From the NCBI GenBank assembly GCA_017471705.1, contig JAFUSH010000006.1, positions 1-46,316 of the forward strand: 46,316 nucleotides of DNA. Direction: 5' to 3'. Shown one piece after another: positions 1 to 46,316 of this stretch; positions within the stretch are counted from its first letter, which is position 1; every line of letters starts with the position of its first letter. The DNA is from Alphaproteobacteria bacterium. Lineage in GTDB: Bacteria > Pseudomonadota > Alphaproteobacteria > RF32 > CAG-239. The position numbers were made by a program, and so were the translations under genes. The notes below the pieces were generated by a model. That model was given only the letters and a program-made list of their open reading frames with translations, had not been told where the DNA came from and searched no databases.

Positions 1-92
1 GCAGTTGATGTAGAGGCTGTCGGAATGTTAGTCGTATATGGCAAAAGATAATCGCCATTACGATTTTTTAGTTTCACGTTTCTGTTAGTCAC
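1..92 (-). CDS. Tail fibre-like protein, partial (N-terminus only)
   Basis: A GTG start at 92-90 is preceded by an AAAGGA ribosome binding site 8 bases upstream. The 30 visible residues include KLKNRNGDYLLPYTTNIP, which matches the start of the neighbouring fibre protein (KLKNANGDYLEPYTTNVP). The gene is therefore a paralogue of the 133-903 gene and continues past the left window edge. It is read in the same direction as the rest of the late operon. A fibre role is inferred from the paralogue. Confidence 0.6.
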   Translation of the reverse strand, partial: MTNRNVKLKNRNGDYLLPYTTNIPTASTST

Positions 93-132
93 TGTATTAG
101 TCCTTTAGTCTCGTTAGTCAAAAAGTTCGTTA

Positions 133-903
133 TTAGCTCATCTCTTCATAAGTGATGATTTCTGCCTTGGTCGCATAGGTAGTCGTAATAGTGTTGCCGG
201 AAGCATCGGCCGTGGCCTTTGCCGCTGTTCCGTTAGCTGCCAATGCGCCGACATCCGAGTAAGTCAAGCTGATATCGGCACTTAAGGCCTTATTATTGAC
301 CTTGCGTGTTGTAGGAACATAGCCTGCTAAGTCAACTTTTCCGGTTTCCATAGCCGCAATTTTATAATAGCCAACCTGAACAGCACCGGCTTCCAAAGCT
401 GAAATAAGAGCATCATCGGTTGTGTAGCTGTAGCTTGTAGTTGTGCTTTCAACCGAATAAACCCATAAATCCGGCACTTCTTTTGCCTGAATAAAGATAT
501 TATCGCCGACTTTATAGTCCGTGTTTGCCGCGGCATTTAAGGCTGTTACCAGAGCCGAATAAGATTCAAACGAAACCGCTCTGGCACGTCCCTCGGCAAT
601 GCTTTTGGCTGTATTAGCCGTTGTTTCCACCGCCGTCAGCTCAGTTTTTGTAGCATAAGTCGTTGTAATCGTGTTGCCGCTTGCATCAGCCGTTGCCTTA
701 GCCGCTGTGCCGGTTTTATCGAGTTTGTTATCCAAAGCGGTTTTTGCACCACCGGAAGTCAACGCTTTCGTTGAGTTTGCGGTAGGTGTGTCTTCCGTTT
801 GCACCAAACCTTTGACCGAACTTGATGCATCCGGCACATTCGTGGTATACGGCTCTAAATAATCGCCGTTTGCGTTTTTCAGTTTAATACGTTTTGTAGC
901 CAT
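133..903 (-). CDS. Phage tail fibre-like protein
   Basis: 256 residues with a strong AGGAGA ribosome binding site. The N-terminus (KLKNANGDYLEPYTTN) is shared with the next gene. The body is Ala/Thr/Ser-rich with typical fibre motifs: STKALTSGGAKTALDNKLDK near residues 43-62 and KVNNKALSADISLTYSDVGA near residues 202-221. A segment of about 22 residues (GTAAKATADASGNTITTTYA) occurs twice, near residues 65 and 225, and is also repeated at the DNA level (171-240 and 651-720). The C-terminus ends in ITYEEMS, matching the ends of the two upstream fibre proteins. It probably forms a trimeric fibre or a host-contact part at the tail tip. Confidence 0.75.
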   Translation of the reverse strand: MATKRIKLKNANGDYLEPYTTNVPDASSSVKGLVQTEDTPTANSTKALTSGGAKTALDNKLDKTGTAAKATADASGNTITTTYATKTELTAVETTANTAKSIAEGRARAVSFESYSALVTALNAAANTDYKVGDNIFIQAKEVPDLWVYSVESTTTSYSYTTDDALISALEAGAVQVGYYKIAAMETGKVDLAGYVPTTRKVNNKALSADISLTYSDVGALAANGTAAKATADASGNTITTTYATKAEIITYEEMS

Positions 904-925
904 TTATTTTCTCCTAAATTGAGTG

Positions 926-1138
926 TTAATCCATTTCTTCGTAAAAAATTACATCAGCAATCTTGGCATAAGTACTGCTGATATTGTTTCCCTCGGCATC
1001 TGCTTGAACTTGCTCCGCAACTTCATCCAATGCTTTGGCGACCGCGCCGGAAGTAATTAAATTGTTACTACCGGCAACCGGCGTTGCATCAATGACGATG
1101 CGTGATGCCGGAATCTTGCTTTTATCCACTTCAGCCAT
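926..1138 (-). CDS. Small tail-fibre-like protein
   Basis: 70 residues from the ATG at 1138, which has GAGGTG just upstream; an in-frame GTG 12 bases earlier is less likely. The motif NNLITSGAVAKALDEV is a common linker in phage fibre and baseplate proteins. The last 17 residues (SSTYAKIADVIFYEEMD) match the C-terminus of the next gene (TTTYATKAEIITYEEMS). It looks like a minimal paralogue, with only a linker and the shared C-terminal peptide. The role is inferred from position between two fibre genes. Confidence 0.6.
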   Translation of the reverse strand: MAEVDKSKIPASRIVIDATPVAGSNNLITSGAVAKALDEVAEQVQADAEGNNISSTYAKIADVIFYEEMD

Positions 1139-1146
1139 TTTGCACC

Positions 1147-2055
1147 TCACATATACTCATAGAGAACTGCATCTAAGTCAGAACCCATTGACTGAAAGTC
1201 GTTCAAATATTTGACACACCACCGCTCGTTGGCTGAGAGTGGATACTGTAACTTCACAACCTGTCCTCCATTAGCCAAACTGTATGTATCAGGCATCAGA
1301 GCCAGATTTTCGACGCTGACGAGCAATACTTGGTCGAGGCTGACTAATGTTTCCGGAAGCGGCAAATCGGTCTGATTTTCCGTTGCCATTCCGGTAACAG
1401 TAGTCGGAAAGCAACCCTTTGTCTTTTCTTCCGCCAACTCAACCCATTCACGAGCAGAGTGTTTGCCACCTAAGGCCTTAACTTCCGCATCTGTGCCGTT
1501 TGCCCATGCTTTGGCCTCTGCCGCGTATTGTTGTGCGGCAGTTTCTGATACGGCGGCTCGACTGGCGGCGGTTGTGCTTTTTGTTGCTTGCGTGGTTGCT
1601 GTCTGCGCAGCATTTTGAGCTTGCGTTACTAAGCCGTTTGTGCCTGCTTCAATCGTATTTGTGATGTCTTGAATGGCTTTTGCCACGCTTGGCACATTAC
1701 CATTGTCGGTATGAACTACTGTGTTGGCATCGCCATTGGCGATATCATGCAGAATCAGAACTTCATTATTCATCGACACGCGGGCATCGTTAATAACTTT
1801 AGCCGCGCTTGGTACTGTGCCGTTTTCGGTTTGTACAACCGTTGTCGAAGTGCCGTTGGCGATGGAGTGTAAGATTTGTTGGTCTTTTCCAATCAGCACA
1901 CGCATATCTTCAAGCACCTTAGCCACACTTGGCACTTTACCACCCTCGGTTGTCACCGTGGTAGTTTTAGAGCCGTGAACAACGGTGTGTAACAAACCGG
2001 TATCAACCTCGGCTTTATTGACCGCGGCATCTAATCTTTCTTGCATATTTGCCAT
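1147..2055 (-). CDS. Phage tail fibre protein with three internal repeats
   Basis: 302 residues from the ATG at 2055, preceded by AAGGAATTTTCT; the longer open frame upstream overlaps the preceding gene and lacks a start signal. Residues about 18-130 hold three copies of a unit of about 37 residues (LHxVxHG..TTVVxTExGxVPSVAKVxxD). An Ala/Thr-rich, probably coiled region follows (AQNAAQTATTQATKSTTAAS) and then a C-terminal domain ending DLDAVLYEYM. The repeat and coiled organisation is that of a fibre shaft. It follows the conserved tail protein gene by 19 bases and is probably cotranscribed with it. Confidence 0.7.
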   Translation of the reverse strand: MANMQERLDAAVNKAEVDTGLLHTVVHGSKTTTVTTEGGKVPSVAKVLEDMRVLIGKDQQILHSIANGTSTTVVQTENGTVPSAAKVINDARVSMNNEVLILHDIANGDANTVVHTDNGNVPSVAKAIQDITNTIEAGTNGLVTQAQNAAQTATTQATKSTTAASRAAVSETAAQQYAAEAKAWANGTDAEVKALGGKHSAREWVELAEEKTKGCFPTTVTGMATENQTDLPLPETLVSLDQVLLVSVENLALMPDTYSLANGGQVVKLQYPLSANERWCVKYLNDFQSMGSDLDAVLYEYM

Positions 2056-2074
2056 AGAAAATTCCTTAAGTTTT

Positions 2075-2554
2075 TTAATTAAGTTTTTGCGGACAAGATT
2101 TGTGAACGAGAATGTGAAGCTTATCAACCGAGAATTCCAACTTCTGGAAGTCGGAATCCATAATGATAAGCATAGCATCTTCCGTAATTGTCGGGCGGTC
2201 GCGGATTTCAAGCTCGGTTGTGATCTGCCATAACCGACCGGCGATAATGCTTGCCTCAAACTGTTGCGTAAACCGCGCTTCCTGCTCAGTTAATCCAATG
2301 CCGCCTAAAAGCGTGATGACGAACCATTCCGCACCTTCTTTGGCATAGTATTTGTACCAAGCCTCAAATAAGCAGAATTGTTCTGGCGACATTATCCATT
2401 TAACTGCAATTTTACTCGGTGTTTGCGTATAACGCCGCCGTTGCCGTGCGGGACCGGCTTCCATATCGGTACGGATAATCGCCTCATCCGGCCGTATGGA
2501 ATAGCCCTCAACAGTCGGATAAGGCAGACGTTTAGGAAAGGTTATTGTTGTCAT
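2075..2554 (-). CDS. Phage tail protein of unknown detailed role
   Basis: 159 residues. The start overlaps the tape measure stop (ATGA), so it is translationally coupled. The segment DMEAGPARQRRRYTQTP (about residues 30-46) followed by FEAWYKYY and a C-terminal ELEIRDRP belongs to a family I recognise from siphophage tail operons but cannot name. It is the only gene between the tape measure and the fibres, so it may form the distal tail or tip. That is inferred from position. Confidence 0.65.
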   Translation of the reverse strand: MTTITFPKRLPYPTVEGYSIRPDEAIIRTDMEAGPARQRRRYTQTPSKIAVKWIMSPEQFCLFEAWYKYYAKEGAEWFVITLLGGIGLTEQEARFTQQFEASIIAGRLWQITTELEIRDRPTITEDAMLIIMDSDFQKLEFSVDKLHILVHKSCPQKLN

Positions 2555-5196
2555 CTGTAACTCCCATAAGCCGGATTAAGTCCGTAACGTTGCTCTAAAA
2601 GCGGCGAAAGACCTTCGCCTTTAGAGATGTTTTTGCCGATTGCACCCTCGATTTTTTCAATTACCACATCCAAGCTGAAATCACCGTTGCCGAGATTGGT
2701 CTTGCTGACAGAGGTTTTAACTTCCGAGGCGGCATTATTGACAACATTAACGTTGACATTTACTTCCGTACCGCCGCCATCGCCGAGAGCTTTCATCTGT
2801 TCTTTGGTAAAAACACCTTCGCCACGTTTGGCGATAATTGGCACTTCATCGCCGACAATACCGCCTTTATGGAACTTTGGCACACCGCTGAACACCGCCG
2901 GACTGGCATAGGTTGTTTTCAGATTATCCGCGCCAACAATACCACCGGTATGCGCTGTTCCGAAACCCATATATGCGGAAAGGCTTGCCACAAGCGGTTG
3001 AGTAATTGACTGCCGAATTGCCAGTTTTGCAAAATCCTGAATAATAGCATTAACCAAGTCCGAAATGTTTGCTTTGCCGGTCGTAACAAATGAAACAAGC
3101 GCGTTTTCCATATTATTAAAGGCATTTCTGGCGGCACTCTCGGCAAGCGTGGCAAAGTCGTCAACTTCTTTTTTCAAACCGATAAATCCGCGTTTGAAGC
3201 CATCTTCCATTTTTTTAGAAGTATTTAAGGCAACTTCATCAGCTTTTTTAACCATACCGGCATAAACTTGGTCAATTTGCTTTTTATAGTCCTCATAACC
3301 TTTTGCGCTTTTATTGAGGTTTTTGAGTGCATTCTCTCGCCATTGCTCAGCCTTAGCCATTGCTTGCTCGTATGGCGATTTAAGTTCCAACAGTTTATTT
3401 TTAATGTCCTCAATATTGCGTTTATAGGCATTATCCGCCGATTTATCCGTTGTTTTCGGCACAATGCTCGGTGTTGGTGTCGGTGTTGTCGATTTGGTAG
3501 CTTCTTTCGGTCGTAATTCCGGATTTTCAAGATATTTAAGCTCTTGCTGAGCATTATAAGCATCTTGATCGGCGGCTTTCAACAAAAGGAGCTTATCCTG
3601 AATTTCCTTTGCTTGCGGCTGAAAATCCGGATACTCTGCCGCCACCGCCCAAATCTCTTTTTCATATTGTTCAAGACTGATTTTAGATTGCCGAAGCGTT
3701 TCCGCCCATTCTTGAGCGTAAATCTCATAATCCTGAAGCAGAGCTTTCGGCGAGTGCCTAACACGAAACGATAAACCGCCGGTGTTTTTTATTTCAGCGG
3801 TTAAGTCCTTAATGTTTTGTTTGGCTGTTTTGAGTTTTAAGCCCCATTCCGCCAGCGACATATCTTTTTGCTGTTCCGCCGAGAACTTCGCCGCTTCCTC
3901 GGTGGTGGCTTTGAGTTCATCTTGCAGTTTTTTAAGCGTTTCCGCGTGGTCGTGTGCCGCACGTTTAGCCACATCATGGCTATCTACCAACTTATAAAGA
4001 GCCATACAAGCTAAAACCGCAAGTCCAGCGGGGCCGCCAATAAGTGCAAGCGCACCGCGTAGAACACCAGCCGCCGTTGCCAGTACGCCCATTTGCACCG
4101 CCGCCAACTTTGACACATTACTCATCATAGCAATGCCGGCCACAGCCGATTTTGCCTGCAACGACATTCCGGCAAGTGAGGCTTGCACATAACCGATGCC
4201 GGCGCGAAGTAAGGTTAAACCGCCCAAAATTGCCTTTGAACCGAGCCGAACCGTCAACAATTCTATAGCTACATCTGCGTGTTTGGCTAAGAAAAAGAAC
4301 GCGTTTGCCGCCAGATTTACCGCCATTGTCAGTCCTTTACCGATAGATGTGGCGGCATCTTCTGCACCGTCAACCATATCATTAAACTGCTTTAATGCAT
4401 CCTTAATGGCGGTTGTTAATCCAGCTTCACCGATATTTCGGGCAAGTTTACCGAAAGCGTCCTCGATGTTACTCATCACACCGCCCATCGTATCCATTTG
4501 CTCTTTCATAGCTCCGGCAAATTGGACATTACCGAGCGAGCGCAGATAAGCCTCAATCGCTTTAGCGTTTTTTTCTATGGTGGTTGTTATGCCCTGAAAA
4601 GTAAAGTTAACCTTATCCTTTTCAGTAGTCGCCATGATACCGAAAGAACGGAGCGAGCGGAAGTTGAACATCACGGCATTTGACAAGGCTTCCGTAAAGT
4701 CCATAATGCCGCGCCCGAAAGCCGAAGCGGTGTTACCGTATGAAGTCAACGCTTCCATACTCGGTTCTAAGCCGAGAGCTTTTAGACGGATAAATGCCTC
4801 AACGATTTCCTCTAGCTGATACGGTGTGTCCAGCGCAAACTTTTCAATAATCGCAAACGCTTCCTTTGCGCCTTGTGCCGAGCCGGTTACGGTTTTTAAT
4901 GAGCCGGATAAGCTCTCAAACTCTTTATTTATGCTGACAATACCTTTGAAAGTCCGCATTAAACCGCTTGTGCCGAGGTAAGCACCAAACAATCCGGCGG
5001 TTTGTTTCAATATACCGTTAAAGGTCTTGGCCGTATCGCTTAAGGCAAGCAGATTGTCGTTAGCCGGTTGGATAACCTGCGTAATTTGCCGGAAAGCCTT
5101 TTGACCGTCTGCACCGAGTGTCTTAAACTCTTGGTGCACCTTGTCGCCGCCCACTGCCTCAAGTCGTATACTTAATTTTTTTGCTGTTGCTGTCAT
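2551..5196 (-). CDS. Tail tape measure protein
   Basis: 881 residues from the ATG at 5196 (GGAAAAAGA upstream); a longer reading would need a TTG start inside the upstream hairpin. Residues about 60-260 form the tape measure domain (ALDTPYQLEEIVEAFIRLKA, SYGNTASAFGRGIMDF). Hydrophobic segments follow near residues 290-420, then a long charged helical region. The C-terminus has GGIVGDEVPIIAKRGEGVFT, typical of lambda gpH-like C-termini. It sets tail length and may help DNA pass the membrane. It lies downstream of the tail chaperone genes, separated from them by an inserted regulator gene. Confidence 0.92.
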   Translation of the reverse strand: MTATAKKLSIRLEAVGGDKVHQEFKTLGADGQKAFRQITQVIQPANDNLLALSDTAKTFNGILKQTAGLFGAYLGTSGLMRTFKGIVSINKEFESLSGSLKTVTGSAQGAKEAFAIIEKFALDTPYQLEEIVEAFIRLKALGLEPSMEALTSYGNTASAFGRGIMDFTEALSNAVMFNFRSLRSFGIMATTEKDKVNFTFQGITTTIEKNAKAIEAYLRSLGNVQFAGAMKEQMDTMGGVMSNIEDAFGKLARNIGEAGLTTAIKDALKQFNDMVDGAEDAATSIGKGLTMAVNLAANAFFFLAKHADVAIELLTVRLGSKAILGGLTLLRAGIGYVQASLAGMSLQAKSAVAGIAMMSNVSKLAAVQMGVLATAAGVLRGALALIGGPAGLAVLACMALYKLVDSHDVAKRAAHDHAETLKKLQDELKATTEEAAKFSAEQQKDMSLAEWGLKLKTAKQNIKDLTAEIKNTGGLSFRVRHSPKALLQDYEIYAQEWAETLRQSKISLEQYEKEIWAVAAEYPDFQPQAKEIQDKLLLLKAADQDAYNAQQELKYLENPELRPKEATKSTTPTPTPSIVPKTTDKSADNAYKRNIEDIKNKLLELKSPYEQAMAKAEQWRENALKNLNKSAKGYEDYKKQIDQVYAGMVKKADEVALNTSKKMEDGFKRGFIGLKKEVDDFATLAESAARNAFNNMENALVSFVTTGKANISDLVNAIIQDFAKLAIRQSITQPLVASLSAYMGFGTAHTGGIVGADNLKTTYASPAVFSGVPKFHKGGIVGDEVPIIAKRGEGVFTKEQMKALGDGGGTEVNVNVNVVNNAASEVKTSVSKTNLGNGDFSLDVVIEKIEGAIGKNISKGEGLSPLLEQRYGLNPAYGSYR

Positions 5197-5216
5197 TCTT
5201 TTTCCATAAACAAAAC

Positions 5217-5236
5217 CACCCCGCAAACGCGAGGTG
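5217..5236 (-). terminator. Hairpin after the AlbA_2 gene
   Basis: An 8-bp stem (CACCTCGC / GCGGGGTG with one G.T pair) with a GTTT loop, followed on the minus strand by GTTTTGTTT. It lies between the inserted AlbA_2 gene and the tape measure gene, so it could terminate moron transcription or act as a weak attenuator in the late operon. Confidence 0.5.
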
Positions 5237-5262
5237 TAAACGTAATTTTGATGTTTTATAAG

Positions 5263-6570
5263 TTATTTTTTGATAACTTCCCAGTATCCGCCTTTATCTG
5301 GTCCTATGTGACGTATTTTACCCGCATTTTTTAGTAGCATTAATCTTCGTTGAGCAGTTCTTGGAGAAATATCGGTAAGTATGGCATAATCTTTCGCTGA
5401 TTTGATATCCTTACTTTTAATTTTTTGTAATATCCAATCCTCATTTTCTACGACATTTTCTACGACATTTTCTACGACATTTTCTACGACAGGACGGTTA
5501 AACGGAAATGCCACCGTAATATAATTTTGCGAAAACTCAAAAACGCTTCTCGGATATTTTTCTAAAATACGGTGCACGCCAGAACCCATTTCTTCAACAT
5601 AACCCAAATCCTTAAATATGCGCATCAGCTCTCTATTTTTCGGATTAGACCGTCCTCTGAAGAATTCCTCTTCCGTGCCGAAATATCCCAAACCACCGTT
5701 TGATGTGATTTCCAACCGGTCAGGATACATTTCAAAAACAGGCGGATTGCCATACGAGTAATCATTATGAACAATTGCGTTAATAACGGCTTCACGCAAA
5801 GCTCGTTCATCTATCATTGGTGTATCGATACGTTGTCCACCAGTTATTTGCGTAAAGTTTTTATTTTCTACATTCAGCTTTTCAAGAATAGATTCTGTCG
5901 CCTTAATAATGGAATTGTATCCGTATTCTTTAGTTTCAATCAATTCACATTTATTAAGCGAAGCATATTTTCCGAATTTAATGGAAACAGAATTTTCATC
6001 AGCGCATAAAAATGCCACATAATTAAATTTTCCATCTTCCGTCAATAAATCCAGATTATAGGCAAATTGGTCATTTATTGTATAACCTTTGGCGCGATAA
6101 TAGATTTCCAATTGTCCGAAAGATAATTTCTGCCGCGGAGAAACAATTCGAGCAAGAGATTTTCTTACCCTTGTGGCATATAATTCCTCTATCATGCGTT
6201 CCGGCATCGCTTGAACAGCACTGCCAATACGCATAAAACAACCATTTTCAGACATTCCTTTGCTTTTTATGTAGTAAGGCTTGTCTGAACCGGAGGCAAC
6301 GATAATTTTAATAATCTGTTTATCATCAACAGATAGACACTTAATATCGTAAAGACCAAGTGCAGATGGAGCAATTTTATCCTTTATCCGGTCTTTAATG
6401 TTGAGTTGCAATGCATCACAATCTTCAACACCAACAATGCCGCCGTCATTGCTAACTCCAATATAAATTTCGCCACCTTCTTTGTTATTTAAGAAAGCTA
6501 CAATTTCACGCTCTAAATTATCAGTCAGGCGTTCTTTATATTCAATTCTATCACTTTCAGGTGGTAACAT
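5263..6570 (-). CDS. AlbA_2 (Schlafen-like) domain regulator with GHKL-type ATPase
   Basis: 435 residues with a CGGAG ribosome binding site. Residues 1-135 are an AlbA_2 nucleic-acid-binding domain (IEYKERL, EGGEIYIGVSNDG). Residues 255-340 carry a GHKL-type ATPase N-box (ALREAVINAIVHNDY), the G-box NGGLG and EEMGSGVHRI. A Val-Val-Glu-Asn tetrapeptide is repeated four times at 361-376, followed by a C-terminal winged helix (ISPRTAQRRLMLLKNAGKIR). Relatives are mostly annotated as ATP-binding transcriptional regulators; some belong to defence or toxin-linked proteins. It sits inside the tail operon between GT and tape measure, where lambda has nothing, and is more AT-rich than its neighbours, so it looks like an acquired moron. 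Its target is unknown. Confidence 0.8.
   Translation of the reverse strand: MLPPESDRIEYKERLTDNLEREIVAFLNNKEGGEIYIGVSNDGGIVGVEDCDALQLNIKDRIKDKIAPSALGLYDIKCLSVDDKQIIKIIVASGSDKPYYIKSKGMSENGCFMRIGSAVQAMPERMIEELYATRVRKSLARIVSPRQKLSFGQLEIYYRAKGYTINDQFAYNLDLLTEDGKFNYVAFLCADENSVSIKFGKYASLNKCELIETKEYGYNSIIKATESILEKLNVENKNFTQITGGQRIDTPMIDERALREAVINAIVHNDYSYGNPPVFEMYPDRLEITSNGGLGYFGTEEEFFRGRSNPKNRELMRIFKDLGYVEEMGSGVHRILEKYPRSVFEFSQNYITVAFPFNRPVVENVVENVVENVVENEDWILQKIKSKDIKSAKDYAILTDISPRTAQRRLMLLKNAGKIRHIGPDKGGYWEVIKK
5443..5490 (-). repeat. Four tandem copies of a 12-bp unit
   Basis: Perfect tandem repeat of ATTTTCTACGAC (plus strand) encoding Val-Val-Glu-Asn four times within the AlbA_2 protein linker. 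Copy-number change would stay in frame because the unit is 12 bases. Confidence 0.95.
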
Positions 6571-6641
6571 AGCGACTCCGTTGGTTATTTTGAAAAAATC
6601 TTATCTCAAAAATTTTTAATAAACAGCTAATTTTTGCGTTT

Positions 6642-7345
6642 TTACTCCTTATTTTCGCTCAGAGCCGATTTCATTGCCTGAATTCCAATCGGTAACAGCT
6701 CCGACATAATATCCATATCAAACCCAAGATTATGTGCAATATCCAGCGCAAGAGAAAGGTTCGGCTCGGAGAGTTTCAACAAAACTTCCCAAGCCTGATA
6801 ACCCTCAACGGTTTCGGGTGTTGTTTCGGTATAACGGCATTTATGGAATGGACATAGCGGGTTTAACTCTGTGCATCCGGCACAGTAACTTCGCCCGTCA
6901 CCGAAGTGCCACTTGGCTCGGGCGTATAGTCGTTTTTTTCCGCATCCAACAGCTCTCGTAAGCCACAATACTGATTGCGGAAGTTCTCGGCAACCACCCA
7001 AAAATTCGAGAAAAGCTCGTCAATTTTGGCTTCTGTTAGCGGTGCGATTGCATCACTGTCCGCCTCTTGAATGCCTTGCCATTCCAAAATACCGGCGATA
7101 CCAAGGCCAACAAGCAAGAATTTATCCGCCAGAGCCTCGCGTTTAACCGGATTTTCGATGTCTTTATCCACCGCCAATCCGGCATCTTTGTTGGCTTTAT
7201 ACTCTTTGGCTAAATCCGCCAGTTTTGCATTCATGTATGCTTTGGCTTCATAAAATACCGCCGATGTACATGGTTTAACCTTAACTTTAACGTCATAGCC
7301 AAGCTCTAGCCAATACGGTTCTTTGTTTATCTTCAGCTTTAACAT
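6642..7345 (-). CDS. Tail assembly chaperone fusion GT (-1 frameshift product)
   Basis: The G frame contains the slippery heptamer A AAA AAC at 6938-6932, in the correct register (codons GAA AAA AAC). A -1 shift there enters an open frame that runs to the stop at 6642, giving a fusion of about 234 residues: 138 from G plus 96 from T. The T part has YCAGC and CPFHKC cysteine clusters, then an alpha-helical GYQAWEVLLKLSEPNLSLAL segment. This reproduces lambda G/GT, where the rare fusion recruits tail tube protein to the tape measure. The T frame has no convincing start of its own. Frameshift efficiency cannot be judged from sequence. Confidence 0.85.
6863..7345 (-). CDS. Tail assembly chaperone G
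   Basis: 160 residues; start overlaps the tail tube stop as TAATG, with GGAGAG upstream. The position directly after the tail tube and before the tape measure region, plus the frameshift site near its end, identify it as the G-type chaperone. The normal frame ends in a short tail rich in Pro, Ser, Thr and Val. It should bind and hold the tape measure protein during tail assembly. Confidence 0.8.
   Translation of the reverse strand: MLKLKINKEPYWLELGYDVKVKVKPCTSAVFYEAKAYMNAKLADLAKEYKANKDAGLAVDKDIENPVKREALADKFLLVGLGIAGILEWQGIQEADSDAIAPLTEAKIDELFSNFWVVAENFRNQYCGLRELLDAEKNDYTPEPSGTSVTGEVTVPDAQS
6932..6938 (-). other. -1 ribosomal frameshift slippery site
   Basis: The heptamer A AAA AAC read in the zero frame of the G gene, within a run of seven A preceded by G. 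The downstream -1 frame stays open for 95 codons and encodes the conserved T-type domain. Confidence 0.85.
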
Positions 7346-8286
7346 TAATAACTCTCCACATCATTTACTAACATAACAGTCATCATTTTGCCGAGTTCCT
7401 CGCTTTTTGCACCTTGGAAGTCGTATGAACACTCAATACCGCCTGGTCCGTCAATTGAACGTTTCGGCTTCGGCAAATAAACTTCGTGGCATTCAATAAC
7501 GAGTTTCATAGTGTCGGTTAGCTGATAGCCAAGCTCTATATCAACCGGTGTGCCTTCACGTGCCTTATCAAGCAAAATATTATCGCCATAGCGGGCGGAA
7601 ATACTCCCAGTTAAGCTTGCCACACCCAAATCAATCGCTTCCACCAAGCCGTCGTTACGAATGGTTTCAATTTTTTCCAAGTTATTGGAGTAAGTCGCAC
7701 TTGCCGCCGTGATGTTGGCCAAGAATTCGCCACCGCTCTTAATGTAGCCTTGGAACTGCGACACACGGGTGTATTTGTAAACCGCCGGTTCGGCGGCAAT
7801 AGCCTCTGTTGAGCCTTTTTCGCATTGAGCGAGGAGGTTTAAGGTCACTTGCGCTTCACCGGAACGTTGGAAGTTAAAGGCGATGCTATTGGCTCTGACA
7901 CCCAAAAAGCGGATAAACTGCGGCACCTCCGGCAATCCGACTTCAAGCGAATAGCTCGGAATGGAAATTTTGCCGCTCTCAAAGGCGTGTGTATAAACAC
8001 CGTCAGCCTCGGTTGTGGTTGGACTGCCGAAAATAGCCTTCAACCAAACGCCAATATTACGGACATCCACCGGAACAGCCATGTCACCGTCCACGTTAAT
8101 CACATCTTGGAACGGCTGTGTCGGATCACGTCCCAAACCCAAGACATTTGAGGACAAAAGGTTCTGCTCGCTATCAAGCGATGACGAAATAAACGGTATT
8201 TTACGATATCCAGTATTCGGCATCACGCCGTATTCGCTTTCTTCAGCGATAAGTAATCGGGCATTCCACCCGTAAGCTCGTGACAT
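7345..8286 (-). CDS. Major tail tube protein
   Basis: 313 residues with ribosome binding site GGAGAT. The N-terminus (GYRKIPFISSSLDSEQNLL), the central FSPT-like domain (INVDGDMAVPVDVRNIGVWL) and the place between tail terminator and G/GT fit the siphophage tail tube family often annotated as phage tail tube protein. It polymerises around the tape measure to form the tail tube. The operon spacing to the tail terminator gene is 27 bases. Confidence 0.85.
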   Translation of the reverse strand: MSRAYGWNARLLIAEESEYGVMPNTGYRKIPFISSSLDSEQNLLSSNVLGLGRDPTQPFQDVINVDGDMAVPVDVRNIGVWLKAIFGSPTTTEADGVYTHAFESGKISIPSYSLEVGLPEVPQFIRFLGVRANSIAFNFQRSGEAQVTLNLLAQCEKGSTEAIAAEPAVYKYTRVSQFQGYIKSGGEFLANITAASATYSNNLEKIETIRNDGLVEAIDLGVASLTGSISARYGDNILLDKAREGTPVDIELGYQLTDTMKLVIECHEVYLPKPKRSIDGPGGIECSYDFQGAKSEELGKMMTVMLVNDVESY

Positions 8287-8313
8287 ATAAAATCTCCTTT
8301 ATATTGAATTTTT

Positions 8314-8742
8314 CTAAGTTAAATTTGAATCTGAAACATATTCCAAAACAATAGGAACTATTGCTCCTTTGATGGTTAAGCCACCCTCAACAGGCTGTTC
8401 GATAAACTCCGGCGGATCGGCGTGCATATAATCAATTAAACCGGATAATGTGACATCAACTTTCAGAATTAAGCCGATTGCCTCCAAAATGCGGTCAAGT
8501 TTGGTATCGTTGTCGGAATCCTCAACTTGTTGAATAAGCACTTCAATCTCTGCTTTGTGATGAAAGACATAGCATGCCGGAGACAATAAAATTTCCGGTT
8601 CGCCGATATCACCGTCACGAAGCACCACAAGACCGTTGTCGGGGATTTTGACTGGTAACACAGCATTACGCTCAACTTTCACATCCGGTAGAGCTGACAG
8701 CCGTGCAAATAAAGCATTTAAAACTTGTTCTCGTTTACTCAT
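8314..8742 (-). CDS. Tail terminator-like protein
   Basis: 142 residues. The start overlaps the end of the preceding gene by 8 bases and uses GGAAAG. An N-terminal helix (VLNALFARLSALPDVKVERN) followed by beta-rich sequence and a C-terminal GAIVPIVLEYV matches small phage tail completion proteins that are often mislabelled acyl-CoA transferase. By order it corresponds to lambda gpU, which stops tail polymerisation and joins tail to head. Confidence 0.65.
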   Translation of the reverse strand: MSKREQVLNALFARLSALPDVKVERNAVLPVKIPDNGLVVLRDGDIGEPEILLSPACYVFHHKAEIEVLIQQVEDSDNDTKLDRILEAIGLILKVDVTLSGLIDYMHADPPEFIEQPVEGGLTIKGAIVPIVLEYVSDSNLT

Positions 8743-9307
8743 CTTTCCAGTTCTCCATAATCAGTGCAGGAACTTGTGCTTTCCATCGCTCGCTTTCGGT
8801 TTCAAAGTTAATCTGCTTCGGCATTTTTACTTGTGGCACAAGAATAAAGGCGATAATCGTCTTTTTTCTTTGCTCATGCACCAAAAACGATGTGCCGTTG
8901 GCTCGATAAACAAACCGCAAACGCACGCCCTTGGACTTTTCATAAAGTGCCGGTGTCATCCGCTTGTTAAACACACGCTTTTTAATGGCCAAAGTCGGAA
9001 TGGCAAGCCAAAAGCCGTTTTGCGAGCGTATCACTGAGGCATATTCAAAACCCTCAAGGATTTTTTGCGCCTTAGTGTAAACAACACCGGCTGCCGAGAT
9101 GCTGTTCTTGGCTTTCGGATAAATATCGCCACGCCAAGTATTGGCCAAACGTGAGCCAAGTTTTGCTGATTTGACTTGCGTCCGGAGCGATATTTTTAAA
9201 CCGTTGGTGGCGGTTTTAATACCGACAGTCACAGCTTTGGCGGCATTTTGGTACTCCTTATCAAGAAGTTCATCGAGTTTACCTTCTAAAGCCGCTTTTA
9301 AGTGCAT
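8735..9307 (-). CDS. DUF6441-like head-tail protein
   Basis: 190 residues from the ATG at 9307 with GGAG nine bases upstream; the frame could extend five codons to a TTG but that lies before the binding site. A basic helical start (AALEGKLDELLDKEY) and central GLKISLRTQVKSAKLGSRLANTW fit the phage family I know as DUF6441. In gene order it occupies the place of the minor tail or connector component lambda gpZ. Function is inferred from position. Confidence 0.6.
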   Translation of the reverse strand: MHLKAALEGKLDELLDKEYQNAAKAVTVGIKTATNGLKISLRTQVKSAKLGSRLANTWRGDIYPKAKNSISAAGVVYTKAQKILEGFEYASVIRSQNGFWLAIPTLAIKKRVFNKRMTPALYEKSKGVRLRFVYRANGTSFLVHEQRKKTIIAFILVPQVKMPKQINFETESERWKAQVPALIMENWKDE

Positions 9308-9591
9308 AAGTCGCAACTCCAAATCAGTTTGTGAATATCCTTGACCGGTTCTGAATGCACCGTAAACGTTTCGTCATCGGTATCAATCTTGTCGCCGATT
9401 TTGAGTTCAGGCGCGTCAGATATCCGTATCCGCGCCCGATGAGACGGGGAATGGGTGTTTACAAAGCCCACGCCCACAATCTCATCAGGTTCGGTCAGAA
9501 TAATCCGAATAGCCTTATTTTTGTACGTCGCCGGTTTGCCCATCTGGTTGAACAGGCTGTCCACCGCCATTTTCATCGGATTTATCGCCAT
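9298..9591 (-). CDS. Head-tail joining protein, gpFII-like
   Basis: 97 residues, overlapping the preceding gene by 77 bases in another frame and the following gene by 10. The beta-rich middle (RARIRISDAPELKIGDKI) and end (VKDIHKLIWSCDLC) resemble small gpFII-type connectors annotated as head-tail attachment proteins. ATG codons at residues 6 and 8 are possible alternative starts; the first has GAAGAAG close by and GGAG further away. Confidence 0.6.
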   Translation of the reverse strand: MAINPMKMAVDSLFNQMGKPATYKNKAIRIILTEPDEIVGVGFVNTHSPSHRARIRISDAPELKIGDKIDTDDETFTVHSEPVKDIHKLIWSCDLCT

Positions 9592-9760
9592 CTTCTTCGG
9601 TCTCCGTGTTTGTCGGCGGTGTGTTTTTCTTTAAGCTCTCGGCATAGCCAAGCGAAATGAGGCGTTTTGCCTCGCTTTCGCTGACATCGCAAACGCTTTT
9701 CGGTGCGATTTGCTTACCTTTGCTTACCACCAACGTGATTAATGCTCTTACTTTTGCCAT
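9515..9760 (-). CDS. Small phage protein (DUF7210-like)
   Basis: 81 residues with ribosome binding site GGAGG. The first half (KVRALITLVVSKGKQIAPK, then SEAKRLISLGYAE) matches a small domain common beside capsid genes. The second half is acidic and low complexity (TETEEDGDKSDENGGGQPV). It is in the place of lambda FI, which aids packaging and also has an acidic Gly-rich region. That equivalence is inference. Confidence 0.6.
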   Translation of the reverse strand: MAKVRALITLVVSKGKQIAPKSVCDVSESEAKRLISLGYAESLKKNTPPTNTETEEDGDKSDENGGGQPVQPDGQTGDVQK

Positions 9761-9771
9761 TTGTGCCTCCG

Positions 9772-10800
9772 TTAGCCGATGTTAACAAACATGGAAGCGT
9801 TCGGGCGGTACGGAACGACGAGCGGTGCGGACTGCAACAACAACCAACGAACCGACGGATCTTCCTCAACCCATGACTTCGTGAAGTAGCGATGAGCCGT
9901 CCAGTTGGCTTTTTCGTCGTGGATTGCGCCATAACAACGCGTTCCCTCCAAGCCGTCACGAGAACCCAAAATAACGGTCTTTTCCGGCAAGAGCTTGCAG
10001 GTTGTGCCGTTATCATCGATGTAGGTATCGTTATAAACCCAAATTGCAAAGTCACCGATAGAACCGGCATAGCGTGCTTTTTCGCTTTCGCTGATGATGT
10101 GCGGATCGATGTTGATGGTGTTGTTGGTGCCGCGGCGAATGTCCAAATACTTCTGAACAATCGGATTTGAGCGGAAGATTTTCCAAGCTTGCGGGTCCAT
10201 TACCACGGTTTTGGCGACCACACCGGACTTGTCTTGAACGGTAATTGCCCAATCTTCCAGGTCATCAACCGGATTAACATTGGAATTATCCCATGTTGCC
10301 GAACCGGTCAAAGCCTTGGTTAATTCTTCATCACGTCCGAAATCAACGGTTTGCGCCGGATATCCGTCACCGGAAACGATAACCTTGCCGGTGCGCAAAA
10401 TTTCCGCCGCCATAACTTCTTCACGGCGTGTCAGATTTTCGAGTTGGTCGTTCAAATGCGTGGCTAACGCTCGTTCATAGCGTTGGTTGTTTGATAAACT
10501 GCCGCCGATGGTCTCTCCGGCCAAACGTTTGAACGGAATGTTGGCATCAAAGCGGCGTTTATCCTTAACATAAGCCGGTTTGAACGATTTGGTTTGATAA
10601 CCGCCGCCATCAACAACCTTGCCAGGCAGTAACGGCGATACAAACGGCGAAATGCGCGGTTTGCTGTCGGTAATATCAAAGAAGATTTCCTCTTTTTCGG
10701 AGGTCTGAACGTTCGGAAAGAACGTATCAAGCAAAAAAGAAGGCGGAGTATGTAACCGCTCCACCACTTTAGAAAGGACTTGAGTTGAAAAAATATCCAT
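9772..10800 (-). CDS. Major capsid protein (lambda E family)
   Basis: 342 residues, ribosome binding site GGAG. The start MDIFSTQVLSKVVERL and the segment FVSPLLPGKVVDGGGYQTKS are typical of the phage major capsid protein E family; the C-terminus ends in LVVPYRPNASMFVNIG. The length matches lambda gpE (341). It lies after decoration protein D and forms the icosahedral shell. Confidence 0.93.
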   Translation of the reverse strand: MDIFSTQVLSKVVERLHTPPSFLLDTFFPNVQTSEKEEIFFDITDSKPRISPFVSPLLPGKVVDGGGYQTKSFKPAYVKDKRRFDANIPFKRLAGETIGGSLSNNQRYERALATHLNDQLENLTRREEVMAAEILRTGKVIVSGDGYPAQTVDFGRDEELTKALTGSATWDNSNVNPVDDLEDWAITVQDKSGVVAKTVVMDPQAWKIFRSNPIVQKYLDIRRGTNNTINIDPHIISESEKARYAGSIGDFAIWVYNDTYIDDNGTTCKLLPEKTVILGSRDGLEGTRCYGAIHDEKANWTAHRYFTKSWVEEDPSVRWLLLQSAPLVVPYRPNASMFVNIG

Positions 10801-10811
10801 TTATATGCTCC

Positions 10812-11153
10812 TTAGTATGGTTGGTTTTCTTTTACAAAAATGCTTTTGGCACGGAGTTTGGCGATAAGCGTGTCAATCTCCGCGTTGGCTTTAAGCGCGG
10901 CTTTGTTAAATTCGCCGGTCAAATACACCACCGCTTCCTTGTCTTCGTCAGAGGCATCAACGGTTTCCGCCAAAATCGCTTCCGGTGCTGTGGTGCAAAT
11001 AGTGTATTTACCACTTCCGGTAAGGCCTAACACTGTACCGCGTTCATATTTACCGCCGGTAATCGGCACTAACATTGAAACGCGCGGAAACTCACCGGCA
11101 AGCAGGTTGTCGGCTTTGGTTTCGCCCTGATCAGTAAATCCTTGTGCTACCAT
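10812..11153 (-). CDS. Head decoration protein D
   Basis: 113 residues with an AAAGGAG site. The sequence LLAGEFPRVSMLVPITGG, then GTVLGLTGSGKY, fits the phage head decoration protein D family (lambda gpD is 110 residues). It trims and stabilises the expanded capsid. It lies between the protease and capsid genes, as in lambda. Confidence 0.9.
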   Translation of the reverse strand: MVAQGFTDQGETKADNLLAGEFPRVSMLVPITGGKYERGTVLGLTGSGKYTICTTAPEAILAETVDASDEDKEAVVYLTGEFNKAALKANAEIDTLIAKLRAKSIFVKENQPY

Positions 11154-11154
11154 T

Positions 11155-11466
11155 TTATTCTCCTTTAGCTAAAGAGGCAATGCGGTCAGCCACAGCCTCA
11201 ACGGTTTCTTCTTGTGCTTCCGCGGCCGGTTGAATGTCCGGATTTTTCAATTCGGCCATAGCCGCCTCAAAAGCGTTTGGTTTGGCATTTGGAATAGTAT
11301 CCAAAATGGTTAGAATGTTGGCGGCCGATAAATCAGTCATCGCCAACAATGCGTGGGCTGTGGTTTCCTTGCCGCGGCTTGAATCGCTGGCAAAAACCGC
11401 CGCCATACGCTCGCGCTCGGCTTTTTTAACATCCTCCGCGCTTACTTGGTTTTGTTCATCATTCAT
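11155..11466 (-). CDS. Probable nested scaffold protein (Nu3-like internal start)
   Basis: An in-frame ATG inside the protease gene (at 11466) has GGAG nine bases upstream and would give a 103-residue product starting MNDEQNQVSAEDVKKAERER. Lambda and relatives make their scaffold Nu3 from exactly such an internal start at the end of gene C. The predicted product is acidic, helical and Ala/Glu-rich as expected for a scaffold. This is inferred from the internal ribosome binding site and family precedent. Confidence 0.55.
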   Translation of the reverse strand: MNDEQNQVSAEDVKKAERERMAAVFASDSSRGKETTAHALLAMTDLSAANILTILDTIPNAKPNAFEAAMAELKNPDIQPAAEAQEETVEAVADRIASLAKGE

Positions 11467-12258
11467 GAATGTTTTCTCCATATTAAGGCTTGAAACTATG
11501 TCCTCAAAAGAGGATAAGCCGTCCGCCAAGCCGTTGCGAACAGCATATTGTCCGACTGAAACATCTCCGGCACCGAAGTCTTTGACGACATCCACCGCCG
11601 TAATGCCACGATTACGCGCCACTTTGGCGATGAATACCTCGGCGAGTTCGTCAACACGCGCCTGTATTTTGGCTCGTCCTTCATCGGTGTTGACGTCAGG
11701 CCGTTTATTCGGGCTTTGCGATGAAACAATCTCAATGGTTTTCTCGTCATCATCTTTTTCAAAAATCGAAACGACACCGATAGAACCCAAAATGGCGGTG
11801 TCGGATGCTAAAATCTTGTCACAGGCGGAGGCGATCCAATACGCACCCGAGCAACACGAGCCGGATGCATAGGCAATTATCGGTTTTGAACCTCTGGCTT
11901 TGAAAATCATGTCGGAGATTTCCGAGCATCCGTTTACTTCTCCGCCTGGACTATCTATATCAAGTAAAATTGCTTTTATTTCAGATTGTTGCAACGCTTT
12001 ATTAAAGTCTTGCGCAAACAACTCATAAGAGGTTGCACCGCAAATTCTGGTCATTAAATTCGCGTATCGGAACAATGGACCAGACACCTTAATAACCGCA
12101 ACGCCGTCTCGAACTGAAACGGCGTTGGTATTGCGCATCTCACGTCCCATTTCTTTAGCGATCGCTTCAGGACTCTTCCTCGTTTCGCTCGCTATTTCGG
12201 TCATGGTTTGCAACATTTCGGGTGTTATTGCCCATATCGTCTGATTTAAGTATTTCAT
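11155..12258 (-). CDS. S49-family head maturation protease (lambda C-like)
   Basis: 367 residues. Residues about 70-240 form the SppA/ClpP-fold serine protease: LLDIDSPGGEVNGCSEI, the nucleophile motif ASGSCCSGAYWIAS and ILGSIGVV. Residues about 265-367 are charged and helical and resemble a scaffold domain. The start uses AGGATTAACAA and lies inside the portal gene, overlapping it by 92 bases. It processes portal and scaffold during head maturation. Confidence 0.9.
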   Translation of the reverse strand: MKYLNQTIWAITPEMLQTMTEIASETRKSPEAIAKEMGREMRNTNAVSVRDGVAVIKVSGPLFRYANLMTRICGATSYELFAQDFNKALQQSEIKAILLDIDSPGGEVNGCSEISDMIFKARGSKPIIAYASGSCCSGAYWIASACDKILASDTAILGSIGVVSIFEKDDDEKTIEIVSSQSPNKRPDVNTDEGRAKIQARVDELAEVFIAKVARNRGITAVDVVKDFGAGDVSVGQYAVRNGLADGLSSFEDIVSSLNMEKTFMNDEQNQVSAEDVKKAERERMAAVFASDSSRGKETTAHALLAMTDLSAANILTILDTIPNAKPNAFEAAMAELKNPDIQPAAEAQEETVEAVADRIASLAKGE

Positions 12259-13669
12259 TTGTTAATCCTAACTCTTCAATTTTGTTTTTCTCACGAAGCC
12301 TTTGCTCTAAGACTTCCTCCCAATCCAAGCCCTGTGAGGCGCATTCTTCCTCCAAGGTTGAAAGACCGATTTCCATGCGGAGTTGACAAGCTTGCGCTTC
12401 CTTTACCGGATCAACCCAACCGCGGCCTGGTCCGATCCATTTGCATCGCGTGTAAGCGTAGCGGTTTTGGTAAAAGTCCGGCGCATCCACTAAGCCTTTG
12501 TTGACCGCTTCCTCCAAGAACAACTCGTAAACCGGCGTTGCCCAAGTGTTGGCAAGCCAAGCGCGTCGGCCATTAAAAAACCGCCAGGCTTCAAGCAAGG
12601 CGGCGCGGGCTGAGGAATAATTGGTCTTTGAAAAGTCCTTTAACAGCAACTCGTATGGGATATTTAAGCCCGTTCCGATGTGCCTTAAGACGTTTTCAAT
12701 AAAGCTTCCATAGGCGGAATTCGGTCGGCTCGGTGTAAACGGCGCGATTTTATCGCCTGGGAATATCGGAATAATCGAGCCGCCCTCGAGTTTGACTTTC
12801 CAATCCTTTTTAGCGTTCAAATAATCGTTGCTGTCGCCGCCGAACAGTTCGTTCAAGCTCTCGGCATCCATCGGTGTTTCAATAAACGCCGCAATCATCG
12901 CGTTAACAATCGCCGCCTGAAGTTCGGAACGTTCGTAATGGTCAAGCATTTTGAACATCGGCATAATGCTCGTTAAAATCGGCTTTCCCTTGGTCTGTCC
13001 GATGCGCTCGACATCGTGAACGTGCAAAACACGCCGTCTGCCGAAATCGGTATAAGCCGGAATGCGTTCCCATGTGTCGGTCGCACCGCCGATCCAGTAA
13101 TCGCCAGGGTGGTTTTTGCGGATATGGTAAGCCACCGGTGCGCCGTATTTATCAATCTCCACACCACCGCGCATGGTCTTACTGTCCATCGCATTATTCG
13201 GATTTGAGAGGCGATCCGGCTCAACGAGCTGAATGCAAGTATTAAACTTCCGGTCTTTAAGCCACAGCGGCAAGGCCACCGCTTCGCCGTTTATCAGGCA
13301 AGACTTGAAAACAAGCGTGGTTAAACCATGGAAGTTAAGCGTGTTGGCGGCATCGCAAGCGGTTGTTTCCGCCCATGATCGCCATAAACTCTCAACTTTA
13401 GCTTGCCATTCTTCCTCCCAATCTTTCGTTTTGCCGAGGAGTTTGTAGTCAGGTTTAGCCGATAACCTGAAGCCGACACCGACGATGTTATCGTTTAAGG
13501 TCTGTATCGCACCTGCCGCCACACCGTGGTTACGCGCTAAATCACGCGACCGAGAGACGATGGTGGACAGCTCCGGCAACAAATCGTTATCCGCCGAACC
13601 TCTGGTCGGTTGCCAACTGGAAAGCTCTCGCGCCGATAATGATGCTGAACTATGTGCTGTATCTGTCAT
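12167..13669 (-). CDS. Portal protein (lambda B family)
   Basis: 500 residues. The start overlaps the gpW stop as TAATG. Features of the lambda portal family include LSRSRDLARNHGVAAGAI-type residues near 35-55 (here IVSRSRDLARNHGVAAGAIQ), EPDRLSNPNN near 170 and GTGLNIPYELLLKDFSKTNY near 330, followed by SSARAALLEAWR. It forms the dodecameric portal through which DNA enters. Confidence 0.93.
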   Translation of the reverse strand: MTDTAHSSASLSARELSSWQPTRGSADNDLLPELSTIVSRSRDLARNHGVAAGAIQTLNDNIVGVGFRLSAKPDYKLLGKTKDWEEEWQAKVESLWRSWAETTACDAANTLNFHGLTTLVFKSCLINGEAVALPLWLKDRKFNTCIQLVEPDRLSNPNNAMDSKTMRGGVEIDKYGAPVAYHIRKNHPGDYWIGGATDTWERIPAYTDFGRRRVLHVHDVERIGQTKGKPILTSIMPMFKMLDHYERSELQAAIVNAMIAAFIETPMDAESLNELFGGDSNDYLNAKKDWKVKLEGGSIIPIFPGDKIAPFTPSRPNSAYGSFIENVLRHIGTGLNIPYELLLKDFSKTNYSSARAALLEAWRFFNGRRAWLANTWATPVYELFLEEAVNKGLVDAPDFYQNRYAYTRCKWIGPGRGWVDPVKEAQACQLRMEIGLSTLEEECASQGLDWEEVLEQRLREKNKIEELGLTNEILKSDDMGNNTRNVANHDRNSERNEEES

Positions 13670-13905
13670 TAAAAACTAACCTTTATAATTTTGCGTTTCA
13701 AAACCGGAGAGCCTTCTGCTTCCGCCAATTGCGCCTTTAAGTCGGCAATATAGGCTTCCAAAGCCGTTCGGCTCGTTTGGTTATATGTTACCGCGCCGAA
13801 GTTACCAACGTTAACCGAAACTTCCTTTGCGCCGATAAGAAGCTTGTGATATGCTTCTTCCGCCTCGGCAAGCCGTGTTTTTATCGTTTCTTTATCTAAA
13901 GCCAT
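13669..13905 (-). CDS. Head-tail joining protein gpW
   Basis: 78 residues (lambda gpW is 68). The helix-rich start (TIKTRLAEAEEAYHKLLIG), short beta hairpin (GAVTYNQTSRTALEAYI) and basic C-terminus are those of the gpW family. It lies between terminase large subunit and portal, the lambda order, and overlaps both. It is added after packaging to allow tail joining. Confidence 0.88.
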   Translation of the reverse strand: MALDKETIKTRLAEAEEAYHKLLIGAKEVSVNVGNFGAVTYNQTSRTALEAYIADLKAQLAEAEGSPVLKRKIIKVSF

Positions 13906-15839
13906 GGATCATCCACCTTTGTTGGTTGCATTTGAATAAATCGTTGTTGTTTTTTGCGCTGTCTGGCCTCGTCAGGAGACGGAATTAAGGCTTCCAATTC
14001 TTGCCATCCGCGTTCACTCATTCGGTCAAGACCATAAATTGCGGCGGCGGCACGGGCATAAACGCGGCAGTCCAACGCTTCGTTGCGGCGTGTCGGATCT
14101 TTTTCCCACACCGGTTTCGGATAGCCGTTGGTTACGCGTACCACCTGACGTTCCGCCGTCAGTTGCTTAAAATATTCCTCAGCGTACTGCGGAAAGTGAC
14201 ATCTGCCGAACTGCGAGGCATCTTCGCCGGTGCGTTGCATCCTCAGCCACCGGTAGAGCTCGGTTTTAATCACCGGTCCCGAAACATTCCAAACTTTAAG
14301 GCCTTTTTTCTTAGTGTCGGCCTTAGACGTCGAAAGTATCATCGCCGTGTCGCGGCTTTGACCTTTTATCGCCACCACCGTGTGCGGTTGGCTTGCTCTC
14401 GCACCCGAACCGCCCCAGACGGCTTGACTGTAATCTTTCACAAAGCTGTAAACATCTTGCGTTGCATAACCGCTATCAACGCACATCACGCGAATAGGTA
14501 GTGTTATGCAGCTTTCGTGCGGATAATCCTTAAACAGGACGTTCTGAAGCTTCTTCCATACCTCCGGTTTGGCGGTGTCGCCGTCCAAAACGAAATATTC
14601 CACCGACCAGCTCTGTTTTTGCCGTCCCCATGCGACAACCTCGCACTCAATTCGGTCTTTTTGAATATCAACTCCGGCCGTCAGGAATAAGCCGCCGAAC
14701 GGAATTGTGCCGACTTTGTAGTCCTCACGCTGTTCGTATAAGCGTTGCCATTCCGGCGCATCGCTTTCTTGCTCGTAGGTTTCGCCCAAAATAGTGTTTT
14801 GGAAACCTTGCATCAAAGTTGGGTTTTTCTTGGCTTTTTCGTAAATATCAACGCATTCTTTCCAAGAAAGCCACCCGACCGGCGAATAAAGCGAGGACAG
14901 ATGGAAACCGGCACTTATGCCATCGCCAGGGGCAGACGGTTGCCAAAAGCCGTTTGCCAACATCTGCGTTTTGTAGTGTTCGGCAATCAGCGTGTGGCAA
15001 TGCTCGCATTCGTACATCACCGCATCTTCGGTGGAGCGGATATTCTCCCACACCAGCCGTTGAAACTTATGACAATACGGACACGGCACAACATAATAAC
15101 GTTGGTCGGTCATGCCGAATTCGCGCTCGATATTTGATAAGCCTTTAATCGTCGGCGTTGAGACCAAAAATATCTTCTTGCGCTTGCTAAACGTCGCCGT
15201 TCTGCGCTCGGCAAGCAAAATCGGATCACCTTCGCCATCGATGTCCGGAGGATAGCCGTCAATCTCGTCCATAAACAAATATCTCGCCGGCATGGAACGC
15301 AAACCCACCGCCGAGTTTGCACCGGTCATCACCAAAACACCGCCCTGAAAGTCTTTTGACAGGATGGTGTTGCCTTTATCTCTAGCTTTCGGCGAACTGA
15401 CCACCGATTTTAACGCCGAGCATTCCTCAATCAGCGGATCAATACGTTGGCGCGAGTTACGCTTGGCCATATCCACCGTTGGCGACACCGCCATAATCGG
15501 ACCAGGGGCTTTGTGCATTATATAACCAATCCAGTTGTTGCCGCACTCGGTGCCGCCAATTTGCGCGCCTTTCATAAACACAACCTTCTGAATCGGGCTT
15601 TTCGGCGACAGGCAATCCATAATTTCTTTCAAATAAGGCGTTCTGGCCGTTCGCCACCGCCCAGGCTCGGAAGCAGATTTACTCGACAACATCCGGTAAG
15701 CATCCGCCCATTCCGACACCGACATATAGCTGTCAGGTTCCGCGCCTTTATAAAATTGGTCGGCGATATAAATTGCCGCATCAAAGCTCTCTATCGATGA
15801 TGTCGCGGCTTTCTGTGAGTAATTTTCTGATATATTCAT
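13896..15839 (-). CDS. Terminase large subunit (GpA family)
   Basis: 647 residues. It has a Walker A-like MKGAQIGGTE near 89-98, Walker B YLFMDEIDGYP near 187-197, a zinc-ribbon pair CPYC...CEHC, and a C-terminal nuclease domain (VDIQKDRIECEVVAWGR and later acidic residues). It is the ATPase and endonuclease that cuts and packages concatemeric DNA, working with the small subunit, whose gene it overlaps by 59 bases. It is close in size to lambda gpA (641). Confidence 0.95.
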   Translation of the reverse strand: MNISENYSQKAATSSIESFDAAIYIADQFYKGAEPDSYMSVSEWADAYRMLSSKSASEPGRWRTARTPYLKEIMDCLSPKSPIQKVVFMKGAQIGGTECGNNWIGYIMHKAPGPIMAVSPTVDMAKRNSRQRIDPLIEECSALKSVVSSPKARDKGNTILSKDFQGGVLVMTGANSAVGLRSMPARYLFMDEIDGYPPDIDGEGDPILLAERRTATFSKRKKIFLVSTPTIKGLSNIEREFGMTDQRYYVVPCPYCHKFQRLVWENIRSTEDAVMYECEHCHTLIAEHYKTQMLANGFWQPSAPGDGISAGFHLSSLYSPVGWLSWKECVDIYEKAKKNPTLMQGFQNTILGETYEQESDAPEWQRLYEQREDYKVGTIPFGGLFLTAGVDIQKDRIECEVVAWGRQKQSWSVEYFVLDGDTAKPEVWKKLQNVLFKDYPHESCITLPIRVMCVDSGYATQDVYSFVKDYSQAVWGGSGARASQPHTVVAIKGQSRDTAMILSTSKADTKKKGLKVWNVSGPVIKTELYRWLRMQRTGEDASQFGRCHFPQYAEEYFKQLTAERQVVRVTNGYPKPVWEKDPTRRNEALDCRVYARAAAAIYGLDRMSERGWQELEALIPSPDEARQRKKQQRFIQMQPTKVDDPWL

Positions 15840-16314
15840 CTAAAACTGTCACCATTTTATGCTCGTCAACGTCCATTTCCGCCGCAATCAGCGAACCGTA
15901 ACGTGTCGGAAAGCTGATAAACAAATCCCGCAAGGAGCGACCGAGGTTGAACGCGTACTGTCCGGCTTTTTTGCGGTCGATGGTTTCGCCGGTTATCATC
16001 TTCAACTTGGCCTTGGCAAGCATCGCCCGATAATAAACATCGGCGGTTTTGGCTTGCTGAAAGGTTGAAAAGTTCTGTTTTGGCGTGCCGCCACCGCCGA
16101 CCGGCATCGCTTCCGGCGGATTTTCAAATAACGGATCGGTCTTGTGCGACTTTGCCGGATCGGTATTCATAAACCATTCCTTGTTGGCGGCATCCACGTC
16201 TATTTTGCCATCATCTGTTTTGTGGATACGACCGGTCTTTACCGCCGTCTGCACAGCATTCAAGTGAACGCCACGCTGGCGGGCATATTCTCGCATTGAT
16301 ACCTTTTTTCCCAT
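15781..16314 (-). CDS. Terminase small subunit (Nu1-like)
   Basis: 177 residues. The N-terminal helix-turn-helix (SMREYARQRGVHLNAVQTAV) with a basic follow-up is the cos-binding type domain; the C-terminal half (NFSTFQQAKTADVYYRAMLA, then KMITGETIDRKKAGQYAF) is the family helical part. It is the first gene of the late operon. The ribosome binding site (AAGAAAG) is weak and lies within a pair of direct repeats at 16315-16349. Confidence 0.85.
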   Translation of the reverse strand: MGKKVSMREYARQRGVHLNAVQTAVKTGRIHKTDDGKIDVDAANKEWFMNTDPAKSHKTDPLFENPPEAMPVGGGGTPKQNFSTFQQAKTADVYYRAMLAKAKLKMITGETIDRKKAGQYAFNLGRSLRDLFISFPTRYGSLIAAEMDVDEHKMVTVLDEYIRKLLTESRDIIDREL

Positions 16315-16349
16315 TTATTGCAACTTTCTTTCAAATTATTGCACTTTCT
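16315..16349. repeat. Direct repeat upstream of the terminase genes
   Basis: TTATTGCAACTTTCT at 16315-16329 and TTATTGCACTTTCT at 16336-16349 differ by one inserted base. They lie between the divergent late operon and the plus-strand DUF3489 gene. Spacing of 21 bases (two helix turns) suits an operator, but this is inference. Confidence 0.5.
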
Positions 16350-16422
16350 ACTGGACTTCCTCCTTTTTCCAAGCATTGCTGTAATTGTAAATTAACATTA
16401 ACAGTCACGAAAGGAACTCAAA

Positions 16423-16806
16423 ATGACTACAAAAAAGAAAGACTCTAAGGCGAAGAGCAAAACAACGGCCAAAAAGCAAATTTTAACTCCGGTAGCGGAA
16501 GAACCGATTGTTATGACTAAAATCGTCGAACTGCCATGCGAGCCGCTTGATGAACCGGAGACAGAGCCGGTAGAGCAACCGAAACCGGTTGAACTTACCG
16601 GATCGGATAAGCTGACCTTTATGGTTCACTTACTCAGCCGACCGGAAGGCGCAACCCTTAAAGAGATGGCTGAAGCCCTCGGGTGGAAAGAGAACTCAGT
16701 GCGCGGCGCGATGTCACTTTACGCCAAAAATCACCCAGAATACACACATTCCTCCGAAAAGGTGGACGGTGTTAGAACTTACCGCTTAACCAAAAACGGC
16801 GATTAA
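16423..16806 (+). CDS. DUF3489-domain protein
   Basis: 127 residues; the only clear plus-strand gene in the prophage. A Lys/Thr-rich start and Pro/Glu-rich linker precede a C-terminal DUF3489 domain (SRPEGATLKEMAEALGWKEN, SVRGAMS, SSEKVDGVRTYRL), a winged-helix-like fold. Ribosome binding site AAAGGAAC. The family is frequent in alphaproteobacterial mobile elements and is probably DNA-binding. It could regulate the divergent late operon; that role is inference. It has its own terminator at 16823. Confidence 0.85.
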   Translation: MTTKKKDSKAKSKTTAKKQILTPVAEEPIVMTKIVELPCEPLDEPETEPVEQPKPVELTGSDKLTFMVHLLSRPEGATLKEMAEALGWKENSVRGAMSLYAKNHPEYTHSSEKVDGVRTYRLTKNGD

Positions 16807-16822
16807 CACCACCGCCTGAACT

Positions 16823-16850
16823 AGCGTAGGCTTAAGGCTTACGCTTTTTC
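16823..16850 (+). terminator. Rho-independent terminator of the DUF3489 gene
   Basis: A 9-bp stem (AGCGTAGGC / GCTTACGCT with one G.T pair) with a TTAAG loop followed by TTTTTC. It overlaps the 3-prime end of the convergent methyltransferase gene. Confidence 0.7.
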
Positions 16851-18086
16851 TTGTTCCTTTTTCAACGCTCCGAATATGTGAGCGATAACATCAACCGTCC
16901 ACGCGTTCCCGATGCTTTTATACCGTTGTGTTTTACTAACGCAATCGGTGTAATTATCCGGCAAAGTCTGCAATCGTTCACACTCAACCGGAGTTAATTT
17001 ACGCACATAGTAGTCGCCATCCGGCAAATCAATCTTGTAAAGTCCGGTTTTTGCACCGCCACCGCCGCCATTGGCATTTAAGCATACCGATTTGCCGCGC
17101 ACCGAATAAATCCGGTTGGCTTGGGCATCTTTTCCTTTGCATCCGACCTGAAGAGGTTTACATATCGCGCTATCGGTCATAACTGACGTTAACGCATTGG
17201 CTTTTTCGTCCTTGCGCACTTCCAAATGCTTTTCTTTGCCGCGAGAACGGAATGCGCAGCCGATATATTGAAAAAACTGCGGCACCACCGCCGTTAGGCA
17301 GTTCGCTTTTTTATCCATTTTACGACCACGCCGTGTCTGGCTGTTTGGAAACGTATTATCAAAGCATTCTCCTTTATTTATTTCGGTATAGCCCTTTATG
17401 GTGTTTTCCTGAATTAGCAATGTTTTTTCTATATTTTCCGCAACCATCTGCCGTTGATGAAACAAATAATCATGCGGGAAATGCGCACCATTATAGTTTG
17501 CGGTAATGCAAACCGACTTTTCACTCCATGCGTGACCGGTTTCCAAAACATCCTTAAGGACGATGCCTTTGTCTTCCGGCTGTTCCACAGCCCAATTGCA
17601 CCAATAAAGCCTTTTGCGCTGTTGTGCCGACACTAAGGCGGAGTTTATCAAAATTGGTTCAATCCCAAGCGTGTCGGTTATTATTTGCTTATTTTCCTTG
17701 CTCATTGAGGCGACATTTTCAAGCATAAAATATTTAGGCTTTATGGTTTTTACCGCCTCAACAAACTTCCAAAACAAGCCGGATTTTTCGCCCTCCAAGC
17801 CTTGTCGGTTCTTTTTGGCGATAGAGAGGTCTTGGCATGGACTTCCGCCGATAATAAGGTCTATTTTGCCGATAAACCGCGAAAAATCAATCTCGCGAAT
17901 GTCTCCTAAGCGAATTATGTCGGGGTAGTTTTTCTCCGACACTTTAATCGCGTATTTATCGATTTCACTTGCATAATAGACCTCGACCGGAATTTCTGCA
18001 CGTTCCAATGCCAGCCGTCCGCACGAGATGCCGTCAAATAAACTTAATACTCTCAAATTTTGTTTTTCCCAATAAAAAAGGAGCAT
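16839..18086 (-). CDS. DNA (cytosine-5-)-methyltransferase
   Basis: 415 residues. Motif I LSLFDGISCGRLAL (14-27), motif IV GGSPCQDLS with catalytic Cys84, motif VI ENV (123-125), motif VIII QQRKRLYW (155-162), the target-recognition end VRKLTPVECERLQTLP and motif X GNAWTVDVIAHIF. All core catalytic motifs are intact. No restriction enzyme lies beside it, so it is an orphan phage methylase, probably protecting phage DNA from host nucleases. The start at 18086 has AGGGG six bases upstream. It ends against the plus-strand gene terminator. Confidence 0.93.
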   Translation of the reverse strand: MLLFYWEKQNLRVLSLFDGISCGRLALERAEIPVEVYYASEIDKYAIKVSEKNYPDIIRLGDIREIDFSRFIGKIDLIIGGSPCQDLSIAKKNRQGLEGEKSGLFWKFVEAVKTIKPKYFMLENVASMSKENKQIITDTLGIEPILINSALVSAQQRKRLYWCNWAVEQPEDKGIVLKDVLETGHAWSEKSVCITANYNGAHFPHDYLFHQRQMVAENIEKTLLIQENTIKGYTEINKGECFDNTFPNSQTRRGRKMDKKANCLTAVVPQFFQYIGCAFRSRGKEKHLEVRKDEKANALTSVMTDSAICKPLQVGCKGKDAQANRIYSVRGKSVCLNANGGGGGAKTGLYKIDLPDGDYYVRKLTPVECERLQTLPDNYTDCVSKTQRYKSIGNAWTVDVIAHIFGALKKEQEKA

Positions 18087-18116
18087 CTCTGCCCCTGAAA
18101 AGTTATGTGTTATAAG

Positions 18117-18131
18117 CGTACAATATACCGC
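18117..18131. promoter_or_regulatory. 15-base element, copy 1
   Basis: CGTACAATATACCGC, identical to 19922-19936. On the minus strand it reads GCGGTATATTGTACG, with a -10-like TATATT but no sigma-70 -35. It lies 31 bases before the C5 methyltransferase start, where a promoter or operator would sit. Confidence 0.45.
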
Positions 18132-18198
18132 ACGATTTTATAAAACGCCGGAAAGCGCATTATTTCGCCAATTGTGCGGCTGATTTCGGATATAGATA

Positions 18199-18345
18199 AA
18201 CGGGGCAGTTACGCCCCGTTTACTTGCGCCGTTGGTGGAGAACCAGAAAAGGAAGTGTGGTAGCCAAGCACTCCGACAACGGCTGAAAGTCCCGCCTTTT
18301 TGGGACTCTGTGGCTCGCTGGCGGGGCTTTGCGGCCCCGCCGTGG
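18199..18345 (-). other. Structured intergenic segment with four hairpins
   Basis: Read on the plus strand: ACGGGGC/GCCCCGT (18199-18219); a long-range GCCGTTG/CAACGGC arm enclosing a GTG-rich stem; AGTCCC/GGGACT; and the perfect 8-bp GGCGGGGC/GCCCCGCC (18323-18344) directly after the 18352-18858 gene. The density of stems suggests a terminator plus a structured RNA leader for the methyltransferase. An alternative is a decayed coding segment: one minus frame is open for about 45 codons, but it has no start or ribosome binding site. Confidence 0.45.
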
Positions 18346-18351
18346 TTTAGG

Positions 18352-18858
18352 TTAATCTCTGCGCCATATCGGCAACAAATCGCCGCTTTCGAGGTCTGAG
18401 GTGTAACCTGCCAGATCTTTAATCTCGTCTGCCGAGCATAACCGCACGCCGCCGACCACTTGTAAGCAAATTCCGTATTTTTTGCAGAGCTTGGTTAACT
18501 CTTCGCTAAATCCCTCGTAAGGGTTTGGTTTATGCTCTGGGAAGGCTTTATCGTCCACGTAGTAGCGGTAGTCTTTAACGATCCGGTCACGGGTTATCAC
18601 GCGGTCGACCGTCTCGATAAAGGTTTGGACGTTGGTTCTCAGTTCCTCAATGTATCTGTCCACGAAGTGTCTGCCCCAGCGGCTGTCCAGCAGTTCTCTG
18701 GTTTGCTCAGGTGTCAGACCGGCATTTTTTTGGAGCAGGATTGAGGTCTCTTTCCAGAGCTTTGGCATATCTCTTTTAGTCCTAAGTCCTAATCTTGCTG
18801 TTCCCCAAAATCCATGGTCTTCGTTCTCTGTCTCTAAAATTTTGTATTCTTTTACCAT
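18352..18858 (-). CDS. Unknown phage accessory protein
   Basis: 168 residues. I do not recognise the family. It is mixed charged and helical: KDMPKLWKETSILLQKNAG-like start (TKRDMPKLWKETSILLQ), ELRTNVQTFIETVDRVITRD in the middle, and a C-terminal half with LCKKYGICLQVVGGVRLC. No signal peptide or membrane segment. The ribosome binding site AGAAAAGG is part of the conserved leader repeat upstream (18867-18960), and a perfect GC hairpin follows the stop within 8 bases, so it looks like an independent unit. Confidence 0.75.
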   Translation of the reverse strand: MVKEYKILETENEDHGFWGTARLGLRTKRDMPKLWKETSILLQKNAGLTPEQTRELLDSRWGRHFVDRYIEELRTNVQTFIETVDRVITRDRIVKDYRYYVDDKAFPEHKPNPYEGFSEELTKLCKKYGICLQVVGGVRLCSADEIKDLAGYTSDLESGDLLPIWRRD

Positions 18859-18866
18859 TGTGTTTT

Positions 18867-18960
18867 TCCTTTTCTGTTTAGGTTAATGCTCGGGCTACCG
18901 TGCCTTTGCTGTCTCTATGAATGCTTGCTTTTCGGTGGAAGTCCAGCGCAATCGACATTA
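18867..18960 (-). repeat. Conserved leader repeat R1 with short peptide frame
   Basis: One of three similar leaders. On the minus strand a short frame at 18957-18895 encodes a 20-residue peptide ending STEKQAFIETAKAR then TAG, 36 bases before the gene ATG. No ATG is in this frame (a TTG is). Its partners are R2 (19731-19830) and R3 (20573-20667); differences between copies are mostly synonymous or conservative. Confidence 0.65.
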
Positions 18961-18989
18961 TTTTTTAAGAAATAATGCAGAAAGTTTCG

Positions 18990-19009
18990 GGCGGGGCGTT
19001 AACCCCGCC
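18990..19009 (-). terminator. GC-rich hairpin after the 19020-19457 gene
   Basis: Perfect 7-bp stem GGCGGGG / CCCCGCC with loop CGTTAA, starting 10 bases after the stop codon. No U-run follows, so it may be a stabilising or Rho-assisted 3-prime end rather than a full intrinsic terminator. Confidence 0.5.
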
Positions 19010-19019
19010 GGAGCTTAAG

Positions 19020-19457
19020 TTAAAGTCTGCTTATGTCGTAGCCCATGGTAGCTAAAACCTTTAATTTTTCCTCGCGGCTCGGATTTCTTTCGAACCAGCA
19101 CCAACCATCGCTTTCCGTACCGTAACCGAGGTAGCTGGTGTCGATCAGCTTTAGCTTTTCGAGAGCATCCAAAATGTCGTCGAGCACGTTTAATTCCCGT
19201 ATAATCAGTTCGTCGACGATGTCCTTGGTTACTTTTTCGTCTTGGAGCGGCCAAGTCTCGATTTCGGTCTTTACTAAGCCCCGCGTGGTCTCATCAAAAA
19301 ACCATTCGCGTATTCCGTCTTGGTTGCTCATTCCGGTGTCAAAGCTAACTCCGGCTTCGATTAATTTTTGCTCTGCTTCCCAGAAAACTTTTACCTGTGC
19401 CTCGATCATTTTTGATAAGTCGATTTTTACCACCGCGCTTCTTTTAATTATTTCCAT
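19020..19457 (-). CDS. Unknown phage accessory protein
   Basis: 145 residues from the ATG at 19457, which has AAAGGAAT in the same spacing as its neighbours; an ATG nine codons earlier has no such site. Family not recognised. It is acidic and helical, with DLSKMIEAQVKVFWEAEQKL at the start, NVLDDILDALEKLKLIDTSY in the middle and a C-terminal REEKLKVLATMGYDISRL. A cytoplasmic soluble protein is likely. It is followed by a GC hairpin, but it lacks the leader repeat seen before three other units and follows the 19518 gene closely. Confidence 0.75.
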   Translation of the reverse strand: MEIIKRSAVVKIDLSKMIEAQVKVFWEAEQKLIEAGVSFDTGMSNQDGIREWFFDETTRGLVKTEIETWPLQDEKVTKDIVDELIIRELNVLDDILDALEKLKLIDTSYLGYGTESDGWCWFERNPSREEKLKVLATMGYDISRL

Positions 19458-19487
19458 TTTTTTATTCCTTTCTTTAGCATTCATTGT

Positions 19488-19509
19488 GGCGAGGCTTGGC
19501 GGCCCCGCC
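19488..19509 (-). terminator. GC-rich hairpin after the 19518-19724 gene
   Basis: GGCGAGGC / GCCCCGCC with loop TTGGCG. The single mismatch on the plus strand becomes a G.U pair in minus-strand RNA, which suggests the structure is kept for the minus transcript. Confidence 0.5.
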
Positions 19510-19517
19510 GTTGTCCT

Positions 19518-19724
19518 TTAGTCCACATCGAACCATTCCGTGCAGGTCACCAGCAGGTGGTTATAATCGCCGCTGGTCGCTTCCTTTTGGAATTCGTCCC
19601 GCTCTTCCTTGCTCAATCCGGCGCAGCGCATTGCCGTCAGGCATCTGCCGATTATTGCGAATGCGTTGCCGTCTTGGCCAACCAGTTGCACGTGGATTTC
19701 CGGATGTTTTACTTCATTTGTCAT
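19518..19724 (-). CDS. Small conserved phage protein
   Basis: 68 residues. The pattern VQLVGQDGNAFAIIGRCLTA, then EFQKEATSGDYNHLLVTC and a W-F-D-V-D end, matches a small protein I have seen often in mobile elements and Firmicute or proteobacterial genomes, of unknown function. Ribosome binding site AAAAGGAA lies at the end of leader repeat R2. Compact and probably a single small domain. Confidence 0.75.
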   Translation of the reverse strand: MTNEVKHPEIHVQLVGQDGNAFAIIGRCLTAMRCAGLSKEERDEFQKEATSGDYNHLLVTCTEWFDVD

Positions 19725-19730
19725 TTTTCA

Positions 19731-19830
19731 GTTCCTTTTCTAATTTTGGTTAATGCTAAGGCTACCGTGCCCTTGCTAACTCAATGAATGCTTGCTTTCC
19801 GGTGGAAGTCAACTTAATAATGCACATTTT
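19731..19830 (-). repeat. Conserved leader repeat R2 with ATG-initiated leader peptide
   Basis: Here the short frame has an ATG: 19827-19762 encodes a 21-residue peptide, MCIIKLTSTGKQAFIELARA plus a final Arg, then TAG, 37 bases before the next ATG. The leader ends in the ribosome binding site of the 19518-19724 gene. No clear Shine-Dalgarno precedes the leader ATG. Confidence 0.65.
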
Positions 19831-19893
19831 TTAATTATAAGTTATTGAAAATAAATAATAATTTGAAAACAGCCAAACAACTCGACGATTATT

Positions 19894-19906
19894 CGCACGA
19901 CGTGCG
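19894..19906. promoter_or_regulatory. Short palindrome, possible operator
   Basis: CGCAC GAC GTGCG, a 5-bp inverted repeat, lies between the 15-base element at 19922 and leader repeat R2. It is short, so the evidence is modest. Confidence 0.3.
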
Positions 19907-19921
19907 ATGCAACTTTCTTGT

Positions 19922-19936
19922 CGTACAATATACCGC
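19922..19936. promoter_or_regulatory. 15-base element, copy 2
   Basis: Identical to 18117-18131 (minus strand GCGGTATATTGTACG). It lies about 95 bases upstream of leader R2, so both copies precede a minus-strand unit. It may be a phage-specific promoter or binding site. Confidence 0.45.
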
Positions 19937-19962
19937 TTAGATAATTATACTCCGAAAGGACG

Positions 19963-19987
19963 CGTGTCCGGCGATTTTCCGGACACG
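19963..19987 (-). terminator. GC-rich hairpin after the 20006-20254 gene
   Basis: Perfect 9-bp stem CGTGTCCGG / CCGGACACG with loop CGATTTT, 18 bases after the stop of the 20006-20254 gene. It closes the two-gene unit led by R3. Confidence 0.6.
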
Positions 19988-20005
19988 GCAAAGGAGAATT
20001 TTAAC

Positions 20006-20254
20006 TTATCTAATAGCGGCAATATACCATTCCGCGTGGGAATAGTTATTAAAGTTCCATTGCAAACTCAGTAAAAAGTCGGCTTCGGTCAAGTGCTTTT
20101 GCATAAATTCCGGTAGAAAAGCGTTCTTTTCGGTTTCGTGGCGAATAAAGCCCTGATAAGCCCGTTCAAACTCGGTTTTGAATTGCGCCTTAAATTCATC
20201 AAAGGAGAGCACCCGTTGTTTACGGGTGCGTTTGTTTTCAAGGGTAATCCACAT
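20006..20254 (-). CDS. Unknown small phage protein
   Basis: 82 residues, two bases after the preceding gene, so clearly cotranscribed. Rich in aromatic and charged residues (FKAQFKTEFERAYQGFIRHE, FLLSLQWNFNNYSHAEWYIA). Family not recognised; no membrane segment. Second gene of the R3-led unit. Confidence 0.7.
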   Translation of the reverse strand: MWITLENKRTRKQRVLSFDEFKAQFKTEFERAYQGFIRHETEKNAFLPEFMQKHLTEADFLLSLQWNFNNYSHAEWYIAAIR

Positions 20255-20256
20255 CG

Positions 20257-20565
20257 TTAGTCTCCCAACTTAATGCCGAGGTAGCGGCAGTAGCTTGAGC
20301 CTTCCGGATTAGCGTAAAGCGGCTGTTTATTTTTGCAAGTCAGCTCAACCACCTGAAGGTAACCGTCTTTATATCCACCTTTTCCTGTTAAAAAGCGGTA
20401 ATCCTTAAATGGATATTTACATATACAATCGTACTGTCTGGCGGTTAATTCTATCGTTTCGGCAATTTCTACTTCTTTCGCCCGTTCAGGATATCGCTCT
20501 GACATACTGATAACTTCATCAATATCTTCTGGTTTCCGGATTAAATAAGTTTTGACTGTTTTCAT
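20257..20565 (-). CDS. Unknown small phage protein
   Basis: 102 residues. The sequence VEIAETIELTARQYDCICKY, then YKDGYLQVVELTCKN, resembles small uncharacterised proteins of mobile elements; I cannot name the family. Ribosome binding site AAAGGAAT at the end of leader R3. It heads a two-gene unit with the 20006-20254 gene. Confidence 0.75.
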   Translation of the reverse strand: MKTVKTYLIRKPEDIDEVISMSERYPERAKEVEIAETIELTARQYDCICKYPFKDYRFLTGKGGYKDGYLQVVELTCKNKQPLYANPEGSSYCRYLGIKLGD

Positions 20566-20572
20566 TTTTTTA

Positions 20573-20667
20573 TTCCTTTTCTGTTTAGGTTTATGCGCTG
20601 GCTACCTTGCCTTTGCTAATTCAATGAATGCTTGCTTTTCACTTATTATCCAGTCAATTCGACATCA
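20573..20667 (-). repeat. Conserved leader repeat R3 with short peptide frame
   Basis: Third leader copy; frame 20664-20602 ends ISEKQAFIELAKAR then TAG, 36 bases before the gene ATG. Its upstream part overlaps the last codons of the ParB-methyltransferase gene (20646), so the leader extends into coding DNA in another frame. Confidence 0.65.
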
Positions 20668-21932
20668 TTTTCGGAACTTTCTGCATTATTTTCGCTTATT
20701 TCAGAAGTAATGTCATTATTTGGCAGTAGTTCCGCTTTTTTGCCGGTATATTCTTCCCAACGTTTCACAATAACGTCGCAAAACTTCGGATCTAACTCAA
20801 TTAGACGAGCGACTCGACCGGTTTTTTCGGCCGCAATTAAGGTCGAACCGGAGCCGCCGAACCCGTCTAACACGATATCTCCGAGTTTAGAGCTGTTATT
20901 TATGGCTCTTTCCACCAATTCGACCGGCTTCATGGTCGGGTGTAAGTCGTTCCGGACAGGCTTGTTATACTGCCAAACATCCGCTTGATCACGATCACCG
21001 CACCAGTAGTGCTTTTTATCCGCGCCCCAGCCGTAAAGAATAGGCTCGTATTGCCGCTGATAATCCGCCCGACCAAGCGTGAAGGTGTTTTTCGCCCAGA
21101 TGATAAACGTCGACCATTTACCGCCGGCCGCCACAAACGAGGAATAAAGTGTGTGCAGTTCCGATGAGCTCATGCAGACGTAGGCGGCTCCGTTGTTGAA
21201 CATCATTAAATTGGAAAGGCTGTCGGTCAAAAATTGCCCGAAGTCATCGCCGAGGTTGTCGTTCATAATCGTGCGATTATGGTTCGGCGAGGAGTGGTAA
21301 CGGAGCTTGTCTTTCATGGTCGCTCCATAGTTAACGTTATACGGCGGATCGGTAAAGACCATATCGGCCACGTCGTTCCCCATTAGTTTCTGCACGTCGT
21401 CATACATCGTGGTGTCGCCGCAGAGCAGTTTATGCTTGCCTAAAATCCAAATGTCGCCGTGCTTGGTTATCGGCTCAACCGGTGCATCAGGCACTTCGTC
21501 CTCGTCGGTATTACCGACGGATTGCTCTTCGCCGAGGTGCTGAATTTCCGCCAACTCGTCCGGATTAAATCCGAGCAAGTCCAAATCAAAATCAGCCTCG
21601 GAAAGTTCGGCCATTTCAAGTGCGAGCATTTCTTCATCCCATCCGGCATTCAGGGCGATTTTATTGTCGGCAATGACTAAAGCCTTGCGTTGAGTTTCGG
21701 TTAAGTCAGGCAGACAGATAACCGGCACTTCGGTAAAACCGAGCCGTTGGGCGGCGAGCAAACGACCGTGACCGGCGATGATGACATTGTCGCTACCGAT
21801 TAAAATCGGGTTGGTAAAACCGAATTCTTTTATGCTTGCCATAATCTGAGCGATTTGCTCTTCATTATGCGTGCGTGAGTTTCGGGCATACGGAATTAAA
21901 TCCGCAACCGGAAAAGATGCGTGAAAATCCAT
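20646..21932 (-). CDS. ParB-domain DNA methyltransferase (beta class)
   Basis: 428 residues from the ATG at 21932 (AAAGGA upstream); a longer frame runs through the repeat-rich leader but lacks a start signal. Residues 1-100 are a ParB/Srx-like domain with IIAGHGRLLAAQRLG (51-65). Residues 155-400 are an N6-adenine or N4-cytosine methyltransferase with motif IV TDPPY (194-198) before motif I DGFGGSGST (356-364), the beta-class order. The last 25 residues are low complexity and acidic. Such fusions are common in phages. No cognate nuclease is nearby. It probably modifies phage DNA. Confidence 0.93.
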   Translation of the reverse strand: MDFHASFPVADLIPYARNSRTHNEEQIAQIMASIKEFGFTNPILIGSDNVIIAGHGRLLAAQRLGFTEVPVICLPDLTETQRKALVIADNKIALNAGWDEEMLALEMAELSEADFDLDLLGFNPDELAEIQHLGEEQSVGNTDEDEVPDAPVEPITKHGDIWILGKHKLLCGDTTMYDDVQKLMGNDVADMVFTDPPYNVNYGATMKDKLRYHSSPNHNRTIMNDNLGDDFGQFLTDSLSNLMMFNNGAAYVCMSSSELHTLYSSFVAAGGKWSTFIIWAKNTFTLGRADYQRQYEPILYGWGADKKHYWCGDRDQADVWQYNKPVRNDLHPTMKPVELVERAINNSSKLGDIVLDGFGGSGSTLIAAEKTGRVARLIELDPKFCDVIVKRWEEYTGKKAELLPNNDITSEISENNAESSENDVELTG

Positions 21933-21957
21933 TGTAAAATCCTTTGTAAAATAAGGG

Positions 21958-22061
21958 TGACCAGCCAAATGACCAGGCAAACCCGACCAGTGACCAGTCA
22001 CCGAAAAATGAAATCGCTCAAAACCCTTATGTAGCAAGGGTTTCCGTAAAGGGGCGACCAG
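21958..22061. repeat. Cluster of five GACCAG motifs
   Basis: GACCAG at 21959, 21971, 21985, 21992 and 22056, three of them as TGACCAG, in the leader of the ParB-methyltransferase. The same motif family recurs at 27677-27762 near the prophage end. Possible binding sites for a phage regulator or the methylase. Confidence 0.5.
22021..22043 (-). terminator. Hairpin between SAM synthetase and methyltransferase genes
   Basis: Perfect 8-bp stem AAACCCTT / AAGGGTTT with a 7-base loop, followed on the minus strand by TTGAGCG (part of the stem supplies Ts). It is a weak terminator or attenuator separating the two genes. Confidence 0.45.
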
Positions 22062-22137
22062 TAAACAAAAAGTTGCTCAACTAAAAAAATGCCGCGGCTT
22101 GAGCCCCCGCATACGAAAAAGTTAAAGTAAGGACCCG

Positions 22138-23145
22138 CTAACCTGAAAACAGCCCATCGCGACAGAGTTTTGTAAACACCGGACGGTTCAGCCCAAGCTT
22201 GGCAATAATCTCGGAAGGTTTATCCGAAATTGAAAGCGTTGTGAACTGCGGCACACCACGCTTGACTGTCTTTACCACCGCGCTCGGCAACTCCGAACGT
22301 CCGATGCACGAAGAGAGATAAACAAAGCACTCGTCATTGTCTTTAAGGTAATCCAATGCCAGCTTGCGTGCGTAGATGTTGAGTGTCACATCAGACTTGC
22401 TTGCATCCTTAGTCCACGGACTGCCGCCGCCAACCGGAGCTGATGCCGAGTAAAAATCACAAGCGAGCTTCCGTCCGGTCACACCGCAGTCTGCGATGGA
22501 TGAGTGACGTTTGTATGTTCCCGTTCCGTTGACGATGATGTTCTCCGGTTCTTCACCCAGTGCACGGATAATAAATGTCGTGAGGTCAACCTCTTTAAGC
22601 ATTGGAATTGCCACGATAACCGTGTCCACGCCGCTTAATTCGTTGAGTGTAATCTGCGTTTTAATATCAATGCCGAGGTGGATGTTCTGCAGAGCGTATT
22701 CATAAAGCGCACGGCACAGTTTGCACGCAAGATACTGCTCGCGGCTGATATTGCCGACACCTTGGCAAGCATAGCCGACAAACACGCCTTGGTCGCCCCA
22801 GCCATCTTGTTCAACACCGGCAGAGATGTCTGCCGATTGTTGCCCGATGAAGTTGATAACCTGAACCTTGCTCGGCTCAATGGCATTATCGTGCCAGCAC
22901 ACCGAGTAGTATGCATCGTAACCGATTTCCGCGAGGGCATCCAGCACGTAATCATTGACTTTTGCCAAGCTGACGTTGCCTTTGACTTCTCCGCCGAGAA
23001 CAACGATGTTGTCCTTAATCATCACTTCAACCGCGTAACGAACATTTTTATCTTGCTCAATCAGCCGGTCTAAAATGTAACTGGAAATATAGTCCGCCGT
23101 TTTATCAGGGTGTCCGAGCGACACCGCTTCCGCCGTTTTAATCAT
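22138..23145 (-). CDS. Phage-encoded S-adenosylmethionine synthetase (divergent MetK)
   Basis: 335 residues, shorter than the usual 380-400. The ATP/methionine site GHPDK (11-15), QSADISAGVE...GDQG (103-120), DCGVTGRK (219-226) and GGGSPWTKDASKSD (239-252) match the MetK signatures including the catalytic His, Asp, Arg and Lys positions. It makes SAM from ATP and methionine. It lies between the early genes and two methyltransferases, so the phage may secure its own methyl donor. Ribosome binding site AAGGAAAC. The usual GGGAFSGKD loop is altered to GGGSPWTKD. Confidence 0.9.
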   Translation of the reverse strand: MIKTAEAVSLGHPDKTADYISSYILDRLIEQDKNVRYAVEVMIKDNIVVLGGEVKGNVSLAKVNDYVLDALAEIGYDAYYSVCWHDNAIEPSKVQVINFIGQQSADISAGVEQDGWGDQGVFVGYACQGVGNISREQYLACKLCRALYEYALQNIHLGIDIKTQITLNELSGVDTVIVAIPMLKEVDLTTFIIRALGEEPENIIVNGTGTYKRHSSIADCGVTGRKLACDFYSASAPVGGGSPWTKDASKSDVTLNIYARKLALDYLKDNDECFVYLSSCIGRSELPSAVVKTVKRGVPQFTTLSISDKPSEIIAKLGLNRPVFTKLCRDGLFSG

Positions 23146-23185
23146 TGTGTTTCCTTATGTTTGGAGAGTTGATTTAAAATGCCAA

Positions 23186-23213
23186 CGGGGACGGTTTTAC
23201 ACTTCCGTCCCCG
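23186..23213 (-). terminator. GC-rich hairpin after the DUF6362-like gene
   Basis: Perfect 9-bp stem CGGGGACGG / CCGTCCCCG with a 10-base loop, 53 bases after the stop of the 23266-23643 gene. It marks the end of the early operon; no U-run follows. Confidence 0.55.
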
Positions 23214-23265
23214 ATTATACCAATTTTTATACGTTTTTTTTGCAGATTTGTAAACCACAAATATG

Positions 23266-23643
23266 TCAACAACATTTTTTTATGCTGAATTGAATTTTTA
23301 CAAGTGCACGATTGTACATTATCCATAACCTCTGTCGTGTTACTCCAAAATTTCGGCATAGCAATTTCCACGGAATCCGTTTAGCGCGTTTCCAAACAAC
23401 CATTCGCTCACGAGGCTCGAGAACTTCCATCCAATCAAGAGTTCGTTCCCACAAGGCAATCTGTTCATTGGTCGGTTTAATTTTAATCGGCTTTCGCTCC
23501 ATAAAGGCAATTTCCTGCGGCGTGTAGACAATTTCAAAAAGCCAACTCCGATACTTCGGAGGTTTAACCGGCGGCAACAAACGCTCAACATAAGCGGCGG
23601 TTTCCAAATCCTGCTTGATTTGTTCGATGGTAATCTCAGTCAT
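23266..23643 (-). CDS. DUF6362-like HTH protein
   Basis: 125 residues from the ATG at 23643, overlapping the stop of the preceding gene by 8 bases. The pattern KRIPWKLLCRNFGVTRQRLW with an N-terminal EQIKQDLETAAYVERLLPPV matches DUF6362, a phage family with a C-terminal sigma-region-4-like helix-turn-helix. It is probably a DNA-binding regulator at the end of the replication operon. Family assignment is from recognition of the pattern. Confidence 0.7.
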   Translation of the reverse strand: MTEITIEQIKQDLETAAYVERLLPPVKPPKYRSWLFEIVYTPQEIAFMERKPIKIKPTNEQIALWERTLDWMEVLEPRERMVVWKRAKRIPWKLLCRNFGVTRQRLWIMYNRALVKIQFSIKKCC

Positions 23644-24319
23644 TTTGCACCGCCTTTCCCTTGCCAAGCTCATTTTGACGAGCGGCAATTCTTGCATCAA
23701 AGTCAGTTAATGATACTCCGGCATCCTTGCAATACCATTTCCGAACAGCTTGCTTCCAATCCAAAGCCACGTATTTTTTACCGTGCCGCCATCCACGTTC
23801 ATTGTGCCAGCGCATAAAAGCCGGAACATCAACAGCAATTCCGAGTTCTTTGCAATAATCCGTGACATTTTCCGCACTCGGCGCACCCACAAATTCCGAG
23901 TTATCCACATTTTCACGCTCTCTTTCTCTACAACCATTTTCCAAATCATTACCCGATTCATTCTCTATCTCCGACTCTTTCTCCTTCTCCGACTCTACTG
24001 GGCGACCGCTTGGCGATGTTGAGGATGTTTCGCTGACCGGTCGCTTAGCGTTCGCTTTGCGATTGCTTGCGCCTTTTTTGGCGTTCTGTGCGTTAATTTC
24101 GCACATTTGCAACCACCGTTCGTTATGAAGCGTAATCACGTGTTGTATCGAATCAAATCTGTCTTTTTTTAATCCCGATAATTTTACCGATGTGCTTCCG
24201 TATAAATTAAATTCGCATATCGCGATAATTAAATCGGCGACTTCGTTTTTCCTAAAGTTATGCACAGCGGCAAGGAAGTCCGCCGGATACATAACAAATG
24301 ATGTCTTTTTATTGTCCAT
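23636..24319 (-). CDS. DUF6291-like replication-module protein
   Basis: 227 residues from the ATG at 24319 with an ideal GGAGGT; an earlier ATG lies inside the preceding gene. The N-terminus (TSFVMYPADFLAAVHNFRKN, EVADLIIAICEF) is DUF6291-like, found in phage replication modules in place of an O-type initiator. A Glu/Ser/Lys-rich linker (about residues 85-145) separates it from a C-terminal domain (MRWHNERGWRHGKKYVALDW) typical of phage replication proteins. It is translationally coupled to neighbours on both sides. Confidence 0.7.
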   Translation of the reverse strand: MDNKKTSFVMYPADFLAAVHNFRKNEVADLIIAICEFNLYGSTSVKLSGLKKDRFDSIQHVITLHNERWLQMCEINAQNAKKGASNRKANAKRPVSETSSTSPSGRPVESEKEKESEIENESGNDLENGCRERERENVDNSEFVGAPSAENVTDYCKELGIAVDVPAFMRWHNERGWRHGKKYVALDWKQAVRKWYCKDAGVSLTDFDARIAARQNELGKGKAVQND

Positions 24320-24524
24320 GACGACCTCCGTTATCGTCTTTAGTTGCCATTTTGATGCGTTTAACACCTTGAATCCACTTCAAGGTCAGAGAAGTACGCC
24401 GAACTTCATCACGCACCTTCTTCTCCAACTCATCAAGCATTTCCGTTTCAAGATTAAGCAAGTAGACCACCGGAATTGCACGAACTTCCTCTGTTACATA
24501 AGTATATTTTTCTTCAGTGAACAT
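24309..24524 (-). CDS. Small early phage protein
   Basis: 71 residues, overlapping the DUF6291-like gene by 11 bases. Acidic N-terminus, then a helical VYLLNLETEMLDELEKKVRD and a basic end. Family not recognised. Ribosome binding site AAGGAAAGG. It is preceded by a 31-base leader element (24563-24593) shared with the first gene of the recombination cassette. Confidence 0.65.
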   Translation of the reverse strand: MFTEEKYTYVTEEVRAIPVVYLLNLETEMLDELEKKVRDEVRRTSLTLKWIQGVKRIKMATKDDNGGRHGQ

Positions 24525-24562
24525 CTGTTTTTCCTTTCCTTAATGTTGACATTCACTAAAGA

Positions 24563-24593
24563 ACATTCCCGCACACCGAAAAATCGTTCGGCA
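24563..24593. repeat. 31-base leader element, copy 1
   Basis: Matches 27557-27587 at 28 of 31 positions. It contains the inverted repeat CCGAA AAATCG TTCGG. Both copies lie 20-40 bases before the start codon of a minus-strand gene. Confidence 0.7.
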
Positions 24594-24597
24594 AAAA

Positions 24598-25086
24598 TCA
24601 CAAATTTTTCATTTTTTTGAAAAACTTGTAGATTGTTTCTTTGCTGATATGCAATTGTCGGGATATCTGATCCACGGTATATCCCACCATAATCAAGTAA
24701 AGAGTCTGCTTTAGCTTGATATTATCTGCTTTATCGAAAATGTCGTGAATAGTTGCACGATTGATGGCATTATTGTGAACTGTCTCGTCATAATAAAAAA
24801 AATCCTCATTGAACGTTTCGTAGTCCAATGAGGATGTCAGGTGCGATCTGGTTCGCTTTCGTTTTCGTAGCAGTTTGTATGATCGCAGTTGAAGCGCGTG
24901 CACCACTAACGCTTCATCAATATCAGGCACTTTATAATACTGTTCAAGATAATAAAGCAGGAGATCTTGCATAATGTCTTCGCGATCTTCGTAATTGAAA
25001 TATTGGGTTGAAATCAGTCTACGCGTTTGCGTATAAACCGTTAATCGGACATACCGTGGTAGTCCGCTGAAAATGTCAAGATTCAT
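24598..25086 (-). CDS. Sigma-factor-like HTH protein
   Basis: 162 residues. The central part (YEDREDIMQDLLLYYLEQYY) resembles sigma region 2 and the C-terminus (GYTVDQISRQLHISKETIYK) is a region-4-type helix-turn-helix. Size and layout fit a phage sigma-70-like transcription factor, which could redirect host RNA polymerase. Ribosome binding site AGAGAGG. It is separated from the serine recombinase by 190 bases of AT-rich DNA. Confidence 0.7.
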   Translation of the reverse strand: MNLDIFSGLPRYVRLTVYTQTRRLISTQYFNYEDREDIMQDLLLYYLEQYYKVPDIDEALVVHALQLRSYKLLRKRKRTRSHLTSSLDYETFNEDFFYYDETVHNNAINRATIHDIFDKADNIKLKQTLYLIMVGYTVDQISRQLHISKETIYKFFKKMKNL

Positions 25087-25279
25087 TAAATAAACCTCTC
25101 TAAAATGTTAATGAGAAGTTAATTTTGAATCAAAACCCGAAATATATAAATTGTTTTATTCTCAATCAAAGATTGTTTTTATGCTAAAACTTTGGTATAG
25201 TAAGGCATATAGACTAAACGTTATTGTGCAAAATTTTGTGTAAAACTCTACAAAATATGAGGTTTTATATACTAAAGTT

Positions 25280-26911
25280 TTAATCTAAAACTGTAAAACC
25301 GAATTGTTTAACTTGGTCGTCCCAAATAGGAGGAATTGGATTTCTGAGTAAATTCCGCAGATACAATTTTGGTGGTTGATGACCTTTTAAGATGGTTCGG
25401 ATAATTGCCGGTGACAGTGAAGTAAGGCGAATTAGTCGGCTGACACAAGTTGGATCTTGATCCTCTCTTGCCGCCAAATCAGCTATACTTAATTTTGTTG
25501 TATCAAGCAATTTTTGATATTTAAATCCGAGGCAGATGCTTTTTATCAATTCATTATCAAAGTGTGGCTCAGTAGACATATTCTCCGGCAGACGAATTTC
25601 CGTCCGACCTTTGTGTTTTACAAACGGCATTGGCAATACCGTTTGGTGTCCTGTCGTACTTTGTAGCAAAGTTTCAGATAAAAGACTCAAACCTAGGTCA
25701 GTCCAGTTAATTTCCATTGTGTCGTGATTGACCGTGACACCGGTAATAACCAATTTCATTAAAAGGTGCTTTTGTCTGTCTGGCATTTTATAAAGAACCT
25801 TTTCCGGTGTGCGCAGTACTCGAAGAAGTTCCATTGTTTTATTTGGAGCAATTTTTTCAACCAGAGCTTGGAATACCTTTGGATCTTGGAAGAGTTGCGA
25901 CACGATTTTGATCATACATTCATCCATCGCCGCCAGAGGAACTGAACCATTTGTACATTTGTGGTGTCCGTACATTTTAGCGGTAACTGAAGTATAATAA
26001 TAACGCTTAACACCATGACCTTGACTTGCGGTGGGTGTCATCGTGGAGTGGCAGCATCCGCATGTCAGCAACCCTCGCATAATACCAACCTCGTTGTTAC
26101 TGTATAGACAAGCGTGTTGATTTTTTGGCTTTGAGGTACTTACTTGCTGTGCGGCATTAAATAATGACTCGCTGATTATCGCTTCGTGTTGGCCATCGTA
26201 AAGCACACCCTGGTGTTTTACTTTTCCGATATAAATAGTGTTTTTAAGCATGCGGTCTATTGAAGAGCGTGGAAATGTTTTCATTCCGGCTTCCTCTAAT
26301 AATTTTCCCACCGCTTGCGGCGATTTATATTCCAGATATTTTTCAAACATAAATTTGATAACTTTCGCTTCTTCCGGCTTTACAACCAATTTGCGATTAA
26401 TAGGTTCATAACCGTACGGCACGCAACCACCCATCCACATTCCTTTCTTTTTTGAAGCGGCTACCTTATCACGAATGCGCTCTCCGCTGATTTCACGTTC
26501 AAACTGTGCAAAGGACAGCAGCATATTTAAGGTCAGCCTGCCCATACTGTCAGCAGTGTTAAAATTTTGTGTAACCGATACAAACGAGCACTTATATTTA
26601 TCAAAAATATCAACCATCTTGGCAAAGTCGGTAAGTGAGCGGGTAAGACGGTCAATTTTATAAACCACAATCATATTTACTTTGCCTTTGGCAACGTCGT
26701 TCAATAATCGCTGAAGTGCCGGTCGGTTCATATTACCACCTGAGTAGCCACCGTCATCGTAATGCTCGTCAATCAACTTCCAGCCTTGGTGTTTTTGACT
26801 TTTGATAAAGTTCTCACCGGAATCACGTTGTGCTTCGAGTGTGTTGTATTCTTTCTCCAAGCCTTCATCCGTTGATTTTCTGGTATAAACCGCACACTTA
26901 ATTTCTTCCAT
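25280..26911 (-). CDS. Large serine recombinase (phage integrase)
   Basis: 543 residues. N-terminal resolvase domain with VYTRKST (catalytic Ser13), YKIDRLTRS (85-92) and FAQFERE..GERIRD (134-148). Then the recombinase domain (GCVPYGYEPINRKLVVKPEE), a zinc ribbon (LLTCGCCHSTM at 281-291 and HHKC at 316-319) and a long C-terminal region. It integrates and excises the element by serine chemistry. It starts 2 bases after the DUF2924 gene, an arrangement common in alphaproteobacterial prophages. Coding looks intact. Confidence 0.95.
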   Translation of the reverse strand: MEEIKCAVYTRKSTDEGLEKEYNTLEAQRDSGENFIKSQKHQGWKLIDEHYDDGGYSGGNMNRPALQRLLNDVAKGKVNMIVVYKIDRLTRSLTDFAKMVDIFDKYKCSFVSVTQNFNTADSMGRLTLNMLLSFAQFEREISGERIRDKVAASKKKGMWMGGCVPYGYEPINRKLVVKPEEAKVIKFMFEKYLEYKSPQAVGKLLEEAGMKTFPRSSIDRMLKNTIYIGKVKHQGVLYDGQHEAIISESLFNAAQQVSTSKPKNQHACLYSNNEVGIMRGLLTCGCCHSTMTPTASQGHGVKRYYYTSVTAKMYGHHKCTNGSVPLAAMDECMIKIVSQLFQDPKVFQALVEKIAPNKTMELLRVLRTPEKVLYKMPDRQKHLLMKLVITGVTVNHDTMEINWTDLGLSLLSETLLQSTTGHQTVLPMPFVKHKGRTEIRLPENMSTEPHFDNELIKSICLGFKYQKLLDTTKLSIADLAAREDQDPTCVSRLIRLTSLSPAIIRTILKGHQPPKLYLRNLLRNPIPPIWDDQVKQFGFTVLD

Positions 26912-26913
26912 CG

Positions 26914-27312
26914 CTATACTCCGAAAAATACTTGTCCCGATATTTTACGTCCCGTTATTACTCGTGCCACCGCACCGAGCGATTTATAAACCTCGCCATC
27001 CATTTCAAAACCACCGTTAACAACACGCACTTTGTAGGTCGCGCCCTTATACTTTCTGATATACTCAATACCTGAAACCATTTTTTGTGTGCTAATTTCT
27101 TTAACATCCATATTTTCAAGCATTCGGCGTGTTTTGTTATCCAGCCCGCCGAAACGCATTTCTTGGAGTTTGTATGTAATCCGCCACACATAATATTCTT
27201 TGCGAGTGGAAGTTGTCGGCACGTTAAATAGTGCGTTGTAATATTTTCTCAGCTCTTCAAAAGAGAGGAGTGGAATTTTTTTCAAATCAATATTCAAGTC
27301 CACCTTAATCAT
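26914..27312 (-). CDS. DUF2924 protein linked to serine recombinase
   Basis: 132 residues. The pattern LSFEELRKYYNALFN, then RITYKLQEMRFGGLDNKTRR and a C-terminal GGFEMDGEVYKSLGAVARVI followed by TGRKISGQVFFG, is DUF2924 (the usual ending is ITGt..sGp.FFG). These proteins nearly always precede serine recombinases and may help DNA recognition or directionality; that role is not proven. Starts by ATGA overlap with the tiny upstream ORF. Confidence 0.9.
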   Translation of the reverse strand: MIKVDLNIDLKKIPLLSFEELRKYYNALFNVPTTSTRKEYYVWRITYKLQEMRFGGLDNKTRRMLENMDVKEISTQKMVSGIEYIRKYKGATYKVRVVNGGFEMDGEVYKSLGAVARVITGRKISGQVFFGV

Positions 27313-27383
27313 TTTGTGTCTCCTTTGTTTTCTTCAATCAGTAGAACAACTGCTTCAAAAATTAAATTAATTATGTTATCCAT
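27309..27383 (-). CDS. 24-residue ORF upstream of DUF2924
   Basis: MDNIINLIFEAVVLLIEENK followed by four residues. It overlaps both neighbours: ATGGATAA with the 27376-27534 ORF and ATGA with DUF2924. Ribosome binding site AGAGGTGACC. The hydrophobic helix could be a small membrane peptide, or the ORF may exist mainly to couple translation. Confidence 0.5.
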   Translation of the reverse strand: MDNIINLIFEAVVLLIEENKGDTK

Positions 27384-27534
27384 TGGTCACCTCTTGAGTA
27401 ACACCAATGCTTGGAATTTTTTCTTTATCCAGTAAATTCGACACTTTCCCGCCATTTTCTTGCTCTTCTAAAAGAGTAGCAACCGGCAAGAGAAGTAAAT
27501 CAATTAGAGCTTCAAAATCATTGTCTGCTACCAT
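27376..27534 (-). CDS. 52-residue ORF heading the recombination operon
   Basis: Starts MVADNDFEALIDLLLLPVAT with ribosome binding site AAAGGAAAAA. Acidic and short; family not recognised. It overlaps the next ORF and is preceded by the 31-base leader element shared with the early operon. Position implies it is the first gene of the integrase operon. Confidence 0.55.
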   Translation of the reverse strand: MVADNDFEALIDLLLLPVATLLEEQENGGKVSNLLDKEKIPSIGVTQEVTNG

Positions 27535-27556
27535 TTGTTTTTCCTTTCAACAGACA

Positions 27557-27587
27557 ACATTCCCGCAAGTCGAAAAATCGTTCGGCA
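27557..27587. repeat. 31-base leader element, copy 2
   Basis: Partner of 24563-24593 (28 of 31 bases identical; the three differences are consecutive). Lies 23 bases before the start of the recombination-cassette ORF. Confidence 0.7.
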
Positions 27588-27871
27588 GAATTTAAAAATT
27601 TTTTTCCGTAGCTAATGCTCTACATTCGCTACACGAAACATCAAAAATCAGAATTATGCATTTTCAAGTAGTTATTGGACTGGTCTGTCCATCCCAAAAG
27701 TATCTTTTTTGGTATCTTTTTTTCCGGACTGGTCAAATATACGAGAGATACCCGACCAGTCCATTATTATAAATTGTTGGCGGTGGAAATTTTGAGAAAC
27801 TCGGAAAGTGCCGAAAAATGGGCGGTTTGAGCGGTTATAAAATTTTTAATGATGAATTGTGATTTTAAAAC
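27588..27871. other. Prophage end region, no gene seen
   Basis: AT-rich, without a supported ORF. It holds GGACTGGTC at 27677-27685 and 27726-27734 and its inverse GACCAGTCC at 27754-27762, which forms an inverted repeat with the second copy, plus two copies of GTATCTTTTTT. The prophage right junction (att) should lie here, but the exact point cannot be set without the left end. Confidence 0.5.
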
Positions 27872-27900
27872 AAAAAAAGGAATGACGGGTATCATTCCTT
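27872..27900 (-). terminator. Terminator of the CAT tRNA
   Basis: Stem AAGGAATGA / TCATTCCTT with a 6-base loop, followed on the minus strand by TTTTTTTG. Directly downstream of the tRNA. Confidence 0.85.
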
Positions 27901-27905
27901 TTATA

Positions 27906-27982
27906 TGGTGGGCGCTGTAGGACTCGAACCTACGACCAGACCGTTATGAGCGGCCGGCTCTAACCAACTGAGCTAAGCGCCC
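27906..27982 (-). tRNA. tRNA with CAT anticodon (Ile2 or Met)
   Basis: 77 bases including encoded CCA. Acceptor stem GGGCGCT/AGCGCCC, D-arm GCTC AGTTGGTTA GAGC, anticodon stem GGCCG/CGGTC around CTCATAA, T-arm GTAGG TTCGAGT CCTAC. The start GGGCGCTTAGCTC resembles tRNA-Ile2 (lysidine-modified CAT) more than elongator Met, but sequence alone does not decide. It adjoins the prophage end. Confidence 0.93.
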
Positions 27983-27994
27983 GATGCGGTAGTA

Positions 27995-28023
27995 ACATTA
28001 TGACTTTATTTTATCGTAGTCAA
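27995..28023 (-). promoter_or_regulatory. Sigma-70-type promoter of the CAT tRNA
   Basis: TTGACT at 28023-28018, 17-base spacer, TAATGT at 28000-27995, 13 bases before the tRNA 5-prime end. Confidence 0.75.
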
Positions 28024-28044
28024 GATTTTTTTTATAATTTCCCT

Positions 28045-28082
28045 AAAAAAAAAGCAACCTCGCCAACACTTTATGCGAGGTT
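28045..28082 (-). terminator. Rho-independent terminator of eno
   Basis: 8-bp stem AACCTCGC / GCGAGGTT, then GC and a run of nine Ts on the minus strand, 22 bases after the enolase stop. Confidence 0.9.
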
Positions 28083-28104
28083 ACTCTTAACATCGGATAA
28101 AATC

Positions 28105-30583
<2,479 letters not shown>

Positions 30584-30671
30584 AAGAATGCATACATTTA
30601 ATTAATCGGCAGATCGCTTGACGATTGTTGTCATAATCGAGCGATGATTTAAAACAATAAAAGTCATACCT

Positions 30672-30689
30672 TTTTGCCGCAAGGCAAAA
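30672..30689. terminator. Bidirectional terminator between convergent glycosyltransferase genes
   Basis: Perfect 7-bp stem TTTTGCC / GGCAAAA with a GCAA tetraloop; A/T flanks on both sides allow use in either direction. Confidence 0.7.
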
Positions 30690-30728
30690 TCGGGGCATCT
30701 TCCGATTATTTAATTGAAATGTTTCCTT

Positions 30729-32696
30729 TTATTTTCCGCTTATTTGATGGATTTCTGAACGCAAGTCATCAACAAAGCGTGCTACATTGTGTACCTTTTC
30801 CACATACTTACGCCCTTCTTCTGCTAACTTTTGACGGCGTTTTTCATCTGTCATCAGTTGTCTGATGGCATCAACGTATAAATCAACTTTATCAAAACCG
30901 TCACCGTTTATCTGCCCCGTCCAGATACCGAATTTTTCGGTCAGGTATTCCGGATTACGATTGCTGACCAAACAAACTCCGTAAGCCAAAGCCTCTAAAA
31001 ATGATACCGGCAACGCTTCGTGAATTGAAGTATTTACCAAAATTTTGGCATCTTTCAGATATTGCGCTTTTTCTTCTCCGTCAACGTGTCCGGCAAAATG
31101 TAAATTAGGAATATTGTGATATTGCGCCATAATTGCCGTATTTTTGTCTTTTTCTCTGAAAGACTGCCCTAACATATAAAAGTTATACTCCGGCATCCTT
31201 TTCGCTATCTCGCAGAACAACCACCCGCGTTTTACAGATTCAATACGCCCCAGAAAAATTATGTTATTCTTTTTTTCATAGTTTTCAACATCAAAATCTT
31301 TATCAACATCTACCGGATTTGGCATATATTTTATCGGAGTGTTCGGTTCCAAACTGTACAAATCTATAGCCTTCTGATTTAAAAAATATCCTTGCGAAAC
31401 AAACTTAACTCTGTTTTGTTCATCCCAATTATGAACCAAATCATATATTTTTTGATTATAATAATTGTATTCCTTATACAATTTAACCGTTTCAATCTCA
31501 TCCCATTCGTACTTCGGACGCGGGTCTTGTATCCACAAAAGTAACTTTTTATTTTTATCGGTTTCGTGCTTAAGAACAAAGTCCGAAGTCAATTCTATTG
31601 AAAGGTATATATCATAATTTTGCTTTTTTAAAAATTTCTCTGCCAATTTTTTCTGACGCGGCAGACGATACAAGTAGACATCATCAACGTGAAACTTCTG
31701 CGGAAAGAATTTCCACTTGCTTTTACCGAGCAAAACATCTATTTGAATATCTTCATTCGGAATATATTTGGCAATATATTTACGTGCCAAAAATCCGTAT
31801 CCGCCGAATGCTGTTCCGGCTCCGCCGAAAAATTCATCTATAATCAAACCCACTTTAATTTTAGATTGTAATATCTTATCGGTCAATGCGGCATATTTAT
31901 CCCATACACCGTTAGCATAAAAATATCTGTCCCATTTCCAAAATTGAATAATATGTCCTATTTTGAGCTTGCGCGGCATCCACGGTTTTTGTCTGCCGGT
32001 ATAATGAAGTATGCAGGCTTTTCTCAGCTTGTTTGGCTCCGCTTTCATATTTGCTCTGGTAAAGTTATAAATACTGTCGACCTGTTTAATTTTACCTTTG
32101 CACATAATATTAAGTATATCTTGGTCCTGATACTTTATTTTATCCCATAAATCCTCGGTTGCTTTAATAAGCTTTTGACACATACCGTCTCGGCGCAATT
32201 TTTGCAAATTCATCAATAATACGCCGGCATTGATATACAAATCATCTGCCGACATACCTATTTCCGTTTTGTGGTTTTCTTTTTTAATCAAATAGTCTTC
32301 CACACCGGCCACATAACAGTCCGATATATCCGTATCATAAAATTGATTGATGTTATTATTGATTACCAAATCGGCATCTATGTATAAAATTTTATCCAAA
32401 TCCGGCAACAGCTCGGCGATGGCATAGCGATAGTAAGTTTCAATCGATATGTATTCAATATTCAGCTTCAAAGTTTTGAATAAATCATACGGAACTTCAA
32501 CTTTATTTACCTCAAAATTCTTATATTGGGAATGAAGTTTGTTCAAATATTTAATACTCTCATCAGTCAAGTCCGAAGAAAAAATATAAAAATGAAAATC
32601 ATTATCGGGATGATTTGATAATAACGAGACCGCAACAACCGCTACTTTTTCAATATAGGCATTATTAACACAAAAAGCTATATCGGTTCTTTTCAT
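30729..32696 (-). CDS. Two-domain glycosyltransferase (GT8-GT4 fusion)
   Basis: 655 residues. Residues 1-270 are a GT8 domain (AFCVNNAYIEKVAVVAVSLL, the metal-binding YIDADLV at 105-111, NAGVLLMNL, HYTGRQKPW). Residues about 285-650 are a GT-B domain with a GT4-type end (IIFLGRIESVKRGWL, EALPVSFLEALAYG). Two activities in one chain suggest sequential sugar additions in lipopolysaccharide or capsule synthesis. Ribosome binding site AAAAGGAT. Substrates cannot be read from sequence. Confidence 0.9.
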   Translation of the reverse strand: MKRTDIAFCVNNAYIEKVAVVAVSLLSNHPDNDFHFYIFSSDLTDESIKYLNKLHSQYKNFEVNKVEVPYDLFKTLKLNIEYISIETYYRYAIAELLPDLDKILYIDADLVINNNINQFYDTDISDCYVAGVEDYLIKKENHKTEIGMSADDLYINAGVLLMNLQKLRRDGMCQKLIKATEDLWDKIKYQDQDILNIMCKGKIKQVDSIYNFTRANMKAEPNKLRKACILHYTGRQKPWMPRKLKIGHIIQFWKWDRYFYANGVWDKYAALTDKILQSKIKVGLIIDEFFGGAGTAFGGYGFLARKYIAKYIPNEDIQIDVLLGKSKWKFFPQKFHVDDVYLYRLPRQKKLAEKFLKKQNYDIYLSIELTSDFVLKHETDKNKKLLLWIQDPRPKYEWDEIETVKLYKEYNYYNQKIYDLVHNWDEQNRVKFVSQGYFLNQKAIDLYSLEPNTPIKYMPNPVDVDKDFDVENYEKKNNIIFLGRIESVKRGWLFCEIAKRMPEYNFYMLGQSFREKDKNTAIMAQYHNIPNLHFAGHVDGEEKAQYLKDAKILVNTSIHEALPVSFLEALAYGVCLVSNRNPEYLTEKFGIWTGQINGDGFDKVDLYVDAIRQLMTDEKRRQKLAEEGRKYVEKVHNVARFVDDLRSEIHQISGK

Positions 32697-32744
32697 TTCA
32701 AAATCCTTTTCGTTGAATATATTAACACCTGCTCAGAAATCAAA

Positions 32745-33746
32745 CTAATTATCAGCATCTATTTTTTCTTTAATTTTTTCCTCTACTTTTTGAGTTTCCG
32801 ATTTCATTTCGGGAGTTGCCTCATCGGTAATAATTACTCTGTCTTCCAAAACATCCAATAATTTATCCAAATCAGACGACATACTTTCCAAAGCGCTTTC
32901 TCCTCCGTCTTCCTGTCCGGAAGTTTTAGGTTGCGCCAATTGATTAAACAACTCCTCTCCGCTCTTTTGCAGCATATCCATATTGCGGTCTATTAAATCC
33001 AGCGGAAGTTTTATCAATATTTCAGGTTTACTTTCTTTGCTTTCTTCTTTAGCTGCCTTTTCCTCGGAATTTACAGTTTTTTCGGTTTCGGCATTTTCAT
33101 CAGCCTTTACTTCGCTTTCTTTTGTTTTTTGAGTTTCCTCGGAATCGGCTTTTTCTTTGACATCGGTATTATCCTTACTTTCCTTGTCAGCTTCTTTGGC
33201 TTTTTCCTTATCCTCTGCCGAGCCGAAGCCTAAGCTCTCGCTTTTAGCCTTAAACTGGTCTATCCAACTTTGCGGTATCATAGCCATCAATGGCTCAGCA
33301 CACTGAGCCGCCTCATTAAAATACTTAGACTCTGCAAAAACGCCTTTCTTTGATTCTTCCGGTATCAAAGTTGTAAGCATCATCGCAATTAAAATAACAA
33401 TAACAATACCGCGCGCAGTACCGAACACAAAACCCAAAACTCTGTCCAATGCGCTTAATTTACTGGAACGGATAACGCTGGCAATCTTATCAACGGTAAG
33501 TATCCACACCACGCAGAAAACAATCAGGACTATCATACCGGAAACCACACTTGCCAATATTTTGGAGGCAATATATTTTTGCATCACAGGTTCAAGAAGC
33601 GGAGTTATGTAAAACACGGCGGCAGCAGCCAGAATCCATCCGGCCAAAGACAGCAGTTCCTTTGTCATGCCTCTGGCAACACCGACCAGAGCGGATACTC
33701 CGGTAATAATTAAAAATACTACATCCAAATTATTGAGTTGTTCCAT
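32745..33746 (-). CDS. CvpA family membrane protein with acidic extension
   Basis: 333 residues; start chosen at the second ATG (33746), since GGAG is 7 bases before it and too close to the first. Residues 1-160 hold the CvpA domain with four hydrophobic segments (VVFLIITGVSALVGVARG, FVFGTARGIVIVILIAMM). The rest is a long Lys/Glu-rich soluble tail, beyond the usual 160-200 residues. The function of CvpA proteins is poorly known (envelope stress, colicin V). It follows radA by 10 bases. Confidence 0.88.
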   Translation of the reverse strand: MEQLNNLDVVFLIITGVSALVGVARGMTKELLSLAGWILAAAAVFYITPLLEPVMQKYIASKILASVVSGMIVLIVFCVVWILTVDKIASVIRSSKLSALDRVLGFVFGTARGIVIVILIAMMLTTLIPEESKKGVFAESKYFNEAAQCAEPLMAMIPQSWIDQFKAKSESLGFGSAEDKEKAKEADKESKDNTDVKEKADSEETQKTKESEVKADENAETEKTVNSEEKAAKEESKESKPEILIKLPLDLIDRNMDMLQKSGEELFNQLAQPKTSGQEDGGESALESMSSDLDKLLDVLEDRVIITDEATPEMKSETQKVEEKIKEKIDADN

Positions 33747-33756
33747 TACCATACTC

Positions 33757-35130
33757 CTAATTAAACCAATTTATCAATCGTTGAACGTGACCTATTTCAT
33801 AGCACGATATATCGTAATTTTTAAGTCCTTTTTCTTTTTTATCCTTACCGAATGCCGGTGGAATTATGGCACCGGAAAAGCCAAGTTTTTGCGCTTCTTT
33901 CAGCCGCAAGTTACTTTGCGCTACCGCGCGAATTTCTCCCGACAATCCGATTTCTCCGAAAGCCACCATATCAGCCGGTAAAGGCTTTTTAGTTAATGAC
34001 GATATTACTGCCATTGCTACTGCCAAATCGGCTGCCGGCTCACTTATCTTCAAACCTCCGGCAATATTCAAATAAACATCGTGGGCGCTGAAATTCATAC
34101 TGCAACGAGCTTCCAAAACCGCCAACACCATTGATAATCTGTTAGAATCCCAACCGACAACGGCTCTTTTCGGGGTGGAATATCCGCTCGGACTTACTAA
34201 GGCTTGAATTTCCACCAACAGCGGACGAGACCCTTCTATGCCGGCGAAAACACAAGAACCGGATATATTTCCCTGCCTTTCTGCCAAAAACAGCGCCGAA
34301 GGATTTTCAACCTCGACCAAACCCTTATCCTGCATTTCAAAAACACCGATTTCATCGGTAGCTCCGTAGCGATTTTTAACGGCGCGCAATATGCGGAAAT
34401 GATGTCCGCGCTCACCTTCAAAATACAACACTGTATCCACCATATGTTCCAAAACTCGCGGACCTGCTATTTCGCCTTGTTTGGTTACGTGTCCGACTAA
34501 AAACAGAACAAACCCTTTTTTCTTGGCAAGTTTAATCAGTTCATAAGCACACGCCCTTACCTGCCCGACACTGCCGGGGGTGGACTCTACTTCATCTAAA
34601 TACATTGTTTGAATTGAATCGATAATCACCACCTTGGCTTCTGTTTTTTCAAGTGTGGTAATAATATTGCGAATATCAGTGGCACTCGCTAAATTAACCG
34701 GACTGTCCGCCAATCCCAAACGATTGGCTCTGATACGCACCTGATCAATGGCTTCTTCACCGGAAATATAATAGCAGGCATTGTTATTTGCCGCCAAACC
34801 GGCGCAAACCTGCAAAAGAAGCGTGGACTTGCCTATCCCCGGATCACCGCCCACCAAAATTACCGACCCCGGAACCAAACCGCCGCCGGTAACTCTGTCT
34901 ATCTCTTTAATACCTGTCTGCAAGCGCGTATATGTCTGCGCGGTTCCTTTCAACGGTACAAAATCAATTATGTGTCCTTCTTTTTTGACACCTAATTTGG
35001 AAAAACCGTCATTTTTGACATTTTCTTCAACAATTGTGTTCCATTCATTACAGGTATCGCATTTTCCTTGCCATTTGGGATATACGGCACCGCAATTCTG
35101 ACAGACAAACATTGTTGATTTCTTAGCCAT
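33757..35130 (-). CDS. radA: DNA repair protein RadA
   Basis: 457 residues, the usual length. N-terminal zinc finger CQNCGAVYPKWQGKCDTC (10-27), Walker A GGDPGIGKST, the RadA motif KNRYG, and a C-terminal Lon-protease-like domain (DVYLNIAGGLKISEPAADLA). It is a branch-migration ATPase that extends strand exchange with RecA. It sits between cvpA and the MlaF-type gene on the same strand. Confidence 0.97.
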   Translation of the reverse strand: MAKKSTMFVCQNCGAVYPKWQGKCDTCNEWNTIVEENVKNDGFSKLGVKKEGHIIDFVPLKGTAQTYTRLQTGIKEIDRVTGGGLVPGSVILVGGDPGIGKSTLLLQVCAGLAANNNACYYISGEEAIDQVRIRANRLGLADSPVNLASATDIRNIITTLEKTEAKVVIIDSIQTMYLDEVESTPGSVGQVRACAYELIKLAKKKGFVLFLVGHVTKQGEIAGPRVLEHMVDTVLYFEGERGHHFRILRAVKNRYGATDEIGVFEMQDKGLVEVENPSALFLAERQGNISGSCVFAGIEGSRPLLVEIQALVSPSGYSTPKRAVVGWDSNRLSMVLAVLEARCSMNFSAHDVYLNIAGGLKISEPAADLAVAMAVISSLTKKPLPADMVAFGEIGLSGEIRAVAQSNLRLKEAQKLGFSGAIIPPAFGKDKKEKGLKNYDISCYEIGHVQRLINWFN

Positions 35131-35133
35131 ATC

Positions 35134-35886
35134 TTAAACTTCCACTTGTATCGGACCTTGCGAACTGCCCGAGATAAATTGCTTCAAATAAGGATTGTCG
35201 GATTTATCCATATCTTTTACCGTACCTACCCAGATGATTTTGCCCTTATACAGCATTGCTATTCGGTCGGCAATTTTACGTGCCGATGCCATATCGTGTG
35301 TAATGGTTAAGGTTGTCGCCCCCAAACCTTTGGCTGACTCTATAATTAAATCATTAATCACATCAGCCATAATCGGATCAAGTCCGGTAGTCGGTTCATC
35401 AAAAAAGATAATTTCCGGTTTATTCATAATCGCCCGAGCCAAACCAACGCGTTTTTGCATACCGCCGGAAAGTTCGGCCGGAGATAAATCTGCCACTTCG
35501 GGAGCAAGCCCTACCTGACGCAATACTCTGATAGCCTCCAAACGGGCATCTTTTCGCGCCATCTTATTATTTTCAAGCAATACAAAAGCCACGTTTTCCC
35601 AAACGCTCAAACTGTCAAACAAAGCTGCGCCCTGAAACAGCATTCCCATTTTTTCGTGAATATTTTTACTGCTCCCGATAACTTCTTCACCGTCTATTTT
35701 AATTGAGCCGCTATCCGGCGTAAGCAAACCTTGAATACATTTTATAAGCACCGATTTACCGGTACCGCTGCCGCCGATAACCACAAGCGATTCACCTTGT
35801 TTTACTTCCAAATCAACACCGTCAAGCACTTTCTTTTTGCCGAAAGCTTTATAAAGATTTCTGATTTCTATTTTATTTTCCGACAT
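35134..35886 (-). CDS. mlaF: ABC transporter ATPase, MlaF type
   Basis: 250 residues. Walker A GGSGTGKSVL, Q-loop MGMLFQGAALFDSLSVWENV, signature LSGGMQKR, Walker B IIFFDEPTTGLD and the H-loop TITHDM. The GAALFDS-type Q-loop and its pairing with an MlaE permease identify the Mla (phospholipid transport) family. It powers lipid movement between outer and inner membranes. Overlap-free, 9 bases from the permease gene. Confidence 0.93.
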   Translation of the reverse strand: MSENKIEIRNLYKAFGKKKVLDGVDLEVKQGESLVVIGGSGTGKSVLIKCIQGLLTPDSGSIKIDGEEVIGSSKNIHEKMGMLFQGAALFDSLSVWENVAFVLLENNKMARKDARLEAIRVLRQVGLAPEVADLSPAELSGGMQKRVGLARAIMNKPEIIFFDEPTTGLDPIMADVINDLIIESAKGLGATTLTITHDMASARKIADRIAMLYKGKIIWVGTVKDMDKSDNPYLKQFISGSSQGPIQVEV

Positions 35887-35895
35887 ATTTACCGC

Positions 35896-36687
35896 CTATC
35901 TCGCAAAGAATAATTCTGTTATTAAGTAGTTAAAAATCAATATCAAAATAGAAGACGTAACGACAGAATTGGTAGTAGCTTCGCCCACCCCTTGCGCGCC
36001 GCCTTTGGAACGGTATCCGTGATAGCATCCCATTATGGCAACCACAAATCCGAACACCGCAGCCTTAACAACGCCCATTACAATATCAATCGCCTGAAGA
36101 TTATCAGCCGTATTATTAATATAATTTGCAGGATTAAAATCCAATTTATAGACACCTACCAAATATCCTCCGAAAATACCTATAACGTCACCAAACAATA
36201 CCAGCAACGGCATAACAATTATCGCAGCCCAAACACGCGGAGCTATCAGATAACGAAAAGGATTTGCCGACAAAGTAATCAATGCGTCAATCTGTTCGGT
36301 AACTCGCATTGTACCTATCTCAGCGGCCATTGCCGCTCCGATACGTCCCGCCACCATTAAAGCCGACAAAACCGGTGCCAGTTCGCGTGTAACCGAAATC
36401 AAAACCACACTGGCAACTACGCCCTCGGCCCCATATTCGGAAATACCGGAATATGTCTGAATGGCAATAACCATACCGGCAAACAACGTTGTTAAGCCGA
36501 CAACAGGCAGCGAATAAAACCCTATATCCAAAAATTGTTTACCGAATAGTTTCAAATAGAACGGCGGCATAAAACAGTTATATACCGACTTAGCGACAAA
36601 TTGCGTAAAATATCCCAAATTTATTATGAAACCGACCAACGGTCGTCCCAAAGCCTGCACAAATGTCTCAAATGTTTTTCTAAACAT
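35896..36687 (-). CDS. mlaE: ABC permease, MlaE type
   Basis: 263 residues with five hydrophobic segments, the conserved GAEGVVASVVLISVTRELAP, LMVAGRIGAAMAAEIGTMRV and TEQIDALITL of the MlaE family, and a C-terminal GVGEATTNSVVTSSILI. Inner-membrane component of the phospholipid transporter. MlaD and other components are not adjacent, so they must be elsewhere or absent. Confidence 0.94.
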   Translation of the reverse strand: MFRKTFETFVQALGRPLVGFIINLGYFTQFVAKSVYNCFMPPFYLKLFGKQFLDIGFYSLPVVGLTTLFAGMVIAIQTYSGISEYGAEGVVASVVLISVTRELAPVLSALMVAGRIGAAMAAEIGTMRVTEQIDALITLSANPFRYLIAPRVWAAIIVMPLLVLFGDVIGIFGGYLVGVYKLDFNPANYINNTADNLQAIDIVMGVVKAAVFGFVVAIMGCYHGYRSKGGAQGVGEATTNSVVTSSILILIFNYLITELFFAR

Positions 36688-36700
36688 ATTCCCTTATCTT

Positions 36701-37144
36701 TCAATCTGCCCGATGTTGCTCAAACAAACGCAACGCCACAATAATTTTATCCGGCGCCGAATTTTCTTTAGCATACAAATCTATTTTATTAATTTCAAGT
36801 CCAAAAATTACTTCTTTTTGCATTAACGGCATTCGTTCTATTTCATCGGTATTGCTTTTCAGGCAAACAATCATATCAATGCAGGCACTTTCAATATAAG
36901 GATAATTCACAATACCGATACCGCGAACTTCCAGCATTCCGGCTGAATTTTCCGGAGCACTACCGATAACCTTTTCTTTTTGTTTACATAATTTCACCGC
37001 ATCATCAGCCACTAATTCCGCCTTTTTATTTTCAAGCAAGCGCAAGGCTAAATCAGACTTTCCGCTACCGCTTTTACCTTTCAATAAAACACCTTTACCG
37101 TTTATACGAATAAGTGTCGCGTGTATTATTTCACATTCTGCCAT
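36701..37144 (-). CDS. hprK: HPr kinase/phosphorylase C-terminal domain protein
   Basis: 147 residues, the short form found in Alphaproteobacteria, which lacks the N-terminal domain of Gram-positive HprK. Walker A GKSGSGKSD (23-31), VADDAV (45-50), signature LEVRGIGIVNY (about 71-81). It should phosphorylate HPr on serine in the regulatory nitrogen-type PTS. It overlaps tsaE by 19 bases, so the two are coupled. Confidence 0.9.
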   Translation of the reverse strand: MAECEIIHATLIRINGKGVLLKGKSGSGKSDLALRLLENKKAELVADDAVKLCKQKEKVIGSAPENSAGMLEVRGIGIVNYPYIESACIDMIVCLKSNTDEIERMPLMQKEVIFGLEINKIDLYAKENSAPDKIIVALRLFEQHRAD

Positions 37145-37587
37145 TGTTGCAATCTTTGAATTTTATCTTCATCATCGGCGGAAATTGTAATTTTTCGACC
37201 GTTTTTTTCAGGTTCAAACGTAATATTCCACATATTGCGCGGAGCCAATTTTTCCATTTTTTCCGGCCATTCCACCAGACAAACACCGCTATAAAACGCT
37301 TCTTCGACTCCCAATTCAAAAATATCACTCGGTTTTTCCAAACGGTATAAATCATAGTGATAAATTTCAAAATGAGGTGCCGCATACATTTGCACCAAAG
37401 TAAAAGTAGGACTCGGAACTTCCTCCGCATCGGTCAAATTTTTGATAAAGGCTCGGGCAAAAACACTTTTCCCCATCCCCAGAGTACCGTGCAAAGCCCA
37501 TATATCTCCGATTTGCGTCAGCTCAGACAAACGAGCTGCTATATCGGCGGTTTGTTCTTCATTTTGACTTATAAACGATATTTCCAT
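37126..37587 (-). CDS. tsaE: tRNA threonylcarbamoyladenosine biosynthesis protein TsaE
   Basis: 153 residues from the ATG at 37587, which overlaps the upstream stop as TGATG. Walker A HGTLGMGKS (33-41), SPTFTLV (59-65), HYDLYRL (77-83) and LVEWPEK (104-110) define TsaE. It is the ATPase that drives t6A synthesis with TsaB and TsaD at position 37 of ANN-decoding tRNAs. The order nuclease-like, tsaE, hprK in one operon is a chance genomic grouping as far as I can see. Confidence 0.96.
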   Translation of the reverse strand: MEISFISQNEEQTADIAARLSELTQIGDIWALHGTLGMGKSVFARAFIKNLTDAEEVPSPTFTLVQMYAAPHFEIYHYDLYRLEKPSDIFELGVEEAFYSGVCLVEWPEKMEKLAPRNMWNITFEPEKNGRKITISADDEDKIQRLQQWQNVK

Positions 37588-38663
37588 CAGAACAGCCCCC
37601 AAAAATCAAAACCGCCTTTCTTTTCCGGTTCCGTTTTAGGTACATTATACTTTACTTTTACTTCAACTTTGCGATTTTGAATTTTGCGCCAATCCCACGG
37701 TTTATAAAATGTACCTGCCCATAAACCGCGATTATTGTTTCGCGCCTGATTTTCATATTCGACATACATATCGGTATTTTTGGTATAGGCCACTGCCCAA
37801 CCGGCATTTACGACCACTGCTCCGACATCATATTTATTGTTATCAACAAAACAGGCTCCGGTTGCCCAATTTTTTTCGATTTTTCCTAAAATATGACAGG
37901 TGACTTCCTTATACTCCAACCAATCTTGCAACCAGTTTCTGGCTTCTCTGCCGCAATAATATCCCTGACCGTGGCGATTTGCGCAAGTCTGCGTAATATC
38001 CGGAGCATCAACTCCGTACAACTTGATATTTATTCTTTCCATATACAGTGTACTTGCGGTGATAACTCTGGCGTGTCCTTTAACATAAGGATAATCAAAC
38101 GGATTAATATCCATATTTTCAACCGGAGCGGCAACTTGGGCATTTTGTTCTCCGAACAGCATTGTTTTTATTTTACTGACCAAGCCGCCGTTATTTGTAT
38201 TTTGTGCCTGAGGAACCGGCTGTGAAGTCTGTTGAGATGCCGTCTGCTGCGGTGCCGATTGATTTTCGGCATCTTTATCTTCGGACTCGACATCGGCACC
38301 AAACAATTGAGCATCCAAACTATCTTCTTTTTGCCGTTGTGCTTGCAATTGTTCCTCGCCGGCTGCGACTTTCAGAACTTTTGAAGGTTCACCGGTAATT
38401 ATGCCGTTTACGGTTTTATCTCCAAACAACCCCAACGTATATGCCGAGTAAAGAACTACTCCGCCGATTACCAAAACCGTAGTGATTGTCCCTCTGGCTC
38501 CCCACATAAGCTTAAAGATTATATAAAGGCAAATCAGAGCCATTACTATGGATACAAACCCCATTCCCTGAAGCACGTTACTTGAGCTTTGAGTACTTGA
38601 ACCGCCCAAATACATTGCCACAATGAAAAATATCCACATAAAAGTTTGCTTTAAGAAAGGCAT
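37587..38663 (-). CDS. Membrane-anchored thermonuclease-like protein
   Basis: 358 residues. N-terminal hydrophobic segments (about 5-85), a Gln/Ser-rich linker (115-165) and a C-terminal SNase-like domain (about 195-330) with KLYGVDAPDITQTC, GREARNWLQDWL, VVVNAGWAVAYTKN and NNNRGLWAGTF. In staphylococcal nuclease the catalytic residues are Arg35, Glu43 and Arg87; by alignment in mind here they are Lys, Asp and not obvious, so activity is uncertain. Extracytoplasmic or cytoplasmic side cannot be fixed. Confidence 0.82.
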   Translation of the reverse strand: MPFLKQTFMWIFFIVAMYLGGSSTQSSSNVLQGMGFVSIVMALICLYIIFKLMWGARGTITTVLVIGGVVLYSAYTLGLFGDKTVNGIITGEPSKVLKVAAGEEQLQAQRQKEDSLDAQLFGADVESEDKDAENQSAPQQTASQQTSQPVPQAQNTNNGGLVSKIKTMLFGEQNAQVAAPVENMDINPFDYPYVKGHARVITASTLYMERINIKLYGVDAPDITQTCANRHGQGYYCGREARNWLQDWLEYKEVTCHILGKIEKNWATGACFVDNNKYDVGAVVVNAGWAVAYTKNTDMYVEYENQARNNNRGLWAGTFYKPWDWRKIQNRKVEVKVKYNVPKTEPEKKGGFDFWGLF

Positions 38664-38725
38664 CCGCAGTCCCCTTGCATTACACGATTATCCGCATTAG
38701 AACACACTTTTTAACCGATTGCAAG

Positions 38726-40471
38726 CTATTTATATAAATCAGGCAAGATGTTTTCCGGCTTATTATTTTTATTTTTGGAAAATTTCACCATACTGTTTAT
38801 AATAACATCAACATCAGGTTTATCTGAAGAATTTCCATACAAAACAGCATTCAATATATCGCATTGGGCGGCAAATTTTTCATTCGCTACAGCATCGGAT
38901 AAATCTTTCAAATTATTAATTTTTGAACTCGGAAAAACACTTTGTCCCCATTTAACCAAATTATCTCTTGCGCCGTGATAATCACCGAGTGCCAAATAAT
39001 TACGCACACTCTTACGATAATCATAAGATTTTTGTGTTTTGTTGGTATCTTTTTTTCTGCCAAACAATAAAAAGCTTATTAATAATCCGCTTGCAAATGC
39101 CGCCGCAATTGCCAATATCATATCCGACTTATCTGATTTTTGCCTCGGCTCTGCAGTTTCCTTTTCAGGTTCAACCTTACCAGCATCGATTTTCGGAGAA
39201 ATTTGTTCTTTCAACGGTTCATTTTGTAAGGCTTCATATTTTTCATTCGGCTTAACTTCGACATTTTCGGCAGCAATAACCGTTTTTTCCGTCTTTTGAG
39301 TTATAACGTTAAACCACGGGATTACAATTTCAGGTATACGCATTTTTCCGCTTTTTTGCGGAATATACACTACTCTGATAATTTCCTGCGATAATATTTT
39401 ATTTTCGTGTATGGTTGAAGAATATTGCGGTTTATCCGGATATTGTTTCCAAGACGAATTTTCTTCAAATTCTATTTCGGGAAGCTGATTTTCCGAAACT
39501 CCCGAAGCCGTGACGGTAATTTCACGAGCAACCGTTTCTCCTACTTTAAAATTAGGTTTTTCATCAACCCATCTGGCATCAGCCACCAATATTTCGGCCG
39601 GTACCCAACTTTGTCTGCCGTAATCATTCGGTATAGGTTTAACTTCTATTGTTTCCGGTTTAGATTTTATAAGAACCGGTTTTTGAACACCGAACATTGC
39701 TCCCATATCAACATCCAATAATTGCCATAAACTATCGCCGATTGTACGTTTCGGAGAATTTTCGTAAGTAACATAAAAACCTTCCACTTGTGCCTGCGGC
39801 AATTCTTGTTTTCCGCTCTTTTGCGGAAAGAAAACATAATTTATTTTTGTTATTATTTCCCCGTCTTTTTGCGTGCTTTCAAAATCGCCAACTCTTTTTA
39901 TTATCCATTCATCACTGTTTTCAAAATGCGGCTCAGCGCTTAATTGTAAATTACGATTGCTGCCGATTGTTAAAACTGCGGAAATTTCCTGTTCAACATA
40001 CGGATTTTTGTTTTCAACTTTCAAATCCGCCCAAAAATTTGCCATCTGTGCAATATCTTTATTATCACTACCGGATTTTTTTTGCTCTTTTTTTATTTTA
40101 TCAGCCGACAACACTTCAATTTCTACCGGTAAGCTTTGATAATTTCCGGCACTGACCGACGGAATTACCTGTTTTCCTTCGTTTTTAGGCAGCAAAGTTA
40201 TCAGCCATTCTCTTTTTTGCGTTGTCACACCGTTGATAATACTGGTATTCATTGATGATGATGTAGAGTAAATGTTAAAATCTTTCTGCAGCACACCTAA
40301 ATCCGGTTGTATACTTCCGCCATCGCTGCCGTTGTATGACAAGCGAAAATCTATGGTTTCTCCGTAAGCTATTTTAGAATTGTCAACAGTTGCCGTCAAA
40401 TCGGCAGAAAACACCGAAAACGGAAATATCGCAACACATATCGAAACCGCCGAGAAAAATTTTTTCATCAT
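38726..40471 (-). CDS. batD: BatD-type protein
   Basis: 581 residues from the ATG at 40471 (GAGG upstream). N-terminal signal peptide MMKKFFSAVSICVAIFPFSV ending FSA, a long beta-rich periplasmic region (ATVDNSKIAYGETIDFRLSY, QKREWLITLLPKNEGKQVIP), a single transmembrane segment (MILAIAAAFASGLLISFLLF) and a cytoplasmic tail. Layout and place at the end of the Bat operon fit BatD/DUF (BatD, oxygen tolerance protein). Exact role unknown. Confidence 0.88.
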   Translation of the reverse strand: MMKKFFSAVSICVAIFPFSVFSADLTATVDNSKIAYGETIDFRLSYNGSDGGSIQPDLGVLQKDFNIYSTSSSMNTSIINGVTTQKREWLITLLPKNEGKQVIPSVSAGNYQSLPVEIEVLSADKIKKEQKKSGSDNKDIAQMANFWADLKVENKNPYVEQEISAVLTIGSNRNLQLSAEPHFENSDEWIIKRVGDFESTQKDGEIITKINYVFFPQKSGKQELPQAQVEGFYVTYENSPKRTIGDSLWQLLDVDMGAMFGVQKPVLIKSKPETIEVKPIPNDYGRQSWVPAEILVADARWVDEKPNFKVGETVAREITVTASGVSENQLPEIEFEENSSWKQYPDKPQYSSTIHENKILSQEIIRVVYIPQKSGKMRIPEIVIPWFNVITQKTEKTVIAAENVEVKPNEKYEALQNEPLKEQISPKIDAGKVEPEKETAEPRQKSDKSDMILAIAAAFASGLLISFLLFGRKKDTNKTQKSYDYRKSVRNYLALGDYHGARDNLVKWGQSVFPSSKINNLKDLSDAVANEKFAAQCDILNAVLYGNSSDKPDVDVIINSMVKFSKNKNNKPENILPDLYK

Positions 40472-40481
40472 TCTAACCGCC

Positions 40482-42350
40482 TCACTTTTCATTATACCTG
40501 TTCAATTGATATTCTTTTTTAATCAAAGCACGCAAAAGACCGCCCTTATCCTCGGGAACATCTCTGAATTTTTGCAAACGAGCCTTGATTTTTTCTTTTT
40601 CATCGTCTGATTTAGCTCCGGCTTGTGTCTGCAAAGATTTTGCCAATTGCTCCGATTGCTCGTCCTCATTACCATACTGAGATTGCTTATCTGCTTCAAC
40701 CTCATTATCAGCATTTTCATCTTCTTTATTTTCCGCCTGCTTTTGGTTTGGCTGTTGAGGCATATTTTCATCGCTGTTCTCAGGACCATTGCCGTTACCG
40801 TCAGGATTTTGAGGCTGCTCTCCGTTCTGTTGCTCGGAATCTTGTTTTTGTTGCTTATTGTCTTCACCTTCCTGTGGTTGCTTATTTTGCTGTGCATTCG
40901 GTTGTTGTTCGTCTTGTTGCTGTTCGTTCTGTTGTTGCTGTTTTTCCTGCTTTTGCTGTTCATTTTGTTGCTGCGGCTGCTCGCTTTGCTGATTTTGAGG
41001 CTTGCTTTGCTGTTGTTGTTTCTGCTTCTTTTGTTCCGAACTTTGCTGCTGTTGCTGCTGATTTTGATTATTTTGCTGTTGCTGCTGCATTTTTTTCAAG
41101 TATTCCAAATTAAAACGCGCATCTTCAAAATCGGGTTCTTGCTGCAATACCTGTTCATATTTTTCGATAGCTTCGGCTATTTTTCCCGATTTTGCCAAAG
41201 CGTTACCCTGATTATACAAAGATGTATTATCAGAACCTTTCATAAAATTTTCGTAAGCTTTATCAAATTTGCCCTCCCTATATAAGGCAGCAGCTTTCCA
41301 AGAAGCAATGTCAAACTTATCGGCAGCTTCCGTATAATTTTGTTTTTCAAAGGCTTTCATTGCCTCCTGATTATTGTTCAAAAACCACCCTGCTTTAGCC
41401 GGCTGCATTCCTAAAATCAAAACCAAACAAGATATTAAAACGCCTTTGCGGAAAAAATAAAGCATTAACAATGCCGGAAGCCAAAACAGATAGTATCCCA
41501 TATCTTCCCATATTGTCTGCATATTTTCGCTTTGTTTCAATTCTTTGGCGTAAATATTATTGATTTTATTAATCAATACTTGCGGATTTTGCTGATAATC
41601 CAAATAAATTCCCTGTCCTTTATCGGCAATCATTTCCAGCTTTTCATTTTTTTCACCGCTCACCTTAATTATATTTACGTCAAATCCGAGTGCTCCTGCA
41701 GAAGCTGAGCTAGCCAAAGCAGCATCAAACCTCTCTCCCACATCAGCGGTTAAAATTACCATATTACCTTTTTCATAGCCTGATTTTTGCATTCTTTCCA
41801 CCGCCAAATCAATTGCCCTGTCGAGTCTGTCACCGTTCTCAGGCAACACATCATCATCAAGTTGCGAAAGTAAATTTTCTATCAGTGAAGTATCTTCTGT
41901 CAAAGGAGATATCACAAACGGCTCCTTGCTGTACACCATTAATCCGGTTTCGGTTGATTGGAAATTTTTAAGTAAATCGGTAACCACATATTCGGCGCGT
42001 ACGATTCGGCTCGGCGAAACATCTTTAGCCCACATATCGGTAGACATATTCACCATTATTATTACCGGATTATCCACGCTTAAAGCCGGATTTTGCTTTT
42101 TTACCCACGTCGGTCCGGCCAGAGAAAGCAAAATCAAAACGGAAATAAGCGTCAATAAAATATACGGAAATTTACGTTGCTTATTTTGCCCCTTTATCAA
42201 CAAGAAATTAAGCAAATGTTCATCGCAAATTTTTGCCCACGAAGATTGTATGCTGTCATTTTTGAGAACACGCCATCCGAAAATAATAGGTAATACCAAG
42301 ACCGGTAACCAATAAGGACGCAAAAAATGAAAATCCTGTAACCACTCCAT
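40482..42350 (-). CDS. batB: BatB/BatC-like protein: VWA and TPR domains with Gln-rich tail
   Basis: 622 residues. N-terminal membrane anchor and VWA domain (about 1-300), second membrane pair (YLFWLPALLMLYFFRKGVLI), TPR region about 340-420 (KSGKIAEAIEKYEQVLQQEP), then a Gln/Asn-rich low-complexity stretch of about 130 residues. The VWA metal site DxSxS is degenerate (MVNMSTDMW, residues 99-107, Asn in place of Asp). In Bat operons VWA and TPR parts are often separate genes (BatB and BatC); here they are fused. Confidence 0.88.
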   Translation of the reverse strand: MEWLQDFHFLRPYWLPVLVLPIIFGWRVLKNDSIQSSWAKICDEHLLNFLLIKGQNKQRKFPYILLTLISVLILLSLAGPTWVKKQNPALSVDNPVIIMVNMSTDMWAKDVSPSRIVRAEYVVTDLLKNFQSTETGLMVYSKEPFVISPLTEDTSLIENLLSQLDDDVLPENGDRLDRAIDLAVERMQKSGYEKGNMVILTADVGERFDAALASSASAGALGFDVNIIKVSGEKNEKLEMIADKGQGIYLDYQQNPQVLINKINNIYAKELKQSENMQTIWEDMGYYLFWLPALLMLYFFRKGVLISCLVLILGMQPAKAGWFLNNNQEAMKAFEKQNYTEAADKFDIASWKAAALYREGKFDKAYENFMKGSDNTSLYNQGNALAKSGKIAEAIEKYEQVLQQEPDFEDARFNLEYLKKMQQQQQNNQNQQQQQQSSEQKKQKQQQQSKPQNQQSEQPQQQNEQQKQEKQQQQNEQQQDEQQPNAQQNKQPQEGEDNKQQKQDSEQQNGEQPQNPDGNGNGPENSDENMPQQPNQKQAENKEDENADNEVEADKQSQYGNEDEQSEQLAKSLQTQAGAKSDDEKEKIKARLQKFRDVPEDKGGLLRALIKKEYQLNRYNEK

Positions 42351-42356
42351 TTTAAC

Positions 42357-43361
42357 CTATACCTTCCGCAACAACGCAAACATCAACAAAAACAATAATA
42401 ACGCCAATCCGGCCGGATAATAGAACAAATCTTTGGTTTCCTGCACAAAACGTCCTTCCCTTTCCTGTGCTTCCAGTTTGTTTATTTCATCATATATTTT
42501 CATCAATGATTGCACATCTTTGGCTCTGAAATAACGTCCCTTGGTTACATCAGCCAAATACTTCAAACCTTCCTCATCTATCCCTTGCTGAACCGGTATG
42601 TTAAAAAGCCCGCCGAAAAACGGCTCGGTATCACTTCCGGCACCAATGGTGTATATTTTGACTTTTTCCTGCTCTGCCAACTTAATTGCTTGCGGAAAAG
42701 ACAAACTGCCGTCATTATTTTCTCCGTCGGTCAACAGTATGATTACTTTGTTATCGGTTTTGGTATTTTCTTTGGCCAAATTCTTAAGAGCTACACCGAT
42801 TGCATCACCTATAGAAGTAGAATTTCCGGCCATTCCGGCGTCAACACTGTACAGCACTTCCTTTAATGATTGCCTGTCATAAGTCAACGGCACTTGCATA
42901 TATGCTCTGGTTCCGAATACCACAAGACCTATTCTGTCTTCCGTTCTTTCATCGACAAAGCGGCTGATTACGCTTTTTACCGCCTCCAATCTCGTATAAT
43001 ATCTGTTTTGAAAGTTGAAATCACGCTCATTCATTGAAGTTGATATATCCGCCACCAGCATAATATCTCGTCCTTCGTGGTGAACTTTCAAGGGTTCTCC
43101 CACCCATTGCGGACGACACAATGCCAGCACGGTCAATCCCCAGACAACAGCCAATCCCCAAATACCAAACCACGAAACTTTCAGACTCGTATTTTGGAAG
43201 TATCTCCCGACTTTATTTTGTTCCTTAATCTTTATAATATCGCTTATAAAAGGTATTTTCAAAGCATCACCGTACATTTTACCGGCAATCGGTAAAATGT
43301 AATATGAAATAAACGGCAGCAACAACAGCCACAGCATATCGGGATAGGCTAAACTTATCAT
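42357..43361 (-). CDS. batA: BatA-type VWA protein
   Basis: 334 residues. Two N-terminal membrane segments, a VWA domain with an intact MIDAS (DISTSM at 105-110), VIILLTDGENNDG and a C-terminal membrane helix (YPAGLALLLFLLMFALL). BatA proteins are membrane VWA components of the MoxR-linked Bat system, implicated in envelope or oxygen stress tolerance. It overlaps DUF4381 (ATGA) and lies 6 bases from the BatB-type gene. Confidence 0.93.
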   Translation of the reverse strand: MISLAYPDMLWLLLLPFISYYILPIAGKMYGDALKIPFISDIIKIKEQNKVGRYFQNTSLKVSWFGIWGLAVVWGLTVLALCRPQWVGEPLKVHHEGRDIMLVADISTSMNERDFNFQNRYYTRLEAVKSVISRFVDERTEDRIGLVVFGTRAYMQVPLTYDRQSLKEVLYSVDAGMAGNSTSIGDAIGVALKNLAKENTKTDNKVIILLTDGENNDGSLSFPQAIKLAEQEKVKIYTIGAGSDTEPFFGGLFNIPVQQGIDEEGLKYLADVTKGRYFRAKDVQSLMKIYDEINKLEAQEREGRFVQETKDLFYYPAGLALLLFLLMFALLRKV

Positions 43362-43810
43362 AAATTATCTCCTATCCATTCGTAACAAAAATTCCACAAC
43401 TTTTGCTGTTTTTCTTTACTGTATAATTCCGAATCTTTCGGCATAAACGGGGCATTTTTTAACAATTCCGATGTTTCAGCATCCAAAATATGTTTGCTTT
43501 TATCATTTAAAAAAGATATCCATTCATCTCCCATAAGAGCAACCGCTTCCGGATACTTGCGCACACATATCCGCCGCAAGATTTCCGACATCCGCACAAC
43601 TGCTTCCAAATCATAAATATCCCGCAACCTGTTGAGTAATTTTCGAGCATAAATACGAGCGCTGGTACGACGAATCCATATACATACTTTTACCAAAACA
43701 ATTAAACCGATTATCGATAACAACAAAAACCACCAACCGTATGCAAGCGGAAAAAACGGCACACCATCCGCTGGTAAGTGAATATCTCGTAATTCCGGCA
43801 AGTTATCCAT
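43358..43810 (-). CDS. DUF4381 protein
   Basis: 150 residues. One transmembrane helix (FFPLAYGWWFLLLSIIGLIV) after DIHLPADGVP, then a basic cytoplasmic part with ILRRICVRKYPEAVALMGDE. This is DUF4381, a standard member of MoxR/BatA/BatB operons. Here it heads the operon; MoxR and DUF58 genes do not precede it. Confidence 0.92.
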   Translation of the reverse strand: MDNLPELRDIHLPADGVPFFPLAYGWWFLLLSIIGLIVLVKVCIWIRRTSARIYARKLLNRLRDIYDLEAVVRMSEILRRICVRKYPEAVALMGDEWISFLNDKSKHILDAETSELLKNAPFMPKDSELYSKEKQQKLWNFCYEWIGDNL

Positions 43811-43878
43811 CTTTGCTATTATCTCCTTTTTTCAATCTTTCATAGATGTAGGTTTGAAAACAACAAATATCAAGTTTT

Positions 43879-45837
43879 TTATTTACGCGCATACTTCGGT
43901 TTTTTAGCCGGAACTCTTATTTTGCTTGAAGTTTTTGAGTTTACAGATAATTTATTTTGACGTAATTTTCCGGACGATTGTTTCGGCGGATAAATTATTT
44001 TGCCCTTATACGTCAATTGCTCCGCTTCAACTTTTTCATTTTTTTCATCTTTTTCATTCGATATTTGCTCGGTTTCTTGATTTTTATTCTCAGTCGGCTC
44101 TTTGGGTTCTACATTTTCGGAAGCTGCCGTATTCTTGTTTTCCTGCCGAATATTTTCTTTTTCAACAATCGGTTCGGGTTGAGATTGATTCTCGGCAGAT
44201 GCAATCACTTTTTCACCATCGGTTTGCTCGGAAGGCACTGCTTGTCCGTTTTCCGCATCATTATCCTGCTGTTCCTGCATTTTACCGGCTAAAATTTCAG
44301 CAGTATGCCCCAAAACTTTTTCTTCTTTCTTGGTTTCCGGAGTTTTACCGATTTGCTCTGAGGAAGCATCAATTTGTTTAACACGACGCTTAAATTCGGC
44401 AAGCTGACCGCCGTATAAATCGTTACCGGTGGCCACTTTAGCTTTAAGCGGATTAATTCGCTGACCGTGCCGTAAAATTTCAAAATGCAAGTGCGGACCG
44501 GTAGATCTGCCGGTGCTTCCCACATAACCTATGACCTGTCCTTTTTTAACTCGTATCCCCGGACGTATACCTGACGCGAATCTTTGCATATGACCATATG
44601 CGGTTTCATACTCCGAATTATGACGAATCTTCACAAAATTACCGTATCCGTTAACGTAGCGAGCCATCTCAACCGTACCATTACCGCTGGCGTAAATAGC
44701 TGTTCCTCTCGGGGCGGCGTAATCAACCCCGCTGTGGAATTTGGTGGTTTTATATATCGGATGGCGGCGATAACCGAACAAAGAAGAAATACGGGCATTC
44801 CGCATTGCTAAAGGTTTAATATCCAAACCGGTCTTTTTAGCCTGCCCGCGTTCATCATAAAAATTATCTTTAAAGCGATATATTTTATACAAGCGATTCT
44901 TGATGTTAAATGAAGCAAACAACAATGCACCGATTTTCACCACATCTCCGTTTGAAGCTTTGCTGACTTCATATTTGACGCTAAAGGAATCACCTTTGCT
45001 GATATCGGTACGAAAATTAATCTGATGCGACATACGATTGATAATTTCTCCGGCCAAACGTTGAGGAACTCCGGCGTTGACCAAAGATGCCGATACCGAG
45101 CCGCTTACTTTTCCGTTAACGACCTTTACATCTTTGGCAAATTTCTCGTGAACGGCTTTAGCTTCATACTTATCATATTCATTCATTCTTAAAATATATT
45201 TACTGCCGCGCTCCGGCTGAATAATTAAAGTATCGAGTGCTTCCAATTGACGGGATTGTATATCAAACGTAGCGGTCAACTCGATATACTGCCCGATTTT
45301 CAAATTACGGGCATCAAAAACTTTGCGAAACACATTATAAGCTTCGGTAGCATTTTTGTTGTCCATACCGAGTTTGGTTAACATACCTATAAAAGTATCG
45401 CCTGATTTGACCACCAAAACCCGTCTTTCTTTTTGGTAAATACCCGATATTTCTCCGTAATCCTTAACATATTTCGGCTTAGCGGTAACCGGCATAACAA
45501 TATTTTTATCCGTTTGCACACTTTCCAATCGCCGCGAGATAACATCATTATCGCTCAACAGCTTAATATCATTAACCTGCATATATACTACCTCAAACGG
45601 ATTATCCTGTGCCGAATCATTAAAAGCCGGAATCAAAATATCGGAACCGAGATCATAATTTTCTTCCGTATTGTGATAAATAGGTAATTTAGGCTTATCT
45701 GAAACGCTTTTATTAATCAAAGAAAGCAATAATGCACAGGTAATAGCAAACGCATAACCGGCCAGCAACATCGTTTCAATGCGGCGGCGGCGAAGTTTTT
45801 TTCTCAAACTGTTAAATGCAGGCATACTTTCATCCAT
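43879..45837 (-). CDS. M23 family peptidoglycan peptidase with LysM-like region
   Basis: 652 residues; start at the first ATG is weakly supported and the ATG four codons later has GGA 7 bases upstream. Membrane anchor at 24-43, a LysM-like segment near 139-190, then an M23 domain with zinc ligands His368 and Asp372 (HSGVDYA), His416 and His449/451 (GPHLHFE). A long Glu/Lys/Gln-rich tail ends in a basic stretch. It is probably an endopeptidase that cleaves peptide cross-links in the cell wall. Layout is the usual NlpD/EnvC-type or MepM-like form. Confidence 0.94.
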   Translation of the reverse strand: MDESMPAFNSLRKKLRRRRIETMLLAGYAFAITCALLLSLINKSVSDKPKLPIYHNTEENYDLGSDILIPAFNDSAQDNPFEVVYMQVNDIKLLSDNDVISRRLESVQTDKNIVMPVTAKPKYVKDYGEISGIYQKERRVLVVKSGDTFIGMLTKLGMDNKNATEAYNVFRKVFDARNLKIGQYIELTATFDIQSRQLEALDTLIIQPERGSKYILRMNEYDKYEAKAVHEKFAKDVKVVNGKVSGSVSASLVNAGVPQRLAGEIINRMSHQINFRTDISKGDSFSVKYEVSKASNGDVVKIGALLFASFNIKNRLYKIYRFKDNFYDERGQAKKTGLDIKPLAMRNARISSLFGYRRHPIYKTTKFHSGVDYAAPRGTAIYASGNGTVEMARYVNGYGNFVKIRHNSEYETAYGHMQRFASGIRPGIRVKKGQVIGYVGSTGRSTGPHLHFEILRHGQRINPLKAKVATGNDLYGGQLAEFKRRVKQIDASSEQIGKTPETKKEEKVLGHTAEILAGKMQEQQDNDAENGQAVPSEQTDGEKVIASAENQSQPEPIVEKENIRQENKNTAASENVEPKEPTENKNQETEQISNEKDEKNEKVEAEQLTYKGKIIYPPKQSSGKLRQNKLSVNSKTSSKIRVPAKKPKYARK

Positions 45838-45962
45838 TCACTAATAACGTGCCAATAATACTTTTTTTTAAATTTTATGCAAGCAGATAATAAAGTTATA
45901 CCATTCGAAAGCAGATTTTTTCCACAACATACAAAAAAAAATAAAAAATACAAAAAAAAGTA

Positions 45963-45991
45963 TTGCAATTTAAAAAATCTTTGTATATAAG
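45963..45991 (+). promoter_or_regulatory. Promoter of tRNA-Asp
   Basis: TTGCAA at 45963-45968 and TATATA or TATAAG at 45984-45991, just upstream of the tRNA-Asp gene. Confidence 0.6.
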
Positions 45992-46006
45992 GAACGAGTG
46001 TCGAGT

Positions 46007-46083
46007 GGGGGCGTAGTTCAGTTGGTTAGAATGCATGCCTGTCACGCATGAGGTCGCGAGTTCGAGCCTCGTCGCTCCCGCCA
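46007..46083 (+). tRNA. tRNA-Asp (GTC)
   Basis: 77 bases with encoded CCA. Acceptor stem GGGGGCG/CGCTCCC with one G.T pair, anticodon loop CTGTCAC, T-arm GCGAG TTCGAGC CTCGT-type. Discriminator G as expected for tRNA-Asp. Confidence 0.96.
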
Positions 46084-46090
46084 CTAAAAC

Positions 46091-46120
46091 AAAAAGAGTG
46101 CCTGTAACGGCACTTTTTTT
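46091..46120 (+). terminator. Rho-independent terminator of tRNA-Asp
   Basis: Stem AGTGCC / GGCACT with a TGTAAC loop followed by seven Ts, starting 8 bases after the tRNA. Confidence 0.9.
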
Positions 46121-46241
46121 GTTTTAAGTTACAGAATAAACGGCTTGAACGAACGACCGAATGAGTCTCATCGTCAAAGATGGGGCAAGAGTAAAAAATC
46201 GGCAAAATTATAATCAATCTTGCCTGTTTATAAATAGATAT

Positions 46242-46316
46242 CCCCCAGTAAACTGGGGGTTCTATAGAAAAGGCTCTCTTTGGAGAGCCTTTTCGTTACA
46301 GCTCCAGTCGGAGCTG
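46242..46316. repeat. Three consecutive hairpins at the window end
   Basis: CCCCCAG/CTGGGGG with loop TAAA (46242-46259), AAAAGGCTCTC/GAGAGCCTTTT (46268-46293) and CAGCTCC/GGAGCTG (46299-46316, may extend past the edge). The middle one is terminator-like in both directions. The CCCCCAG hairpin resembles palindromes at insertion-element ends, but no transposase is visible. Confidence 0.55.

Follow-up and report, generated by a model that had tools for sequence, protein, structure and literature searches.

How phages bring newly gained genes of unknown use under immediate control is an open question, and it is raised by a 2.55-kb island in the 46-kb window (the whole stretch of DNA analysed, 46,316 nucleotides). 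The island is carried by the prophage of an uncultured gut bacterium. Five small minus-strand genes sit between two phage methyltransferases, adjoined by a SAM synthetase-like gene and directly upstream of the prophage packaging genes: p102 (20257-20565) and p82 (20006-20254), the first and second genes of unit 1; p68 (19518-19724) and p154 (19020-19484), the latter being the second gene of unit 2; and p168 (18352-18858). Differences between the window and the related genome G007 fall mostly at third codon positions (10 of 12 in p68, 31 of 42 in p154), so the five open reading frames look like real genes. The sequence-only reading saw no recognised domain in them, and the searches agree. Pfam gave no family above the cut-off for any of the five proteins, and the PHROG matches are all annotated ‘unknown function’ (p168, phrog_8020, 6e-14; p68, phrog_1933, 2.5e-25; p82, phrog_34337, 9e-17; p102, phrog_21303, 1.4e-4). 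Profiles of p68 and p168 matched no PDB sequence, and the structure model of p168 (pLDDT 86) matched no PDB fold, its top viral match being an uncharacterised protein. Peptide patterns of p154 and p168 were not found in viral contigs.

Three of the five genes are headed by a leader repeat of about 116 nt on the minus strand: p102 (copy 1, 20556-20671), p68 (copy 2, 19716-19831) and p168 (copy 3, 18849-18964). Copies 2 and 1 are 69% and 78% identical to copy 3, respectively, and the ParB-methyltransferase gene overlaps copy 1 with its 3' end. As second genes of their units, p82 and p154 have no leader of their own in the window. GC-rich hairpins on the same strand lie 3' of p82 (19963-19987), at the p68/p154 junction (19488-19510, with one G-U pair on the minus strand), 3' of p154 (18990-19009) and 3' of p168 (18319-18342). 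The initial picture of leader, gene and hairpin repeated for each gene therefore stands for these four hairpins and fails for the leader, which has three copies only. GC-rich hairpins of at least 7 bp number eight in the window, and five of these are within the island, one inside p82 and one forming the terminator of the RNA candidate described below; none of 300 shuffles reached five (mean 0.16). Read in the direction of the genes, most window hairpins are not followed by a U-run. Two other interpretations of the leader were discarded. A frame encoding KQAFIE(L/T)AKAR runs uninterrupted through the three window copies, but stops or indels disrupt it in relatives, so the leader is not a coding fossil; an RNA hairpin formed by TGGA...TCCA is contradicted by several copies in which the TCCA arm reads AGCA.

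The leader has two parts, a promoter-like element and a 5'-UTR block. The element, ACTGGA-N12-TCCAAGCATTCATTG, spans 31 nt and consists of two blocks with near-constant spacing and a variable middle. It lies at 19812 in copy 2 and at 18945 in copy 3; in copy 1, TGGA at 20652 is followed by the UTR block AGCAAAGGCAAGGTAGCC...GCA and a Shine-Dalgarno (SD) sequence. The UTR block is found on the cassette genes, and two further element copies are without it: one on the plus strand (16352-16422) precedes a DUF3489 gene (16423-16806), and one on the minus strand (27313-27431) precedes an operon of DUF2924 (26914-27312) and serine integrase (25280-26911) genes. With five copies in the prophage, the element is not specific to the island, a point that the sequence-only reading missed; judged by sequence, the element marks a prophage-wide set that includes the integrase operon and DUF3489. 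The element occurs far above chance (two matches against none in 100 shuffles). Allowing up to two mismatches, it matches in 56 of 152 related genomes, although some two-mismatch matches look like chance, and the reversed pattern gave four matches across the 152 genomes. It heads at least eight unrelated protein families, always on the strand of the gene, with 23-91 nt from the element core to the end of the start codon.

We propose that the element acts as a promoter read by a sigma factor. Its -10-like part, ATTCAT, bears little resemblance to TATAAT, and scanning for sigma-70 promoters showed no excess. A candidate reader is encoded in the prophage on the minus strand (24598-25086). The protein matches phrog_1740 over 18-160 (E 1.8e-5), and Foldseek returned ECF sigma factors with probability up to 0.99 and a best E of 5e-3. 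Both regions that mark an ECF sigma factor were found, region 4 (Z 7.8, rmsd 1.3, 55 residues) and region 2 (Z 6.7, rmsd 3.9, 78 residues), with Z values like those of unrelated rows. Elements are also present in five stretches in which a sigma gene was not detectable (G091, G115, G025, G175 and G067), which weakens the case for this protein as sole reader.

Comparison of related prophages showed that units are swapped while the leader is kept, as the sequence-only reading had anticipated. In one relative (G012:C119), 2,359 nt are kept at 88% identity to the window, ending 15 nt inside the slot gene; a gene of 132 amino acids replaces p68, and similarity returns at 90%, 16 nt before p154, which has its own leader there. 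Unit orders differ in loci L224, L166, L069 and L071, and the break-points of exchange are located at the start codon. No fixed order of five genes with structural roles was seen in these relatives, which leaves the cassette idea standing.

Downstream of the last cassette, the p168 unit, the minus strand carries a candidate structured RNA (18194-18316) comprising a hairpin, a stem with a leader-complementary loop and a terminator hairpin (18197-18222). The stem covaries, and the loop shows complementarity to the UTR and SD that the cassettes share. In the alignment, 89.9% of cells are paired and five pairs have both partners substituted; the percentage paired was reached by 2 of 500 shuffles and the number of double substitutions by 15 of 500. 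The complementarity involves a GGTAGCC segment for the UTR block and an SD segment for the cassettes' ribosome-binding sites. Against the window's own cassette UTRs the predicted duplexes reach -28.1, -23.1 and -26.6 kcal/mol, compared with a background mean of -12 (n=241 UTRs), and the weakest is equalled by 2 of the 241. The corresponding counts are 0/241 in L224, 5/241 in L166, 10/241 in L069 and 38/241 in L071, where the signal is weak and, measured by longest run, not significant (equalled by 221 of 1000 shuffles). For the two non-cassette element genes of the prophage, the values (-9.7 and -11.7) are no better than background. Lineage-matched complementarity of 13 nt each was found in L166 (AGAAAGGAACATT) and L069 (AAAGAAAGGATAA). 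The CU-rich segment of the loop is expected to pair with many SDs, and one simple duplex cannot join both complementary segments to the UTR block and SD.

The RNA candidate is present in all five readable islands with at least three leaders and in 0 of 14 with fewer. These counts derive from 25 loci after exclusion of L049 (masked run), L188 (no methyltransferase match) and L050, L051, L052 and L114 (contig end or incomplete); L224 was kept although it ends in the C5-methyltransferase. The 14 include near-copies (L165/L170 and L072/L101). Since the five loci with the RNA may descend from a common ancestor, the comparison does not amount to 19 independent tests. A leader resembling the block, GGATAGCC, is present in L072 and L101, yet both are without the RNA candidate. 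At E<=0.01, a scan with the RNA model matched 37 of the 152 genomes, only three of them above 36 bits; we take the remainder to be terminator noise. In viral contigs the RNA pattern hit four stretches, the known L166 and three coding-looking ones that lack a model match and were set aside, and the UTR-block pattern found none. Against Rfam the candidate had a single match at E<=1, CC0196, below the cut-off.

Given these observations, we consider it somewhat probable that the island is an array of promoter cassettes that shuffle like the PeSLs of T4-like phages, under one antisense RNA resembling C4 or OppZ, with promoter activity and RNA action as predicted components. Each unit would open with the phage-specific promoter-like element and common 5' UTR, carry a single small accessory gene or a pair of them, and close with a GC-rich hairpin that may insulate or terminate it. 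As unit borders are alike, homologous recombination could swap or insert genes exactly at the start codon, a putative route for the exchange observed. The antisense RNA, probably a product of the 3'-terminal part of the last cassette's transcript, would pair with every cassette leader and damp or time translation whatever gene occupies the slot.

Several known systems come close. In PeSLs, a stem-loop and a promoter-like repeat mark the borders of genes within a variable region, and genes shuffle at these borders (Arbiol 2010 and Comeau 2014, cited in PMC4503421). The island has stem-loops and repeats, the latter as putative promoters, and it shares with PeSLs the exchange of genes at the motif between related phages. 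It differs in being borne by a temperate prophage that encodes a serine integrase rather than by a T4-like phage with early promoters, in its promoter-like sequence and in its terminal leader-complementary RNA candidate; it works like a PeSL array and is not a member. In the C4 antisense RNA of phages P1 and P7, two segments are complementary to the target, one to an upstream site and the other to the ribosome-binding site (PMC5320573). The RNA candidate shows the same double complementarity (in L071 not significant by longest run), but it has no C4 match in Rfam, one loop instead of two, and several interchangeable targets. OppZ and CarZ are autoregulatory 3'-UTR sRNAs in which RNA from the operon 3' end pairs with the operon's own transcripts (PMC7398697); the candidate similarly follows the last gene and closes with a terminator hairpin, its U-run clear in L071 only, but it belongs to a phage and its predicted targets are several units that share one leader.

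A simpler account, in which PeSL-like promoter cassettes suffice, the RNA candidate is no more than the array's terminator region and the complementarity stems from a functionless inverted leader fragment, appears unlikely. The loop read backwards does resemble the leader block, as expected of an inverted copy, and PeSLs are not known to depend on a leader-complementary RNA. Against this account, the stem covaries, the loop follows lineage-specific SD sequences, and within the set of loci searched the candidate occurs only in islands with several leaders. We also find it somewhat unlikely that the element is an operator or 5'-UTR/translation element served by upstream promoters. The long conserved block CCAAGCATTCATTG near start codons, the poor -10 hexamer and the missing sigma-70 excess would suit this interpretation, for which the SAS/ESAS of cluster K mycobacteriophages, short conserved sequences 5' of unrelated genes with a proposed role in initiation, provide the model (PMC3203893). 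As described there, the SAS is a 13-bp SD-like sequence, GGGATAGGAGCCC. Our element likewise precedes the starts of unrelated phage genes; its consensus differs from GGGATAGGAGCCC, it has 31 nt in two blocks, and the cassette units add a UTR block. Two near-constantly spaced blocks with a variable middle, locked to the strand and heading operons, including the divergent DUF3489, argue against an operator or UTR element. That the repeats are sites of a dedicated site-specific recombinase shifting cassettes as in integrons is very improbable: unit exchange does occur at the element, which also heads DUF2924-serine recombinase genes, but it stands in one orientation upstream of start codons, including those of non-moving genes, and homologous recombination is enough.

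As to the cargo, we regard it as possible, if doubtful, that the small proteins block host restriction or other defences. The location between two phage methyltransferases, beside the SAM synthetase-like gene, fits counter-defence, as does the same leader-p102 unit flanking defence islands; against it, no family or fold match to known inhibitors was obtained. PADLOC gave nothing convincing for the five proteins. The earlier view of the slot as accessory is supported in part; the leader-p102 unit also borders islands with type I RM and retron genes, and 30 selected cargo proteins were compared with a defence library.

If the leader is both promoter and antisense target, a newly acquired gene would come immediately under phage control. 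We tentatively extend the cassette model to RNA-addressed cassettes, in which the leader would mark every acquired gene for a single array-end antisense RNA, and related defence-cargo islands using the same promoter unit may respond to a phage sigma factor. The array thus offers a testable answer to the opening question, a shared leader with one RNA addressing all units, by which a phage may hold a single regulatory grip on genes that come and go. The element also allows accessory genes to be found by leader instead of homology, in prophages and nearby defence islands of gut Alphaproteobacteria; the gene most commonly found behind it is p102.

We identified all five small genes (p102, p82, p68, p154 and p168, named by protein length) and all four hairpins (18323, 18990, 19488 and 19963) of the sequence-only reading in the island, which occupies 18117-20667 on the minus strand between the ParB-methyltransferase and C5-methyltransferase genes. 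As that reading had it, the genes carry no recognised domain: searches of domains, PHROGs, defence systems and, for p68 and p168, PDB sequences revealed none of known function. The three leader copies stand ahead of p102, p68 and p168, with p82 and p154 as the second genes of their units. Differences between relatives in the island genes fall mostly at third codon positions. At 19476-19486 on the plus strand, the core AGCATTCATTG of the leader's promoter-like element occurs inverted upstream of p154 where this is a second gene. An exact 15-nt repeat, CGTACAATATACCGC, is present at 18117-18131 and 19922-19936; one copy sits upstream of the C5-methyltransferase gene, and a similar sequence is kept in the related loci L071, L224 and L069. 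Relatives of p68 (19518-19724) occur in 212 phage records, including Listeria, Mycobacterium, Arthrobacter and Campylobacter, with 38-53% identity among the matches listed.

Comparison of islands from the ParB-methyltransferase to the C5-methyltransferase or TerS revealed that units are swapped in related prophages while the leader is kept, as the cassette proposal had anticipated. With P marking an element, the window and the related genome G007 read P-p102-p82, P-p68-p154, P-p168; contig G012:C119 reads P-p102-p82, P-p132, P-p154, P-p168-like; L224 reads P-p102-p82, P-p132, P-X122-p154-like, P-X84, P-p168-like; locus L166 reads P-p102-p82, P-p132, P-p168; L069 reads P-p132, P-p168, P-p154-like; and L071 reads P-p68-p154-like, P-p168, P-p154-like. 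The break-points between G012:C119 and G007 lie 15 nt into the slot gene and 16 nt upstream of p154. In further relatives, some or all of p102, X98, p168, X133 and p68 form a tight operon with 0-2 elements.

The element has the consensus AC-TGGA-(C/T)-N-TCCAAGCATTCATTG, derived from the aligned leaders and 57 non-redundant copies; conservation of the search-pattern columns follows from hit selection, and the flanking AC and an upstream TGCA are free of that bias. A weight matrix placed five element sites in the window at 37-50, all of them in its training set, with the next best at -6 and 40 shuffles at or below 5.1. A BLAST search with the region upstream of DUF3489, a plus-strand gene of the prophage, also recovered the copy there (E 4e-8 to L115). 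With up to 2 mismatches allowed, 56 of the 152 family genomes contain the pattern; reversing the pattern as a control gave 4 matches in total over the same 152. The downstream genes belong to at least eight unrelated families. We infer that the element is probably a promoter: it consists of two blocks at a nearly constant distance, keeps to a fixed strand and stands at the head of operons.

Behind the last cassette gene lies an RNA candidate (18194-18316, minus strand) that contains three hairpins. It is conserved in L224, L071, L166 and L069, and its stems show compensatory changes. Its large loop contains TTGGCTACC and a CU-rich segment, matching the leader GGTAGCC and the Shine-Dalgarno sequence (SD), respectively. 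The loop changes where the leaders change: the L069 loop has lost TGGCTACC, and GGTAGCC is gone from two of the three leaders at that locus. The L069 loop has a 13-nt match to its own SD, and the L166 loop a 13-nt match to one leader. Against 241 other UTRs, duplex energies for the window, L224 and L166 leaders are far out, those for L069 and L071 less so; the non-cassette element genes of the window prophage showed no pairing with the loop above background. The candidate is present in all five readable islands with at least three leaders and in none of 14 with fewer, a count whose weight is limited by possible shared descent of the loci. An Rfam search returned no family at its cut-off. The candidate looks like an antisense RNA addressed to all cassettes, resembling the C4 or OppZ type.

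The island probably works in the manner of T4 PeSL cassettes and is not one of that family; unlike those cassettes, it adds the terminal RNA candidate. Literature searches aimed at single parts found no combination of cassettes, shared leader and terminal RNA, which leaves its absence unproven.

The window belongs to a 1.8-Mb genome. Element-bearing genomes are, from record titles, mostly metagenome-assembled genomes of uncultured gut Alphaproteobacteria, and by kinship the window genome is likely of similar origin. On the minus strand, the prophage encodes DUF2924, a serine integrase, an ECF-type sigma factor, DUF6291, DUF6362, a SAM synthetase-like protein and the ParB-methyltransferase, followed by the island, the C5-methyltransferase and genes that, from gene order, are probably for packaging and structure. 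The diverged SAM synthetase-like gene (phrog_1569, 22138-23145) adjoins the methyltransferase and is kept in many related prophages. The sigma gene lies behind the integrase at 24598-25086. The sigma identity is backed by a PHROG match and structure comparison; such genes occur in 25 of 152 genomes, and many element-bearing prophages have one, while some element-bearing stretches do not.

The slot itself does have an accessory and defence character. Loci that have an element-p102-XRKY unit lie next to cargo in which PADLOC calls type I restriction-modification (RM) and a retron III-A partner; inspection by eye adds genes for a reverse transcriptase and an HATPase-C5 methylase and CBASS-like genes. 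The stretch G089:C7 (L252) carries defence cargo between p102 and DUF3489-TerS-sigma-integrase, and TerL and portal matches are absent from it, which together suggest a phage satellite. L252, L253 (G098:C3), L206 and L237 (G091:C3; integrase and sigma missing) are islands of the integrase-sigma-TerS-DUF3489 kind in which neither TerL nor portal is matched. Their cargo, next to the element-p102 unit, comprises RM, retron and CBASS-like genes, which makes them candidate phage satellites carrying defence cargo.

Other rearrangements were observed among related loci. At L055 3664-3930, an internal deletion has left one open frame that begins as p102 and ends as p168. L052 has a MITE-like insertion with terminal inverted repeats, in the ~280 nt between the ParB-methyltransferase stop and the leader, just before the element. 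At L051 579-1532, an IS110-like transposase gene, named by eye, lies between the SAM synthetase-like and ParB-methyltransferase genes.
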